Assembly: GCA_905182985.1 (NCBI GenBank)
Contig: CAJJDN010000090.1
Location: forward strand, 355,526 to 419,525
Origin: Paramecium sonneborni
Taxonomy: Eukaryota; Ciliophora; Oligohymenophorea; Peniculida; Parameciidae
DNA length: 64,000 nucleotides
Direction: 5' to 3'
The notes under the pieces were generated by a model. It worked only from the letters and a program-made list of their open reading frames with translations. It made no database searches and was not told the origin of the DNA. A program made the position numbers and the translations under genes. Position 1 is the first letter of the stretch. Every line of letters starts with the position of its first letter. Of this stretch, positions 1 to 64,000 are shown piece after piece.

Positions 1-2
1 AA

Positions 3-146
3 TAATAACAATTAAATGTAATAATCTTGATGGGGTTTAATTTATAAAGATTTGCTAATAATTATCTTCCTAAATTGTCATTTATTACGAATCTTAGAAT
101 TCCAAATTCTGATTAATCTGGAAAAAAATATGCAATGTTTCTTTGA
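3..146 (+). CDS. 3' end of a gene cut by the window edge (unknown)
   Basis: An open frame runs from the left edge to TGA at 144-146, ending in ...GKKYAMFL. It reads like real protein (mixed hydrophobic and charged residues, few glutamines), unlike the other two frames, which close earlier. Only about 47 residues are visible and no family can be named. It could also be chance, since TGA is rare in such AT-rich DNA. Confidence 0.3.
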
Positions 147-542
147 TGATTGAGAAAAACAAATAAACTATAAGAATTGCAATTATAAAATAAATAACCA
201 ATAATATAATAAATTAAGCAAATTCTACAATAAATTCATTTTTTAAGAAAAAATAAGCTCAATCGCAATCCTTTGATGTTTCTAATCTATGTAAAAAGGA
301 TATGATATTATTCAAAAATATCTAATATATTACTAAATGATTTTTTTGAATATTATTTTATTCTAGAAAATCCATAGTTAATTAATTTGAGTAAATAATA
401 ATAAAACAGTAATTTTAGAAATATTTTAAGAAAAACTAAATCTTAATTCAATATTTGATGTTATACTTTGAAGAGATAAATGAGTTAATTATAAATTGGA
501 ATAAATGATTATTTTAAAACAAAAGAAATATAACTTTATAAA
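147..542. other. intergenic, AT-rich
   Basis: About 400 bases between two convergent genes. No convincing frame, RNA gene or repeat is seen. It probably holds both 3' untranslated regions. Confidence 0.5.
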
Positions 543-3302
543 TCATTTTTCTGTCAATTCTCTATATCCTTTCCAATCAGCTGGAGCTTTAAAATTAGTT
601 TCGCTCATAACATTAAATAGAGTACTGATAGGGCCATCATTTGGTCTAATTAATTTAGCTTTTTCTAACCACATATGAGCTTCTTTCCAATTTCCCAAAA
701 GATAACCTTAGAATCCTTAACCAAATTAATGCTAAAATAATATATAGATTATATTATTTTACTAAAAATTCTTGATTGAAATTCTTTGTGATAAGTGCAA
801 GATCTTTATTTCTTTTAATATGCATTTCACCATTAAAATCACCATTTTCTATTTATTAAAGAAAGATTTGTTTTTTTTCATACATAACTTATTATTTATC
901 TTCTTATGGATAATCTTCTTTACTAGGAGGTAGATCATCAGCATCCATTTCTACAGTGTATAATCCAACAGGTTTAACACTTCCTTTAACAGTAACTTTA
1001 TCAATTTATCGGGTATACTTCTTAATGTCATTTGAGAAATATTAATGTAATTCGCTAGAGATTAATACTGCTACTCCATATTATTTAGTAGCAGCTTCTA
1101 ATCTAGAAGCCATATTAACATTAGGACTTAAATATGAAGCATCAATTTTAAATTCTGATCCTATTGCACCTTCTATACCCCATCCAATATGTAATCCAAA
1201 TCCCATTTTGACTTTATATCCTGGCAAACGTTAACTTAATCTTTCATCATTTCTATAATCTAATATTTTAGGTTCTCTATTAATCTTAGCATAAATTTTC
1301 ATAAATGCTATTAATGCACAATCAGCTAATTAATTAATTTAAACTATATTTGACCTAAAAATAATAAATTTAGTTATATTACCACTTAATTTCATTACCC
1401 TCTTCATGCCATTAAGAATCATTAATTTTCCATACAAGTAAGAATGCATCTCCAATATTTTTATTTGCAGATCCTTTATAACGATCCACCATAGAATGTA
1501 CAATTTCAGCAATATTATTTACAAATAACATAACATCTTTTTATAAGACTTCTGTTGCATCTGTGAAATTACGAATATCACAAAATCCATAAATTGCCCA
1601 TTTACGTTTACCTGGTAACATAGGATCTACATCACCTGATGATGCCATATTAGTTCCTATTATAGCAGAACCTGCATCACCAAATCCTAATGCTAATAAT
1701 GCACCTATTTTAATTATTGCATTTTCTATCTATGTAGTTTCCTTTTATATTCCTTCAGATTCTAATTTCATCTCTTTTGCCAATTAAGGATTCTTAGCTA
1801 TTAAATTTACTTTCACTATCATTCTATCTATTGGTTTTAATGCAACATTATTTGCATCATTTGAAAATGCTATTGCACCAAATAATAATACAGCACTCAC
1901 AAATAAAGTGTTTACTATATTAATTATTGAATTCTTTGATTCAACATCTGAATTATCTGAAACAAAAAGAATTACAGGATCACCTATGTATTCTAATCCT
2001 ACTAACACTGGATCTACTAATTCAAAATAATAGCTTTTAGAACTCTCCCTTAAATATTAATAAGAAGGTGTCTCATAATTCTCTATTTCAGTAAATGGAT
2101 TTGTAATATATCCAACTGGTGTATCAAATTACTTATGTTAATCTATTACAAAATTTATTGTTTCATTAATCTCACTTAATTTTGTATCAGGAATTTCAGC
2201 AACCACTCTAAAATATTCTGCTGCATAAGCCAAACTATAAGATGACTCAAAATAGTAATCAGAACTAAATAAAGGCATTATTAATAGTAATAGTATAACA
2301 AGTACTATAACCTTTTTTGTTGTTGAATCTGATAATCTTTTGCTCACTCTTGATTCTTTTATTTACTTTACTTTAACTTGTTAAGGATCCTTAACAGATA
2401 ATCTATGATTCTATTAAATCTTTGGAACTAAATTCTCAATTTATTGTTATTTCGCAACCATGTTTTAATTTTCACGATTTTCTTAACTATTTGCATTATC
2501 ATCTCCTTCTAATTTATGACTTTCAATACTACCCCTCTATTCCGTAACATTTTCTTTTTTATTTAGATTCTCTTATTCAGCTTGCCCATTATTATTAATG
2601 TTATCATATACGGATGGATAAATTGTGGCTCTACTTTTTTTCATTGTTGAAACTCGTAATGGCTATCTTTTAAATGCTTATTCTTATTAATAACTTGCAG
2701 CTTTATACAACTTAACTATTCTAATCAATCTAACTAGTCGAACAACTCGAATTGCTTTTGAACTTGTTTTAGAGGCTTTATTTGCTTATGACAATTAAGA
2801 AGCGGATTTTGCAGCTACAGAACCTCTAAAATATATTTATGCTATAAATTAGTTACTGTAAACCAACTGCAATATTGAACTAAGTGACATCCAAAATTTA
2901 AGAAACTGTTGATATTATATCAAGCCAAAAAAAGAATGAATTAAAATAGTCATTTCTAACTAAACTTGCTATGATTATTTCAATTGAAAAAATTATCTAT
3001 TTATTATGAATCATTTTACCATACATATTATAGTAATTACATCGAATCCATCATCAGCTCTTTTATCAAAAGCTATAATTCTTATGTCATCTCCAAAAAG
3101 TGCATAAATTGTTAACAAATTTACTATTACTTGAAACCAAGTATTATCTAAAATACTCGTTAACAAAGGAAACTTATCACTGAATTCATAATTTTCATTA
3201 CATATCTTCATTCTAACCAAATACGTCAACATCGTCATTGTCACTCTCTTCTGATATTACAGATTAATTATCCACTTCTGGATTTACTTATGGTTGGCTC
3301 AT
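543..3302 (-). CDS. voltage-gated ion channel fused to class III adenylate/guanylate cyclase
   Basis: The product, about 890 residues, makes a cyclic nucleotide and probably also conducts ions. The N-terminal half has membrane segments and an S4-like arginine/lysine ladder (RLIRIVKLYKAA, near 2690-2760). A glutamine-rich linker and two further membrane segments follow (about 2270-2320 and 1860-1990). The C-terminal class III catalytic domain is complete: metal-binding Asp in CDIRNFTDATE and NIGDAFLLVWK, and the Asn/Arg pair in NMASRLE. Introns of 31, 28 and 22 nt restore the frame and give a whole number of codons. The start ATG at 3300-3302 begins MSQPQVNPEVDNQ. Channel-cyclase fusions of this type are known from Paramecium, Tetrahymena and apicomplexans, where K+ efflux is coupled to cAMP. 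ATP versus GTP preference was not resolved from the sequence. Confidence 0.88.
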
Positions 3303-3509
3303 TAATATTTCTATTTTAATTATTATACATATTCTTAAATTTATAACTAATTAATATATTTAAGTAAATTAATTATAAGTAAGATCCTTTTCAAATTGCA
3401 TTCTTTAATCTTTCCAATATTCCTTTACTAAGAATTATTATTGTTAAACAATTAATTTAAATATATGTAAAAATAATTTACATATATTTCAAAATTTAGA
3501 ATAGCTCTC

Positions 3510-3969
3510 TCAATTTATCTTTCTTTGTTTTCGAACACCTCTAACCTTTTCATTTTCATTCAAATAATCATCCTTAATGTATCTTAACTTTTTATAATAT
3601 CTATTTTTTATCATATTCATAGTCTTTCCTGGAAAATATTTTACTATATTATTAAAATTCGGACCAACTTATTAAACTAATTCTAGAATCTTTTTATCTT
3701 CTGAGAGAGAAAATCTAATAAGTTTCTTAAAAAATTAATGATTATACCTGAGATCGTTGAGTTTTATTTTTTTTGAATCGTTTGAAATATAATCACTCTA
3801 TCCATTTATTGATTAAAACAAAATCATGGAATTATATAAGTGTTCTAGAGATTCCTCATTTACATTTGATTCCATTATTCTAATTACAATAGTTTTTTAT
3901 TTGTTACTAATTAGAGATTTCTATTCCGTCATTTAAAATCACTTATTTAATATAGATTCCTTCATCCAT
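3510..3969 (-). CDS. small Myb/SANT-domain protein
   Basis: 143 residues in two exons separated by a 28-nt intron. The C-terminal half carries one Myb-like helix-turn-helix repeat: SLSEDKKILELVQQVG, then FNNIVKYFPGKT and IKNRYYKKLRY. The spaced aromatic residues and the basic third helix typical of DNA-binding Myb/SANT repeats are present. A basic tail (KVRGVRKQRKIN) follows. A likely role is transcription factor or chromatin-associated protein. The single repeat means the target cannot be predicted. The gene lies head-to-tail behind the channel-cyclase with about 200 bases between them. The start at 3967-3969 was chosen because splicing joins it in frame to the domain. Confidence 0.75.
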
Positions 3970-4145
3970 TTTTATAATTTATATTTTATATAATAAGAAT
4001 CTTAATTTAAATATTGAATTCATTACCGTTGTGAAGGATACTCAAATTAACACAATTAGAATTATTCAAATTTTCATGATTATGATTAATATTATTAATA
4101 TTATTATTAATAAATTCTAAACTAATAAAGAGAAATTCATTATAA

Positions 4146-4562
4146 TCAATTCCATATTTAAGATTTAGGTACATTGAATCTTTGAGCATATTTTGTATAT
4201 AAACCCAATTCTTTATTTTTAATTTCTTCTACTCTCTATCTTGATGCCAAATTTATTTTATTATTCCTATAAAATGAATTTCTAAACCCTATATGTTATT
4301 CTAATTAAGAAGAAACTATAGGAGACTTATGAATATTTTATCTTCTCCTTTATTTTTCTGCCAATACTCTTATATCCACTTTTTATAATGGTGGTAATGA
4401 TCTTTTTTATTATTCACGTGAATTTTTTTCTGAATACAAATCTTCATCTGTTTCATTAATTGGTAATGGATTGGTTCCTTCCATTTCTCCTAAAAATATT
4501 GGTATTCTTTTAAAATTTACACCATAAACCTAATCAAGAGTAATCGGTATAGATTATATCAT
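4146..4562 (-). CDS. hypothetical protein, glutamine- and arginine-rich
   Basis: Uninterrupted frame of 138 residues from ATG at 4560-4562 to TGA. The N-terminus (MIQSIPITLDQVYGVNFKR) and a short acidic stretch (NETDEDLYSEK) are followed by a basic Gln/Arg-rich tail ending NVPKSQIWN. No membrane segment or known domain is visible. It sits between the Myb gene and the divergently transcribed phospholipase D, in the usual close spacing. Composition supports a real protein; function is unknown. Confidence 0.5.
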
Positions 4563-4858
4563 TTTTGTATTTCTAATTTAAGTTCCTATTAATTATAATA
4601 ATAATTAATATTAGTTTCAGTAAATGAAAATAAAGTTTTCTAATATTACTCTAGTTCAGAATTTATATTCTAATCTATTATAAATAAGAATTACAAAATT
4701 TTATTCAGTGTAAGTAGCAAGTGAAGTGTTTAATTTAGTAGATTAAATTAGTACAAAAATGCTAAAAGAATAGAAATAGTTTTTATGGAAAGATCAATGT
4801 AAACATAAAAATGAATTGATATTATTTTATTAGTATTGTAAGAATTAATATTAATCAT

Positions 4859-7747
4859 ATGAATTAATAATTACTCTCTGAGAAAATATAATCAAGTGGA
4901 TTAAGAGTGGATTCATGTGGATTTATAAAAACGATTGATTATTTGAAAGAATTGAACTTATAAAATGAAATTGGAATAGAAGACATTGGTGCACATAATA
5001 TCTATAAATTCAGAGTTAGAATATTAAATTAATCATACATAATTAGAAGAAGAGTTAAAGATTTTTAATAGTTAGAATCTGCAACAAATACAGATCCACT
5101 TTATTTGTTTAAAAAAAAAGAAGTAACAAAAGAAAGTATGGAAGACTAACCAAGTGTGAAATAATAAATATTATCTAATTTTTTGAAGCAATTTTTATAA
5201 AATGAAGAATAAAATGATTTAAGTTAAGAAGTTTTGAAATTTTTTGAGATTTCTGAGGTTGAATATGGAGATTTTAAAAAATATAAAGAATGTACTTTAA
5301 AAAAGAGAGCAGGTGGAAGATTTTCAGAAAGTCGATGTACAAGATGTGGAACTTTATGGGGAAGATGGTCTAAAAGGTAAAAAAATAAAATAATTTTTTA
5401 GATATTTCTATATATCAAATAATGGATTGATGTATTGTAAAGGTCCTTTTGGATAGAGAACATAGATGAGAGAATAATTAGTATTTGATTATAACTTTCG
5501 TATGAAATATGGTTTAGCTGGAACAGGATATAATAGAGGCATAAAATTAGAATTTACAACAAGACATTTATTACTAGTAGCTCCAGATTATTTTACATTT
5601 ACAGAATTTTTGACAGCATTGAAATAAGCAACAAATGAATGTCCTTATATGTAGATTCATAGATTTAATTCATTTGCACCAGTAAAGGATAGTCATTGTA
5701 AATGGTATATAGATGGAGAAGGATATTTTAGTGATGTAATGGATGCTTTATTAAATGCAAAAGAATATGTTTATATAACAGATTGGTGGATGAGTCCAGA
5801 TGTATATTTAAAAAGACCTATAGCATTAGATTAATCTGATTAAATAAATTAAGATTCTAGATTAGATAGAATATTAAAAAAGATAGCAGATAAAGGTGTA
5901 TCCATTTATATTTTGATGTATTTAGAACCAACAATAGCTTTAAAACATGATTCAAATCATACTAAAAACTTTTTAGAAAAATTATCTTCTAATATAATAA
6001 TTTAGAGACATCCATGTCCTCTTCCTTCGCTTTGGAGTCATCATGAAAAGATTGTTGTTGTAGATGGAACTGTGGGTTTTCTTGGAGGATTGGATTTATG
6101 TTTTGGTAGAATGGATAATTAAAATCATTTATTAAGTGATCTAGATAATTAAAGATAATATTGGCCTGGAATTGATTATGCAAATAATAGAATGAAAGAT
6201 TTTGAAAATGTAAATAAAAGTGATCAATCTTAAATTAAAAGAAGCGATCCTAGAATGCCTTGGCATGATATTGCTGTTAGAGTTGTTGGATAATCTGTTA
6301 GTGATCTTGTTAGACATTTTGAATAATATTGGAATCATGTTACAATTAGTAGGGATTTTGTAAAGAGAAAAAACAATCAATTATAAGGAAATGCTAAAAA
6401 TTAAAATAATTATTCTAAAATTTAAGATTAACATCAACATAATAATCATCAAGATAACTTTTTCTAAAAGTATAAGAATCAAATTAAAGAAGAATTATTA
6501 AGTTTATAACCAATTGAAGAATCTAAAGAGGATTAGAACATTCAACAAAGATAAAGACTTTCAGCTATATTCCCTAATCAATAATAGTGTAATGTAGAAT
6601 TTTATGACATTCTTAATAATATCCATCCAGAAGAAAATCGATTTGAAGAAGAAATCATACCTAAAAATAATAAAGTATTTAGATCAAGTATCATGATATA
6701 ACCTAAAATATAAATCAATTATGAAAAAGGAGAATGTCAAACATAAATTGTTAGATCAGCTTCTAATTGGTCAATTGGAAGTTCATCTAGTAATTCAGAA
6801 TGTTCTATTCATGTTGCTTATACACAATTAATTTCAGAGGCCTAAAATTTCATATATATTGAAAATTAATTCTTTATTAGTGCTACTGACAATAATTCTA
6901 TCCCTGAAAATAGTGTAGCTTTAGCAATAATTAAAAGAATTAAGTAAGCAGCATTAAAAAAATAAAAATTTAAAGTAATTGTATTTATACCATTACTACC
7001 TGGTTTTGCAGGAGAAATTGATAAGAATTCTTAAGTTATGAAAGTCTAATTACATTGGGAATATATGACAATTTGTAGAGGAAAGAATTCTATTCTAGAT
7101 GCTCTTAAAAATGATGATAATATACCAGATCCTAGATAATATATAGAATTTTATTCATTAAGAACTCATTCTAAGATTTTAGATGTCCCAAAAACAGAAT
7201 AAATTTATATACATTCTAAACTTTTAATTATTGATGATGAATATGCACTTATAGGTTCAGCAAATATTAATGATAGAAGCCTAAAAGGAGACAGGGATTC
7301 AGAAATAGCCATAGTTATTTATGATAATAAAAAGAAGTAATCTATTATGGGTGGTGAAACAGTTCGAAGTTCAGTATTTGTATAAGAATTAAGGACTTCT
7401 CTTTATATGGAACATTTCGGATTAAAATATGACGAAGTGATCGATCCTTTAAGTTAATAATTATAAGAACAAATCAGAACTAATACTCGCTAAAATACTT
7501 TAATTTATAGATAAGTTTTTGCTTGTTATCCTGATGATAATATTAAAACATTGAACGATTATTAAACTGTAAAAGAATATTTAAATTTTAGTTTAAAATC
7601 TCAGGTGACCTCTCCAAATATGATTAATTATCATCATAAATTGTAGGTCATGCAGTTGAATTTCCACTTGAATTCTTAAGCAAAGAAAACTTGAAAATTG
7701 GTATCTTCAGCAAAGAAATTTTAGTTCCTGATATCAATTTTACATGA
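4859..7747 (+). CDS. phospholipase D with PX and PH domains
   Basis: 946 residues after removal of 25- and 23-nt introns. A PX-like domain ([15 protein letters not shown]) and a PH-like region precede the catalytic core. Both HKD motifs are intact: HEKIVVVDG followed by [13 protein letters not shown] around residue 385, and HSKLLIID followed by [19 protein letters not shown] around residue 777. This is the eukaryotic PLD1/2 plan. The enzyme would hydrolyse phosphatidylcholine to phosphatidic acid at membranes, in vesicle traffic and signalling. The C-terminus has the conserved [11 protein letters not shown], read in frame only after the last intron. The insert between the HKD motifs is long and glutamine-rich. 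An in-frame TGA upstream fixes the start at 4859. Confidence 0.92.
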
Positions 7748-7779
7748 ATTTATTTATAGGAAATTACAATAGCTCATTG

Positions 7780-8934
7780 TCATTTTTTATTAATTTTAGG
7801 TTTAAATGGAATACTAGAGAAAACTTTATTTTCAATTATTTTTTTCTTTTTCTGAATTCTTTTGTATTCTTCATGTAATCTATCATATGGAGATTATTCA
7901 ATCTAAAATTATGATACATATTTTGATTTATCAAAACTGGCATTTCTAATGATTTATTCTGATTATTTGCTGCTTGAAATACGATTAATAGTTTAATCTT
8001 TCAATTCAGAATTTGATTTTTATGTAGCAGATTTATTGTAAAGCCTATCAAAGACTTTAGATTTATTTTCAATTCCATTTGAAATTGAAGCATATTAATT
8101 AATCATAGGAGTAAATGTGCATTCTTAAAGTTCAACTTGTTTCTCAACTTCTTACTGCTGTAAAATGGATTGTTACTATTCAAAGAAGTTATTATACAAT
8201 CTTTATTCTACTGGGATTGTTAGATAGCCTTATGATTATTAAAGTGGTTGACTTATAAGTTATGGTTAATGAGAATAAATTTTCTCTTAACTCTAAGGTT
8301 TGGATTATCTTTATGATAATGCATTCAAATATAATCGAGAGAATGGATCTCCTTCTAAAGTCTTTGTAGTTTTATGATTAACCTAAGGTCGAAATGTACA
8401 TTATTTTAAATCACTTTTATTTTTGACTTCTGCACTAATTTATTATTTCAATCTTTAATCACTTCCAAATTTAGCTAGTCTATCATGAACTGGAATGTTT
8501 GTATCTAACAATTAACTCTTCTTTAAGATTTAAGGTTAAAATGTACATTCTTTTAACTATTCTTAAATAATCTTCTAAGATTTTAGAATTTAATTCTCTT
8601 CTTTTTATATATATTGATCATATAAATAATTTGTAGATTAAATATTGCTATTTATTATACTCTTCATTGATTCTTATGGAGTAGATTAACTATGTTTACT
8701 TCTCTTTGTTATTTAATTAGAACTATTTGGTTGAACAGACTTTAAAGTTCGTTATTCTTACCATACTTTTATAATTCGATTTGATAATTTCATTAATGAC
8801 TCATTGTTTAATTTGAGTATATGTTAAAATAAGATTTAACTTAATTCATCTCCTTTTTCTTCAAATTTTTATTCCTATTCCAAAATACCAATATTTCTAC
8901 AATAAACTTCGAATTCGTTGAAAAATTAATCCAT
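7780..8934 (-). CDS. tandem-repeat protein with CTFxPxI motifs
   Basis: 384 residues in a single exon; an in-frame TGA lies just upstream of the chosen ATG (8932-8934). The C-terminal two thirds contain degenerate repeats of the pattern CTF-x-P-x-I/V followed 15-30 residues later by a RL or DRLY motif: ECTFQPQI...VHDRLAKFG, QCTFRPQV...FSRLY, ECTFTPMI...VFDRLYNKS, and a last weak copy SIPFKPKI. Such repeats recur in hypothetical proteins of ciliates and other flagellated protists; I know of no assigned function. No membrane segment is seen, and glutamine/serine linkers separate the units. It is convergent with the phospholipase D gene (33 bases apart). Confidence 0.7.
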
Positions 8935-9267
8935 TAATATTAATAATGTTTCTAAGATTAGCAACTAATTTCATTAGACAACCTCTAATATTGAAACAAA
9001 TTTCAAAATCATTAACATTTCTTCCGACTACAGCTATACTTAATAATCATAAATTGTTGATTTACAATCTATCTTTATTAAGAACAGAATTCTTACAAAT
9101 TGAAGAATAGAATGATGATGATGACTTACTGAAATTACTATCTATGAATAAAATAGATAGGAAGAAGTTTCAGTACGTAGGAAAAACTCAAACTAACTGA
9201 TTCATTGAATTTTATAGTCAAGAGTGAAATATATTCAAAAATTCAAAATTATTTATTGATTTTACAT

Positions 9268-9911
9268 ATGGATAGTATTTCATTCAATTCATGGAAAACT
9301 TTCCTCTTAGATTCATCAGTCTAAGATCTTAATAATTATTCAGACCATATTCATCCCTTTAAAAATTAATGTCTTCAAGAAATATTAAGTTTCATTATAT
9401 TCTTAAAAGATTTGTAAGAATACAATAATAATATTTATCAAAATCAAAACTAATTTTTATCATAAAACCATATATATTTAACTAGAGTAAATGATAGATA
9501 ATCTTATTTTTAATTTTTGAATATCTTATAAATATTATAACTAAATGAAAACCAATAATTATATTTCATAATTAGTTATTTCTTGAAAATAAGATGATTG
9601 TTGCTTTGGATTAATTATTTTACTATAATCGAGAATTAAGATATTCATTAATAAGAATAGTTTGAGTCTGAGCATATGAAATAACTGTCATAGAAAATAA
9701 TATCACTAAAAATTGTTTGAATAAATCAAACAATTCTTGTACTTAGAGAATGTTATATCATTTTAATAATCTAATTTTGACTAGAATTAAATAAATTCTT
9801 AGCATATTATTTGAAAATCCTTTAAAAGAAGAATATTTAGAAACTTTCATTAAATTTTAATTTACAATCATTGAAATATTATATTTTGGAGGATACTATT
9901 TAAGTCTATGA
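9268..9911 (+). pseudogene. helical-repeat protein with a frame break, possibly Mo25-like
   Basis: The first part reads from ATG 9268 (MDSISFNSWKTFLLDSSVQD) to a TGA at 9595. From about 9560 another frame continues sensibly (LFLENKMIVALDQLFYYN) and, after candidate introns of 34 and 32 nt, ends ILSILFENPLKEEYLETFIK...YFGGYYLSL at TGA 9909-9911. No GT-AG intron joins the first to the second frame, so a one- or two-base indel is likely. The segment with FENP followed by a hydrophobic helix resembles the FVANPNK region of Mo25/CAB39 helical-repeat scaffolds, but only loosely. It is either a decaying copy or a gene with a sequence error. Confidence 0.4.
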
Positions 9912-10044
9912 ATGCATTGTTTAACAATATGAAATATGATCAAATAATTTTTTTTATTCAATAAAATGAGAATAATGTTTGAAATATTGGAATTAATTAT
10001 GGAATAAAAAAATAAGTGTAAAAGTGTATTATCTCTATATATAG

Positions 10045-10865
10045 TCATTAATCTAATTGATATATTTAATTGACTCTCTTTAATACTTCTTTATAATTTC
10101 TAATTGCTCTATTTGCTCTATCTGTGAGTGATGATGTGTTAGTATAATTCTAAAAATTAAATGGTTTTAGTTATAAAATATTATCTTTAAATGGAGACAA
10201 TTAATTCTAATTAGATTTTGAGTACTTACATATGTTAATTAAATTTAATCTGTATCTTTTGAATTAATTAGATCAAATATTTTTTGTATTAATAATTTAC
10301 TGTACTTACATTCATTCATCATATTATTCAAATTATTAATATTTATGGATTTGTTTTCTTCTAAAATCAAGTATTATGATTCTCTTGTGCATAATTCAAA
10401 TAGAACTAAACCTAATTACTATTACATATTATAAGAGTGTCCTTCAATTATTTTAATCTATCCATTATTATAAAATATGCAAGTTGTAGTTAAGTTTGAT
10501 GTTTAATTTTTAGATTTTAAAAACATCACTCCTTGCAAAATTTAATAAAATAAATTCCAGATCTCAGTTTCTGCAATTGGTAATTCTTGGTTTACTAAGT
10601 AATCTTGTAAAGTTGAATCATAAAACTCATAATATATTGAAATATAACTATTGTCATTCTATTTATGTAATTCAGCAGCTAATAACTCAATTACATTCTC
10701 GTGCTCCCAATTTGATCTTTCATTCAATTCCTATTTTGAAATATCTGATTATAATATTTTGCAATAAGCCAATTATCCACTCTCTTTTTATTTCCAAATA
10801 TCAATTTACCCTAATTCCAAATGTCGTATTGTTAGTAGAAAGTCATAGCTTTCTAAGAAACTCAT
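10045..10865 (-). CDS. protein-kinase-like protein lacking catalytic motifs
   Basis: 265 residues with one 23-nt intron near the 3' end. Layout follows a kinase: an N-lobe strand pair (LGQIDIWKQKESGQLAYCKIL, with a Lys at the VAIK position), a helix with Glu, a hinge (SIYYEFYDSTLQDYL), then IWNLFYQILQGVMFLKSKN. Where HRD-x-K-x-x-N should follow there is only NQTSNLTTTCIFYNNGQIKI, and the DFG position reads IEG. LGLVLFELCTR matches helix F. Function is therefore probably scaffolding or regulation, or the gene is decaying. ATG at 10863-10865 is the first in this frame; a short upstream frame on the same strand (MMRKYLEEIMKDF) could not be spliced to it. Confidence 0.6.
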
Positions 10866-11421
10866 TATTGCTTAACTGATTAATTAATTATAATAACTAC
10901 AATAAATATACCTTAGTATAATTATCATAGAAATCTTTCATAATTTCTTCTAAATATTTTCTCATCATTAATAACCTATTCAATTATAAACTGAAAGAAA
11001 ATACTTAAAAATTATACAAACATTTAATAATTATCGTTATCTATATTAAAAAAAATTACATCTTCAATAATAATAAATACTAGATTAAAATAATAAAACA
11101 TAAAAAGTCAATATTATTTTAATTTAATTTTTCTTAATCATTTCAAAAATTCAATAAACAATAAACGATTTTTATAAGATTTGTTCATAAAATCAAAAGA
11201 AATTATATATACTTAAGTTATTGTAATCTTAATATAATCATTTTATTGACAATCATACATAATTATTTGAAAATTACATCTCAAAAGAAGTATTAAAATA
11301 GAACACAATTTTAATGTGATTATTTTGTTAAATATAATTTTCTTAGTTTATGTTTTGTATATATATAGAGTATCCAAAACTGAAATGACAAAATTTATTA
11401 ATTTTACATCAATAAATATAT
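10866..11421. other. intergenic, AT-rich
   Basis: About 550 bases between divergent genes, so it should contain both promoters. A short minus-strand frame (MMRKYLEEIMKDFYDNYTK, near 10920-10980) followed by an intron-like GTATAT...CAG is the only notable element; it does not join the kinase-like frame. Confidence 0.4.
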
Positions 11422-12139
11422 ATGTCAGATAACAGAATACGAAATATTCCATCAAGTAGTTTAGATATTGATTTATATAGCTGCTTCTTCAAAATAATCA
11501 TCACAATAATCATTCAAAAAGATTGATCATTCACCTACAAGTTATTAGTTAGTGCTTTCATAATTCTGTAAAAACTAAAAACAGGAAAAATACTTAAAAT
11601 CTATTCCAGTCCTTTAATCTGATAGAGGGTTTATTGAAAATTTGTAATAATAAATAGTTGAACTTACAAAAAAAGTAGAATATCTAACTTATGAAAATAA
11701 AACTCTCAAACAGAGTCGTGTCAATACATTAAACGTATTGTTTAAGTTCTATTAATAGAATATTTAATAAAAATATCAAAAATTGAACAACTATAGCCAG
11801 TTGTTAGAGTAAATACAATAATTAAAAATAGAAAACATCTCTTTAAAACAAAGTCTATTTCAATTAAAAATGGATTTCTAAATCTCACTTAATCCTTTAA
11901 AATAAATTATTAACCATTACATTACAGTGCCTTAGCATGATATTTAAGATGTTTTTGAATTAAGACTTTCTCAATTAGAAGGTAAATATGAATGATTAAT
12001 TTTAGATTAAATTTCACTCTTAAATTAAAAATCTGAATTATTAAACTTAGAACGAACTTAATTAATAGAGAAGAACAATTATTTAGAAGATGAACTTTAT
12101 TCATGTTAATAAAAGTTAGATTATTAAATCAAGTAATGA
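11422..12139 (+). CDS. coiled-coil protein
   Basis: 222 residues, introns of 25 and 24 nt. A Ser/Gln-rich head (MSDNRIRNIPSTASSKQSSQ) is followed by an almost continuous heptad pattern: IENLQQQIVELTKKVEYL, then LLEQIQQLKIENISLK and LLNQKSELLNLERTQLIEK. No enzymatic or membrane features are present. The likely role is a structural or scaffold protein, for example of the cortex or basal body, but nothing in the sequence specifies this. The first intron restores the frame between the head and the coiled coil. Confidence 0.7.
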
Positions 12140-12586
12140 AAATTTTTGTATTCATTTAATAAAAATGTCAATTTTAAATAAATTTATTCGACTTTCTAAT
12201 CATAATTCTTTATTATCTGATTAAAATATTTTTTTATACTCTTTATGATTGATAATTCTTGTTAATTAAATTCTTTTTAACAAATAAATATATATAAATA
12301 ATGATGAAATCATCAATAAATTTATATCATATAGTTATTTTTAATAAAAATTAATTTATTAAAAGAATTAATAAGTTTATTATTATAGACTCAAGTAAAA
12401 TAATTGTTAAAGCTACAAGTATTTTTTCTACTAAAAATAATAAAATTGGTTTCAATGAATGAATGATTTGATAAAATATTTTTTATGTATGTGAATATAT
12501 TCTTAAAAATTTCTAAATTGATATAACTTATGAACTATAATTTATCTTCCAGAAAGATCTGATTTTGATTAATTTATTTAATTTAA
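12140..12586. other. intergenic, AT-rich
   Basis: About 450 very AT-rich bases between two plus-strand genes. The longest frame from an ATG is under 30 codons. No structured RNA or repeat was recognised. Confidence 0.45.
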
Positions 12587-13592
12587 ATGAATAAGTAATG
12601 TAAAATATATAAAAGCAAAGAAATAGTATATCAAAGGGATCCTAATGATGTAAGAAAGTATCATAATGATTTTTTTAGAAAAAGAAAATTATAAATGGTT
12701 TTAAAGTAATGAAAATAATTGGTGAAGGTTCATATGGGAAAATAAAATTAGCAATAAAAGATAATCAAGAATATGCAATAAAAAAGTTTAATAAGTTTAT
12801 TTTAAAGAAGAAGAATAAAATGTATAAGAATCCTAATGGAAGTAAATAAATAGTATATTAATTTAAGCAACAAAATATGTTTCATTGTTAGATGAAGTAT
12901 ATAGGGAAATAGAAATTCATTAAAAATTAGATCATCCAAACATAATAAAAATGTTTGAGATATATGATGATGAAGAGAGAGAGAAATTATATGTAGTTTT
13001 AGAATATGCAGAAATGGGATAAATTTTGAAATGGGAAAGTAAATAGGAAATATTTACAGCTTAATGGAAATTCGATGAATTGACATTTAAAGATTATGTA
13101 AAACAAATGTTAATGGGTTTACAATATCTACAATAACAATATGTTGCACATCGAGATATAAAGCCTCACAATATATTATTGACTAAAAATCAATAAATTA
13201 AGATATGTGATTTTGGTTCAGCTCAATAAATGAGTCCATAAAATGATAGAGTAAAAGGGACTGAAGGTACGTTCTAATTTGTTGCTCCTGAATGTTTAAG
13301 AGAAAATAAAAAAAGTGAGATTCCAGGATATAGTGGTCATTTAGCAGATATTTGGAGTTTAGGAGTGGTTCTTTATTGTATGATTGAATTAAGATTGCCA
13401 TTTTAAAGTGAAATTATGTTGGATCTATTTAATCAGATAGAAACTAAAGAGTAATAAAATATTCCTAATAATATTAGAATTAAAATGAAGTATGATGGTC
13501 CTGCAAAAAGTTTAATTCTTAAAATGTTAATGAGGGACACTAGTAAAAGACCAAATGCAACCTAGTTATTAGAAGATCCTTATTTTTAATGA
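12587..13592 (+). CDS. Ser/Thr protein kinase, CaMKK/LKB1-like
   Basis: 316 residues; introns of 29 and 26 nt. All kinase motifs are intact: GEGSYGKIKLAI, AIKKFNKF (catalytic Lys), HRDIKPHNILL (from 13149) and DFGSAQ. The activation loop GTEGTFQFVAPE is followed by GYSGHLADIWSLGVVLYCMI. An insert after the VAIK lysine (ILKKKNKMYKNPNG) and the GT-x-x-F-x-APE...SG-x-x-x-DIW pattern are characteristic of Ca2+/calmodulin-dependent kinase kinases and LKB1. Those enzymes phosphorylate activation loops of AMPK- and CaMK-type kinases. No calmodulin-binding tail is visible: the protein stops right after the catalytic domain (LLEDPYFQ). It would act in the cytosol. Start: first ATG in frame (MNKQCKIYKSKEIVYQRDP). 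Confidence 0.88.
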
Positions 13593-13649
13593 TTTAGTAT
13601 AGTAGTAGCATATACAGACATAATTAATTTTAAATTCACATAATATTGC

Positions 13650-13991
13650 TCAAATACTTTACTCTAAAATTGATTATAAAATAAATTACTCTAAAGGTTT
13701 GTATTCTGAATGAACAAAATTCCATTTTAAAATGAGACATCGTTTATTATCACATTCAAATTCAAAAACATATTCCTCTTTATTAAAAAAGGAATAATCA
13801 TAATTAAGTCCTATTTCCCATAAAAATACAACCCATTAAGGTCCAAAAAGTTGATTCAATTGATTTCGAATGAATTCTGCTTAATTGACAAAGACCTTTT
13901 ATTTCTAACTTCTTTAGAACACATCATATATAGCATCTTTATGTATTTGACTCACACTGTAACCTTATCTAATGATACTAAATTAACTCAT
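13650..13991 (-). CDS. dynein light chain, LC8-like
   Basis: 113 residues in one exon. The core matches LC8/DYNLL: an amphipathic helix (IRNQLNQLFGPQWVVFLWEIG, the counterpart of the IKKEFDKKYNPTW helix), then the swapped strands YDYSFFNKEEYVFEFEC and RCLILKW. It differs from canonical LC8 in several strand residues and has N- and C-terminal extensions, suggesting an axonemal paralogue rather than the cytoplasmic hub. It would dimerise at the base of dynein intermediate chains. It is convergent with the CaMKK-like gene. Confidence 0.68.
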
Positions 13992-14045
13992 AATTTTGAA
14001 TTAAATTCTGATTGATTTATAAAATATTTAATAATAATATAATAA

Positions 14046-15255
14046 TCATAATTAATCTTCATCACTATTAACTTATTCTTCTGCTTCTTATATTAATTTG
14101 TTCCAATATGCTTCTCCAATCTACAACTAAAAATCTAATTTTTTTTTGATATCCTCTTACTCAATCATATCTCCTTTTAATATTTTCTTTAAAAAGTCTC
14201 TTTCTTCATGTAATATTTTTTTAACTATCTCATAGACTAAATAAAGTACCTTTTTAAAACATTTCTTTTTCTTTAAGATTAATAATGATATCTGGTTTTT
14301 CTTCTTCAATAATCTCTATAATTTCTTCTGGAGCCCATTACTTTTTATCTTATCCAAAATCAACTTCATCAACTTTCAATTTCAAAGTTGGATTAGTAAA
14401 TGTATGTTAATCTTTTATATTTTCACATGCATCTTCAATAATCGATTAATTCGGCTAGATGTCTTTAAATTTTGGATTACTTCATGATTAGTTCTTTCTT
14501 TAACAATAGATGATCTTTTCTATTTATGATTAAATTCATTCTTATCGAATATCAATCCTAATTTAAAGATACATTTATTCTTTAGTTCATCATCATCTCC
14601 ATTTACTTCTTCAACTTTCTGTAATGCATTACTTCCATGAGGACTCAAAGATGCTCTTCTCTTCTTATATTCTTATTTTCTAATTAATAAAGGTGATGAT
14701 CTATCTCTTTAACTAATATTCTGTCTAAATTCAAACTTATCATTTTATATTTATATATGAGGTATTCTTGATGTCTATTATATTATACTAAATTACTAAA
14801 TAATCCTCTATGTCTTCTGATACTTCTTTAACAGATCCTAAAACTATAGAACCACTTCTATAACAATTATGTTTATTCCTTTTCTATTTCTTATCTTAAA
14901 AAATATCATAATAAAATTCTTAAACTCCTCTTTTTGAACTAGGTGATGATGATCCACTCATACTTCCTCCATATATAATCATAATTACCTAGTACTATTT
15001 GTATGATGCTAAAAATCCATTTTTATAAAAGAAATTATATTTTAATTTAAATATCCTATTGTCAATATTTTCCTATTCTTCTCCATACTATTATGTAAGC
15101 TTTAGCAATACTTATTCATAGTAACAATTTATAGCATATTCAGTTATTAAAAAGTTTATTGGATATTCTAAATAATTTACTAACATAATAATGTCTTTTC
15201 TGATTTATAATTGTTCACTATCAAATCTAAAACAGTAACTTGACAAATTTTACAT
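14046..15255 (-). CDS. hypothetical charged protein
   Basis: 378 residues once introns of 25, 22 and 26 nt are removed. The N-terminus (MQNLSSYCFRFDSEQ) is followed by a Ser-rich segment (SMSGSSSPSSKRG), a basic region (EYKKRRASLSPHG) and an acidic C-terminus rich in Glu and Ile (APEEIIEIIEEEKPD, ending AEEQVNSDEDQL). No known domain or membrane segment is recognised. Alternative starts exist at 15186 and 14961. I prefer 15255 because the upstream residues look coding and stay in frame. Confidence 0.55.
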
Positions 15256-15328
15256 CTTTAATAATTTTATATATGTAACTGTAATTTTCTAAAATTCAAT
15301 AAAATTCAGAATATTTAATTTTATTTAA

Positions 15329-16696
15329 ATGTTAAATACATCCTAAACTAAAAGTACGACTGAGTCTACAAATTCAATAGTTATTGATAAAAAATACAGC
15401 ATAATCAAAAATATTTACAAGGGGAAATAATATAACATTTATTTAGGTAATGAAAGTTGAATTTAAAAGATAGCTAGCCATCAATATGGAATAGTTAGAG
15501 GATTATAATTAAATGGATTAGAAAGACAAGTTCTATCTAATAAAGATGAAAAAGTAAGAAGAATACCTTTATGATTTAAAGATAAGCTTAATAAAATGAG
15601 ATAATTCCAGAACTGTAATTTTTATAAAGACTGAAAAATGGTATAAATTTATATAATAATGATAGGCAACTGTGTTCCAATTTTAGTTAACTATGGAGAA
15701 TAGATTATAAATGGTTAAAAATACCATTTTTAAATTCTGAAAAGACATGGTCCTTCTATAAAACTAATATATAATTATCTGTCAAAAAATCTTCCTCTTC
15801 CAATAATATGTCTTATAGCAATATAAACTGTATAATAGATCTTAGATTATAGTTAACATGTTTAGAAACTATTCATAAACACTAAATAGTTCATCGAAAC
15901 ATCAGACCTAAGAAACTATTGCTTTCAACCAGTGGTAATGAAATTTTATTAAGTGATTTTAAATTTGCAAGTAAATTTAAGTAATAACATGGATCAATCT
16001 GTTATATGGATAACCATAAATCATTATCAAATAAATAGTTCCTCAATAAATACTCAAGTGTTAGTCAACACCTTCATTAATGTAAAGATACAAATTAATA
16101 AATTAGTTCCAACACCAAAAGATGATCTCGAATCACTTGCTTATATTTTGCTTGTTTATGTAACAAAATCAAAGATCTTTAAAATACAAGCAGATAATAA
16201 AGGATTGAAACTAAAGAAATTGGAAAACATAAAATTATCAATAATTCCTGAAATTACATTTAAATCTGCTCCTATTGAATTTATACATTTTTTAAATTTA
16301 GTTAAGATTAGCAATGCAAATGATTTTCCTTAGGAATATGAGAAATTTAAATAATTATTTCGTAGATTGATTTAAGCAAGTGGATATAATGAAAAAGATT
16401 TATCATACCCTTTATTTCATATATAATATCAAGAATCTCATCCCTAATAATAATAACACTAAACTTAATCTAGTAGATTTAAGAAAACTTTCAATCACAA
16501 ATAAAGTTCTGAATTTATTCAAGAAGAATCAGATGATGAGGAGGTGTCAATATAACAAATTGATATAATAGGAGATGATCGTACTATTGAACATGCAATA
16601 AGATCTGTTAAACCTTAATCATACAAAAAATTATCTACTCTTAATTAACAAAAACCTGGATCATAAATAATGAAACTTAAATTCACTAAAAAATGA
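15329..16696 (+). CDS. casein kinase 1-like pseudokinase
   Basis: 410 residues across six exons; five introns (31, 28, 25, 23 and 28 nt) are needed and give a whole number of codons. CK1 hallmarks are clear: HGPSIKLIYNYLSKNLPL (matches GPSLEDLF...), TIHKHQIVHRNIRPKKLLL, PKDDLESLAYILL (matches RRDDLESLGYVLM), and a C-lobe ending QLFRRLIQASGYNEKDLSYPLF. Key residues are replaced: HRD is HRN (15892-15900), DFG is DFK (15954-15962), and the glycine loop is gone (NIYKGKQYNIYLAI). A Gln/Ser-rich tail follows. Intact splicing argues against a dead gene; a catalytically inactive regulator is more likely. Confidence 0.78.
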
Positions 16697-16771
16697 AATT
16701 AATTATACATTGATTATTTCTCCATATATTAGAAGCAATAAAATATTGTTTTAAATTTAATTAATAAAATA

Positions 16772-17389
16772 ATGAAATTTTATATAATTTTAAGTTTAGT
16801 AGCAGCAACATTAGCTGGATCTTGCGGTTAAACATGTTGTTAAGATCTAAAGACGAGATCAGCAATGACATATCATTACTATATAAATACAGGTAGATTT
16901 GTTGGTGGTAGTGGTGACTCTGCAATTAAAACATTTGGATATTCAGGATCTGGACAAGTAATTAAATGTAATATTAAAAATACAGTATCGTAATGATCCA
17001 GCATCATAATGCATTAAGAACAAAGGTCCTGCTCCAGCTACAACTTATAAAATAACTTTATGCAAAAATACAATGCATAGTCCTCCTGTTGACAGACCAT
17101 GTTCATTTTGGATTGAAGCAGTAGATGAATCAAAGATGTGTGGTAGAAGTGAAATCTTTATTCACGGTTGTTAATGTTGTACGAATGGAGATTGGACACA
17201 ACCACCTGTTGATGGATGTTCAGCTGGGTATATTTATATTTGATTACATCATATAGATGCGTCATTATTAATGAAGCTAATAGAAAGAAATTAAGAGTTG
17301 GTGATACTATCGTTATTGAAAGCTATGATCCTTTAGGTGAGGAAGCTAAATTCTTAGAAGGCTATACTTAGTTTGTTGAAGAACAATGA
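16772..17389 (+). CDS. secreted DUF2778/Tlde1-like L,D-transpeptidase-fold protein, copy 1
   Basis: 186 residues, introns of 28 and 29 nt. A signal peptide (MKFYIILSLVAATLAGS) precedes a Cys-rich start (CGQTCCQDL). Core motifs match the bacterial DUF2778/Tlde1 family: YSGSGQ, YRNDPASQC, GPAPATTYKI, then GRSEIFIHG with the catalytic-type His (17162-17164) and SAGC with the Cys (17258-17260). Bacterial relatives are YkuD-like enzymes that cut or exchange D-amino acids in peptidoglycan stem peptides, often delivered as type VI effectors. Paramecium has no peptidoglycan, so the target is presumably bacterial prey or symbionts, in the phagosome or outside. Extra cysteines (IHGCQCCTNGDW) suggest disulphides suited to secretion. 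The last intron ends one base before the Cys codon. Tandem with a second copy 53 bases downstream. Confidence 0.8.
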
Positions 17390-17442
17390 AGTATTTCTTA
17401 TAACATTTAACATATTGTTGATCTAATTTATCTATATTATAA

Positions 17443-18054
17443 ATGAAATATTTTCTTGCTCTATTATTTATTGCCATCACCTAAGCTGGAAATTGTGGAT
17501 AAACATGTTGTTAAGATTTACCAACTAGACCTTCAATGACATTCTATTATTACATCAATACAGGAAGATTCTTTGGAGGAAGTGGAGATTCAGCTATTAA
17601 TACTTTTGGTTATTCTGGAGCTGGAAAAGTATACAATCTATATTCTAAATTAGTATAGAAATGATCCTGCAGCCTAATGTTTAAAGAACTAAGGACCAGC
17701 ACCTTCAAATACATATACTATAAAAACTTGTTAAAATACTATGCATAATCCTCCAGTTGATAGACCTTGTTCTTTTTGGATAGATGGTAATGATTCAGAT
17801 AGAATGTGTGGCAGAACAGAAATCATGATTCATGGATGTGCTTGTTGCACACCAAGTGATTGGAGTGTACCACCCATTGATGGATGTTCTGCAGGGTTAT
17901 CATTAAATACTAATTTAGATGTATTATCATTAATGAAGAGAACAGAAAAAAACTAAGAGTTGGAGATACTCTTATTGTTTAAGATTATGATCCATTAGGT
18001 GATAGTATTTAATTAAATGACATCATCATGGAATAAGAAATTATGTATGAATGA
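17443..18054 (+). CDS. secreted DUF2778/Tlde1-like L,D-transpeptidase-fold protein, copy 2
   Basis: 187 residues, introns of 25 and 23 nt at the same two places as in copy 1, so the pair arose by duplication of an intron-bearing gene. Signal peptide MKYFLALLFIAITQAGN. Shared motifs are CGQTCCQDL, NTGRFFGGSGDSAI, YSGAGK, YRNDPAAQC, RTEIMIHG (His at 17831-17833) and SAGC (Cys at 17920-17922), followed by INEENRKKLRVGDTLIV. The tail (DSIQLNDIIMEQEIMYE) differs from copy 1. Catalytic residues are kept, so both copies are likely active. Activity, substrate and location are inferred from the bacterial family, not shown here. Confidence 0.8.
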
Positions 18055-18110
18055 ATTATTCATCTACAATAATAATAATCCTAATTAACTTTTGATAGCT
18101 GCATTTGCTT

Positions 18111-18700
18111 TCAATCTTTTCTCTAAAAAATTTATTCATATTTTGATTTCATTAAATTAAAATTTTCATAGGAGATTTTAAGAGAAATCTCATAATATAC
18201 AGTATGAAACTCAATTTAAACTGTTTCTTTCCATCTTTTTTAAGACAAATTCTTCGACTAATTTATTTAGACTAATGTTATATAAAACTAGTGTTCACTT
18301 TAGATGATTTTCCTATTCTTTGAATGCGAATATCATATTTGAAATTTCTGATTAAATCTATATTTCAATCACATATTCTTGCCATAAAAGCTTTTATGAA
18401 GGTTGCATCATTAAACCATTTAAATTAAATTAATCCAAATTTTGCCTACTTATTATTTATCCCCATCGATTATTTAAGTTACTTTTCCTATAAATTGGTA
18501 TAATTCATAAAGATTAAAAAAACATCAATTCATCTGGTATTAATTTATATTGTTTTATTAAACTATCTCTATCAAATTATTAGGCAATATTTATAAGCAC
18601 TAAATCTTAATATTTATTATAATTTAAATTATTTACTATTAATAGCAACACTAATTTAAGTTCTGTAGATTCGTTTTTTTTGTTTCAAGTTTGTTATATA
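18111..18700 (-). pseudogene. fragmented coding remains, unknown
   Basis: Several stretches on the minus strand look coding but lie in different frames: LVLLLIVNNLNY...FDRDSLIKQYKLIPDEL, then NLYELYQFIGKVTQIIDGD after a shift at a run of seven T, then NFKYDIRIQRIGKSS, then RKD before TGA at 18111-18113. No GT-AG introns reconcile them. YDIRIQRIG recalls the YDVRVQKIG strand of synapsin-type ATP-grasp proteins, but the following residues do not continue the match. I read this as a decayed gene; the family is not established. Confidence 0.4.
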
Positions 18701-18985
18701 TTTTTATATGTTATCTTTTAAAGTTTATTAATAATATTCAATCGAATTTAGGTAAAGAATGACCTTATTTTCTAAAGGAATTCGTATTATTGTTATAAAT
18801 TATATTTATTGAGGAACTTTAATTGAAAGTACACTGATCTAGAAATAAAAGAACTAATTCATAAAGAAAAGGATGTTGTGAATTGATATAGGTTTTTTAA
18901 GAAATCAATTCTAAGTTAGCAGATATTGATTAGAGGATATTTATAATTTATTGTTATTGTAGAAAATCAACTGATAAATAAAAAT
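18701..18985. other. intergenic
   Basis: Upstream region of the next plus-strand gene. Short open pieces exist but none has a start and a sensible continuation. Confidence 0.4.
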
Positions 18986-20592
18986 ATGAAAAGCATTGTT
19001 AATAATCCTTATGAAAACTCTTATCAATCTTAAATCATTTGTAAAATGTTTAATCTTACACAAGAACCTACTTTGATATCGTAGCAGTTAGCAAACACTT
19101 AGATACAAAAATAGTCATTATAATCAATTCCTTTGGTTCCATTACGATAAGGATATAAATCATAGACCACAATCAGACCATCAATATTTTAGTCTAAAGT
19201 TGAAGAGTCATCAAATTTAAATAGGTATCAAATGATCTATAAAACTTAAGAGATGCTTCCTGTCTCATAGCTAAACTTGATTCTTTGAGAGAAATTAAAA
19301 CTTAAGAGAGTCCTATCAGACATCATAAAACAACCTTAGTTCATCCTTAATCTAGTGTTGTTTTAGAAATCAAAAACAATGCTTCTAAAACTGCACAATT
19401 ATAACAAGGTGTATATGCAAGTTGTGTTTAACCTTTCCGTTCATCCAAAAGTAATGCAAGCTCTAGTGTATCACATAGTCAATAGTGGAGTAAGACTTTG
19501 CCTCCACAAAAAAATTATGAAGCACTTATAGAAACCCTTATGAAAGAGCAAGAAACTGTTGTTAAACAATATTGTGAAAAAATAACACTTTTAGAATAAC
19601 AAATTATTGTACTTTCTTAAGAGAATACCAATCTTATGGAATAAAATAAATTGCTTTTGACTCAAAATATTCAGTTAAATGAAGAAATCACATAATGGAA
19701 AAATTAAGTAAATCTCGTTCTTTAATAATCGTAAATAAATTAAAAAACATAAAATGATATTGAAATTTTAGAAAAGTAATTAGAGTACAAGTAGGATGAG
19801 CTTAATCAAATCATCTCAAATCTTGAATCAATCAAAAATATTAATCTTAAATATGAAAAAACTATTAAAGAGTAATAAGATCAAATCAATTCAATTTTTC
19901 AATAAAAAGAATAAGATAACGATATACACTTAGCTTAAATTACATCTCAAAACTAAACCATTTAAGAAATGGAAAAAAAAATAAATTAATATTTAAAAAA
20001 TGAATCCTCATCATAAATATTAATTAATGATTTATAAAATAAACTCAAATAATTAGAATAATAATTAGAAAAAACTAAAATAGCTTATCAATAAACTCCC
20101 ATTAAAATTAATGTTAAAGATTAATATGAATACAAACAATTAGTTTTGGAATTAGATAGTAAATGTGTGACACTAACTGAAAAAGAAACTTAAGTAGAAG
20201 CATTAAAAATTAAGAATTCTATGCTATAACAATAGCTAATTTAACTATAATCATGCCAATTAGGTATCAGGGATTATGAAACTGGACTCAAATAAAAGCA
20301 GTAGGAAATTAATGAATTATAATTAGCATTATAAAGAGAAAAATAAGAATTTGATAACCTTACATAATAATTGCAAATTAATTAGAATAATAAAAATGAA
20401 GAATATGAAAAAATTATCAATTAATTGGAATAAACATTAATAAGTAAAAATGAGGAATTAGAGAAAATGTCCCTTTAGTTGAAAACTGTAAGAAAAGAAA
20501 AAGCTAAATTATCGATGAATCTTATTACAGCTGGTATGGCCAAACTAGTTATGGAATCTTAAGTTTCAACTTAAAGTGAAATTTCTTCTTGA
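18986..20592 (+). CDS. long coiled-coil protein
   Basis: 526 residues with one 26-nt intron. A Ser/Gln-rich head of about 150 residues (MKSIVNNPYENSYQSQ...) is followed by an unbroken coiled coil to near the end: LIETLMKEQETVVKQY, LLEQQIIVLSQENTNL, QLEYKQDELNQIISNLE, QLEQTLISKNEELEK. The C-terminus is short (GMAKLVMESQVSTQSEISS). No head domain is recognised. It would be a filamentous or tethering protein; cortical cytoskeleton, basal body and Golgi golgin-like roles are all possible and cannot be separated here. Confidence 0.78.
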
Positions 20593-21029
20593 TAATCATT
20601 TTATACAAGTAAGTTTAATAAATTAATATATTTAAATTATTAAGATTATAATAAAAGATTTCATCAGCTACCTTCTAAATTTAAATTCTGAAATGCATAG
20701 ACTAAAATATTATAAAATTTGCTCTTTCTAAGATTTTTTTTAAAAGACTGCTCAACTTCTTAAAATTCACATAAATATATAAATAAATTTAACTATTTTT
20801 CGCTTACTATTTTATGTATATAAAAAGTCAATACAAATTATTTAACTAAGATCATATTATTTTATTTAGAGATTTTTCTTTAGTTTATTTACAAGATAAT
20901 ATAATTTCACTTTTGAAAAAGAGTGGCCAATAAATTATAAATATACAGAATATTTTAAGTATTTAACTAAAATTAAGAGTTAAAAATAAAACTATTACTG
21001 ATAATTGGAAATAAATTAATCGTCTCAAT

Positions 21030-22682
21030 TCATTCACAAATTGCAGGTATAGTATTTCGACAAGTAGGGCAAGTTAATTTGACTTCAAGCCAAGTTTTTA
21101 AACAATAAGGATGAAATTTATGTCCACAAGGAGTAATCATTAAAACTTTGCTTACTAACATTCTATCTAAATCTTATTCTTATTAGTTTGGTTCAATCAT
21201 CAAATGTAATAAACAAATTGCACAATCTTCTTGATCTAAAGGTTTATAATCTTAAAAATAATTGTATTATTTTGGTAATAAACATTTTGGAATAATCTTA
21301 CGAGGACCTTTTTTAAATTAGATATATAAAATTAAAATTTAAACTAAATAGACCAACACCCAACAAATACAAAATTCGATTGAAGGTTTTAATCTTCTAA
21401 AATTATTTGGATATCCTCTAAAGTATAGCTTAAACTATTAAATTTATTTACTGGAACTGCAATATTTATAGATAAAAATCCAAATATATATTCTGGCATA
21501 AATTTTGGATTCGTTCCTTCTCTAAAATTATGAATTATTTAAGGTGTCATAAAAAAACCAATTATCAATAAAAATGAATTATACAATTCATATTCTTCCA
21601 ACAATAAAAACATAGTTAATACAGAAACATCTAATAGAATAAATTTTATATTTTACAATAGATAATGAAAAATTTCGTTAAAAATTGTCTTTAACTTTAT
21701 TAATCTTAGAATTATTCTTAAAATCTTAATCTGCAAATAATCCATAATAATTTTAAATCACAATTCATCGTCAGCATAAAAAAGAAAAATGCAGGCAAAA
21801 TGAAATATTAGAAATACTATATATATATATTTAAATATACCATTTGTCCAAAAGCAAAGCTTAAATTTTTAAATGCTAAAAATGTATCATATATTGTTAC
21901 AAAACCCACACAGAAAATTGAAATCTATACATTATAATTAAGCTTACTTTTTAAACAATTGAATTATCTTCATCTCTCAAAACATTTTCTATTAATCTAT
22001 TAACACAAAAATATTATATTGCACATAAGACATTTAACATCAAACTGTAAAAAAGCACCTATTTATAAGTATTTGATTAATAAATCTGATATTCTGAGAA
22101 TATTTCTATATTACAATCTTCGTTATCCTACTAGTTACTACTTAATTAAATGGTAAAATTTAATTTTTTAGAATCTATTTCATCTATTATGCATCAAAAT
22201 GTTAATATACCTTTTTGATAATTTAATTTTATGTCATGATTCATTTTACAAGTGACATTTGGGTTTCCTCCTCTTTCTTTGTAATATTTAAAATAAACAA
22301 AATCTGTATTCCCCTTCCAGGATCTATACATATTATATGTCATTACAAATTTGTTTAATTAATATCGCTAACATTAAAAATCCCAAAAACAATTTTTTCA
22401 TCAAAATAAATAGGATCTAGAAACATCATAGTTATTGTATATATAGTCCTATTTGAGAGATCTTTTTCTTCTTAATCTTGCTAGACAATTTAAATAAATG
22501 TTTCTCCTTTAGTCTATTCTAAATAATTAAATGGCTATTATAGAAATGCTATTTTAAACATTATTTGTTTCGGATTTCCACTCTCCGTGATATCTATATA
22601 TCAATAATAGCGGTGTAATTTCAGAGATGTTATACTCCTCAGCAACTATCTATTACATCATCATATAGAATATGAAAAACAT
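21030..22682 (-). CDS. membrane-anchored RING-H2 ubiquitin ligase
   Basis: The C-terminus carries a RING-H2 finger: CAICLLHLMIEP, then CGHKFHPYCLKTW and CPTCRNTI, with all eight metal ligands. The N-terminal part reads as a lumenal domain (WKGNTDFVYFKYYKERGG, preceded by NRTIYTITMMFLDPIYFDE). Several hydrophobic segments follow between about 21350 and 22100. This is the layout of polytopic E3 ligases of endomembranes. Clear introns include 25 nt (after ETNN) and 23 nt (before SWKGN); more are needed in the membrane region and I did not resolve all of them. Start at 22680-22682 (MFFIFYMMM) serves as the signal/first membrane segment. Confidence 0.72.
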
Positions 22683-23546
22683 TTTCTAATTAATTATTTT
22701 TATAATTTATTTTCATTATATGATAATTATTTTATCAAAGAAAGTTTTATGTATATTTTTATTATTTTATTTTGATTATTTTTGTGGTTGTTTCAATCAC
22801 TGCTTTCTTTCACAATTTATTATCATTCAATATAATCCAAAATTTCCAATAATAAGATAAGTAATTCCTATAACAATTTCAATTCTATCCCTGGTTGAGG
22901 TTTAATAAATTTAATAAAGTTAGGGATTAGATGATATTTGATATGTTAATTTTATTTCAATCATGCTAATATAAGTAAATTATTTGAAAAAATGTGAAAT
23001 TATTCAAAATTTAAGTAAAACTATTTTCAGCCTATAAATTTATTAATAGATTCTTTCTAAAAAGGATAACTCAACTTTTTGATTTAATTTCTTCAAGATC
23101 GTCACATAACATATAAAACTGGATTTATTTTTAACTTCATATTTATAATTGATAATATTATTAATTTAAGTTATGCTATTATCAATATTATTTATAAGTA
23201 AAATATTTCAATTTTTTATATTAAGTGAATATAACACTTGAAGATTTATATCTATATAATACTTTAACAATTTTTTTCAGATTACATTAAAGTAGAGATC
23301 TTAATCTTGTATATGGTTATAATCAGAAAAAATCTATTTTATAGATTACTGAAATGGAATATATTGTATACTATAAAATTTCTATCCAATATCTTATCTA
23401 TATGATGGATGTATTATAATTAATAAAAAAGATAATGCAGCATAACTCTATATGAAAATATAAAAGTTTGTGAAATTTTCTTGAAGTTTTATAATTATTA
23501 GTATATAATTATTAAATTTGAATAATAAAATAAATTATCTATAATA
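22683..23546. other. intergenic, AT-rich, divergent promoters
   Basis: About 860 bases between divergent genes. Only weak frames are found, for example a 45-codon minus-strand frame at 22827-22964 (MIEIKLTYQISSN) with a hydrophobic end; I do not call it a gene. No structured RNA was recognised. Confidence 0.4.
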
Positions 23547-24589
23547 ATGGTGGATAGATTTGATGAACATTTCTTTTTAATAGCAAAGGAAACAGGAGGA
23601 ATAGAAGGATTGCTAAATTCTTTATTTAGTTTTTTATTGAGAAGAACAGATTATTATTATGAATGTAATGAATGTAAAATAAATTAGGTGATCCTGGAGA
23701 TAAGATGGGATTTCCACCTGGAGTATCATTGAATATGTTAGGAAATATATTTAAAAAATATTAAGATGAACATTATAAAGTGCATAAAAAAAAGTCTGCC
23801 TAAGAATATAAAGAGAAATTGGAAATATATTAAAGAAAGTAGAAGGAATTATAAGAGAAATAAAAGGAATAGGAAGCATTAAAGAAAGAGATATAAAATT
23901 AATAGTAGTAAGATAAATAGAGTGAATAAAGTGAAAATTAGATTTAATAAGATGGAAAGATAAAATAGGATTAAAATGAATAAAAATAAGATAGTTTTAC
24001 TAATAAGTAAAAAATAGATCCATACATAAATACATATAATGGAGGTGAGACGGAGAAATATTCATGGAGTTAATCTGGAAATGATGTAGTAGTAATAATG
24101 AAAGTTCCAGAAGGATCTAATAAGAAAAATGTATAAATGATTATAGATTTATAATAATAGATAAAAGTGATAATAACAGCAAGTACATTGACAGTGAAAG
24201 TAAAGGATAATGTAGTAATAGATGGAAAATTATATGATAAGGTGAAATGTGATGAATCAATATGGTCTATAGAAGAGAATCTATTAACAATAACATTGGA
24301 GAAGGGATAGGAGAATATATGGAAAACAGTAATTTAAGGAGATTAAGAAATAGATGCAACAAAAGTGGAGAATACAAAACCATTAGAAGATTTTGATTCT
24401 GAAACTTAAGGAGCAATAAGAAAGATAATGTATGATTAACAAAGGAAATAGTAAGGATTACCAACGACAGAAGAAGAATAATAATTAGAGATGTTAAAGA
24501 AAGCTTGGGATGCTGAAGGGAGTCCATTTAAAGGATAACCTTTTGATCCAAGTAAATTCAATCTAAGTAATGGTTAAATATAATTCTGA
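23547..24589 (+). CDS. NudC family protein (CS domain)
   Basis: 339 residues, one 23-nt intron. The N-terminal NudC-type segment (VDRFDEHFFLIAKETGGIEGLLNSLFSFLLRR) with GDKMGFPPGVS is followed by a charged Gln/Lys coiled coil and a CS domain. The CS domain starts at YSWSQSGNDVVVIMKVPEG and includes VKVKDNVVIDGKLYDKV and ESIWSIEENLLTITLEK. The C-terminal motif KAWDAEGSPFKGQPFDPSKF is typical of NudC. These proteins are Hsp90-associated cochaperones that stabilise dynein regulators and WD40 clients; the neighbouring gene encodes a WD40 protein, which may be coincidence. Confidence 0.88.
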
Positions 24590-24646
24590 GATATAATATT
24601 TATTATATTATGTTGAAATATAATATAAATTACAATATTTGATAAG

Positions 24647-27600
24647 ATGTCTGTAAATCAGATAATTGAATAAGTGTTAGTAAGAATGTTGGATTCTGAA
24701 AATACAGACTTTAAATTATCTAAGAAATCTTAGATATTAGAATTAATTGAAAGAGATGAACTCTTAGTCATAGAAAGATAATGGCCATCAAAGCGATTAA
24801 ATATGGTTGAATTCATTAAATTGATGATTCCTATTGTACATCATAAATAAAGTGAACTTTTGTATCTAGTAATGGGATTGATTGAATTATATAAAGATGT
24901 TGTAGCAATAAGTTAATAGAATGAACTTAGTTTATAAGATGTTACAAGTTATGTATGTTAAGTAGATACAAGTGAAAATACAATGGTACCTCAACGTTTA
25001 ATATCAGATCCTAAGAAATTCAATTTAAATAAAACAAGAATTAGAGATATTGATGTGGTAAGTTATAAATTTGATAATTCTAGGAATCAGCTAAAATTAT
25101 TGGTAGTAGTGATAATGAGATATTTCATATAGTTCCAAATTCATTATAAAACGATTCAATTAGACATCATAATGGAATTGTTCATACAGGTGTTTTTTGC
25201 AACAAATCAATTATTACACTTGATAGTTTAGATTCTAAAATTAATATATATAATGTAGATGGTTCATTAAAATAAATGGTTAAGATATCATAACATGAAG
25301 ATAAAGAAACTATAATTTTGAGTTTTGCATGGTCTGATAGATAATAAAGAGTAATTTTATTATATATATTCAGATTGGATTAACATTAAAATCACATTCT
25401 ATTTGTATGTATGAAGGTGACTTTAAAAAATATAGAATATTTTCTACTGTTTTAGCATCATAAGAATATTAAACTAATATCTGGTTTTTAGAGAATTAAA
25501 ATCAATGGGTTACAACTGATAGTACTTTTAGATTATATTTTTGGGATTTATTGAATGAATCAGCCAATTTAATATTCTAAAATAAATGTATCTAAGGAAA
25601 TATTATTGAATGTGTGGAAGTTATTCATATGAAAATGATTGCAACTGCTTCCTTAGATAAATAAGTAGCTTTATGGGATATATAAAATGGAGAAATCAAA
25701 ATAACTTTATCACTTAAAGATTTTGGTGGAATTCATAGTTTAGTCTATTCATATTACTATTAAGTATTTATTACTTGTGGTTATTCTACTTATATTAATG
25801 TTTATGATATCAATCCTAAATATCATGATGTAACATAAATTGGTAAAATGACAGGTCATACGTCAATGCTAACTTCTATTCTTATGGTTGGTAAATTACC
25901 TGTCTTAGTCTCTGGTGATGATAGTGGATCATTAAGATTATGGGATATTAGAACATTCTCATGTCTTTAATCTCTTAATTTTGGAAAAAAAACTTAAATT
26001 ACTAAAATTTTAGATATGTCAGATATTAATATGTTATGTTTTCTTGGCTCTAGAGTTAATATTCTAAAATTAGATATAAGACATAATGAAGAAATAGAGA
26101 ATTATGCTGTCAAAGTAGAATTCGATTAATAAAGAGATGAGTTGATTATAGCTACAAAAAAATAAATTATATTTCTTGACATATATACTGGTAAAATAAA
26201 AACAATATTAAATGGCCTATTATCGGAATTTGAGGATGATATCACTTAATTTAGACCTTTGAATTATTTTAATAAATTTATATTGGCTGATTCTAAAGGT
26301 AATACTAAGATTTATCATCATAATGGTGAATATATATCTTCATTAAAAGGACATTCAGATATAAATGTTTTGAAATTGGATATCTTAAATAAACTAGTTA
26401 TTACAGCATGTTAAGATTGCATTTTGGTCCAAAAAATGAATGGAGAAATTCTAAGAGAAATAATTCATTTTGAAGCTTCGTAATTAGAATTATCTGTTCA
26501 TCATTCATTGATTTTATTATCATAAGGATCTAAACTTTATTATATAGATTATGAATTTGTCAAATGTTTAGGTGTGTTAGAATTCGATGCAGAGATAACA
26601 AATATTATAATAATTGCTAATTATCCTCTATTAGCAGTATCTACTATATAAGGAAAAGTAATATTTGTTAAATTTAACATTAAAGAACATATTTAAGTAG
26701 ATTCTGAACTATTTGATATGTATGATATTGGTTCAAATAATTATATTACTGAAGAAAATGAATAAGAATTTGTAACTAAAATGTTATTCAATGTAAAGGA
26801 GCTTGAACTATTATTTGCAACTTCTGAAAGCAATATAATAAGAATAGCATTAGATTTAGATAATTTAGCTACAACAGAACCATATTATGAGAGAATCAAT
26901 TATAATCCTTTGAGAAAAGCAAAAGAATAACTTTTATAAAGTGAACCTTAAAAATTTATAATTCCTGAAAATTTTACTAGCATTAAAAATCTACATATGT
27001 TTAAAGTTTCAAAAAAATAGATCATTTCTATTAGTTTTTTAGAATTAGATAATCGATATATTCTAATTTCAACATCTGATGGTCTCATTTCAATTTTCGA
27101 TTTAATTGGAAACATAATAGCCTTATATAATATCAATCATCCCTTACCAATCAAATGGAATATATAGTATTCAAAATAAGGAGAACTTAGAAAAAGAATT
27201 ATTTATGGTTTCAAAGTAATTGACATTTTAAGAAAATAATCTAAATCAGAAAAAGAAGCTGAATAATATAGTTTAGTTGAATCTTTAGCTATGACTGGCA
27301 AAATATAACTTAAATCTCCAAAATAATATAAAGCAACTATAATGAGAGATGAATTCAGTCCTAGAGATCTTAAATTCACTAAAATTAGACATCTATATTA
27401 AACAGAAGTTTAAGGACCTACTCTAAAATAACTTGAAGCGTAGAGAAGATTATTAGAAGTTTAAAATATGTTTAAAGATGATTCTAAAGATCCAAAACTA
27501 GATTTTATGCTCAAATAAAAGGAAAGAGAAAGATAAAAGGCTATTGATAGAGCTAGCAATTTAAATTTCTTAGATCCTGAGTTTAGAGATAAATCTTTAT

Positions 27601-28124
27601 TAAATACTAAATTCTTTTAAAATAATTAATATCTAACTAATTTAAATTTAAGATTAGAAAATACAGAAAGACAGGATTATTCTTATCACACAAATAATAA
27701 GGAAATCAACAATAATAAATAAAATGTATCGCTTCCTATTACTAACAGACATCATAAATCTATTACAAAAAAAAAATCTGTTTCTGATTTTTATTAATAT
27801 GCTGTTGAAAAAAACTTATTTAATAATGATCAAAATACAATTGATACTTTTGCATCATAAAGCAGTTTGAGACCTATTCAAATAAGTACTAATAGATAAA
27901 TGAAATCTATTGGGTCTTCCTAATTATCCAATGATTTAACATGGCATGGATAACATCGATAACAATAAAAGGATTTATCAACAGTTCTTCATAATTTAAA
28001 TCAAAAACTTAGACTTAGTAAAAATGCTTAAATTAATGAACCTATTTTAAATGATATCTCAAAATCTGATATTACATTTGAAGAATAAATTGATGAATTT
28101 ACAAAACGACATAAACTTAAATGA
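24647..28124 (+). CDS. WD40-repeat protein, probably ciliary
   Basis: 1,142 residues, introns of 26 and 23 nt. An N-terminal helical region (MSVNQIIEQVLVRML...) is followed by about two beta-propellers of WD40-like repeats, for example LVSGDDSGSLRLWDI, YISSLKGHSDINVLKLD and RYILISTSDGLISIFDL. The C-terminal 300 residues are charged and disordered (LEAQRRLLEVQNMFKDDSK, ITKKKSVSDFY). Length and plan resemble the WDR49/WDR64 class of cilia-associated WD40 proteins, but I cannot prove orthology. It would act as a structural scaffold; no enzyme motif is present. Confidence 0.8.
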
Positions 28125-28195
28125 AATTTATATTTTACATTAAATATATTAAATATTATATATAGTATGATGTATTTAAACTTTTATTTTATATT

Positions 28196-28691
28196 TCATT
28201 TCTGTATTAGATTTGGGGAACTTTAAAAGAATTAATTTGAATGAGAGAGTAAAAATATTTATTTTTGAATCTATTCACACCATTATTATATCATAGATAA
28301 ATTGTTGAGCTCTTATACTTCAGGAATTTTCTCATTTTAATCATTTTCCTCTTTTAACCCTTTCTTTGATTTTTCCACACAATTTTCTATTTTTTGGGAT
28401 AAAACAATTGTTGACATTTAAGGATATAATGGGTTTAGTACAACCTCATATGTTTTCATAACTTTTTTTAACTTTCTTACTCTACTCTCCTTTTTTCCCA
28501 CTCTACCCTCTCTCATATATGTGTTAATTATAGATTTACAGGTAGATTGTAAGATGTTATGTTCTTAGGCCACCTAAATTAAAAATTTTTATTACATCTA
28601 TTATTGGCTTTTTTTCAATTAGAATCTTGTGAATAATTTATTCTCTTAATTCATTTTTGATTTTGCTATATTATTTTTTAGAGTCATCCAT
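28196..28691 (-). CDS. small helix-turn-helix protein, transposase-type DNA-binding domain
   Basis: 157 residues with a 22-nt intron. The N-terminal domain (ELREQIIHKILIEKKPIIDVAQEH, then LQSTCKSIINTYMREGRVGKK) has the two-helix, turn and recognition-helix pattern of homeodomain-like HTH found at the N-terminus of Tc1/mariner-type transposases. A basic stretch (KESRVRKLKKVMKTY) and an acidic, glutamine-rich tail follow. There is no DDE catalytic domain. It could be a domesticated transposase remnant acting as a DNA-binding protein. It lies in what otherwise looks like a long intergenic gap and is convergent with the WD40 gene. Confidence 0.62.
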
Positions 28692-29238
28692 TTTTGATAA
28701 ATTTTATATTTTTATTTCATTGATTTTTTTGTTAAACTGATTAATTATTAAATAATAATGATATCTTTTCAATTAAACTCTTTCAAAAACCAATTCTCAA
28801 ATTTTTGATTATTTCTTTGATATAATTAAATTGTCCATAATAAAATATAAGTTTAAAAAAAGTTTGATAAAAGTTTTTTAAATTCTCCTATTTAAGTATA
28901 ATTTGTATTTCTTAAATAAAAATTTATCAAGAAATTAATCTGAATTTAATAGAATTATATTTTTTACAATTAACTAAATCAATATCTAATTAATTTTAAG
29001 TTTTTAAATAAATAGATCCTTGATGCTATCAGCTAATATAATTTTCAAATTGATTAGAATTTGATTGAATCTTCTCATATATCCTATTTAATAATACTTA
29101 CTTTCGATAGTTGTCATATAAATATGAATTCAAATAGATAATTGAATAATTTCAATGAATTCAAATAGACTAATGAATAATCATCTAGCGATTTTTTTAT
29201 TCAAAAATTATTAAATTATAATTATAATTAACAGTAGG
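28692..29238. other. intergenic, AT-rich, divergent promoters
   Basis: About 550 bases between divergent genes. A 5' open frame from ATG at about 29122 (MNSNRQLNNFNEFK...) overlaps the start of the next gene in another frame; no intron joins them, so it was left out. Nothing else is seen. Confidence 0.4.
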
Positions 29239-30892
29239 ATGGCCTATAGTATTTCAAAAGAATCACAATAACTATTATGTGAGATCATAAGTCAAATTAG
29301 CCTAACTGAGAGGAGAGCTGAATAAAACAGAATATAATTATGTAGAAAAACTAGTTTTAATCCATATGCTTGTTTTAAAAGGTAATTTAAGTGGCAAAAC
29401 GTAGATTAGATTTCATGAATACTAATTAAATTAAACCTGAATCAGTGGTACAATTTTTGAAAGAAAATGATTTTTTTGTACAAGAGCTTACTACTTTGTT
29501 TAATAAAACATTTTAGAAAGAATTTCTTAATTATTAAGAGTATTTTTAATAGTTCCTAATTTTTCAGTTTTCTCAATTTAATTTTACCAAAAACAGATAG
29601 TGAACTTAGAGAGATTACAGTGATGAAATAACCAACAAAAGCTGCAATAGATAAATCAATCGATTATACATTAGCTTAATTATTCAATTTGTATTTTAAG
29701 TATTAATCTTAGAGAATATAATGAAGCTATAAATTTAGAAAGATTGAAAATTAGATTAAATAATTTATATAATGCTCATTAAATGTTTTAAAGCATAGAT
29801 TCATTAAATAATAATATTCTTAATTTTAAAGATTTTGATAGATTTTTTAGAAGAAATGGTCTTTTATTATATGAAGAAGAATTAGTAATTTTAACTAATA
29901 TTTTAATAGATTGCTTTCTTTTATAGAATTGATCTACAAAGAACAGGATAAATAACATTTAATGATTTTCGAAGAATGTTAGATCCTATATAAAAATATG
30001 AATAATAGAATTCAAATACTGGTACTACAACTCCAAAACAAGCAGTTTCATAGCCAAAAAATTAAAACATCTTAATTGATGAGTTTGGTAGAAGTAATAA
30101 TGCTGGTTAAATAGTTTTTTCTAGAAACTTTTCTACAAGTAATAAAAAAAAGTTTCAATCTAATAGAAGAGTATCTTCTATAACAGAAAGTTTATAAACT
30201 ACAAAAGTTACAGAGAATTTATTTAATGATGAATAAAGATTTATTGATTTAGGATTGGAAGTATTAAAATTGGAAATGTACTTAGAAGAAATAAGATTAA
30301 AATTGTAATAATAAAAAGACTTTAATTCTATGGATTTTTTTCATTTTATTGATTTAAAAAATAAAGGAAAGGTTAATCAACATGAATTTGTTTATTTTTT
30401 AGAATAATTATAGATCAAAAATATTGATGTGATTGAATTGTTTAATTATTTAGATAAAGATTTAGATGGATTTATAAGATATTCAGATATTTCTGAATTC
30501 ATTTCTCCATTTAATATAAGTTCAACTTATATTTGTAAGAAACCAGCAAAAAATAGTCTTCTCTCTTATTCAATCTAATAATTATTCTCAAAATCAACAA
30601 TTGGATTAATTTAATTGCTTTTTAATCAATGGAATGAAAATGATAAAATCATCAAGCTTAAAAAAAAATAATTTTTAAATGAATAAAATCTTTATTAATT
30701 ATTTAATAAACTTGATCTTTATAAAAAAGGCAGTTTCAATCGATAAGATGTATATTTATATTATTAATTGAGCTTCAACGTTTTTTTGATATCAATAATG
30801 TTAAAGACGATATCAAATTACTGTATAAAAGATTGGAAAAATCAAACAAAGAGGTTAATTATAAAGATTTTGAATTATTTTTTATAAACTGA
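29239..30892 (+). CDS. EF-hand-like calcium-binding protein
   Basis: 510 residues; introns of 23, 28, 22, 25 and 23 nt all restore one frame. The N-terminus (ISLTERRAEQNRIQLCRKTSFNPYACFKRLDF) has the helix-then-PYxAF pattern common in large ciliate EF-hand proteins. EF-hand-like units follow: IDLQRTGQITFNDFRRML, FIDLKNKGKVNQHEFVYFL, LDKDLDGFIRYSDISEF (the best loop, D-K-D-D-G-F-I) and LDLYKKGSFNRQD. Most loops lack some acidic ligands, so only one or two probably bind Ca2+. It would be a cytosolic or axonemal Ca2+ sensor. Confidence 0.78.
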
Positions 30893-31135
30893 TACTCCTA
30901 AATAGCTTTAATAAATCTATAAATAGAATAATTAATTTATATTATTACAATATTCGATTCTTAACAGCTAAATTTATGAAAATAATTTGGATTGTAAAAT
31001 GACTTATTAATTTTTAAATTTCTTCATTTTTATTAACTAAATTTTTTAATCTCTTATTAATTTAATTATTTTTCCTATATTTTATATTATTCAATATCAG
31101 GAACTACAGTATTCAAAATCTTAGTCAATACTTCA

Positions 31136-31773
31136 TCAAATTTTAAATACTGTAAACTGGTTATTGAAATAAACTTAAAAAATTGGAAATTAAAAATCTT
31201 CTTTTATTTTTTCTATTAATGGATCTGTAGTTTATTTTTCAGAATCTAATAATTTACGAATTTTGAAAATTACATTTTAATTATTTTTTTATTCATAAAT
31301 TATATCTTCAGAATCTGATTAATCATAATTTTTCTAAAAGAACCTGAATGTTTTAAAAAAAGAATATTATTGTTTATTAAATAATTATTAAAATGATTTT
31401 TAGATATATAAATATAAGTATATTTTAATTATCATGCTCTTTATGATGAATTACATCTTGGTTTTAATTTTGGTAATGTACTTATAGTTTTATTTTAAGT
31501 ATTAATTTTTTTTATTGCTTGAAAATCTGATATGTCGCTAGTGGTATTTAAAACTGATTTAATCTTTGATAAGTTTGAATGAATTTTCTTATTTTCATAA
31601 AATATTTCTATCCATTTCTCATTTTCTAATCTACGAAATTAAGATTATACAGAATAGTGAATATCTTGTTTTGGCTTCCTTAATTTAATTTTTTATATTT
31701 AAGTGGTTAAATGTTTCTAAGTAAGAGCTCTTCTTATTTTATCATTTAAAGATAATGTTTATTCGAATATCAT
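31136..31773 (-). pseudogene. hypothetical protein in two overlapping frames (frameshift)
   Basis: The first frame runs from ATG 31771-31773 (MIFEQTLSLNDKIRRALTQ) to TGA 31432-31434, 113 residues. The second frame begins with an ATG that shares bases with that stop (GCATGATAA) and continues MIIKIYLYLYIQKSFQQL...FFQKNYDQSDSEDIIYEQ to TGA at 31136. Both halves have protein-like composition. No intron of Paramecium size joins them, so the likely explanation is an indel in one gene. Two tightly overlapping genes would be unusual for a eukaryote. Function unknown. Confidence 0.4.
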
Positions 31774-31875
31774 ATTCGTTAAAATTAATATATTTATAAT
31801 AAATTTATATTGTAAATAATTTAATTTTTATGATTATGGCTAAATTATAAAAAAAATAAATTCTAATTATCAGAA

Positions 31876-33660
31876 TCATTTTTGTATTTTATTTCTACAA
31901 ACTGGACAAGTAGATTTATATTCTTCCCACCTTTATAAACAATCATTATGAAACTCATGAGATTTATGACATTGTAATTATGTTTTTTATGAACCATTAT
32001 CAAGAGTTTCTTAACAGATAGCACAAGTATTTTCTTGATTTTAAATATAATTCTATATCTCATTTTAACCAAAACACCATAATAAATTTGTCATTTCATA
32101 TTTGTATAGCTAATTTAAATTTTCTTATTGATTAATCCAAAGTTACAGAAAATTTTTATTGCTACTACTACAATTAGAAATAATATAATGGAAAATACCT
32201 CCGATGATTATAAAATCAACAACTATCTATGAAAAGATAGTTCCAAATGCATAATTTTAATTTATCATTAGAAAACATCCCCAAGGAAACTAAAAGCATG
32301 AGAAAAACAAGAACAATACAAAAAAATTTTCAAATTAAAGCTAACCTTTAAAAATACAATACAACAAATTTATTCCATATTAGAATATCTTAATTATCAA
32401 ATAATATGTAATTGGATCTTTATGAAATTCGAGATATAAAATTGACAATCCTATTTCAAGAAGTAAGTAACTTACAATTAAGTTTAGAAAAGGAGCATCC
32501 ATAATTTCATAAGAGAAATAATGATTTAAATTAATCGAATCTAAATATTCAATTAAAAGCCAATAATATATTATAAATCCTAAAAATATTTCAAGTATTA
32601 TTATTTCATAAATTTTTGTGCAGAATGAAAGTAAACATAACCCATATATATCCATAATTAAATAAAAAGTAAAGTGATAATTAAAATAAACAGTAAAACC
32701 TTAATTTCTTAAATAATAAAATAAGTGAAATAAATATTGAATAATTCTAAGAATTATGTAAATTGGTTCTATGAAACTGGACTGTATAGTACTTATAATA
32801 GCAAATATTATTTAAGTAATTAAGTAAAGTTTGATAAAATTTTTCAAAAATAAACCTTATAGACTATTTTCATCATTATTTGAACTTAATTAATTCAATC
32901 GAAAACACACATAGCTACATACACATTAATAATATTTCGAAATTGTATAAATAACCAAAGTTAGTAGAATTAAACAATAATGAAAACTCCCTAATATAAT
33001 TTAAATAAAAATAATCCAAAACAATACAGTTCCAGAATTTAAATAAAGTAATCCATAAAAATTCATTATCATATCGATAACATAATAAAATTTAATTGAA
33101 AATTCAATTTTAGGTTTATAATAGGTAATAAAATATTAGGTCAATCTACAAAATAAATAATTAATATCCTAAAAGGAATGGTCATAAAATCGAAATAAAT
33201 TAAAACTCAATGCTGCAATAAAAAATTAAGCAATTAAATAATTCTGAAAAATAGAATGTAGTTTTACATTTTCTTTACAGGTAAATAAATTTAAGATATA
33301 GGATAGTATCATATATAATGAATTATAAATGATAATGAGTGATATAACTATTAGACCAATTATTAATTAAGCTAAAATAATCCAAAAAGTCACAGTTTAA
33401 GTATCTATTAATATTAATCCATAAATATCCATTATAAAATAGAGGAATGAATGATATTTTAAATATATCTCATAATTTTCAAGATTTGGATAAAATACAA
33501 TATGTATAAAATATTAAATTGCCTTAATGATGAGGTAAGTTATATCTTTTTTCTCACATTCAGGCTGTCTATTCCAAGTTAAGCATGAAATTATGAAGAT
33601 AAATTAAACTGTTAAATAGAATTAAATCATTGGAAGTATGATTGCTTTCCAAAATTCCAT
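31876..33660 (-). CDS. polytopic membrane RING-H2 ubiquitin ligase with internal repeats
   Basis: 594 residues in one exon, unusual among its intron-rich neighbours. Roughly a dozen hydrophobic segments fill residues 1-520, then a RING-H2 finger ends the protein: CAICQETLDNGS, CHKSHEFHNDCLQRW and CPVCRNKIQK. The membrane part contains three related blocks, each with an IMDIYGL-like motif (IMDIYGLIL, VIDMIMNFYGLLYL, IMDIYGLCL), about 365-405 bases apart. The fold recalls multi-pass E3 ligases of the ER or endosome. Substrates cannot be inferred. Start: first ATG in frame (MEFWKAIILPM), which lies at the head of the first membrane segment. Confidence 0.78.
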
Positions 33661-34027
33661 TTTATAATTTTTTAATAATTTAATAATAAAGAAATTATTA
33701 TTAGTTTAAAACTAAATTATTGATTAATACATAATAGATTGTAAAAATAATCTATTAGATTGATTTTTAAGAAAAACATTTTTTATAGAAAAATAATAGA
33801 AGTAAAAAAATTAATTACATTACTGATATATTTCTTAATAAAATATTTTTCTACATATAAATATAAATTAATTTCATATTGAAAAATGGAAAAAAAAAGA
33901 GTATTAAATTAATTTCCCTCAAAACAATAAAAGTTTGATTATTAAAATTTTCAATATTCTTTAGAATATATTGTTTGTATTCTATTTAGAATTATTTTAA
34001 TAAATTTTATATTTAGTATATTTAATA
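33661..34027. other. intergenic, divergent promoters
   Basis: About 370 bases, very AT-rich. A plus-strand frame from about 33886 (MEKKRVLNQFPSKQQKF) is open and lies just before the C2-protein start, but no convincing intron joins it to that gene. Confidence 0.4.
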
Positions 34028-36123
34028 ATGAAAATAATAATAGACGCCATAAATTATGAATCAGATTAGACAAATTATTAAATAAAGTTAAAATGCGGGC
34101 CAACAGTGTTATAAACAGTTCTAGGGAATAATTGGAATCACAGATTTGTATTAGAACATAAAAAAACAACAGAAATTAGAATTGAGGTTTGGTAAAAACC
34201 TAATGATGATTATTAATTGATTGGAGATTCAGTAGTATAAAGAATAGAAGGTGCATAAAAGCTGACAATAAAATAAAATAACAAAGAATAGGGTTTTATT
34301 AATATCTAGTATAAGGAAGTGAAAGACTCAGTTACATAATTAATTCTAAACTAAGACTCATTAAATGTAAGAAATAAATGAATTTTAGTTATCAAAAATA
34401 GAAAAATAAGCATAAGCCTTATAGAAATTGAATGATTCATTATCAATGATTCCAAGTCCACATTAAGACTTTGCATCAATAAGTGAATACTTCTCTTCAT
34501 AATTTTAAAATGAAGATATAACAGGTAATTCAAAGAAGATTGCATCTAAATTAGTGAAAGAATCTTTTGAAAAAATATTATAAAACATATCAATTGCAAA
34601 GGAGTCTTAAAATTAAGAAGATGATGAATATGTAGAAAATGAAATTGAAAAAAAAAATATAGATAAGGTATAAAAGTAATTAATGAAAATTGATTGTAAT
34701 AAGCTAGAAAGAAAAAGAAGATAAATAAGTTCTGAAATTCTTTAATTAGATGAAATGTCATAATAATTAAGAATAGATTAAATAGATTAAAAATAATATA
34801 TTTAAAACTTAAGACAGGATTTGCTATAAAAATTGCTTTATCTTGAAGAAAAGTTAGAACATTTAAAGAAACAAATTAGAAAATAAAAACATCATGTATT
34901 TGGATCAAATCCTAATTTAGTAAATAGTGAAATAGAAATTAGTTCTATTAATTTATAAAAATAATTTGTTGAAAAATGGTAATAAGATCCTAATATGGAG
35001 AAACAAAGATAAGAATTTATTTAAAAATAAATTTAGGAATGGAATGATATATAGGTTAAGAGATAAAAAAGAATTGATGAATAATTTAAGAAGATAGAGT
35101 AAGAAGAAAAAATTATTTAATAAAAAAAAAATGAACTTTAATAAACAACAAATTCTAAAAAAAGAGAAGATATAGAAAAGTATTTAAAATTATTGGAAGA
35201 ACAATAAATTAAAAGGAAAACAGAACTTGAAGAAGCTAATAAGAGATTTGAAGAAAAGAAAAAAGAAAAATATCTTGCTTTAAGATATGCAGAATAAGAC
35301 GCTACATATATGATATAATTATAATAAGAAAGGAAAAAAATACTTGCTTAAAACAAAAATCCTGATTTTGATGGAAAAGAAATATAATAATTTGAAGAAA
35401 AATTTAATTAAATTCATCTCGAGAAATAGAAAAAACGTAAAGTTTAATGGGAAGAACGAGAAGCATAATGGAATAAATTTAAAGCATAATATTATTCATC
35501 TTCTTATTAAAAAGCTAAAGAAGAATATAAAAGAATTGAAAATGTTATTGATTAAGAAAAATAATAAAGATTAAGCAAACTTACTTAATATATAGAAGAA
35601 GTTAAATAAAATCATTAACCAACAATTTCTTAAGAACTTTAAGAAAAATTAAATTAAATGAAAAATAATATGAAACATTAATCTGACTTTAAAAAATATT
35701 AATCTCTTTCTAAAGTAGTTCAATCTAAACATTAATTTCATGGTATTAGTAAAGAGAAGATATAAAAAAATATTAAAAAACCTAAACTCATACCTTTAGA
35801 GAAATTACCAATTAAAATATCTCCAAGAGAAGTTGGAGATTTTTATCTAAAACAAAATGCTACATATAATGTTAAAAATATTCCCCCAATGAAAAGAGTT
35901 TCTAAAAATGACAATGAAATTAAATAATCAACTAAATCTCTACCTAATCCTAAAGTATTTGATTATTTAAAAAATTAAAGATAGAAAAAAGCTTAACAAC
36001 AACTAAAAGTAAATATTTATAATAATTTATATATAGAAAGGAACAAGCGAATAAAATATTCTTGAAAAAGAAGATTAATAAATTCTTGATTAAATTAATA
36101 AAAAACTAGTAGCATTAAAGTGA
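34028..36123 (+). CDS. C2-domain coiled-coil protein
   Basis: 681 residues, introns of 22 and 28 nt. The first 80 residues fit a C2 beta-sandwich: MKIIIDAINYESDQTNYQ, IKLKCGPTVLQTVLGNNW, NHRFVLEHKKTTEIRIEVW and DDYQLIGDSVVQRI. The Asp residues of Ca2+-binding loops are mostly missing, so it is probably a protein- or lipid-binding, Ca2+-independent C2. A long charged coiled coil follows (QLDEMSQQLRIDQIDQKQ, LEEANKRFEEKKKEKY, and similar), then a basic tail. C2-plus-coiled-coil proteins are common at basal bodies and the transition zone, but this one is not assigned to a known member. The last intron replaces an earlier stop with the end EQNILEKEDQQILDQINKK. Confidence 0.75.
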
Positions 36124-36253
36124 ATTAGTAATTTTTATATAATTTACATCATTTTTTTTTCGGATTCATCAATTATTATTCTTATTATTAATTTAAATTA
36201 AAAAGTATTTGTTTTAATTATTTTTAATATAAAAATTTATCATATTCCAATTA

Positions 36254-38790
36254 TCAACTTAATAGCTTTTAAGCTTCTTCATAAAATTAATTATCCACTT
36301 ATAAAATATCATTTGACTTTTTCTTCAAAGACTCAGTATATATTTTAATCTGGTTTTATTCTTCCGTAAATTCATTTTATAGAATAATTGATCTAGTTTA
36401 ATTTTTTTAAATTTAAAGTAGATCAAAATCTTCTTATAACAAATTTGTAGGTCGAATAGATGAAAATCTAATTTATAATATAATATTAATACTTGTAAAA
36501 AGATGAAATAGTTGTAAAATTAGCAACTGCTGTGGATATATAGATTTATATTGGTAAAGACTTTGATTTTTTAAGAGTTTAACTAATTACATAAAACAGT
36601 TATAAAAATGTTTGAGGTAAATCTTCTAATAAAAATAATTAAAAATATGCTCTTACAAGATTACTCATGCATTTACCTGCATATTATGGAAAAAATATTT
36701 AGTAATTCCATTATTAGGAAATATACTAACATTAAAAGAAGCAATTTAATCAAGTAATGTTGAAATAGCAGCATTCAGACCTAAAAACTCCTCTAATATA
36801 TTCTGTTATGATTTTAGTTGATAATATTTTAGTTTAGATTTCTGACTGAATTAATTTTTTGGCAAGCTAAGAAAATAACATAAATAGAAAATATGATTAA
36901 GTTGTAACAGTAGTTATTAGAGCTATAATAAAAATGATATTCTCTTCGCAATTGAATGCATTCAAAATGAATATAACATCATTATAAAGATCAAATTTAA
37001 ATAGTTAAGCTGGTATTATCACTGCTATAATACTCAAACCCAAACCCATTTAGAGGAAGTTCATTCTTCACCTTTTCCTGTAATATAAGTAACACATTTT
37101 TTTAAAGTTGATATTATATTTTTAATTTTATTAATTGATTTTTTCTACAAATATTATCCATTCTTGAATTTTATAAAAATATTTTCTTCCTATTATAATG
37201 GAAGAATTTTATTTTATTAATTTTCTTGTTAATCATTTTCTCCAGAGTTCTCATCTACAAAATTTACTTACTTAATATTTAATCTATTTAAATGTGATGG
37301 AACAATCAACACAATTTTATAGAACAATATGAATTCTACTATAAAAGCTATAAAGGCAAAAGAATAATAAATGTATGATGCTGTTATGCTTGCTCCATTT
37401 TCACATAATTCTTAAGATCATTTTTAATTCTCAATATGATATGTAAAAACATATGTCCGATAAGAGTAATAAAAAAAAGACAAAATTTATAAGAGTTAAT
37501 ATAATAAAATATATTTAGTCTTAAGATAAAAATTTGTTCAATTACAAAACTTCATCATTTAAGATATATTTTTTTGTAGGATAAACAAAAAAATTAAAAA
37601 ATTTATAAAATAGTTATTTGAAAAACTTTCCAAAAGTTTTAAAATTATAAAAAGTTTCTCTTAGTAAATACCCAATTCCAATATTTAAAAATATCAAAAC
37701 TGCAACAAATAATAGAATTTTAAAATTATGATGCTTAATAAAGTATTGAATAGATAGCTTTTATGGCTTACAAACTTAAAGTATTTTTAATTCTTAATTT
37801 AGATGGTGGAAGTCTCCTAATTAGAAAAATAATTTGATCTTCATCATATCCTTATTTAAACATTTCTTCTATCAAATCATCATCTAAATAATATTCCATA
37901 TTAATTTAATCAATGCTTTTTGTTTTTGAATAAATGCTCTTCTATATATTGAAAACATCAAATTGAGTGAATTCCTCTAATTCTGATAATTTTGTCGGAA
38001 GTATGCTTATTCTAGAAATTTTGCATTCTGAACTCTTTAAGAAATTAAAAACTTAATCAGAAAAAATGACATTATATGGTAAGGGTTAAAATTTATGTTA
38101 TATTTGATTTTCTTAACTTAATTTAAATGAACATGGTCTAAAGTAAGATGACATCTTATCAAGAGTACTAAGACTTAATATTAATTATATTCTATCCTTT
38201 TAGATTTATTTTAATAAACTATTAATAATTTTCAAATAATGATCACAAAAATTTAAATGATAGAATGAATATTTTTAATTTAAAAATGCCCAATTTTTCA
38301 GTTTATCTAATATACAAATTAGTTGTAAACTATTGAAGATTATCTCCAAAACTTTAATAAATTGGTTATATATTTTAATATATATCCTTATAATTTATTT
38401 GATTAATTTTCTCTTCAGGAAAATCAGATAAATATTCTTAAATTAAATTTATCAACAAATCATTCTAACATATAAAGTATGCAAAGGCAATTTATAATTT
38501 TAAAATTTTCTTGCTCTTTATCTAATTATCTTGGCTATTTCATAAATAACAAACTAAGAATTAAAGTTATTAAATGATAAATCAAATTCATATAATTAAA
38601 CCAAAGGATGAAAAAAGAAATAAGTAAACAATTAAATCCATTCATGAATGCAGATATCTGCATCAATTACTGAAAACTTTAAATATTTGATATTGAAAAT
38701 AAAACCAGTTCTTTTATGTTAAAAATACATCTTTGCTTATGTAGTAATTGAATGACTTTTATAAATATTTATTAGTTTCCAAATAAACAT
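36254..38790 (-). CDS. polytopic membrane protein, frame structure unresolved
   Basis: Clearly coding blocks follow each other on the minus strand: FSVIDADICIHEWIQLFTYF, YLSDFPEEKINQINYKDIY, a long block LSQENQIQHKFQPLPYNV...YYLDDDLIEEMFKQGYDED, membrane segments (ILLFVAVLIFLNIGIGYLL, FIILTLINFVFFFITLIG), AFIAFIVEFILFYKIVLIV, a membrane pair LGLSIIAVIIPAQLF, the motif LLEDLPQTFLQLFYVI, and a charged end (YTESLKKKSNDILQVDNQ). Candidate introns of 20 and 25 nt fit some joins. At least three other changes of frame (near 37770, 37400 and 37050) have no intron of normal size. It is a real gene model with missing introns, a decaying gene, or a gene with retained short DNA insertions. Family and function are not recognised. 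Confidence 0.5.
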
Positions 38791-38936
38791 AATTAATTTA
38801 TTCCTCAATCCAGTTTAATCTAAGAATTATAAGATATAGATGAGATTTAAATTTAAATTAAGTTGAAATTCTAAATTCAATAGAAAATAATGCTAAATAA
38901 TTTTATATTGATTTTATAAATTATATTTATATAATA

Positions 38937-41602
38937 ATGCTTTAACCAAAATAATTGCATATACCTACGGTTCCGTAGATATAAGAAAATGAATATTCAA
39001 AATAATCATTTGAAGATAATGTCTTGAAAATTTAGAATGATTCATTGGCAACTAGATTGGACTATTTAAAAAAAACAATAAAAGAACAAAAATAAATAAT
39101 CACAGAATTAGTTGAGAGAGAAATAAGACATTAAAAATTTTTCAGTTTTTTGGAAATTGTATGGAGAGGGTTTCTTTAAAGAAGTTTGAGAATAGAAAGT
39201 ATTGTAAAGAAAAAAGGACTTTTGGAAAACAAATACTTGAATGCTTTTTAATATTTGGATGATGTAAGATAATAAAAATATATATTTAGATTTTTAATAG
39301 TCAATATTTACTTTGTAATAATATAGAAGGTCAATTCAAAAAATAAATAAGTCATAAATTTGAGTAATTTTTGAGAATAATAGAAAATATATATTTTGAA
39401 ATATCTCTAGAATATAGTGAATTTATGGATATGATTAAGGAGAGAACAAATTAATTATTAGATTTAGAAGAGTAGGATTATATGGCATATGTAAAAAAAT
39501 TAATAAGTACAAATAAAGATATAATGAAAAAGAATTAAGATATAGAATAAAATTTGAAATAGATATAAAAAATAAAGGAAAAAAAATTAAGTGATTTAGA
39601 TGGTTAAATAGGATTTTAAACAATTTATTAGTTATAATCTTTGATTGCAGATGGTAAGAAATAAAATGAAATTTTGAGTAGAAGATTAAGAATTTTGATG
39701 AATTATAATGAAAAATCTATAAATTAAAAATTGATTGAAGAAGAAGAAAATTATGAATGTATTTGTGGAGGAGTTTAAATGAGATAAATTGGATTCAATA
39801 ATCAATTAGATTTTGTTAGATAATCATATGATAATAGTGAAGATCGATAATTATAATTAACAAAATTGGATAGAAAAAATTAATTATAAAATAATTTTAT
39901 TAATTCAATTTAATAATTATTATTAAAAACATTAAAGAGTAAATAATTAAAAATCACAGCTATTGAAGATGATTAAATTAATGTTACATTTTCTTAATCT
40001 GAGATTAAAGATTTAGAATAAATTTTAAATACCTATTAGATATTATAAACATAAAATAAAAAATACTAATAATAAGTAACATCATAATTAGTGAAAATTA
40101 AAGAATTAGAAATTAATAATGAATATAGAGAAGATCAATTTGTGGAATCTGAAACTTTTAGTATTTTACAATCTCAAAATATGAATTTAATTGATGCAAA
40201 TTCTTAATTAACTCAATAATTGTAAAATTTATAAACTTAGTATTAAGAATTAACAAATTCAAAATAATTTGATATAAATTAATTGAAAAATCTTTATGAA
40301 ATTGAAATTTAGAAATTGACAAGTGAAATTTGTTAATTTAAGAAATTTTAAAATGATTAATAATTTGGAATTAGAAATGTATATCATGAATGTGAGAGAT
40401 ACAATTAAAATTTGAAAGAGAGATATGATTAAGCTTAAAAGATAATAGATGCTCAAAGTGGTGAAAATAATGTATTAAAGTCGGCTAATAAAGAGTTGAG
40501 AAATACTTTGGATGAATTAACAAAGTAATAATAAGAACTTTAAAATAAATAAAATGAGCTTGAAATGGTATATATATATATATGAAATTGATAGAAAAAT
40601 GTTCTAATAATGGCTAGAATTCCAGGAGAATTTAATATTGATTAAATAACCTTTAGACATAATAAACATAAAGAATACATATAAGAAACATTATAAATTA
40701 TAAATAGACATTAACCATAATTTAAAGAGAAATTTTAAGAATTAATTGGTTATATAAAAACTAGAGATTAAAGAATTGATTAGTTTGAAAAAGAAATAAG
40801 CAAAAAGGATAAATAAATTTAAGATTAAAAAAGACATTTATAAATGATGATGGATGAAACTGATTATAATTCTAAAATATATGAAGAAGTTATGGCTAAA
40901 TCTAAAATGATTGAATAATAATTATCAATCAAAGAAAAAAATGAGGCTGTTTTAATCCAAGATAAATAAGCTGAAAAAACCAAATTTGAAAATGAAAGAA
41001 TTTAATTCAAAGAAAAAGAAAGATAATAATAAGAATTAATTAATTAGTTATAATAATAAAGAAATAATTAAACCTAATTGATTTAAAAATACTCTTAAGA
41101 GAAATATTAAGTTGATTAAAATCATGGAGAATTAGTTAAATAATTAGAATTATATAAATCATAATATGAAAAATTATTGTCAGAATAAAGTACTATTAAA
41201 ATTGAAAGAGACTGTTATTTTTAAAAGATTTAAAAATCAAAATTAATTAATGAGGAATCTTTACTTGAAATAGATAAATTAAAATAAAAGATTATTGAAT
41301 TAGAAATTAATATTGAATCTTAATAGTCCTTACTAGATAATCCTGCATAATTAGAATAAATAAAAGGATATCTTATTTTAAAGAAAGATGATTCACTTTT
41401 AGAATAGTCATAAATGTAAAAAGTTAAAACCACTGCATGTTGTAGTGATTGCAAAACACAATTAAAAGAAGTAATCATATAAAAATGTATGCATATGCTT
41501 TGCAAATCATGTGGGGAAATTGCTTAATTAAAGGAGTCTTGCCCAATTTGTAAAATCAGTATAAATATCATTGATATATGGGCAACAAAAGTGTAGGAAT
41601 GA
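38937..41602 (+). CDS. Bre1-type E3 ubiquitin ligase (histone H2B ubiquitination)
   Basis: 870 residues, introns of 26 and 27 nt. It is coiled coil from end to end (for example KIQNDSLATRLDYLKK, QQLLKTLKSKQLKITA) and closes with a C-terminal RING: CCSDCKTQLKEVIIQKC, MHMLCKSCGE and CPICKISINIIDIW. The C-x2-C ... C-x-H-x2-C-x2-C ... CP-x-C spacing and its position at the very end are those of Bre1/RNF20/RNF40, which with Rad6 ubiquitinate histone H2B during transcription. The neighbouring genes give no further clue. Start ATG 38937-38939 (MLQPKQLHIPTVPQ). Orthology rests on architecture and RING pattern, so Bre1-like is the safe name. Confidence 0.8.
40570..40596 (+). other. 27-nt intron containing a (TA)n run
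   Basis: GTATATATATATATATGAAA...GATAG. The dinucleotide run fills most of the intron of the Bre1-like gene, between codons EM and KN. Length changes here would alter the intron within the narrow size range tolerated in Paramecium. Confidence 0.7.
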
Positions 41603-41866
41603 AAAATAGAGTATTAATTATTCAAATTTTTATTTTAAATATCTATTTCACTGTATTTAATTTTACTTTAAATTTTTGTAAACTACAAGAAAAGCTTAAC
41701 GAACAATCTTAATTTTATATTTTACAATTCTAAAAAATTATAATAATCAAATTATCATAATTTATTCCAAAACGTATTTTGTTTTGCCATTTACTGACGT
41801 TCTCGTTCTTTAAATTAATTCATAAAAAGATGTTTGCAAAATTGCATTAAATTATTAAATAAATTT

Positions 41867-44800
41867 ATGAATTAAACATCTTCAAGAGAATATGGAAATT
41901 TGTAAAGATCATATTCATCAAGAATATAATCCAATTCTACCTTCAAAGCAAATTCACAATTAAATCAATAAATGCCTTTAAATGAATTTATTATGCAATA
42001 TCCATGTTAACCAAAAGACTCAATTATATTTGATATGAATGGATTTGAACTTGATATAAAAGAACCTTAAAACTTAGATTCTTATTCAAATAGAAGTAAA
42101 TAGTAAAATTCTTAATAAATGATTATTTTGGCAGTATGTCATTCAAATTTATTTAGGAAAGAAGAAAAATTACATCTCCGTCTTTGAAAAAAAGAAAGAA
42201 AAAAATTAAAATGGAATAAATTATCTAAAAATTCATTGAAAAAATAAAGATTAGCAATAATTTATATATTAAGCAACCTTATGTTAATACACTTCTACAA
42301 ACATATTCAAGTCCATTTAATAAAGAAAATGGAAAAAATTAAAACATTATAAATAAAATAAAATAATCAATAAAGTTCCCTATTGCAAGTTAATGTAAAT
42401 TTAGATTGTTTTAGAAACTATTCATGTAAGTCCTTTATCTTACTACTATTATTTTTTCTCCTTTAATATTAATCTATCCAAGTAATAGCGTAATTAAAGC
42501 ATTATTATTTGTTTAATTAACCTTATTAATAATTAACTCTATTATAAATTTGAACACATGTTATTACAAAAATGGAGAAGAGATAACATAAATAGCATCG
42601 ATTTAATTGAATTATATAAGAAGATATGGTTTATAAGATTTATTGTTATTTCTATCCTTTATCTTTGTATTATAATTTTGTGAAACGAATTCACAAATTT
42701 CGATTATTGCTTTAATTATATTGAATCTTTTAATAGTGAAATTGATAAAATTAAATACATTGATATCATTAAAATGCGGTCTTATGTTGGGTCAATAATT
42801 TATTAAAGCACTATCATATTGTCATATATTTGCATTAATTTCTATTTCTTTTAAAGATGAAATCAGTTTTGAGCCAATAAGTATGTAGAGTAAGACTTAT
42901 TTGAGTTATCTGCATATATATATTAATGAATATTTGACAATATCTAGTACATTAGAAAATGAAACTAATTTTTAATTATTATTAGCATTACTAGTTTAAC
43001 TAATTTTCACAATTAATAGAATTAATTTAATTTTAGATATCTTATTCTTTTTTAATTAGAACATTCATGTGTATCTTTTAAAAAAAAACTATTTAGATTT
43101 AAAAGCTTATCTTAAAAATCATAAGGTGGAATAAAATTTGATGAAAAGAGCACTTAGTAATTATAAATTTGAGATGAAAAAGGATTTTTAATAATAAAAT
43201 TTTATGATGGATTCTAAATCTATAAAATATGTAGATTATGAGATTTAGAAGGCTGTTTAAAACACTGTGAATGCCAAATATTTTAAGAAAATTTAAGTAT
43301 TTTCTTAATTTTCATAAAATATTTAAGAGAAATTGGTAGAAAATATGTAATTATAATATTTTTAACCAAATGAAATAATATTGAAATAAAATTGCAGAGA
43401 TGATGATTCTTTGTATTTAATTAAAAAAGGTTAAATAAAAGTATGCTATTAGAGTGGTAATAAAAAATAATTTGGAATAAAATCTTTAGGAGAAATGTAA
43501 ACATTTGGTGAAGTATCTTTTTTTACAGGATTACCTAGAACAAGTACAATTGTAAGTCTAGGTCCAGTAGAAACGTATAAAATTCGAAGAAATGATTTTT
43601 TAGAAGCTATAAGAAATAATCGTTAAGATTTGGTAAATTTATTAATTAAAATAGGAAATAGCATCTTTTATGAAAGATTAGATTCTTTAAAATAATAAAT
43701 ATGGTTTAATAGGATTAAAATGTTTTTGTTGTAAATCAAAAGAACATTTAATTTTTTAATGTGACAAACTTCATTATAAACCAGACAAAGAGAAAATTAT
43801 AAGTTAATATTAATATAATCATCATTAATTAAGAAGAAAATGTAATTTAATAATCTTTATAAATAGATAAACGAAATCATAAAAGGACAACTAATAGTAG
43901 ATAATATCTATTTTAAATAGGAATGGCAGGAGAGGAGTATCAAGAAAATAATTTTTTTGCAAATTAATCAGAAATATTAAAAGATTTGACATAAAATTAT
44001 AATTACTAATCGTCTACTAATATCTAATAAAATTAATCATTACCAATGCCATTTATTCCAAGTAGAGAAAGAATAAAATCACTAGATAAAAATAGTAGTA
44101 TATTGATAAGTGAATTGGATGATATAAGAGAATAATTTTAAGAATTGGATCCTATGATTTATAGAAAGGATAAAGCTTTATTCTCTTAAAATAATAATTT
44201 TCCTATAAAAGAAGTTATATAGGAACTTGATGGAGAAGATTAGAGTTCATATTCGGGAGATATACCATAAGAAATTGGTTTTGCTCTATTACAATAACCT
44301 AAAGATAAACTGAAGTAAAATAATAATTTACTAACTATTCCAACAGATAAAGATAAACTATAAGAAATGTTTATATTTAATTCTATTAGTCAACCTTAAT
44401 TAATTAATAATAGTTGTTTATTACCTAATTCTTAAGAAATGAAAAACTCAAAATAAAGCAGAAAATCTTAAAGTTAAACTTTGCTTCATGTCTAATAAAA
44501 TGAGATTAATAAAAAACATGATAATTTAAGATCTTCAGGTAAAATAACTCATTATGATGATTTCGATTTAAATCCATCTGATCGATCTTCTCCATTAATG
44601 ATAAAGAAAAATAAAAGTCCATAACAAAATAAAATCAAAATTGAAGATAGCCCTTAAATATTCATAGACTTAAATAATTCTGTAATTTAGATTGTTAAAT
44701 TTAGAGTCATTTTTTCTGTTTAGATGATTATGAAGAACTAGATAAAGCATAAAATTACTTTTATTATTATCCCTATTATAATCCTGAATTTATTATCAAC

Positions 44801-44935
44801 TCGTAATTATATTATTATGATATTAGATATAACAATTTTAAAATATACAGGATCTAAAATTTTTTTAAAAAGAGTCCATATACTGTAAGCTTTGTCATAA
44901 GTGATAAAATTAAATAAAAAGCGATAATTTAATGA
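41867..44935 (+). CDS. cyclic-nucleotide-binding-domain ion channel-like protein
   Basis: 989 residues; introns of 23, 22, 31 and 23 nt. Membrane segments span about 42430-43050 (LYLTTIIFSPLILIYPS, LLLFLSFIFVLQF, IIALIILNLLIVKLIKLN). The CNBD is complete: YFQPNEIILKQNCRDDDSLY, then SLGEMQTFGEVSFFTGLPRT with the phosphate-binding GE...R/T signature. Directly after it comes LKCFCCKSKEHLIFQCDK, a C-x2-C-x4-H-x4-C zinc-knuckle pattern. The C-terminal 300 residues are Gln/Asn/Ser-rich. I see no canonical GYGD pore, so it may be a degenerate or non-selective channel of the CNG/HCN-like family that is very large in Paramecium. It would sit in the plasma or ciliary membrane. Confidence 0.8.
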
Positions 44936-45085
44936 TTAGAGTCTTTTCATAAATTATTAAGTCAATTATTTTAGTTTTTAATTAAATCATTAATATTCAT
45001 TTAAGAATAACAACTAAAAGAATGTTAAAAATTAAATAAAATATAAATTATTCACTATTGTTTAAAAAGATAAATCTTTCGAATA

Positions 45086-47157
45086 TCAAAGCTTTTATAA
45101 GATCACTCCCTAAATTAAAAATTATTAATTTACTTTTTATAATTTTTTGAAAGGAGAATAATCAAATTTAGATGATTTAGAATTTTAATATTGACTTTTA
45201 GATCTTTCATTCATTCTTTGGGTATTCACATTATCTAAAAATGCATCAACTCTTAACTTTATTTTATGTAAATTTGGGTCAAAATAAAATCTTTACATAT
45301 TTTTTTATATTTTTTTATGTTTCATAAATGATTCTTAAAATTTCTCTTATTTTAAATCTGATTAACTTTACATTTATTAAAATATCATACATTCCTATCA
45401 ATTTATTATGTAATCTTAAATTCTCACTTTCAATTCTAAGTTTTCGTTCTTTCAATTCTCTTCTTCCTCTTGGTGTTCCACATTAACTGGGAGGCTAAAG
45501 ATCAAAATTATACTATTAATTACAGTGGGAGACCGATTACTAATTTTTACTAACCTTGCTAAAATTTAATTATTTTATTCCTAAATAGTTTGCCATTTCA
45601 TAAGCTCCCTTTTTCTATTATTTAAAAACTAAGTTTTCTTAACTTATTCATAGATTCTTGAATCTCTAGGTGGTGTAAGTTTTCGTTATTATACCATTCT
45701 TTTTTAATGTGCTTCATATTCTCTGAATTTATTAAAATAATTACTGTCTACTAAGCCATATTTAATTAAGCTCTAAATAACCCTTTTGAAAATTTCTCAT
45801 TTATATATTATAATAAATTTTAATATTTAATCACATTGAAGGTTATTAAATCACTATACCTTTCTTTTAAAGAACTGATAACTACTCTTTTAAAACATTT
45901 GTTAACATCATAGTTTCCAAAAGAACTTTTTTTAATTCAGATTATCTTTCTTTTTTGTTAATTACTTTTGATTAATGTTAGTTTTAGGATTCTTATTGAA
46001 TCTCATCTTTTTAAGTTCCAAAATGTTATAAACTTTTTTAACTTTTTTTATTTTCTGAAAGTACTTCCCAAATTTTTAAATTTCTTCTTTCATTATATTT
46101 ATTTTTAATCATATTATATTCTCTTTAAAATTCTTCAAGAGTCATGTCTTTATTGAATCTATCCAATTCATACATATGAACTTTGAGATTTCCTTATGCA
46201 GATTTATATGCACGGTAAGTGATTTTACTTTCCAGTAATTATGATAATTCATTTGCTTCTCCCATTTTAATAAGCATTTCATATTCATATTCATTTTTCC
46301 CTTTAGATATAGTTAATTAAAGTAAACGATCCATTTCTTTTTCTCTCTCTTTAGCTTTTTATAAATAATATTTAGAAAGATTTTAAACAGGTCTTTCTTC
46401 ACCACTAAAAAGATATTCAATTAGAATACATTTTAAATTCTGTAAAACCTGATTGTTTACTCTTATAAGAGATTCCACTAATAGGTCTAAAATCTTTAGG
46501 ACCAGTTCTTGTTGCTGAAGCAGATTATGGTTTACTTTTCTTTTAAGCTGAGAATTTTCTTTTGCTTGCTTATGCTAAATGTAATGCTTTTTCTTTAATA
46601 AATTCAAGCATTGTATCTGTATAATATAATTTAATTAAATACTTTCATTAGAATTCCAAGCTTGTACTTTTTTACATATATTTTCTATTGTGATTTTTCC
46701 AAATTCATTTTCTAAATCACTCAATATTTGATTAATTTCTTCTTATGTAAAAGTAAAACCTAATTAAATTAGGAAATATGGAAACCTGCCTAACCAAGAA
46801 ATGATACAAACTCTTCTGGAGAGGCATTAACTGAATCTGACTTCCAAAATTATTCAATTTTAATATTGTTATATGTAACTAACTAGTTGAATTTTTATAA
46901 AGCAACAGAGATTGGTATTGGATTATCATTTAAACTTTATTTTTTCTAATTAAATTTTGAACTTTCAGGTCTTCCATGTTTAGATTCAGGTCTTTTATCT
47001 TATTTTTTTGGAAGCATTTATTACTAAATATTATATGATTATAGTAACTTCATATTATTTCTTCCAAGTTTCTTCAAATTTGTCATCATCACTTCCATCA
47101 TCTTCAACGAAGTTCTAAAGTATTTAAAATAAGAAATACATCTTAATCTTCATCCAT
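45086..47157 (-). CDS. ciliary protein, CFAP97/Hemingway-like
   Basis: About 599 residues with up to nine introns. The N-terminus is acidic (MDEDQDNFVEDDGSDDKFEE). A helical, EF-hand-like region follows (EEFVSFLGQAGFTFTQEEINQIL). The middle is charged coiled coil (YLQKAKEREKEMDRLLQL). The block YEAHQKRMVQQRKLTPPRD...IQEQNNQILARLVKISNRSPTPP resembles the CFAP97/Hemingway motif, in which HxxxV, PPRxY and IERDNRxLLxKMxxI are typical. CFAP97 proteins act in cilia and flagella. One interruption (45796-45859) is 64 nt, far longer than other introns here. The start at 47155-47157 is joined by two normal 25-nt introns. Confidence 0.68.
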
Positions 47158-47324
47158 TTTGAATTAAAATTATAATTAATATAAATTATGCCTAGTCTAA
47201 ATATTAATATTGATTTATGAATACTTGATGATTCTAACATTTATATTTTATATCATTTTTAAATTGAAAAGTATTTAACTTATTCAAGTGAGTAAATTAT
47301 GATGTTATATAAGAAATAAATTTA

Positions 47325-50300
47325 ATGAATAATCTTAGATATGGCTAAATTGTTAGAATTTAAGGAGATTATGGAATGATTGTTACTAAAGGGTATAGTT
47401 ATCAATTAATAATCTTAGATACACTCAAACAAATGTTTATTATATGACATATACAAATTTGGCCAAGATTAGTAATTATCGGGAGTCTTTGTTCTAAGTA
47501 CTTCCAAAAGGGAGTTTTGAGATTCATGATGAATTTATGAAATCTCATAAAAAGTAAGTACTTAAGATTAATAAATTAGAGCAAACCAAGATTTGCTTGA
47601 TTAACGAATGAAAACAGAGTTGAATTAATATAATTCATTTGTAGAAACTAAGATTGATGAGGAAGTTCTGTTTGGTTAAGAGATAGTTTTGAGACATTTT
47701 GATTCTGAACATTTTTTAGTTGGATCTTACAAATGTTCAGAATAGTCCATGGAAGCATTTTAGGTAAGTTTGAGTAGTAAGCCATCAAGTTAAGCATTAT
47801 TTAGAATAGAAGCATATTAAACATATCAGAAAGACGGATAATAAATATATTTTGATGAACCTTTTTTATTGGTGAATACAAAGCAATAATTTTGTTTAGA
47901 TTTTATTGAAAAACCAATATAATGGTTAGATGATGAGAATTGTTTAGCATATATTAAGCGATTAAATGATGTGCAAAGACATTAGGTTATTATTACACAC
48001 AACAGTAAGACAAGTTGGAAAATGAAGTTATTTATGCGAAATGATTAAAGAATTGAAAAGAAATCAATCAGGAATAATGAATTAATATATTTATAATATA
48101 CTGAAGATGGAACCTATTTGAATGGAGAATAGTAGATTGTTTCTTTATAATAAGCAGGAGTGCATATTCCTTTAACAGCTATTTGGGAATTGTAAGTATT
48201 ATAACCTTAAACTGAAAATAAACGAATTATGCCCTAGTTAATCAAAGAGAATTCAAGAGGATCAATGTTGTAAAATAATTTAGATTTCTTGAAAGATTTT
48301 TCTAGAGTTGCTTCAAGATAGAAAAGTGTTGTTGAATAATAATAATAATAATAAGCTTAATCATAAGTGAATAAGAAAACTTTTTAGTAAGAATTCATTC
48401 TTAGAAATTATATTTCTGGTAAAGTACTTACTTCTAGGAATCAGTAACCTTAATTGCATGATTATATTTAAGATTCTAATTAAGCTGTTGAGATTGTACT
48501 TGCAAAATAAGGTTAATAAGATATAATTGAAAATTCTTATATATAATTGTCTGTTGATAAGGAGATATTGTAAAATGTTGAAATAGTAGATTAATGGAAT
48601 GATAGTATTAAAGAGAATGAGGAAGTTGAGAGTACTGTTATCAAGAAATAGTTATCATTTGAAGATAAAGAACATTAACATGCATTTTAAATTAAAAAAG
48701 TAAAAGGAAATATAAAAAATAATCTCATGTTTGTTTTGTCAGCTTAAGAAGTGTTATTTTAATTCGTTTTGATTTTGAATAAGTAAGTTGATATTATTTG
48801 GAAATTGATCCATATTTAATAATTATAATAGGTAGTAGAAGTTATTTAGTAATTGATTTAATTTTTGTAATTAGAAGTAGCTAATCGTTAATAATGTATT
48901 AAAGAAACCTATATAATTGATATGGCTATGAAAATATTAGTGCCTATTTATGAAAAGAAATTATATGCTACTGATGTTAAGAATTTACAGAAAAAAATGA
49001 AGAAAATATTTAAATTAACATATCAATTAATAAAAGAATTAACATAAAATAATAAATAACTTAAATAAGATATGGGAAAGTATTTGAAAGATTTCTTAGA
49101 ATAAGCTATGGATGATGAAGCAAGAGCTTAAGATAGTTTAAAAGAATTATTGGAGGATAATTATGAATCTATTTAAAAGTTTGTTACTGATGATCATATT
49201 TAAAAAGTATTTGAAAAAATGAAATAAAATCCTAATGAAAAATATTTATCTATTTTAAGTAGTATTTGTGTCTGTAAAGGCAGAGCTATTTTGAAGAATT
49301 AGATTTTAATTTTAAAATTAGTATTTCAAAGTAATGAATTATTGAATTTTAAATTTAGATTAAATTCAAAAAATAAAGTTGAAGTTCTTTGTAGAATTAA
49401 TAAATTAAAACCAATGTGGAGAAGGATTCGTTAAATCTATTAGGAAAGTTAAGAATAAGATTAATTATAAACTTGGAATTATTTTTAAGGATATTTTAAT
49501 CTTTTAGGAGATGTATGTTATAACAGAAATAAATTGGCATAAGATTTTGTAAAAGAAAACATTTCAATATCTATTTTATTAGCATTAGTAGAAGATAACC
49601 ATTCTTAATCTATAAATACATTTGAATCATATCTAAAAGTTATTCATCTTGCATTTGTAGATACACCTGGTTATTAAACACTTGTAATTAGTAAAGTTAT
49701 AGATTGGGAAGACAATGAATCTATTTAAATAGAAAAGAGAATGTCAATGAGAAGAATCAGTAGTTTTGGAGGATAAAATAATCATATTGCATCTTAATAT
49801 GTTAGTGATCTTAATAATATAATTAAGTATGTCTAATAATTTATTGCTAAATTTACTCATTTTACTTATGATCAAAAATATAATTAGACATTGCAAAGAG
49901 TTTTAATGATTATCAAAACATTACTTACAATGAATTTGGAAATTGATACAATGCAATTATTGTAAGATTTACTAAGAATTTGTTCATGTCAAAAAGATTT
50001 CCAAAATTTAGAGTAATAAAAAGGGGAAGAGACTATTAAAAAAGCTAAACATAGAATGACTAAAGTATCATCAGAAAATAAACCAATTATGGAATGTAAA
50101 ATGTTAGCTTCTAATATTATTTTAAATATTCTTGATCTTGAAAATGACATTAGAATTAATTAAATGGTTGCCTACTTTAGAAGTAAGAGAGAAAGTGAAT
50201 ATACAAATGAATCTGCAAATAATTCACCTCCTAAAAAAGGTTTAATTAGTGGTATGGTGGATTTTGTTAATAGATTTTCTATTAAATCAACTGAAGAATA

Positions 50301-53300
50301 ATAATAATTATTAGACAATAATAGCTCTGTCTTTAAAGATTTTGCTAAAAGTTTGAGTGGTTCGAAGGATAAAACTGAATAAGAATCTTATAACATTCCT
50401 TAATGGATTTAAGTCATATAAGATTTACTCAGTAGTAGAAATTTATTTAAATATTTTAATAAAAATGTAATGTTAGTATTTGTCGAAATCTCATTGATGT
50501 AGGAACCAAAAATGGTTGAAACTGCCTTATAATTATTTAATCGAATGCTTGGTTAGAGAAGAGAGTTAATAAAGCATTTTTCATAAATTGTATTACTCTC
50601 TAAAAATTGCTAAAAAAATGTTAAAGAATTGATTAGTAAATGCATATAAATAAGACAGCGTTTAGAATAACTCAGTGATAAAAATGTTTATACGATTACA
50701 AAAGAAAACCAAAGTACTTCAAATATATAAGTGGATGAAATTATTGAAGATCTTAATAAATTAAATGTCTCATTGAAATCTTAAAGGTTTTAAAGTTAGT
50801 TAGAATAAATTTCATTGGCATTTAATGAATGTGAAGAGAATGACAAGACAAATTAAACTTTATTTAAAGCTTTAGATCTTCATTAGACATTAGTTACTTA
50901 TATATCTGGAGCAGATGAAATCAATCCATATTTATAAGGATTATTAAATTCTTGTTACAAATTTTTGACACTTTTTATTTGGAATCATGCAACTAATAAA
51001 ATTGAAATAAAATGGCCATTAAAATAAATATATTTTCATTTGTAATATAATTCTTGTTGTATTGATTTTGTAAGAGAACTTTATCATAATAATAAAGAAT
51101 TACTCTATAATGAAAATGAAGTATCTGTAGCTATTAAATCAATAATTCAATAAATGAATAAAGAGAAACCAGATAGTATGTATAGAGTCAAACTTTTTGA
51201 TTCATTAAGAGTTTTCTTATATGATCATAATAAGACAATTAAATTTAATTAATTATAAATTCTAGCATTACTGTAGCAAAAATAAAATAGGAATTTAATT
51301 TATGTTTTGAATGAATTACAATCAGAATTTTAAGTGGATCCAGTAAGTAAGTCAGAGACTCCATTATTAAAATCAAAAGCTTGGGATTCTGAAAATTTTA
51401 ATGATTTAATTGATGATTACAGTGCTAATTATGAAAAAATGGAAGAAAGTAAATTAATGCGTATGCAACCTTAATTATAATATATGATTATACATTTTGA
51501 AATATTCAGTTTATTAGTAGAAGATCAGTATAATTATATTATATATATAGTAATGTAATAAATTAGGAGAAATGTAGAGTAATGCATCCTTTTCATTCAT
51601 TATTATTTTTAATGAAAAATTCATATAAAAGTAATTGTTGGCCATTATAACATTTTTTAAGAAGTTATATAAATCGTCTTTATTATAATAGTTAGATGGA
51701 ATTGATATGCCATTTATGTATTTAAGAAGATTTAGAAGTAAGTTTAAAAATTAATTATAGATAATTCGACATTAATTAGATTAAATTTTATTGTTAAAAG
51801 GATGTAATTATATAAAGCAAGTATAAATTGTTGATGGTGTTAGATTTTAATTTATGTTCTCTTACATATTTGCATGTATGTAGGAGATATTATATTCAAT
51901 AAATCTATTATTTATAAATGAAAACTTTTTAGTAGAGTTAGAGGCTTAATTAAGCAAAGATATTGATAATCTTAAAATTCATTAGTTGTTATTTAAGATA
52001 GCAGGTCATTTAGTATAAATATAAAAGATGTGGTTTAAATCAAGTCATATAACTCATTTATGTCAAGTTCTTATAAATATTATGAAAGTAGTATTTAAGA
52101 CATTTGATAATGGTATATTGTTAAGATTAGAGAAGTTATTTAATGGAAATGTAAGTGAACCATTGACACCTTTAAAATAAGAAGAAACATAAGAGATTAA
52201 GGATTAATAAAATGATAATAATGAAGATGAATAAGAAGGGATAATTAATAGATTATTAATAGTAACTGAAACTAAATTATCATAAGATGAAAAGATGCAA
52301 TCAAATTTGTAATAGACATTAAAAAGAATATTTCATTTAAAATCTAAGAGAAAGCTATCAACTATAGAAGAACCTGATAATAATGCAGAATTAAATATTA
52401 GATTGATGAAATTAATAAAACTTTTTAATGAGAATGAAGAGTTCTAAGGATTTATTGAATAGGAATTTAACTAGTTATGTGAAGAATTTACTAAAATTGA
52501 TGAGTTTTCATTAACAGCATATTAAACTTAATATCCAGCAATAACTTTAGAAGAGTTTTTAAAAAATTTAATATAAATGAATATTACATATTAATTAAAT
52601 GATGATTTAAGAAGTTACTTTTTAAAAATATTGACAAGAATGATAAGTGAAAAGAATCCTAATATAAATAGTAAAGATGAATAGGCTAAATTAGCAATAG
52701 ATGAATGGGATCCAGAATTTTGGAGTGATTCTAGATAATAAATATAAGAAATATAATGTTTTTTAGCTGGATGTGGTGCAGCACATTTAATTTATGAAAT
52801 GTTTAAAGAAAATTTTGATGATAGATGGGAATTATTTAATTAATTATTAATATTTTCAAATGCTTTTCTTTTAGGAGGCAATACTAAATGTTAAGATTCT
52901 TTACTTTAATTATTGAAATAAGATTCATCTAATTAAATGATGAACAATTTATAATAATCAATTCTCAAATTTAGTAAATTTGTAAATACTAATTTTAAAA
53001 TTCAGAAGAATAAATTTTAAAAAGATAAATAAAATCCATTTCTATCAATAGTATATGTTGATAATTTAACATAATTTAGTGAGAAAACTGAAACTTTAAA
53101 AAGAACATTGCCATCTGCAATAGAAAGTCAAAATACAATAAAAAATAGATAATTATCTATTAAAGTAATGTGGAGAGCATTTAGAATGTTATAATTGATG
53201 TGTGAAAATAATAATGTTTAAATGAAAAACTATTTAAGAGAATAAACAGATAAAGAAGATTCAGTACATATTAATAGTATTAACTTTATTGAGTTTGCAA

Positions 53301-55189
53301 CTAAAGAATTAAGAATATTATTGAAAATACTTAATAAAAATGTAGTATCAATAACTTAACAAATTGTAGATTTTATAAATGAAGTAATTTAATTACCTTG
53401 TTTTTAAAATTAAGTAGCATTATGTAAATCAACATATATGGAAGATGTTTGTTTTACATTTGAAACATTTTCAAAAGATGAGAGTTAATTAATCCAAAGA
53501 GAACTTCATACTTCTGAATAACAAGATGAATTATTTGAATTATAAGCTAAAATTATTCAATCTATTATGTTAGTATTAGAAGGAAATAATCAAAAGAATT
53601 ACGAGGAGTTGTAATAAAAATTAGATTCTAGATTCTTAGTTAATTTTATAAAATTAATAGTATAAAAGGTAGGAATTGAGAAGATTTTTGATTTTAAAAA
53701 AGAAGCCAGATTCTCAGATGAAATTTAATAGATGTTAAATGTATTCATTATTAAAGAAAAAATAGAATATGTAAGTAAAGATTAAAAATGGGTTAAGCAT
53801 TTTAAATAAGAGTTTGAAAGTAATTCAACTTTAAAAGATATTTAAACTATGTGTTTGAATAATTTAAGGAAAATAGAAATATTTTATGAAAATGAATATT
53901 AAATGGTATTTTTTCCTGCTCATCCAGTATTTTAATTTTTAAGTGATGAAACTAGAGATAAAATAATGTTTAAAATACCTAGAGATACATAAAGAAAGAA
54001 ATTGATATCATTACTAGAGGAAATGGAAATGATTTTCAGAGAAATCAGTTATAATTTTAGTTTATAAAATTGGATAATACCAATAACTCATAAAACTATT
54101 TAATTGTTAATAAATATTTCATAATTGTTATCATTAATCATTAATATATTTATGATTTTTGCATATGCAGTAATGATTAAAGATAAATAATCTACATTAG
54201 TAACAGATGATTATGAAGAAGCTACATTATTTATACTTTCATTATTATAATTCAGTTTTAGTTTATGTGCCTGCACATTTTACATAATAAGTAGAGCTTC
54301 ATTAGAATTTAAAAAACTTAAATAAGAATAATTCTCTTTAACTTAAATCCATTCTTATATTATTTAAAAGATATCTAATTTCATAAGAGTTTTTAAAGGA
54401 GAAGATTTCCTATCTCATATATCATTTACTGCAATTGCATTTTTAGGATTAATTTCAAATACATATTATTTTTCATTGCATTTATTTTATTTATTTGGAT
54501 AATTATCATTGTTATAAAGTGTATTTTAAGCAATATCTCATAATGCAAAATAGTTATCTTTAGTTGCTTTGTTAGGAGTGTTATTTTAATTTGTATTTAG
54601 TATAGTTGGATTCAATAATTATGTTGATGACATATATCCCGAATAAGTTGAAGATCCATGTCATAGTTTAATAAGTTGTATGATTACATTGATGACTTCT
54701 GGAGTAATTGGAAGTTCTATGTCATAATGGGATCCTTTGAAATTCATTTATGACACAGTGTATTTTGTGTTCTTTGCTTTACTATTTACAAATATCATAT
54801 CAGGTATAATGACAGATACATTCGCATAATTGAGAGATTAAAGAAATCAAATAGAAGACGATAAAAAGAATAAATGCTTTATTTGTGGTATTGATAGACA
54901 AACACTAGAAAAATAACAAGAAGATTTTGAAGAACATATAAAGAGGAAACATTTCTTATGGAATTATGTATTTTACATCTATTGTCTGTAAAATAAGGAT
55001 TCTACAGAATATACTGGATTAGAGTATTGGATTATGGACAAAGTTTAATCTGAAAGTGTCAGTTGGTTTCCAATCAGATCTGAAGATGAAGATGATCGTA
55101 CTAAATAGATTGAATTATTATAACAAAAAATTGAAGATCTTGCAGAGTAACTAAAAACATCATTATTACAATAATAAATTGAAGAATGA
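47325..55189 (+). CDS. IP3/ryanodine receptor-type intracellular Ca2+-release channel
   Basis: About 2,600 residues, the largest gene here. The N-terminus matches the IP3R suppressor/binding region (RESLFQVLPKGSFEIHDEF). MIR-type repeats follow (GQEIVLRHFDSEHFLVGSYK, AVEIVLAKQG...), then long RIH-type helical regions. Six or so C-terminal membrane segments (from about 54110) lead to a pore helix with MTSGVIGSSM at about 54690-54720, then FALLFTNIISGIMTDTFAQLR. The IP3R/RyR linker zinc motif is conserved: CFICGIDRQTLEKQQEDFEEHIKRKH, plus DSTEYTG. A coiled coil ends the protein. It releases Ca2+ from ER or alveolar sacs; Paramecium has many such channels. A poly-Gln tract lies at about 48340. 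Introns are small and numerous and not all were mapped. Confidence 0.9.
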
Positions 55190-55291
55190 ATAATTTAAAA
55201 TATATACAATTTCAAATATGAATATACATCTATAAATTTTGAATATATTGAACCTAATTATATAATAATTTCATAATATTAAAAATATATA

Positions 55292-56512
55292 ATGTTTCTG
55301 AAGAATATGTTTAAGAGACAGAGTCGTTTTGAAAAGCATCTATTTGATAGTACTATCTTTGATAATTCTGAAACAGTTGATTTAGAAGATATTAAGAAAA
55401 TGCTCTAAGGTTAGTATCATTGATTCAAATAAGGTTATCCATCCAAAGAAGAAGAGGATCAATTAGTCTAAAGCATGACAATTGTTCAAATCTTTAAAGA
55501 ATTCTTAAGACTAATACCATAATAATTAGAAACTCATAAAAAATTGAAAGTACTATTAACAATTCATGTCTTAATGGGTGATATCAAACATGGAAGATTA
55601 TTTGTTTAATAATTTCTTGGATGGATGGGATGGTAACATAATGAAAATAAAGATCCTTTTACTAAGTTTTCTTCTGTTTAAACTATGATAATACAAAAAT
55701 TAGCTTTGATTAGTGAAATTATATAAAGGAGTAAATTAAAAAGCAATGTTAATGTTTTATGTAAATCTATATAAATTATTTACTTTAGTTAAAGATATCG
55801 AATCAAATATAATGCAATTTTATAAAATGATTAATGCTCTCAATCTTATTTTAGGATAACATGAAGTAAAAAAATATTTTTGAAATAAGTTTTATGCATA
55901 GATTTTTTCTACTCACAGTAGAATCATAGTTATGGAAATTTATTTATTATTATGGAATGATGTTATTGCATTCTATTTGATGTTAGAAAGGTAATTTTAT
56001 AAAATATTCTAGTTCATAGGTTTGTACGATAATTCTTGGATTGTTATCAACAAATGGACTAATAATAATCAATCCAAGTTTATGAATTATTTAATGAATA
56101 CATTAAACTTACACCTTAAGTCAAAAGATTTGCATAATTATGTGTATTCTTTTAAAATTGTAATGTTAATGAACCTAAATGGTATTAACCAACTAAAAAA
56201 GAAATAGAAGAACTTTAAATTTATTTTTAGAATGTTAAAATTTATCTAACTAGTAGATCTAAAAGATTAAAAAATGAAAAATCAAGTCCCTAACCAAATC
56301 GAAGTTGTTAAACAACTGGTAGAGATTTAAAAAAATCATAATCCTAATCCTAAATTATTCAAAAAGCTGATAGAAAATAATAACAAGACAATTATTTATC
56401 TAATACTACTATGGGATATGCAAAAAGAATATTTTAAGGAAATAATGCATCTTAAGCACTATAATATACATTTGAGAGTGATTCTTAAACAGTAGATGTT
56501 GTTAAATAATGA
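55292..56512 (+). CDS. ANTH/ENTH-like clathrin adaptor
   Basis: 371 residues; introns of 24, 28, 24 and 29 nt. The N-terminal 200 residues are helical and follow the ANTH order: QLVQSMTIVQIFKEFLRLIP, HKKLKVLLTIHVLMGDIKH (compare KTLIVIHRLLREG), then FSTHSRIIVMEIYLLLW and ERFVRQFLDCYQQM ... FNEYIKLTPQVKRFAQLC. The C-terminus is Ser/Gln-rich and disordered, as in AP180/CALM. It would bind phosphoinositides and clathrin at coated pits. The N-terminal PPK-x-KH lipid motif is not visible, so assignment is by overall pattern only. Confidence 0.55.
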
Positions 56513-56765
56513 ATTATAATTTTAAATTATTTAATTTAATCTAATCCTAACTATGTCATAACTTCTTAAATATATAAATTTAAATACTGATTTTATTATT
56601 AAATAATATGAATCGAATTATTTAATCACTTCAACAAACCATTTAAAGTATTACATAAATTTAAGCATTTAATTATATTTATATAAATAATATGTAATAA
56701 ATAATATAATTACGACATTAAATTTTAAATTATATTCTAAATTTGATAAAATAATTTAATTATTA

Positions 56766-58232
56766 ATGGAAACTAGTACGAATCAAATTAAAAAAAACTC
56801 TAAAAACCACCTCTTAGTTGTTTTTATTGCTTTAATTTTCTCACCATTGCTATCTTTATTTTATTTGCTCTTTTTACCAATCACTATACCTGTGACACTA
56901 ATTGTCTATCACTATTATAAAGTTTAAGTAATTTAACATTTTAACCTTAGATTAAAAAACATCTTAGTGAACTTTATTAAGATGCTAATTTAATAGTCCA
57001 AAATGGTTTAAAAGACTATGTTGTTCCAACTTATAATGCTATCAAAACAAAAGTAAATATCATTTTCATAATAGATTAATGAAATTATTGCATTTCTACT
57101 AATTCCTTTTGAAAAATTAAAAGAATAAGCATTTGATTGTTTCAATAAAACAAAAACATATTTACTCAGTTTTGAATGTATTAATTCATCCTTGGGATAA
57201 CTCAAATCTATTTGGGCTATTGTATATATTAAATAATAAAATTTTAGATTTGTGATTTAAAGAACATAGTTTACGTTGTTTTGAATGAATCCTTACTCAA
57301 AGTTTAAAACAATATATTTGTGGTAAAATTATTTAATAAATTGTAATAGAAATTTGTAGTTTCAATTTACAGTAATTATATTTCACCAAAATTGTAAACA
57401 GTGTAACAATTATACACATATTTGAAATCTAAATTAGGCATAGACTTAGCTTTGAACAATATTTAAGAAAAATTTTTAAAAGTTCCATAGTAATTTAAAG
57501 ATTTATAATTTTTAGAGATAAGATTCAAATAATTGGATATGCAATTTTGAATGAATCAGGAAAAACTATATAAGATTTGAGTCCAGCATAAGAGATAGAT
57601 AGATACAGAATTTAATTGCATTAATATGCAATAACGCAATTTTGGAAGATTAAAAATTTCAAAGATAAATAGATTTTAGAATTAGAGTGTGGAGATGCTG
57701 TAGGTTTATAATATATTGCCTCAGCATATCAACCTTAAAGATGTTTAGGTGTTGATTCTTCTTAATAATAAATTGAAAAAAATGGAAAAATATATAATGA
57801 ATAAAATAATTTGAAGTTTGAAGTACGAGATCCTCTTGAAATAGGGACTCTTTGCCCTCCTAATACATTTGATATTATTATAGGTCTAGAATTAAAGAAA
57901 AAAGAAGCATTTAGTAATATAGATTTCAAAAGGTAATTTAAATTTATGATTTTAGTTATATTAAAATAGCAAGTACACTTCTTAAGGATGATGGATATTT
58001 TATTATTGGAGATTATGAAACTTAAGAGGAAATTTAGAAACTTTAAGATGAAATCTCAGCAAATGGATTAGTAATTGCAGAGAAGAATGATTTTACTGTT
58101 GGGATTACATAAGCAATGAAATTGCAGATTAGAAAAATTAAATAAAGTGTTAGATAAAATGGAAATTTAAGTATAAATTTTAAATTATATTATAGTTGCA
58201 AAATTCTTGAGTAATAGACTGAAACCAAATGA
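56766..58232 (+). CDS. membrane-anchored SAM-dependent methyltransferase
   Basis: 448 residues; five introns (23, 22, 26, 26 and 23 nt) fuse two parts into one frame. The first part has a hydrophobic hairpin (LLVVFIALIFSPLLSLFYLL, then PITIPVTLIVYHYY) and amphipathic helices. The second is a class I methyltransferase: QFWKIKNFKDKQILELECGD (motif I, with ECGD in place of the usual GCG), RCLGVDSS (motif II Asp), NTFDIIIGLEL (post II) and IASTLLKDDGYFIIGDY (motif III). Substrate is unknown; small molecule, lipid and protein are all possible. The membrane part suggests action at a membrane surface. Fusion rather than two genes is favoured because the joining 26-nt intron (GTAATTTAAAGA...TTTTAG) restores the frame. 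Confidence 0.75.
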
Positions 58233-58627
58233 AAACTTATTGTAATAATTGAAAGATAGATAATAAATATATATGGTATACATTCTTAAAAAGGCATAAC
58301 TTTGAATTGTAATTTAAAATCATATACATTCATAAATTAATAGTATTTGTAATATCTTATTCTTCCTAAACCATTTTTATACCTTATTGATATATTACTG
58401 AATAAATAAAATAATTAATAACAAAATAAATGTATTAAAAATTTTATTTAAGAAAATTAATTATTGTTATGGTTTTCTATAAGCTACCAGTTAGAATGTG
58501 GGTCTGTTAATTAATTTCCTTCATTAATCATAATAAAACTTTTAGGATGATTATACTCTATTATATTGTAAAGAGTATGTATATGTATAAAATTAATTTA
58601 AAATGATTGACATGAATATTAATTATT
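58233..58627. other. intergenic, AT-rich
   Basis: About 395 bases between two plus-strand genes; no frame, RNA or repeat of note. Confidence 0.45.
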
Positions 58628-59337
58628 ATGAATCATTTAGTAAAAGATAATCTGGTTGATTTGAACTCAAAATTAACAGATGAAAATTAGAGATTATCAT
58701 TAGTTGTATTTGGTCTCCAACGATAATTGGAGAAAGCAGCAGTTCAAATAACTTATGCTTAATAATTAGAAGAGAGGTTAGAAATACTATAATTTGAATT
58801 AATATAGCTGAGAAGAGACAATCAAAACCTATAAGAATAATTATAACATATTAGTTAATCATCAATATCAATAGAAAAAGAACAGACTTTTAAATAAGAG
58901 ATAGAAGATATAAAAATACAGTATGAATAGAAGTTATAAGTATTGTTTAAAGAGAATAAGAGACTTAATAGAATAAATAAAGATTTACATAATAAATAGA
59001 TTAATAACATAGAGACTTAAGCTTCAAAATTAATGGAATTAAGTGTTGAATTGAAAAACAAATTAGAAAGTTTTGGATAGTAACCCTAATCAATAAATTA
59101 ATCAATAATAAGTCCAAAAGTAGTTACAAAGTAGATATATGAAAATCTCATTTAATAGCTAACACAAAGTAGCGGAGAAGAGAAAACATTTCGAACAACT
59201 CAGTACTGAATTTACTTAATATTAGGCCAAAGAGATTGCCAGTATTATAAATTAAAGAAGCTAAATAACCAAATAACAATTCCTAAAAAAATTTTGCAGT
59301 AATTCCATATATTTCCCACCTTTATAATGCAAAATGA
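58628..59337 (+). CDS. coiled-coil protein
   Basis: 228 residues with one 23-nt intron near the 3' end. Residues 10-150 form a coiled coil (LVDLNSKLTDENQRLSLV, QLEERLEILQFELIQLRRDN, KENKRLNRINKDLHNKQ). The tail after the intron is basic and Pro/Asn-rich (QPKRLPVLQIKEAKQPNNN, ending ISHLYNAK). An alternative 28-nt intron upstream leads to a different C-terminus that has no early stop, so I prefer this model. No known family. Confidence 0.6.
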
Positions 59338-59439
59338 GAAATTAAATGTACATACTATCATTATATTTAATCCATAGATTGATTAATATTAATTAAATAT
59401 ACATTCAAAACATATTAACAATAAATTTTATTAATGTAA

Positions 59440-60445
59440 ATGTAACAAGCCCCTCCAGTTTAATTTGAAAAGTGTCCCAAACATCCTTAAAATGATATTG
59501 TTCTATTTTGTTTATCAATTGAGTGTAAAGAAGTATAAATTACACATTCATTAATTTAATAGCCTCTTTGTAAGGATTGCTGTAAATTACATGTTCATTG
59601 GCATAATCAATAAGGTACTTAAGCTAATCTAGATACAGTTGATAATGTAAGACAATAATTATTAACAGATGTACATCAACAGAAGCTTAGATTTGAAGAG
59701 TAAAAAATAAATCAATATATTTAATTTTTAGAGAAAGAAATATACTTCATCATTTTAGTGATAGTGAATAATCTGATGCTGCTAAATAAATACAAAATAA
59801 AATTTAAAAAGTTAAGTAAACTCTTCTTGCAGCAGTTCATGATTACTGCCATTAATTGGAAGAATAAGTTAAATAGCGTATATAAAAACATAGAGTATTG
59901 AATATAAATCTATTTTTTAGTAATCCCATCCTGGAGAAAAGAAAGATCTTCATCATAAATTAAATTCTATCATCAGCAATTTAGATTAATAAGAAAAGTT
60001 GTTGTTATAGCCAAAATATATCAGAGGTTGCTTAATGGTTATGAGTGAAGAATAAAATCATGATTTTGATCAACTTACATTTGATGTTGATAATGCTCTC
60101 AAACATTACCTTTCAAATGCTTTTGATGTGATCATTTAAGAAGATAAATTAGCTAGAATTGTTTAATCCTTTAATGAGTATGTTGAAATTAGAGAAGTTA
60201 ATCTAAGAGAAGAATTAGATATTTATACATAAAAAATTAGGGAGAATAAAAGAAATCCTCATGAACCTCTTAATAAATTAATTAATTCAACCTCATAGAA
60301 ATAATTCTAACCAAAAGAATCTAAATTAATGCAATCCATCTATGACGACAAATTTAGACCTACATTCTAGCCAAATGCATCATAATATAGACCAAACTTC
60401 AATGAAAGTAAATCTGATTAAATCATGTCAAAGTTTTATCATTGA
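59440..60445 (+). CDS. B-box zinc finger coiled-coil protein
   Basis: 315 residues; introns of 32 and 26 nt. The N-terminus is a B-box-type zinc finger: CPKHPQNDIVLFCLSIECKE followed by LCKDCCKLHVHWHN, with the C/H ligand order C-x2-H ... C ... C-x2-C ... H-x-H. A coiled coil follows (EEERNILHHF, DAAKQIQNKIQKVKQTL, HDYCHQLEEQVKQRI), then a charged tail (DDKFRPTFQPNASQYRPNF). There is no RING, so this is not a full TRIM ligase. It could be an adaptor that binds ubiquitin ligases or cytoskeleton. Confidence 0.7.
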
Positions 60446-60492
60446 TATAAAATACTAATTTTTATATTAACAGACATCTAAAATTTAAAAAA

Positions 60493-61113
60493 ATGTATAT
60501 AAATACTACTCACACTCCAGACAAAAAAAATTCCTATCTCAATAAATTTAACAAAAAGAGAATCTAAACGACAGACAAAGAAAATAAGTATCTTACATCA
60601 TTTATAAAATAAGAATTTAGAATATGAGCAATTTGAGCACAAATGATGATTGCAAATCTTATTGTGACAGTGTTGATTATTATAGACATGAAAATCATGA
60701 ACTTAAGAAAGTAGTTTTTTAATTGAAATTGGAAATGTAGATTGTTAAAAAATATCATTAGGAAATCTCAATTAGAATAATGTCTGATTGAATAGAAACA
60801 TAATTTAAAATGCGTAGTTTAAAAATATAAAAGTTTTATTGATGATTTAATGAGTGAGAAAAGTTAATTAAGTGCAGAGTGTGATGATTGGAAATAAAAA
60901 TATGAATAGTAATAATAAATAATCGAAGAATAAAGATAATAAATTTATAATCAATCATAAATTATACAATAGAATTTATTAACAATTCAAGAGATAGAGC
61001 ATGATTTTGAATAGGAGAGAATTTAGAAATAGTTAGAAGTTAAATAAATAATGAATTTAAAAGATTAAACAATAGATGAATTAAACTAAATAATTTAATA
61101 ATAATAATATTGA
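60493..61113 (+). CDS. coiled-coil protein
   Basis: 189 residues; introns of 26 and 25 nt. A polar head (MYINTTHTPDKKNSYLNK) precedes a coiled coil (HELKKVVFQLKLEMKSQLEQ, SFIDDLMSEKSQLSAE) and a very Gln-rich end (EQQQQIIEEQRQQIYNQ). It lies 47 bases behind the B-box gene on the same strand. Function unknown; a partner of the neighbouring coiled-coil proteins is possible but not shown. Confidence 0.62.
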
Positions 61114-61135
61114 AAATAGCAATATATAAGACAAA

Positions 61136-62314
61136 TCAATTAACTTTATTGTCATTTGAAAATTCACCAATATATTCTGAACCATCAGCTCCTTTAAATT
61201 TACCTTTGCCGTTCATTTTATCAAATCTCCATTCTCCTTCATACTAATCTCCATTGTTCCAAGAATATTTACCATATCCATGCCTCATTCCACCTAACCA
61301 ATAGCCTAAAAATACAATAATTAATAACCATCATAAGTATCCCCATGAGTAAAATAATAAATTCCTTTTCCAGACTTTTCCCCATCTTTCCATTCTCCAA
61401 TATATTTATCTCCATTTGCCATATATAGAGTGCCATTTCCTTATCTTTTATCATTAGCCCATTCTCCTTCATATCTATCCCCATTAGAAGCAATGTATAT
61501 ACCAAATCCATTTTTAACATTTTTACTATAAATGCCTTCATATTTATCTCCTGATGCATATAGAAACAGTCCTTATCCTTCTCTTTCATCATTCATCCAA
61601 TTACCTTCATATCTAGATCCATCAGCCATAGTATAAACTCCATATCCATGTTTTAATCCATCATTCCATTATCCTTCATATTTATCATTATTCACATAAA
61701 CCATAGTTCCTTATCCTGTAGCTTTATCACTACCAAATTAACCCTCATATCTTGCTCCAGATGCAAATTCTACTATTCCTCTACCCCATTTAAGTCCTCT
61801 TTCCCAAAGACCATCATATCTATCTCCTAATGAATAGATATAAACTCCTCTTCCATGTCTCTCTCCATATTACCATTCACCATCATATGCTTCTCCTTAT
61901 AAGTAATATTAATATTTTCCTTTTCCATGTTTCAAATCGTTAATCCATTCTCCATTATATATATTACCATTTGCATAATAATAAATCCCTACTCCATGCT
62001 TTTTACCATTCATCAAATGTCCTTCATATCTCTCTCCATTATTAAAAAGATAAACACCTTCTCCATTGAACAGATCGTTAGACCACTGTCCTATGTAACT
62101 AAAAACAATCATTCATTTTATTACACATCTCCATTTGGAAATAAGTATTTTCCTACTCCTTATTTATTTTGTTTCTCATTCATTTAACCATTATAAGTAG
62201 CTTAATCTGCATATTATGCTTATCTTGCTTATTCTTCACCTAAGAATTTTTATTCAAATGAAGTTATCACTAATAGTCCAATTCAAATTACATACATCTC
62301 TTGCGTTCTTCCAT
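61136..62314 (-). CDS. MORN-repeat protein
   Basis: 367 residues; introns of 26, 26 and 23 nt. Nearly the whole protein is made of about 13 MORN repeats of the form Y-x-G-x-W...G-x-G, for example YIGQWSNDLFNGEGVYLFNN, YEGHLMNGKKHGVGIYYYAN, YNGEWINDLKHGKGKY and YEGEWRFDKMNGKGKF. MORN proteins bind membranes or organise cytoskeleton, and in ciliates they occur in cortex, oral apparatus and cilia. There is no kinase or other catalytic domain, so it is a stand-alone MORN protein. Start MEERKRLITSFEQKFLG is joined by the first intron. Confidence 0.85.
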
Positions 62315-62363
62315 TAATTTCTCTTATATTGATTAACCTGCTGTCGTTATCATCATTAAATAA

Positions 62364-64000
62364 ATGGATAATTAAATTGAATAAAAGACTTTATTCAAAT
62401 CTAAGTTTAACCACTCCACTCGCAACATCTTTTAATAGAACAAAATTACCAAAAAGCAGATTTTCAGGTATTTATTACATTTATATATCAATCTAGAAGT
62501 TCAAGTCATAATTATTCTCATGAAAGATTAGAAGTTCTTGAAACTAATAAAGATGAGGATGATGTAACTGAATTAATATCTTAACCAATAAATTCTTGCT
62601 TTGAAAGAGTTCTAGATCGAAAACATAGTATAAAAAGCAATCTAGGATCTATTAAAGAGCTATCTGCTTCTGATCAATAAGTTGATCATCCTCAATAATA
62701 AGATTTAAACAATGAAAATGCAGAATAAAATACTCATTAAAATACTCATTCAGCTAGTGGAGCACCTTAAAATACACTAAGAAACAAAAGAAAGTTAAAG
62801 AGATTACCAAGACTCACAGAAGATAAAGAACCATTAAAACCTATTAATGAATTTCAACTTATTATTATGCCTAATAATAAGTATAAATAATGTTGGGATA
62901 TGGCTTTGTTTTTAATTCTTATGTATATTGATTTTATCGATATATAGTTATGTATCAATATTCACACCCTTTAAAATTGGTTTCGTATAAGATGGAGATT
63001 ATTTGATTTGGGATTACTTCGACAATACAATAGATTTCATTTTTATGACAGACATCTTAATTACTTTCCTATGTGCAACATATGATGATGAAGGCAATTT
63101 AATCACTGAAAGAAAAGCAATCATTCTTAACTACATAAAAGGATGGTTCTTTATTGACTTAATGGTAATGCGTCACTTAACATACAGTCATCAATTCCGT
63201 TTTACTTGATTTTGAATGATACCTCTTAGAGATACAACAGTATAGCACGTATGTCCAAAGTTCCCAAAATCTATAGAATAGCCAAAATGATTAAATTGGC
63301 AAGGATGCTCAGATTAAAAGAAATATAATATGTTAAAGTAATCAATATCAACATTGGCAATGAAAGATTCATTCTAGCATTTCTTTTACTTATATTTTCA
63401 TGTCATGTTGTAGGATGCGTTTGGTTTTTTGTAGCAACCTTGTCTGAAGAAGATGATTGGATTTACTTAGAATCTCACACTTTTGATTAGTATATTATTT
63501 CTATGTACTGGGCTGTATAAACTGTTTTAACAGTTGGCTATGGAGATATTAAATTCTACTCTTGGTCTACTAGAATTTTGGCAATCATTTGGATGTTATC
63601 TTCAGTTTATGTTTTTTCCTTTGCTGTTGGATCTTTAGCATCCTTTTTAGATAGACAAGATTAAAATAATTAAATCTATCTCAATCGATTAGCCACACTT
63701 AAAAATATTAAATAAGAATTTAAAATTTCTAAAAAAATGTTTTTAAAAGTTAAAAGAGAACTCAAATACGGCAAAAGAGATTTCTCATAATAATACCACA
63801 TCTTATTAGAAGAATTAACACCTATTTTAAAAATTGAATTAAGTTACATTATGAATAAACATCTCAAATAAGAAATTGGATATTTTTAAGATAAATCTTA
63901 ATAGTTTATTTCAGCTATTGGACCTTTGCTTAAACCAATCAAATTAGAAGCAAATGAATTTGTTTATTGCACAGGAGATCTTGCAGAAGAAATTTATTTT
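62364..64000 (+). CDS. voltage-gated K+ channel with cyclic-nucleotide-binding domain (partial)
   Basis: The 3' end is cut by the window. After a disordered N-terminus (MDNQIEQKTLFKSKFNHS) come S1 (CWDMALFLILIYVSIFTPF), S2-S3 (TIDFIFMTDILITFLCATY, WFFIDLM), an S4 with basic residues (ARMSKVPKIYRIAKMIKLAR), S5, and the selectivity filter TVGYGD at about 63528-63545. The C-linker (FLKVKRELKYGKRDFSQQ) leads into a CNBD-like start (LLKPIKLEANEFVYCTGDLAEEIYF). This is the EAG/CNG-type K+ channel family, greatly expanded in Paramecium, which shapes membrane potential and ciliary beating. At least three small introns (29, 25 and 23 nt) are used. Confidence 0.9.

Follow-up and report, generated by a model that had tools for sequence, protein, structure and literature searches.

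Eukaryotes that eat bacteria must break peptidoglycan, and their known toolkits consist of glycan hydrolases, amidases and NlpC/P60 peptidases. We know of no eukaryote that attacks the wall bond addressed by the L,D-transpeptidase fold or carries out D-amino-acid exchange, nor, to our knowledge, is a type VI secretion system (T6SS) present in any eukaryote. Both enzymatic activities are described for Tlde1a of Salmonella, whose PF10908 domain goes by the name DUF2778 elsewhere (PMC9144972). According to the Tlde1a study, H121, S128, G130 and C131 form the motif and R115 lies in the exchange pocket (PMC9638812). The assays of that study found no activity for C131A, G130Q and W93A and little for R115A; of the point variants tested for toxicity in E. 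coli, D40A alone remained toxic. The H129A variant gave half the carboxypeptidase products, yet full D-Leu exchange (PMC9638812). A literature search with most subscription papers outside its reach returned no paper joining Tlde1 or DUF2778 with Paramecium.

A preliminary description of a 64,000-nucleotide stretch of Paramecium sonneborni DNA (the window) had proposed a pair of secreted DUF2778/Tlde1-like enzymes. Two adjacent genes lie exactly where it had put them (Table 1), and the statement that they are ciliate, tandem and duplicated holds as well. The window reads as ciliate DNA. Its G+C content is 19–28%, and near the gene pair long frames open when TAA and TAG are read as Gln. Both unspliced frames meet a TGA shortly past the start of the first intron, the positions and phases (0 and 2) of the introns are identical between the two genes, and the spliced frames close with TGA codons ending at 17389 and 18054. 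The proteins are identical at 121/186 residues. Pairwise dN is 0.27 and dS 1.3, giving a dN/dS of ~0.21 (NG86), a rough ratio with dS near saturation; the low value points to constraint, i.e., purifying selection on the protein. Each precursor has 12 cysteines, at identical positions in the two proteins, and because 11 remain besides Cys144, an odd number, no single disulfide pattern follows. A signal-peptide-like N-terminus had been claimed for each gene, and hydropathy agrees: the best 11-residue Kyte-Doolittle mean is 2.59 at the N-terminus of gene 1 and 2.51 at that of gene 2. This is the sole strongly hydrophobic stretch in either protein, and on hydropathy we take it to be a probable signal peptide. 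Orthologs occur in other species: a P. tetraurelia protein (P0001) is 89% identical to gene 1 over 100%, and a P. octaurelia protein (P0002) pairs with gene 2 at 94% over 133 columns. The gene just upstream (window 15571-16125, + strand) contains a stretch that resembles a protein-kinase catalytic loop, as judged by eye in the ORF listing.

Table 1. Features of the gene pair, in window coordinates (GT-AG introns; conservation counted in the alignment described in the text).
Feature	Position	Strand	Remarks
Gene 1, secreted-looking Tlde1-domain protein	16772..17389	+	186 aa, table 6, spliced translation
Gene 1 exons	16772-16957, 16986-17227, 17257-17389	+	spliced translation
Gene 1 intron 1	16958..16985	+	28 nt, GT-AG, phase 0; frame without splicing runs into TGA
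Gene 1 intron 2	17228..17256	+	29 nt, GT-AG, phase 2; cuts the Gly codon directly before the catalytic Cys
Gene 2, tandem paralog	17443..18054	+	187 aa, spliced translation
Gene 2 exons	17443-17628, 17654-17895, 17919-18054	+	spliced translation
Gene 2 intron 1	17629..17653	+	25 nt, GT-AG, phase 0
Gene 2 intron 2	17896..17918	+	23 nt, GT-AG, phase 2
Spacer between gene 1 and gene 2	17390..17442	.	53 nt, intergenic
Gene 1 presumed catalytic His122 codon	17163..17165	+	His in 67/67 ciliate-type, 93/93 bacterial/phage rows
Gene 1 presumed catalytic Cys144 codon	17258..17260	+	Cys in 67/67 ciliate-type, 92/93 bacterial/phage rows
Gene 2 presumed catalytic His122 codon	17831..17833	+	conservation as for gene 1
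Gene 2 presumed catalytic Cys144 codon	17920..17922	+	conservation as for gene 1
Gene 1 probable signal peptide, ~residues 1-16	16772..16819	+	hydrophobic N-terminus; end estimated by eye
Gene 2 probable signal peptide, ~residues 1-16	17443..17490	+	hydrophobic N-terminus; end is an estimate

Most of the window (408-63999) is collinear with C89:301037-360901 of the same genome, in pieces of 67-90% nucleotide identity. Because the longest of these are 89-90% identical, the chromosome block, or the whole genome, was probably duplicated fairly recently. A search of the genome with the gene 1 protein found one further place, C89:317354-317701, and a decayed third copy lies at this matching position (L011:3355-3923, C89 ~317354-317922). 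The copy is 74% identical to gene 1 over most of its length, and at the 3′ end it more closely resembles gene 2 (82%). The reading frame is apparently broken, and neither the active-site His-Gly nor the loop cysteines are kept. Together these features suggest that the tandem pair is older than the block duplication and stayed intact in one block only. A bacteria-type domain in a eukaryote raises the question of contamination or of an endosymbiont gene. This is excluded, to a probability that we regard as negligible, by four short GT-AG introns, by in-frame TAA and TAG read as Gln, by the collinear duplicate block on another contig of the same genome and by the orthologs in other Paramecium species. 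The pair sits spliced on a eukaryotic chromosome, and its orthologs and duplicated block indicate vertical inheritance since its arrival.

The assignment to DUF2778/Tlde1 was borne out by profile search. Each protein has a single Pfam match at E-values up to 1, to PF10908 (Tlde1_dom), with 91.6 bits (E 6.2e-26) for gene 1 and 94.8 bits (E 6.5e-27) for gene 2; the cut-off is 30.1 bits. When the 91.5-Mb genome (289 contigs) was searched in six frames with this profile, no matches other than these two genes came up at E ≤ 0.001. With scores this far above the cut-off and only two matches in the genome, the family match is far beyond chance. UniRef labels the Paramecium proteins 'Tlde1 domain-containing protein', and a search of NCBIfam with four proteins returned nothing. 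The five motifs that had been noted occur in order in both proteins: YSGxG (57-61), YRNDPAxQC (63-71), GPAP (76-79) followed by TY (part of TTY in the gene 1 protein and of NTY in that of gene 2), R(S/T)xxxIHG (116-123) and SAGC (141-144). The anticipated L,D-transpeptidase fold is what structure prediction gives for an ortholog, with Tlde1a as the best solved match. Pfam YkuD (PF03734) was not found: at E up to 1 neither window protein matched it, and it had 0 matches in the genome, where a control matched in 6/14 and exon-split matches may hide. Tlde1a was reached by fold comparison only, never by a search with sequence only. Among solved structures, phmmer found no relative (best hit complement factor H, E 0.098) and neither did a profile search (one antibody chain, E 0.52). 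Whether the conserved His and Cys could lie far apart is answered only indirectly, in that His122 and Cys144 both fall inside the structure-matched span and within kept motifs. In another protein, P0032, a suspected SH3-like N-terminal region had no Pfam match and was dropped.

Protein searches found 35 proteins with a single sequence and 117 with a profile. The latter comprise 111 ciliate-type proteins (41-89% identity to gene 1) and six bacterial-like ones (27-30%). 'Ciliate-type' denotes a sequence class: organism names are attached to 4/111 (Paramecium tetraurelia, P. octaurelia, Tetrahymena utriculariae and Pseudocohnilembus persalinus), and the remaining 107 carry none. Possible exceptions to a ciliate-only range are P0080 and P0095, from eukaryote transcriptome sets without organism name, and P0025, perhaps from another protist. 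In bacterial genomes, sampled with one motif pattern, 98 relatives were found (80 listed), in Pseudomonadota, Acidobacteriota, Verrucomicrobiota and others. Viral contigs contain nine loci. A phage collection gave relatives in 58 records with one of these, L012, as query; with the Tetrahymena protein P0047 it gave three Erwinia phage records of bacterial type (36% identity, E 5e-8). A scan of the viral contigs with P0047 for close relatives found none.

We aligned 67 ciliate-type rows, both window genes included, with 93 bacterial/phage rows; 65 of the 111 ciliate-type proteins could be used, the other 46 covering too little of the domain. Kept in at least 85% of both groups are Y57, G59, G76, P77, P79, Y83, G115, R116, H122, G123, S141, G143, C144, R152 and D159, as well as a Pro in the residue-107 column, where the window genes have Ala or Gly. 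H122, S141, G143 and C144 are present in 67/67 ciliate-type rows. R116, S141 and G143, which match Tlde1a pocket and motif positions, are near-invariant, and R116 and H122 are spaced as R115 and H121 are in Tlde1a. A simple hydropathy test found no hydrophobic N-terminus in 19/65 ciliate-type database rows, many of which are apparently cut at the start. Residue 142 corresponds to Tlde1a H129; both window genes have Ala here, and the ciliate-type rows have A (50), E (9), Q (5), L (2) or N (1). His occupies this position in only 9/93 bacterial/phage rows and is thus not defining for the wider family. Given the Ala and the behavior of Tlde1a H129A, the ciliate enzymes may, by analogy, be weaker as carboxypeptidases and lean toward exchange.

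The ciliate type is set apart by the stretch between the catalytic residues. The His-to-Cys gap is 21 residues in 54 ciliate-type rows, 23 in two and 25 in 11; in the bacterial/phage rows it is 13 (76 rows), 11 (14) or 12, 14 and 19 (one each), so that the ciliate-type loop is commonly eight residues longer. C124, D131, P135, P136 and C140 of the loop are found in 67/67 ciliate-type rows, C126 in 57/67 and C127 in 60/67. C88, M92, P100, C101 and F103, on two strands of the model (82-92 and 97-107), are likewise invariant (67/67). Among the bacterial/phage rows, C71 and C114 occur together in 26, C114 alone in eight and C71 alone in none, and 59 rows have neither (Fisher p 2e-16, with no correction for kinship). 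This co-occurrence suggests a C71-C114 disulfide that predates the ciliate type and is present in some bacterial and phage forms, L012 among them. The Cys-rich loop could alter or narrow substrate choice. It is conceivable that the fold was kept while the loop adapted the enzyme to a different substrate (D-amino-acid or peptide), for instance a matrix that the ciliate secretes: the 21-25 residues with five invariant positions, against 11-14 in 92/93 bacterial/phage rows, and the Ala at the His129 position speak for it. The near-invariance of R116, S141 and G143 speaks against it, and we think such a change of substrate distinctly improbable.

A quick tree of 160 rows (65/111 ciliate-type proteins, two window rows, 87/89 loci and six bacterial-like proteins; L058 was dropped for a stop and L068 as short) places the ciliate type on one side of a branch with support of 100. 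A mixture-model tree of 73 rows holds 24/67 ciliate-type, nine phage and 40/84 bacterial rows, the last made up of every second locus, apart from three that were long or doubtful, and of four of the six bacterial-like proteins. The ciliate-type clade has support of 100/100 in this tree, and phage protein L012 adjoins it at 98/86. A second careful tree, with six added phage proteins and 18 ciliate-type rows, again gives 100/100, with L012 nearest at 90/80. The careful trees use 121-134 columns and are unrooted, and the stem of the ciliate clade is long (~1.3 changes per column). The simplest reading is probably a single entry of the gene into the ciliate lineage, and the source was probably bacterial or phage-like; a phage-like donor is a lead only. 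The proposal of horizontal acquisition is favored, on unrooted trees, by the contrast of a single eukaryotic clade (100/100) with the many lineages of bacteria and phages. Without a root the trees give no direction, and the family could also be old in eukaryotes, retained by ciliates, lost from the rest and passed on to bacteria. No non-ciliate eukaryote is named among the matches of the two protein searches, however, and relatives occur in Pseudomonadota, Acidobacteriota, Verrucomicrobiota and phages, which makes this history very unlikely. Horizontal entry could be spelled out further: a phage-type DUF2778 protein, encoded in some phages beside spanin- or holin-like genes, would have come into an early ciliate, where it acquired an export signal and, over the active site, a lid stapled by disulfides, and would have become a food-vacuole L,D-carboxypeptidase/D-amino-acid exchange enzyme. 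We offer this full sequence of events tentatively, as less likely than not. We know of no earlier eukaryotic enzyme of this kind.

A link to peptidoglycan comes from clade member P0025 (264 aa), in which a Cys-rich module precedes the Tlde1 domain (148-244). With residues 17-138 as query, 112 proteins were found, P0025 included. Pfam annotates 31 of the other 111, all in peptidoglycan-hydrolase families (GH25 20, VanY-type PF02557 10, NLPC_P60 1); 80/111 have no Pfam domain, and of 10 of these that were rescanned nine gave nothing and one a sub-threshold GH25 match. The four EukProt members among the 111 comprise one GH25 protein, two PF02557 proteins and one from Ochromonas danica without recognized domain. 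P0025 thus has its module in common with wall enzymes of protists, which also counts against a substrate other than peptidoglycan. The module is absent from the Paramecium proteins. It has no Pfam match itself, is possibly peptidoglycan-binding and may be worth a family of its own. The genome of the window also has one Amidase_2 match (C155:18158-18574, E 5.9e-22) and one NLPC_P60 match (C21:299112-299384, E 5.6e-6), both with in-frame TAA/TAG and both candidate wall enzymes. GH25 and T4-type lysozyme had no match in this genome, where exon-split matches may hide behind introns. In a transcriptome study, the digestive genes of Tetrahymena thermophila include GH25 lysozymes (PMC7232342).

We consider it likely that the gene pair encodes laterally acquired enzymes of L,D-carboxypeptidase/exchange type that act on bacterial walls, probably in digestion. 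The analysis establishes the gene structure, the family, the kept catalytic residues and the single ciliate-type clade, along with a fold predicted on an ortholog and a paralog divergence pointing to purifying selection; activity, export and direction of transfer are what we infer. A secreted, digestive role is plausible, and somewhat better supported than before since P0025 has a module common to peptidoglycan hydrolases. A single entry into the ciliate lineage, with bacteria or something phage-like as the source, is probable; the gene would then have acquired a hairpin with an invariant Met and, between His and Cys, the Cys-rich loop. Tandem duplication in Paramecium would have followed, apparently earlier than the most recent duplication of the chromosome block. 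Once its signal peptide is cleaved off, the disulfide-rich protein would reach the food vacuole or the medium. There, His122 would activate and Ser141 would hold Cys144 for an attack on the peptidoglycan stem, at the bond that precedes its terminal D-amino acid. That residue would be released (L,D-carboxypeptidase) or swapped for another D-amino acid (L,D-transpeptidase), and other wall enzymes could then take ingested bacteria apart more easily. The same enzymes might instead serve in defense against, or control of, intracellular or surface bacteria such as endosymbionts. Their bacterial relatives do include an antibacterial effector (PMC9638812), and laterally acquired NlpC/P60 peptidoglycan hydrolases are reported to help Trichomonas outcompete bacteria in mixed culture (PMC6299479). 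Our analysis found no tie of the pair to symbionts, and the pairwise dN/dS, single sites apart, has no sign of fast change; bacterial control in place of digestion seems to us unlikely.

The phage relatives have a context of their own. At three phage DUF2778 loci, 3/7 tested ORFs next to the gene resemble spanins or holin. Both tested neighbors are spanin-like at L013:4402-5812 (E 1e-4 to 1e-3). At L020:5088-5950, one of two is holin-like (E 1.5e-5), with a family of unknown function as its best match, and the three tested at L012 had no match. A further locus is L114:1-3366, and the DUF2778 gene of Erwinia phage Y3 lies six genes from an annotated endolysin. The phage proteins are possibly lysis-linked enzymes. 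In Burkholderia phage JC1, the DUF2778 protein gp41 is listed apart from the lysis module (PMC9144972), which speaks against a role in lysis in that phage. A relative (38% to L012) is encoded at L116:1328-1738 as gpB, annotated hypothetical, of a 4.36-kb ssDNA microvirus of Citromicrobium and is a candidate lysis or wall-entry enzyme.

Set against Tlde1a of Salmonella (PF10908/DUF2778; PDB 7uma, 7uo3, 7uo8), the Paramecium genes are eukaryotic, have introns and encode their own signal-like N-terminus. In their proteins Ala replaces His129, the His-Cys gap is 21 residues rather than nine, and there are 12 cysteines, of which 124, 126, 127 and 140 lie inside the loop. The suggestion of T6SS effectors fits some bacterial relatives but not the Paramecium genes, which differ from Tlde1a-type effectors by that hydrophobic N-terminus of their own. 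The phage DUF2778 proteins (PHROG 24118, unknown function) are among the nearest relatives outside the ciliate type. L012, the nearest, is 35% identical over 34-169 and has C71 and C114 in common with the ciliate type, but proteins of its kind have a shorter His-Cys loop without the Cys-rich stretch and no signal peptide if read from ATG. Csd6, Pgp2, Bd1075 and other YkuD-type L,D-transpeptidases belong to PF03734, to which the window proteins have no Pfam match. Among eukaryotes, tick Dae amidases are reportedly laterally acquired peptidoglycan hydrolases; their fold and bond, like those of Trichomonas NlpC/P60, differ from the Tlde1 type. Both resemble the gene pair as bacterial-type peptidoglycan enzymes on a eukaryotic chromosome; the activity of the Trichomonas enzymes has been shown (PMC6299479), whereas that of the Paramecium proteins is predicted. 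A second Trichomonas paper (PMC12612818) has no mention of carboxypeptidase, transpeptidase, ciliate, PF10908 or Tlde1. A laterally acquired wall enzyme in a protist is of a known kind (PMC6299479), and what appears new here is the fold, together with a clade in ciliates and an active-site loop rich in Cys. A ciliate clade with the L,D-transpeptidase fold would add a further bond, and possibly D-amino-acid exchange, to the eukaryotic toolkit, and the gene pair makes it testable whether a wall enzyme of bacterial or phage origin was turned into a digestive or defensive tool.
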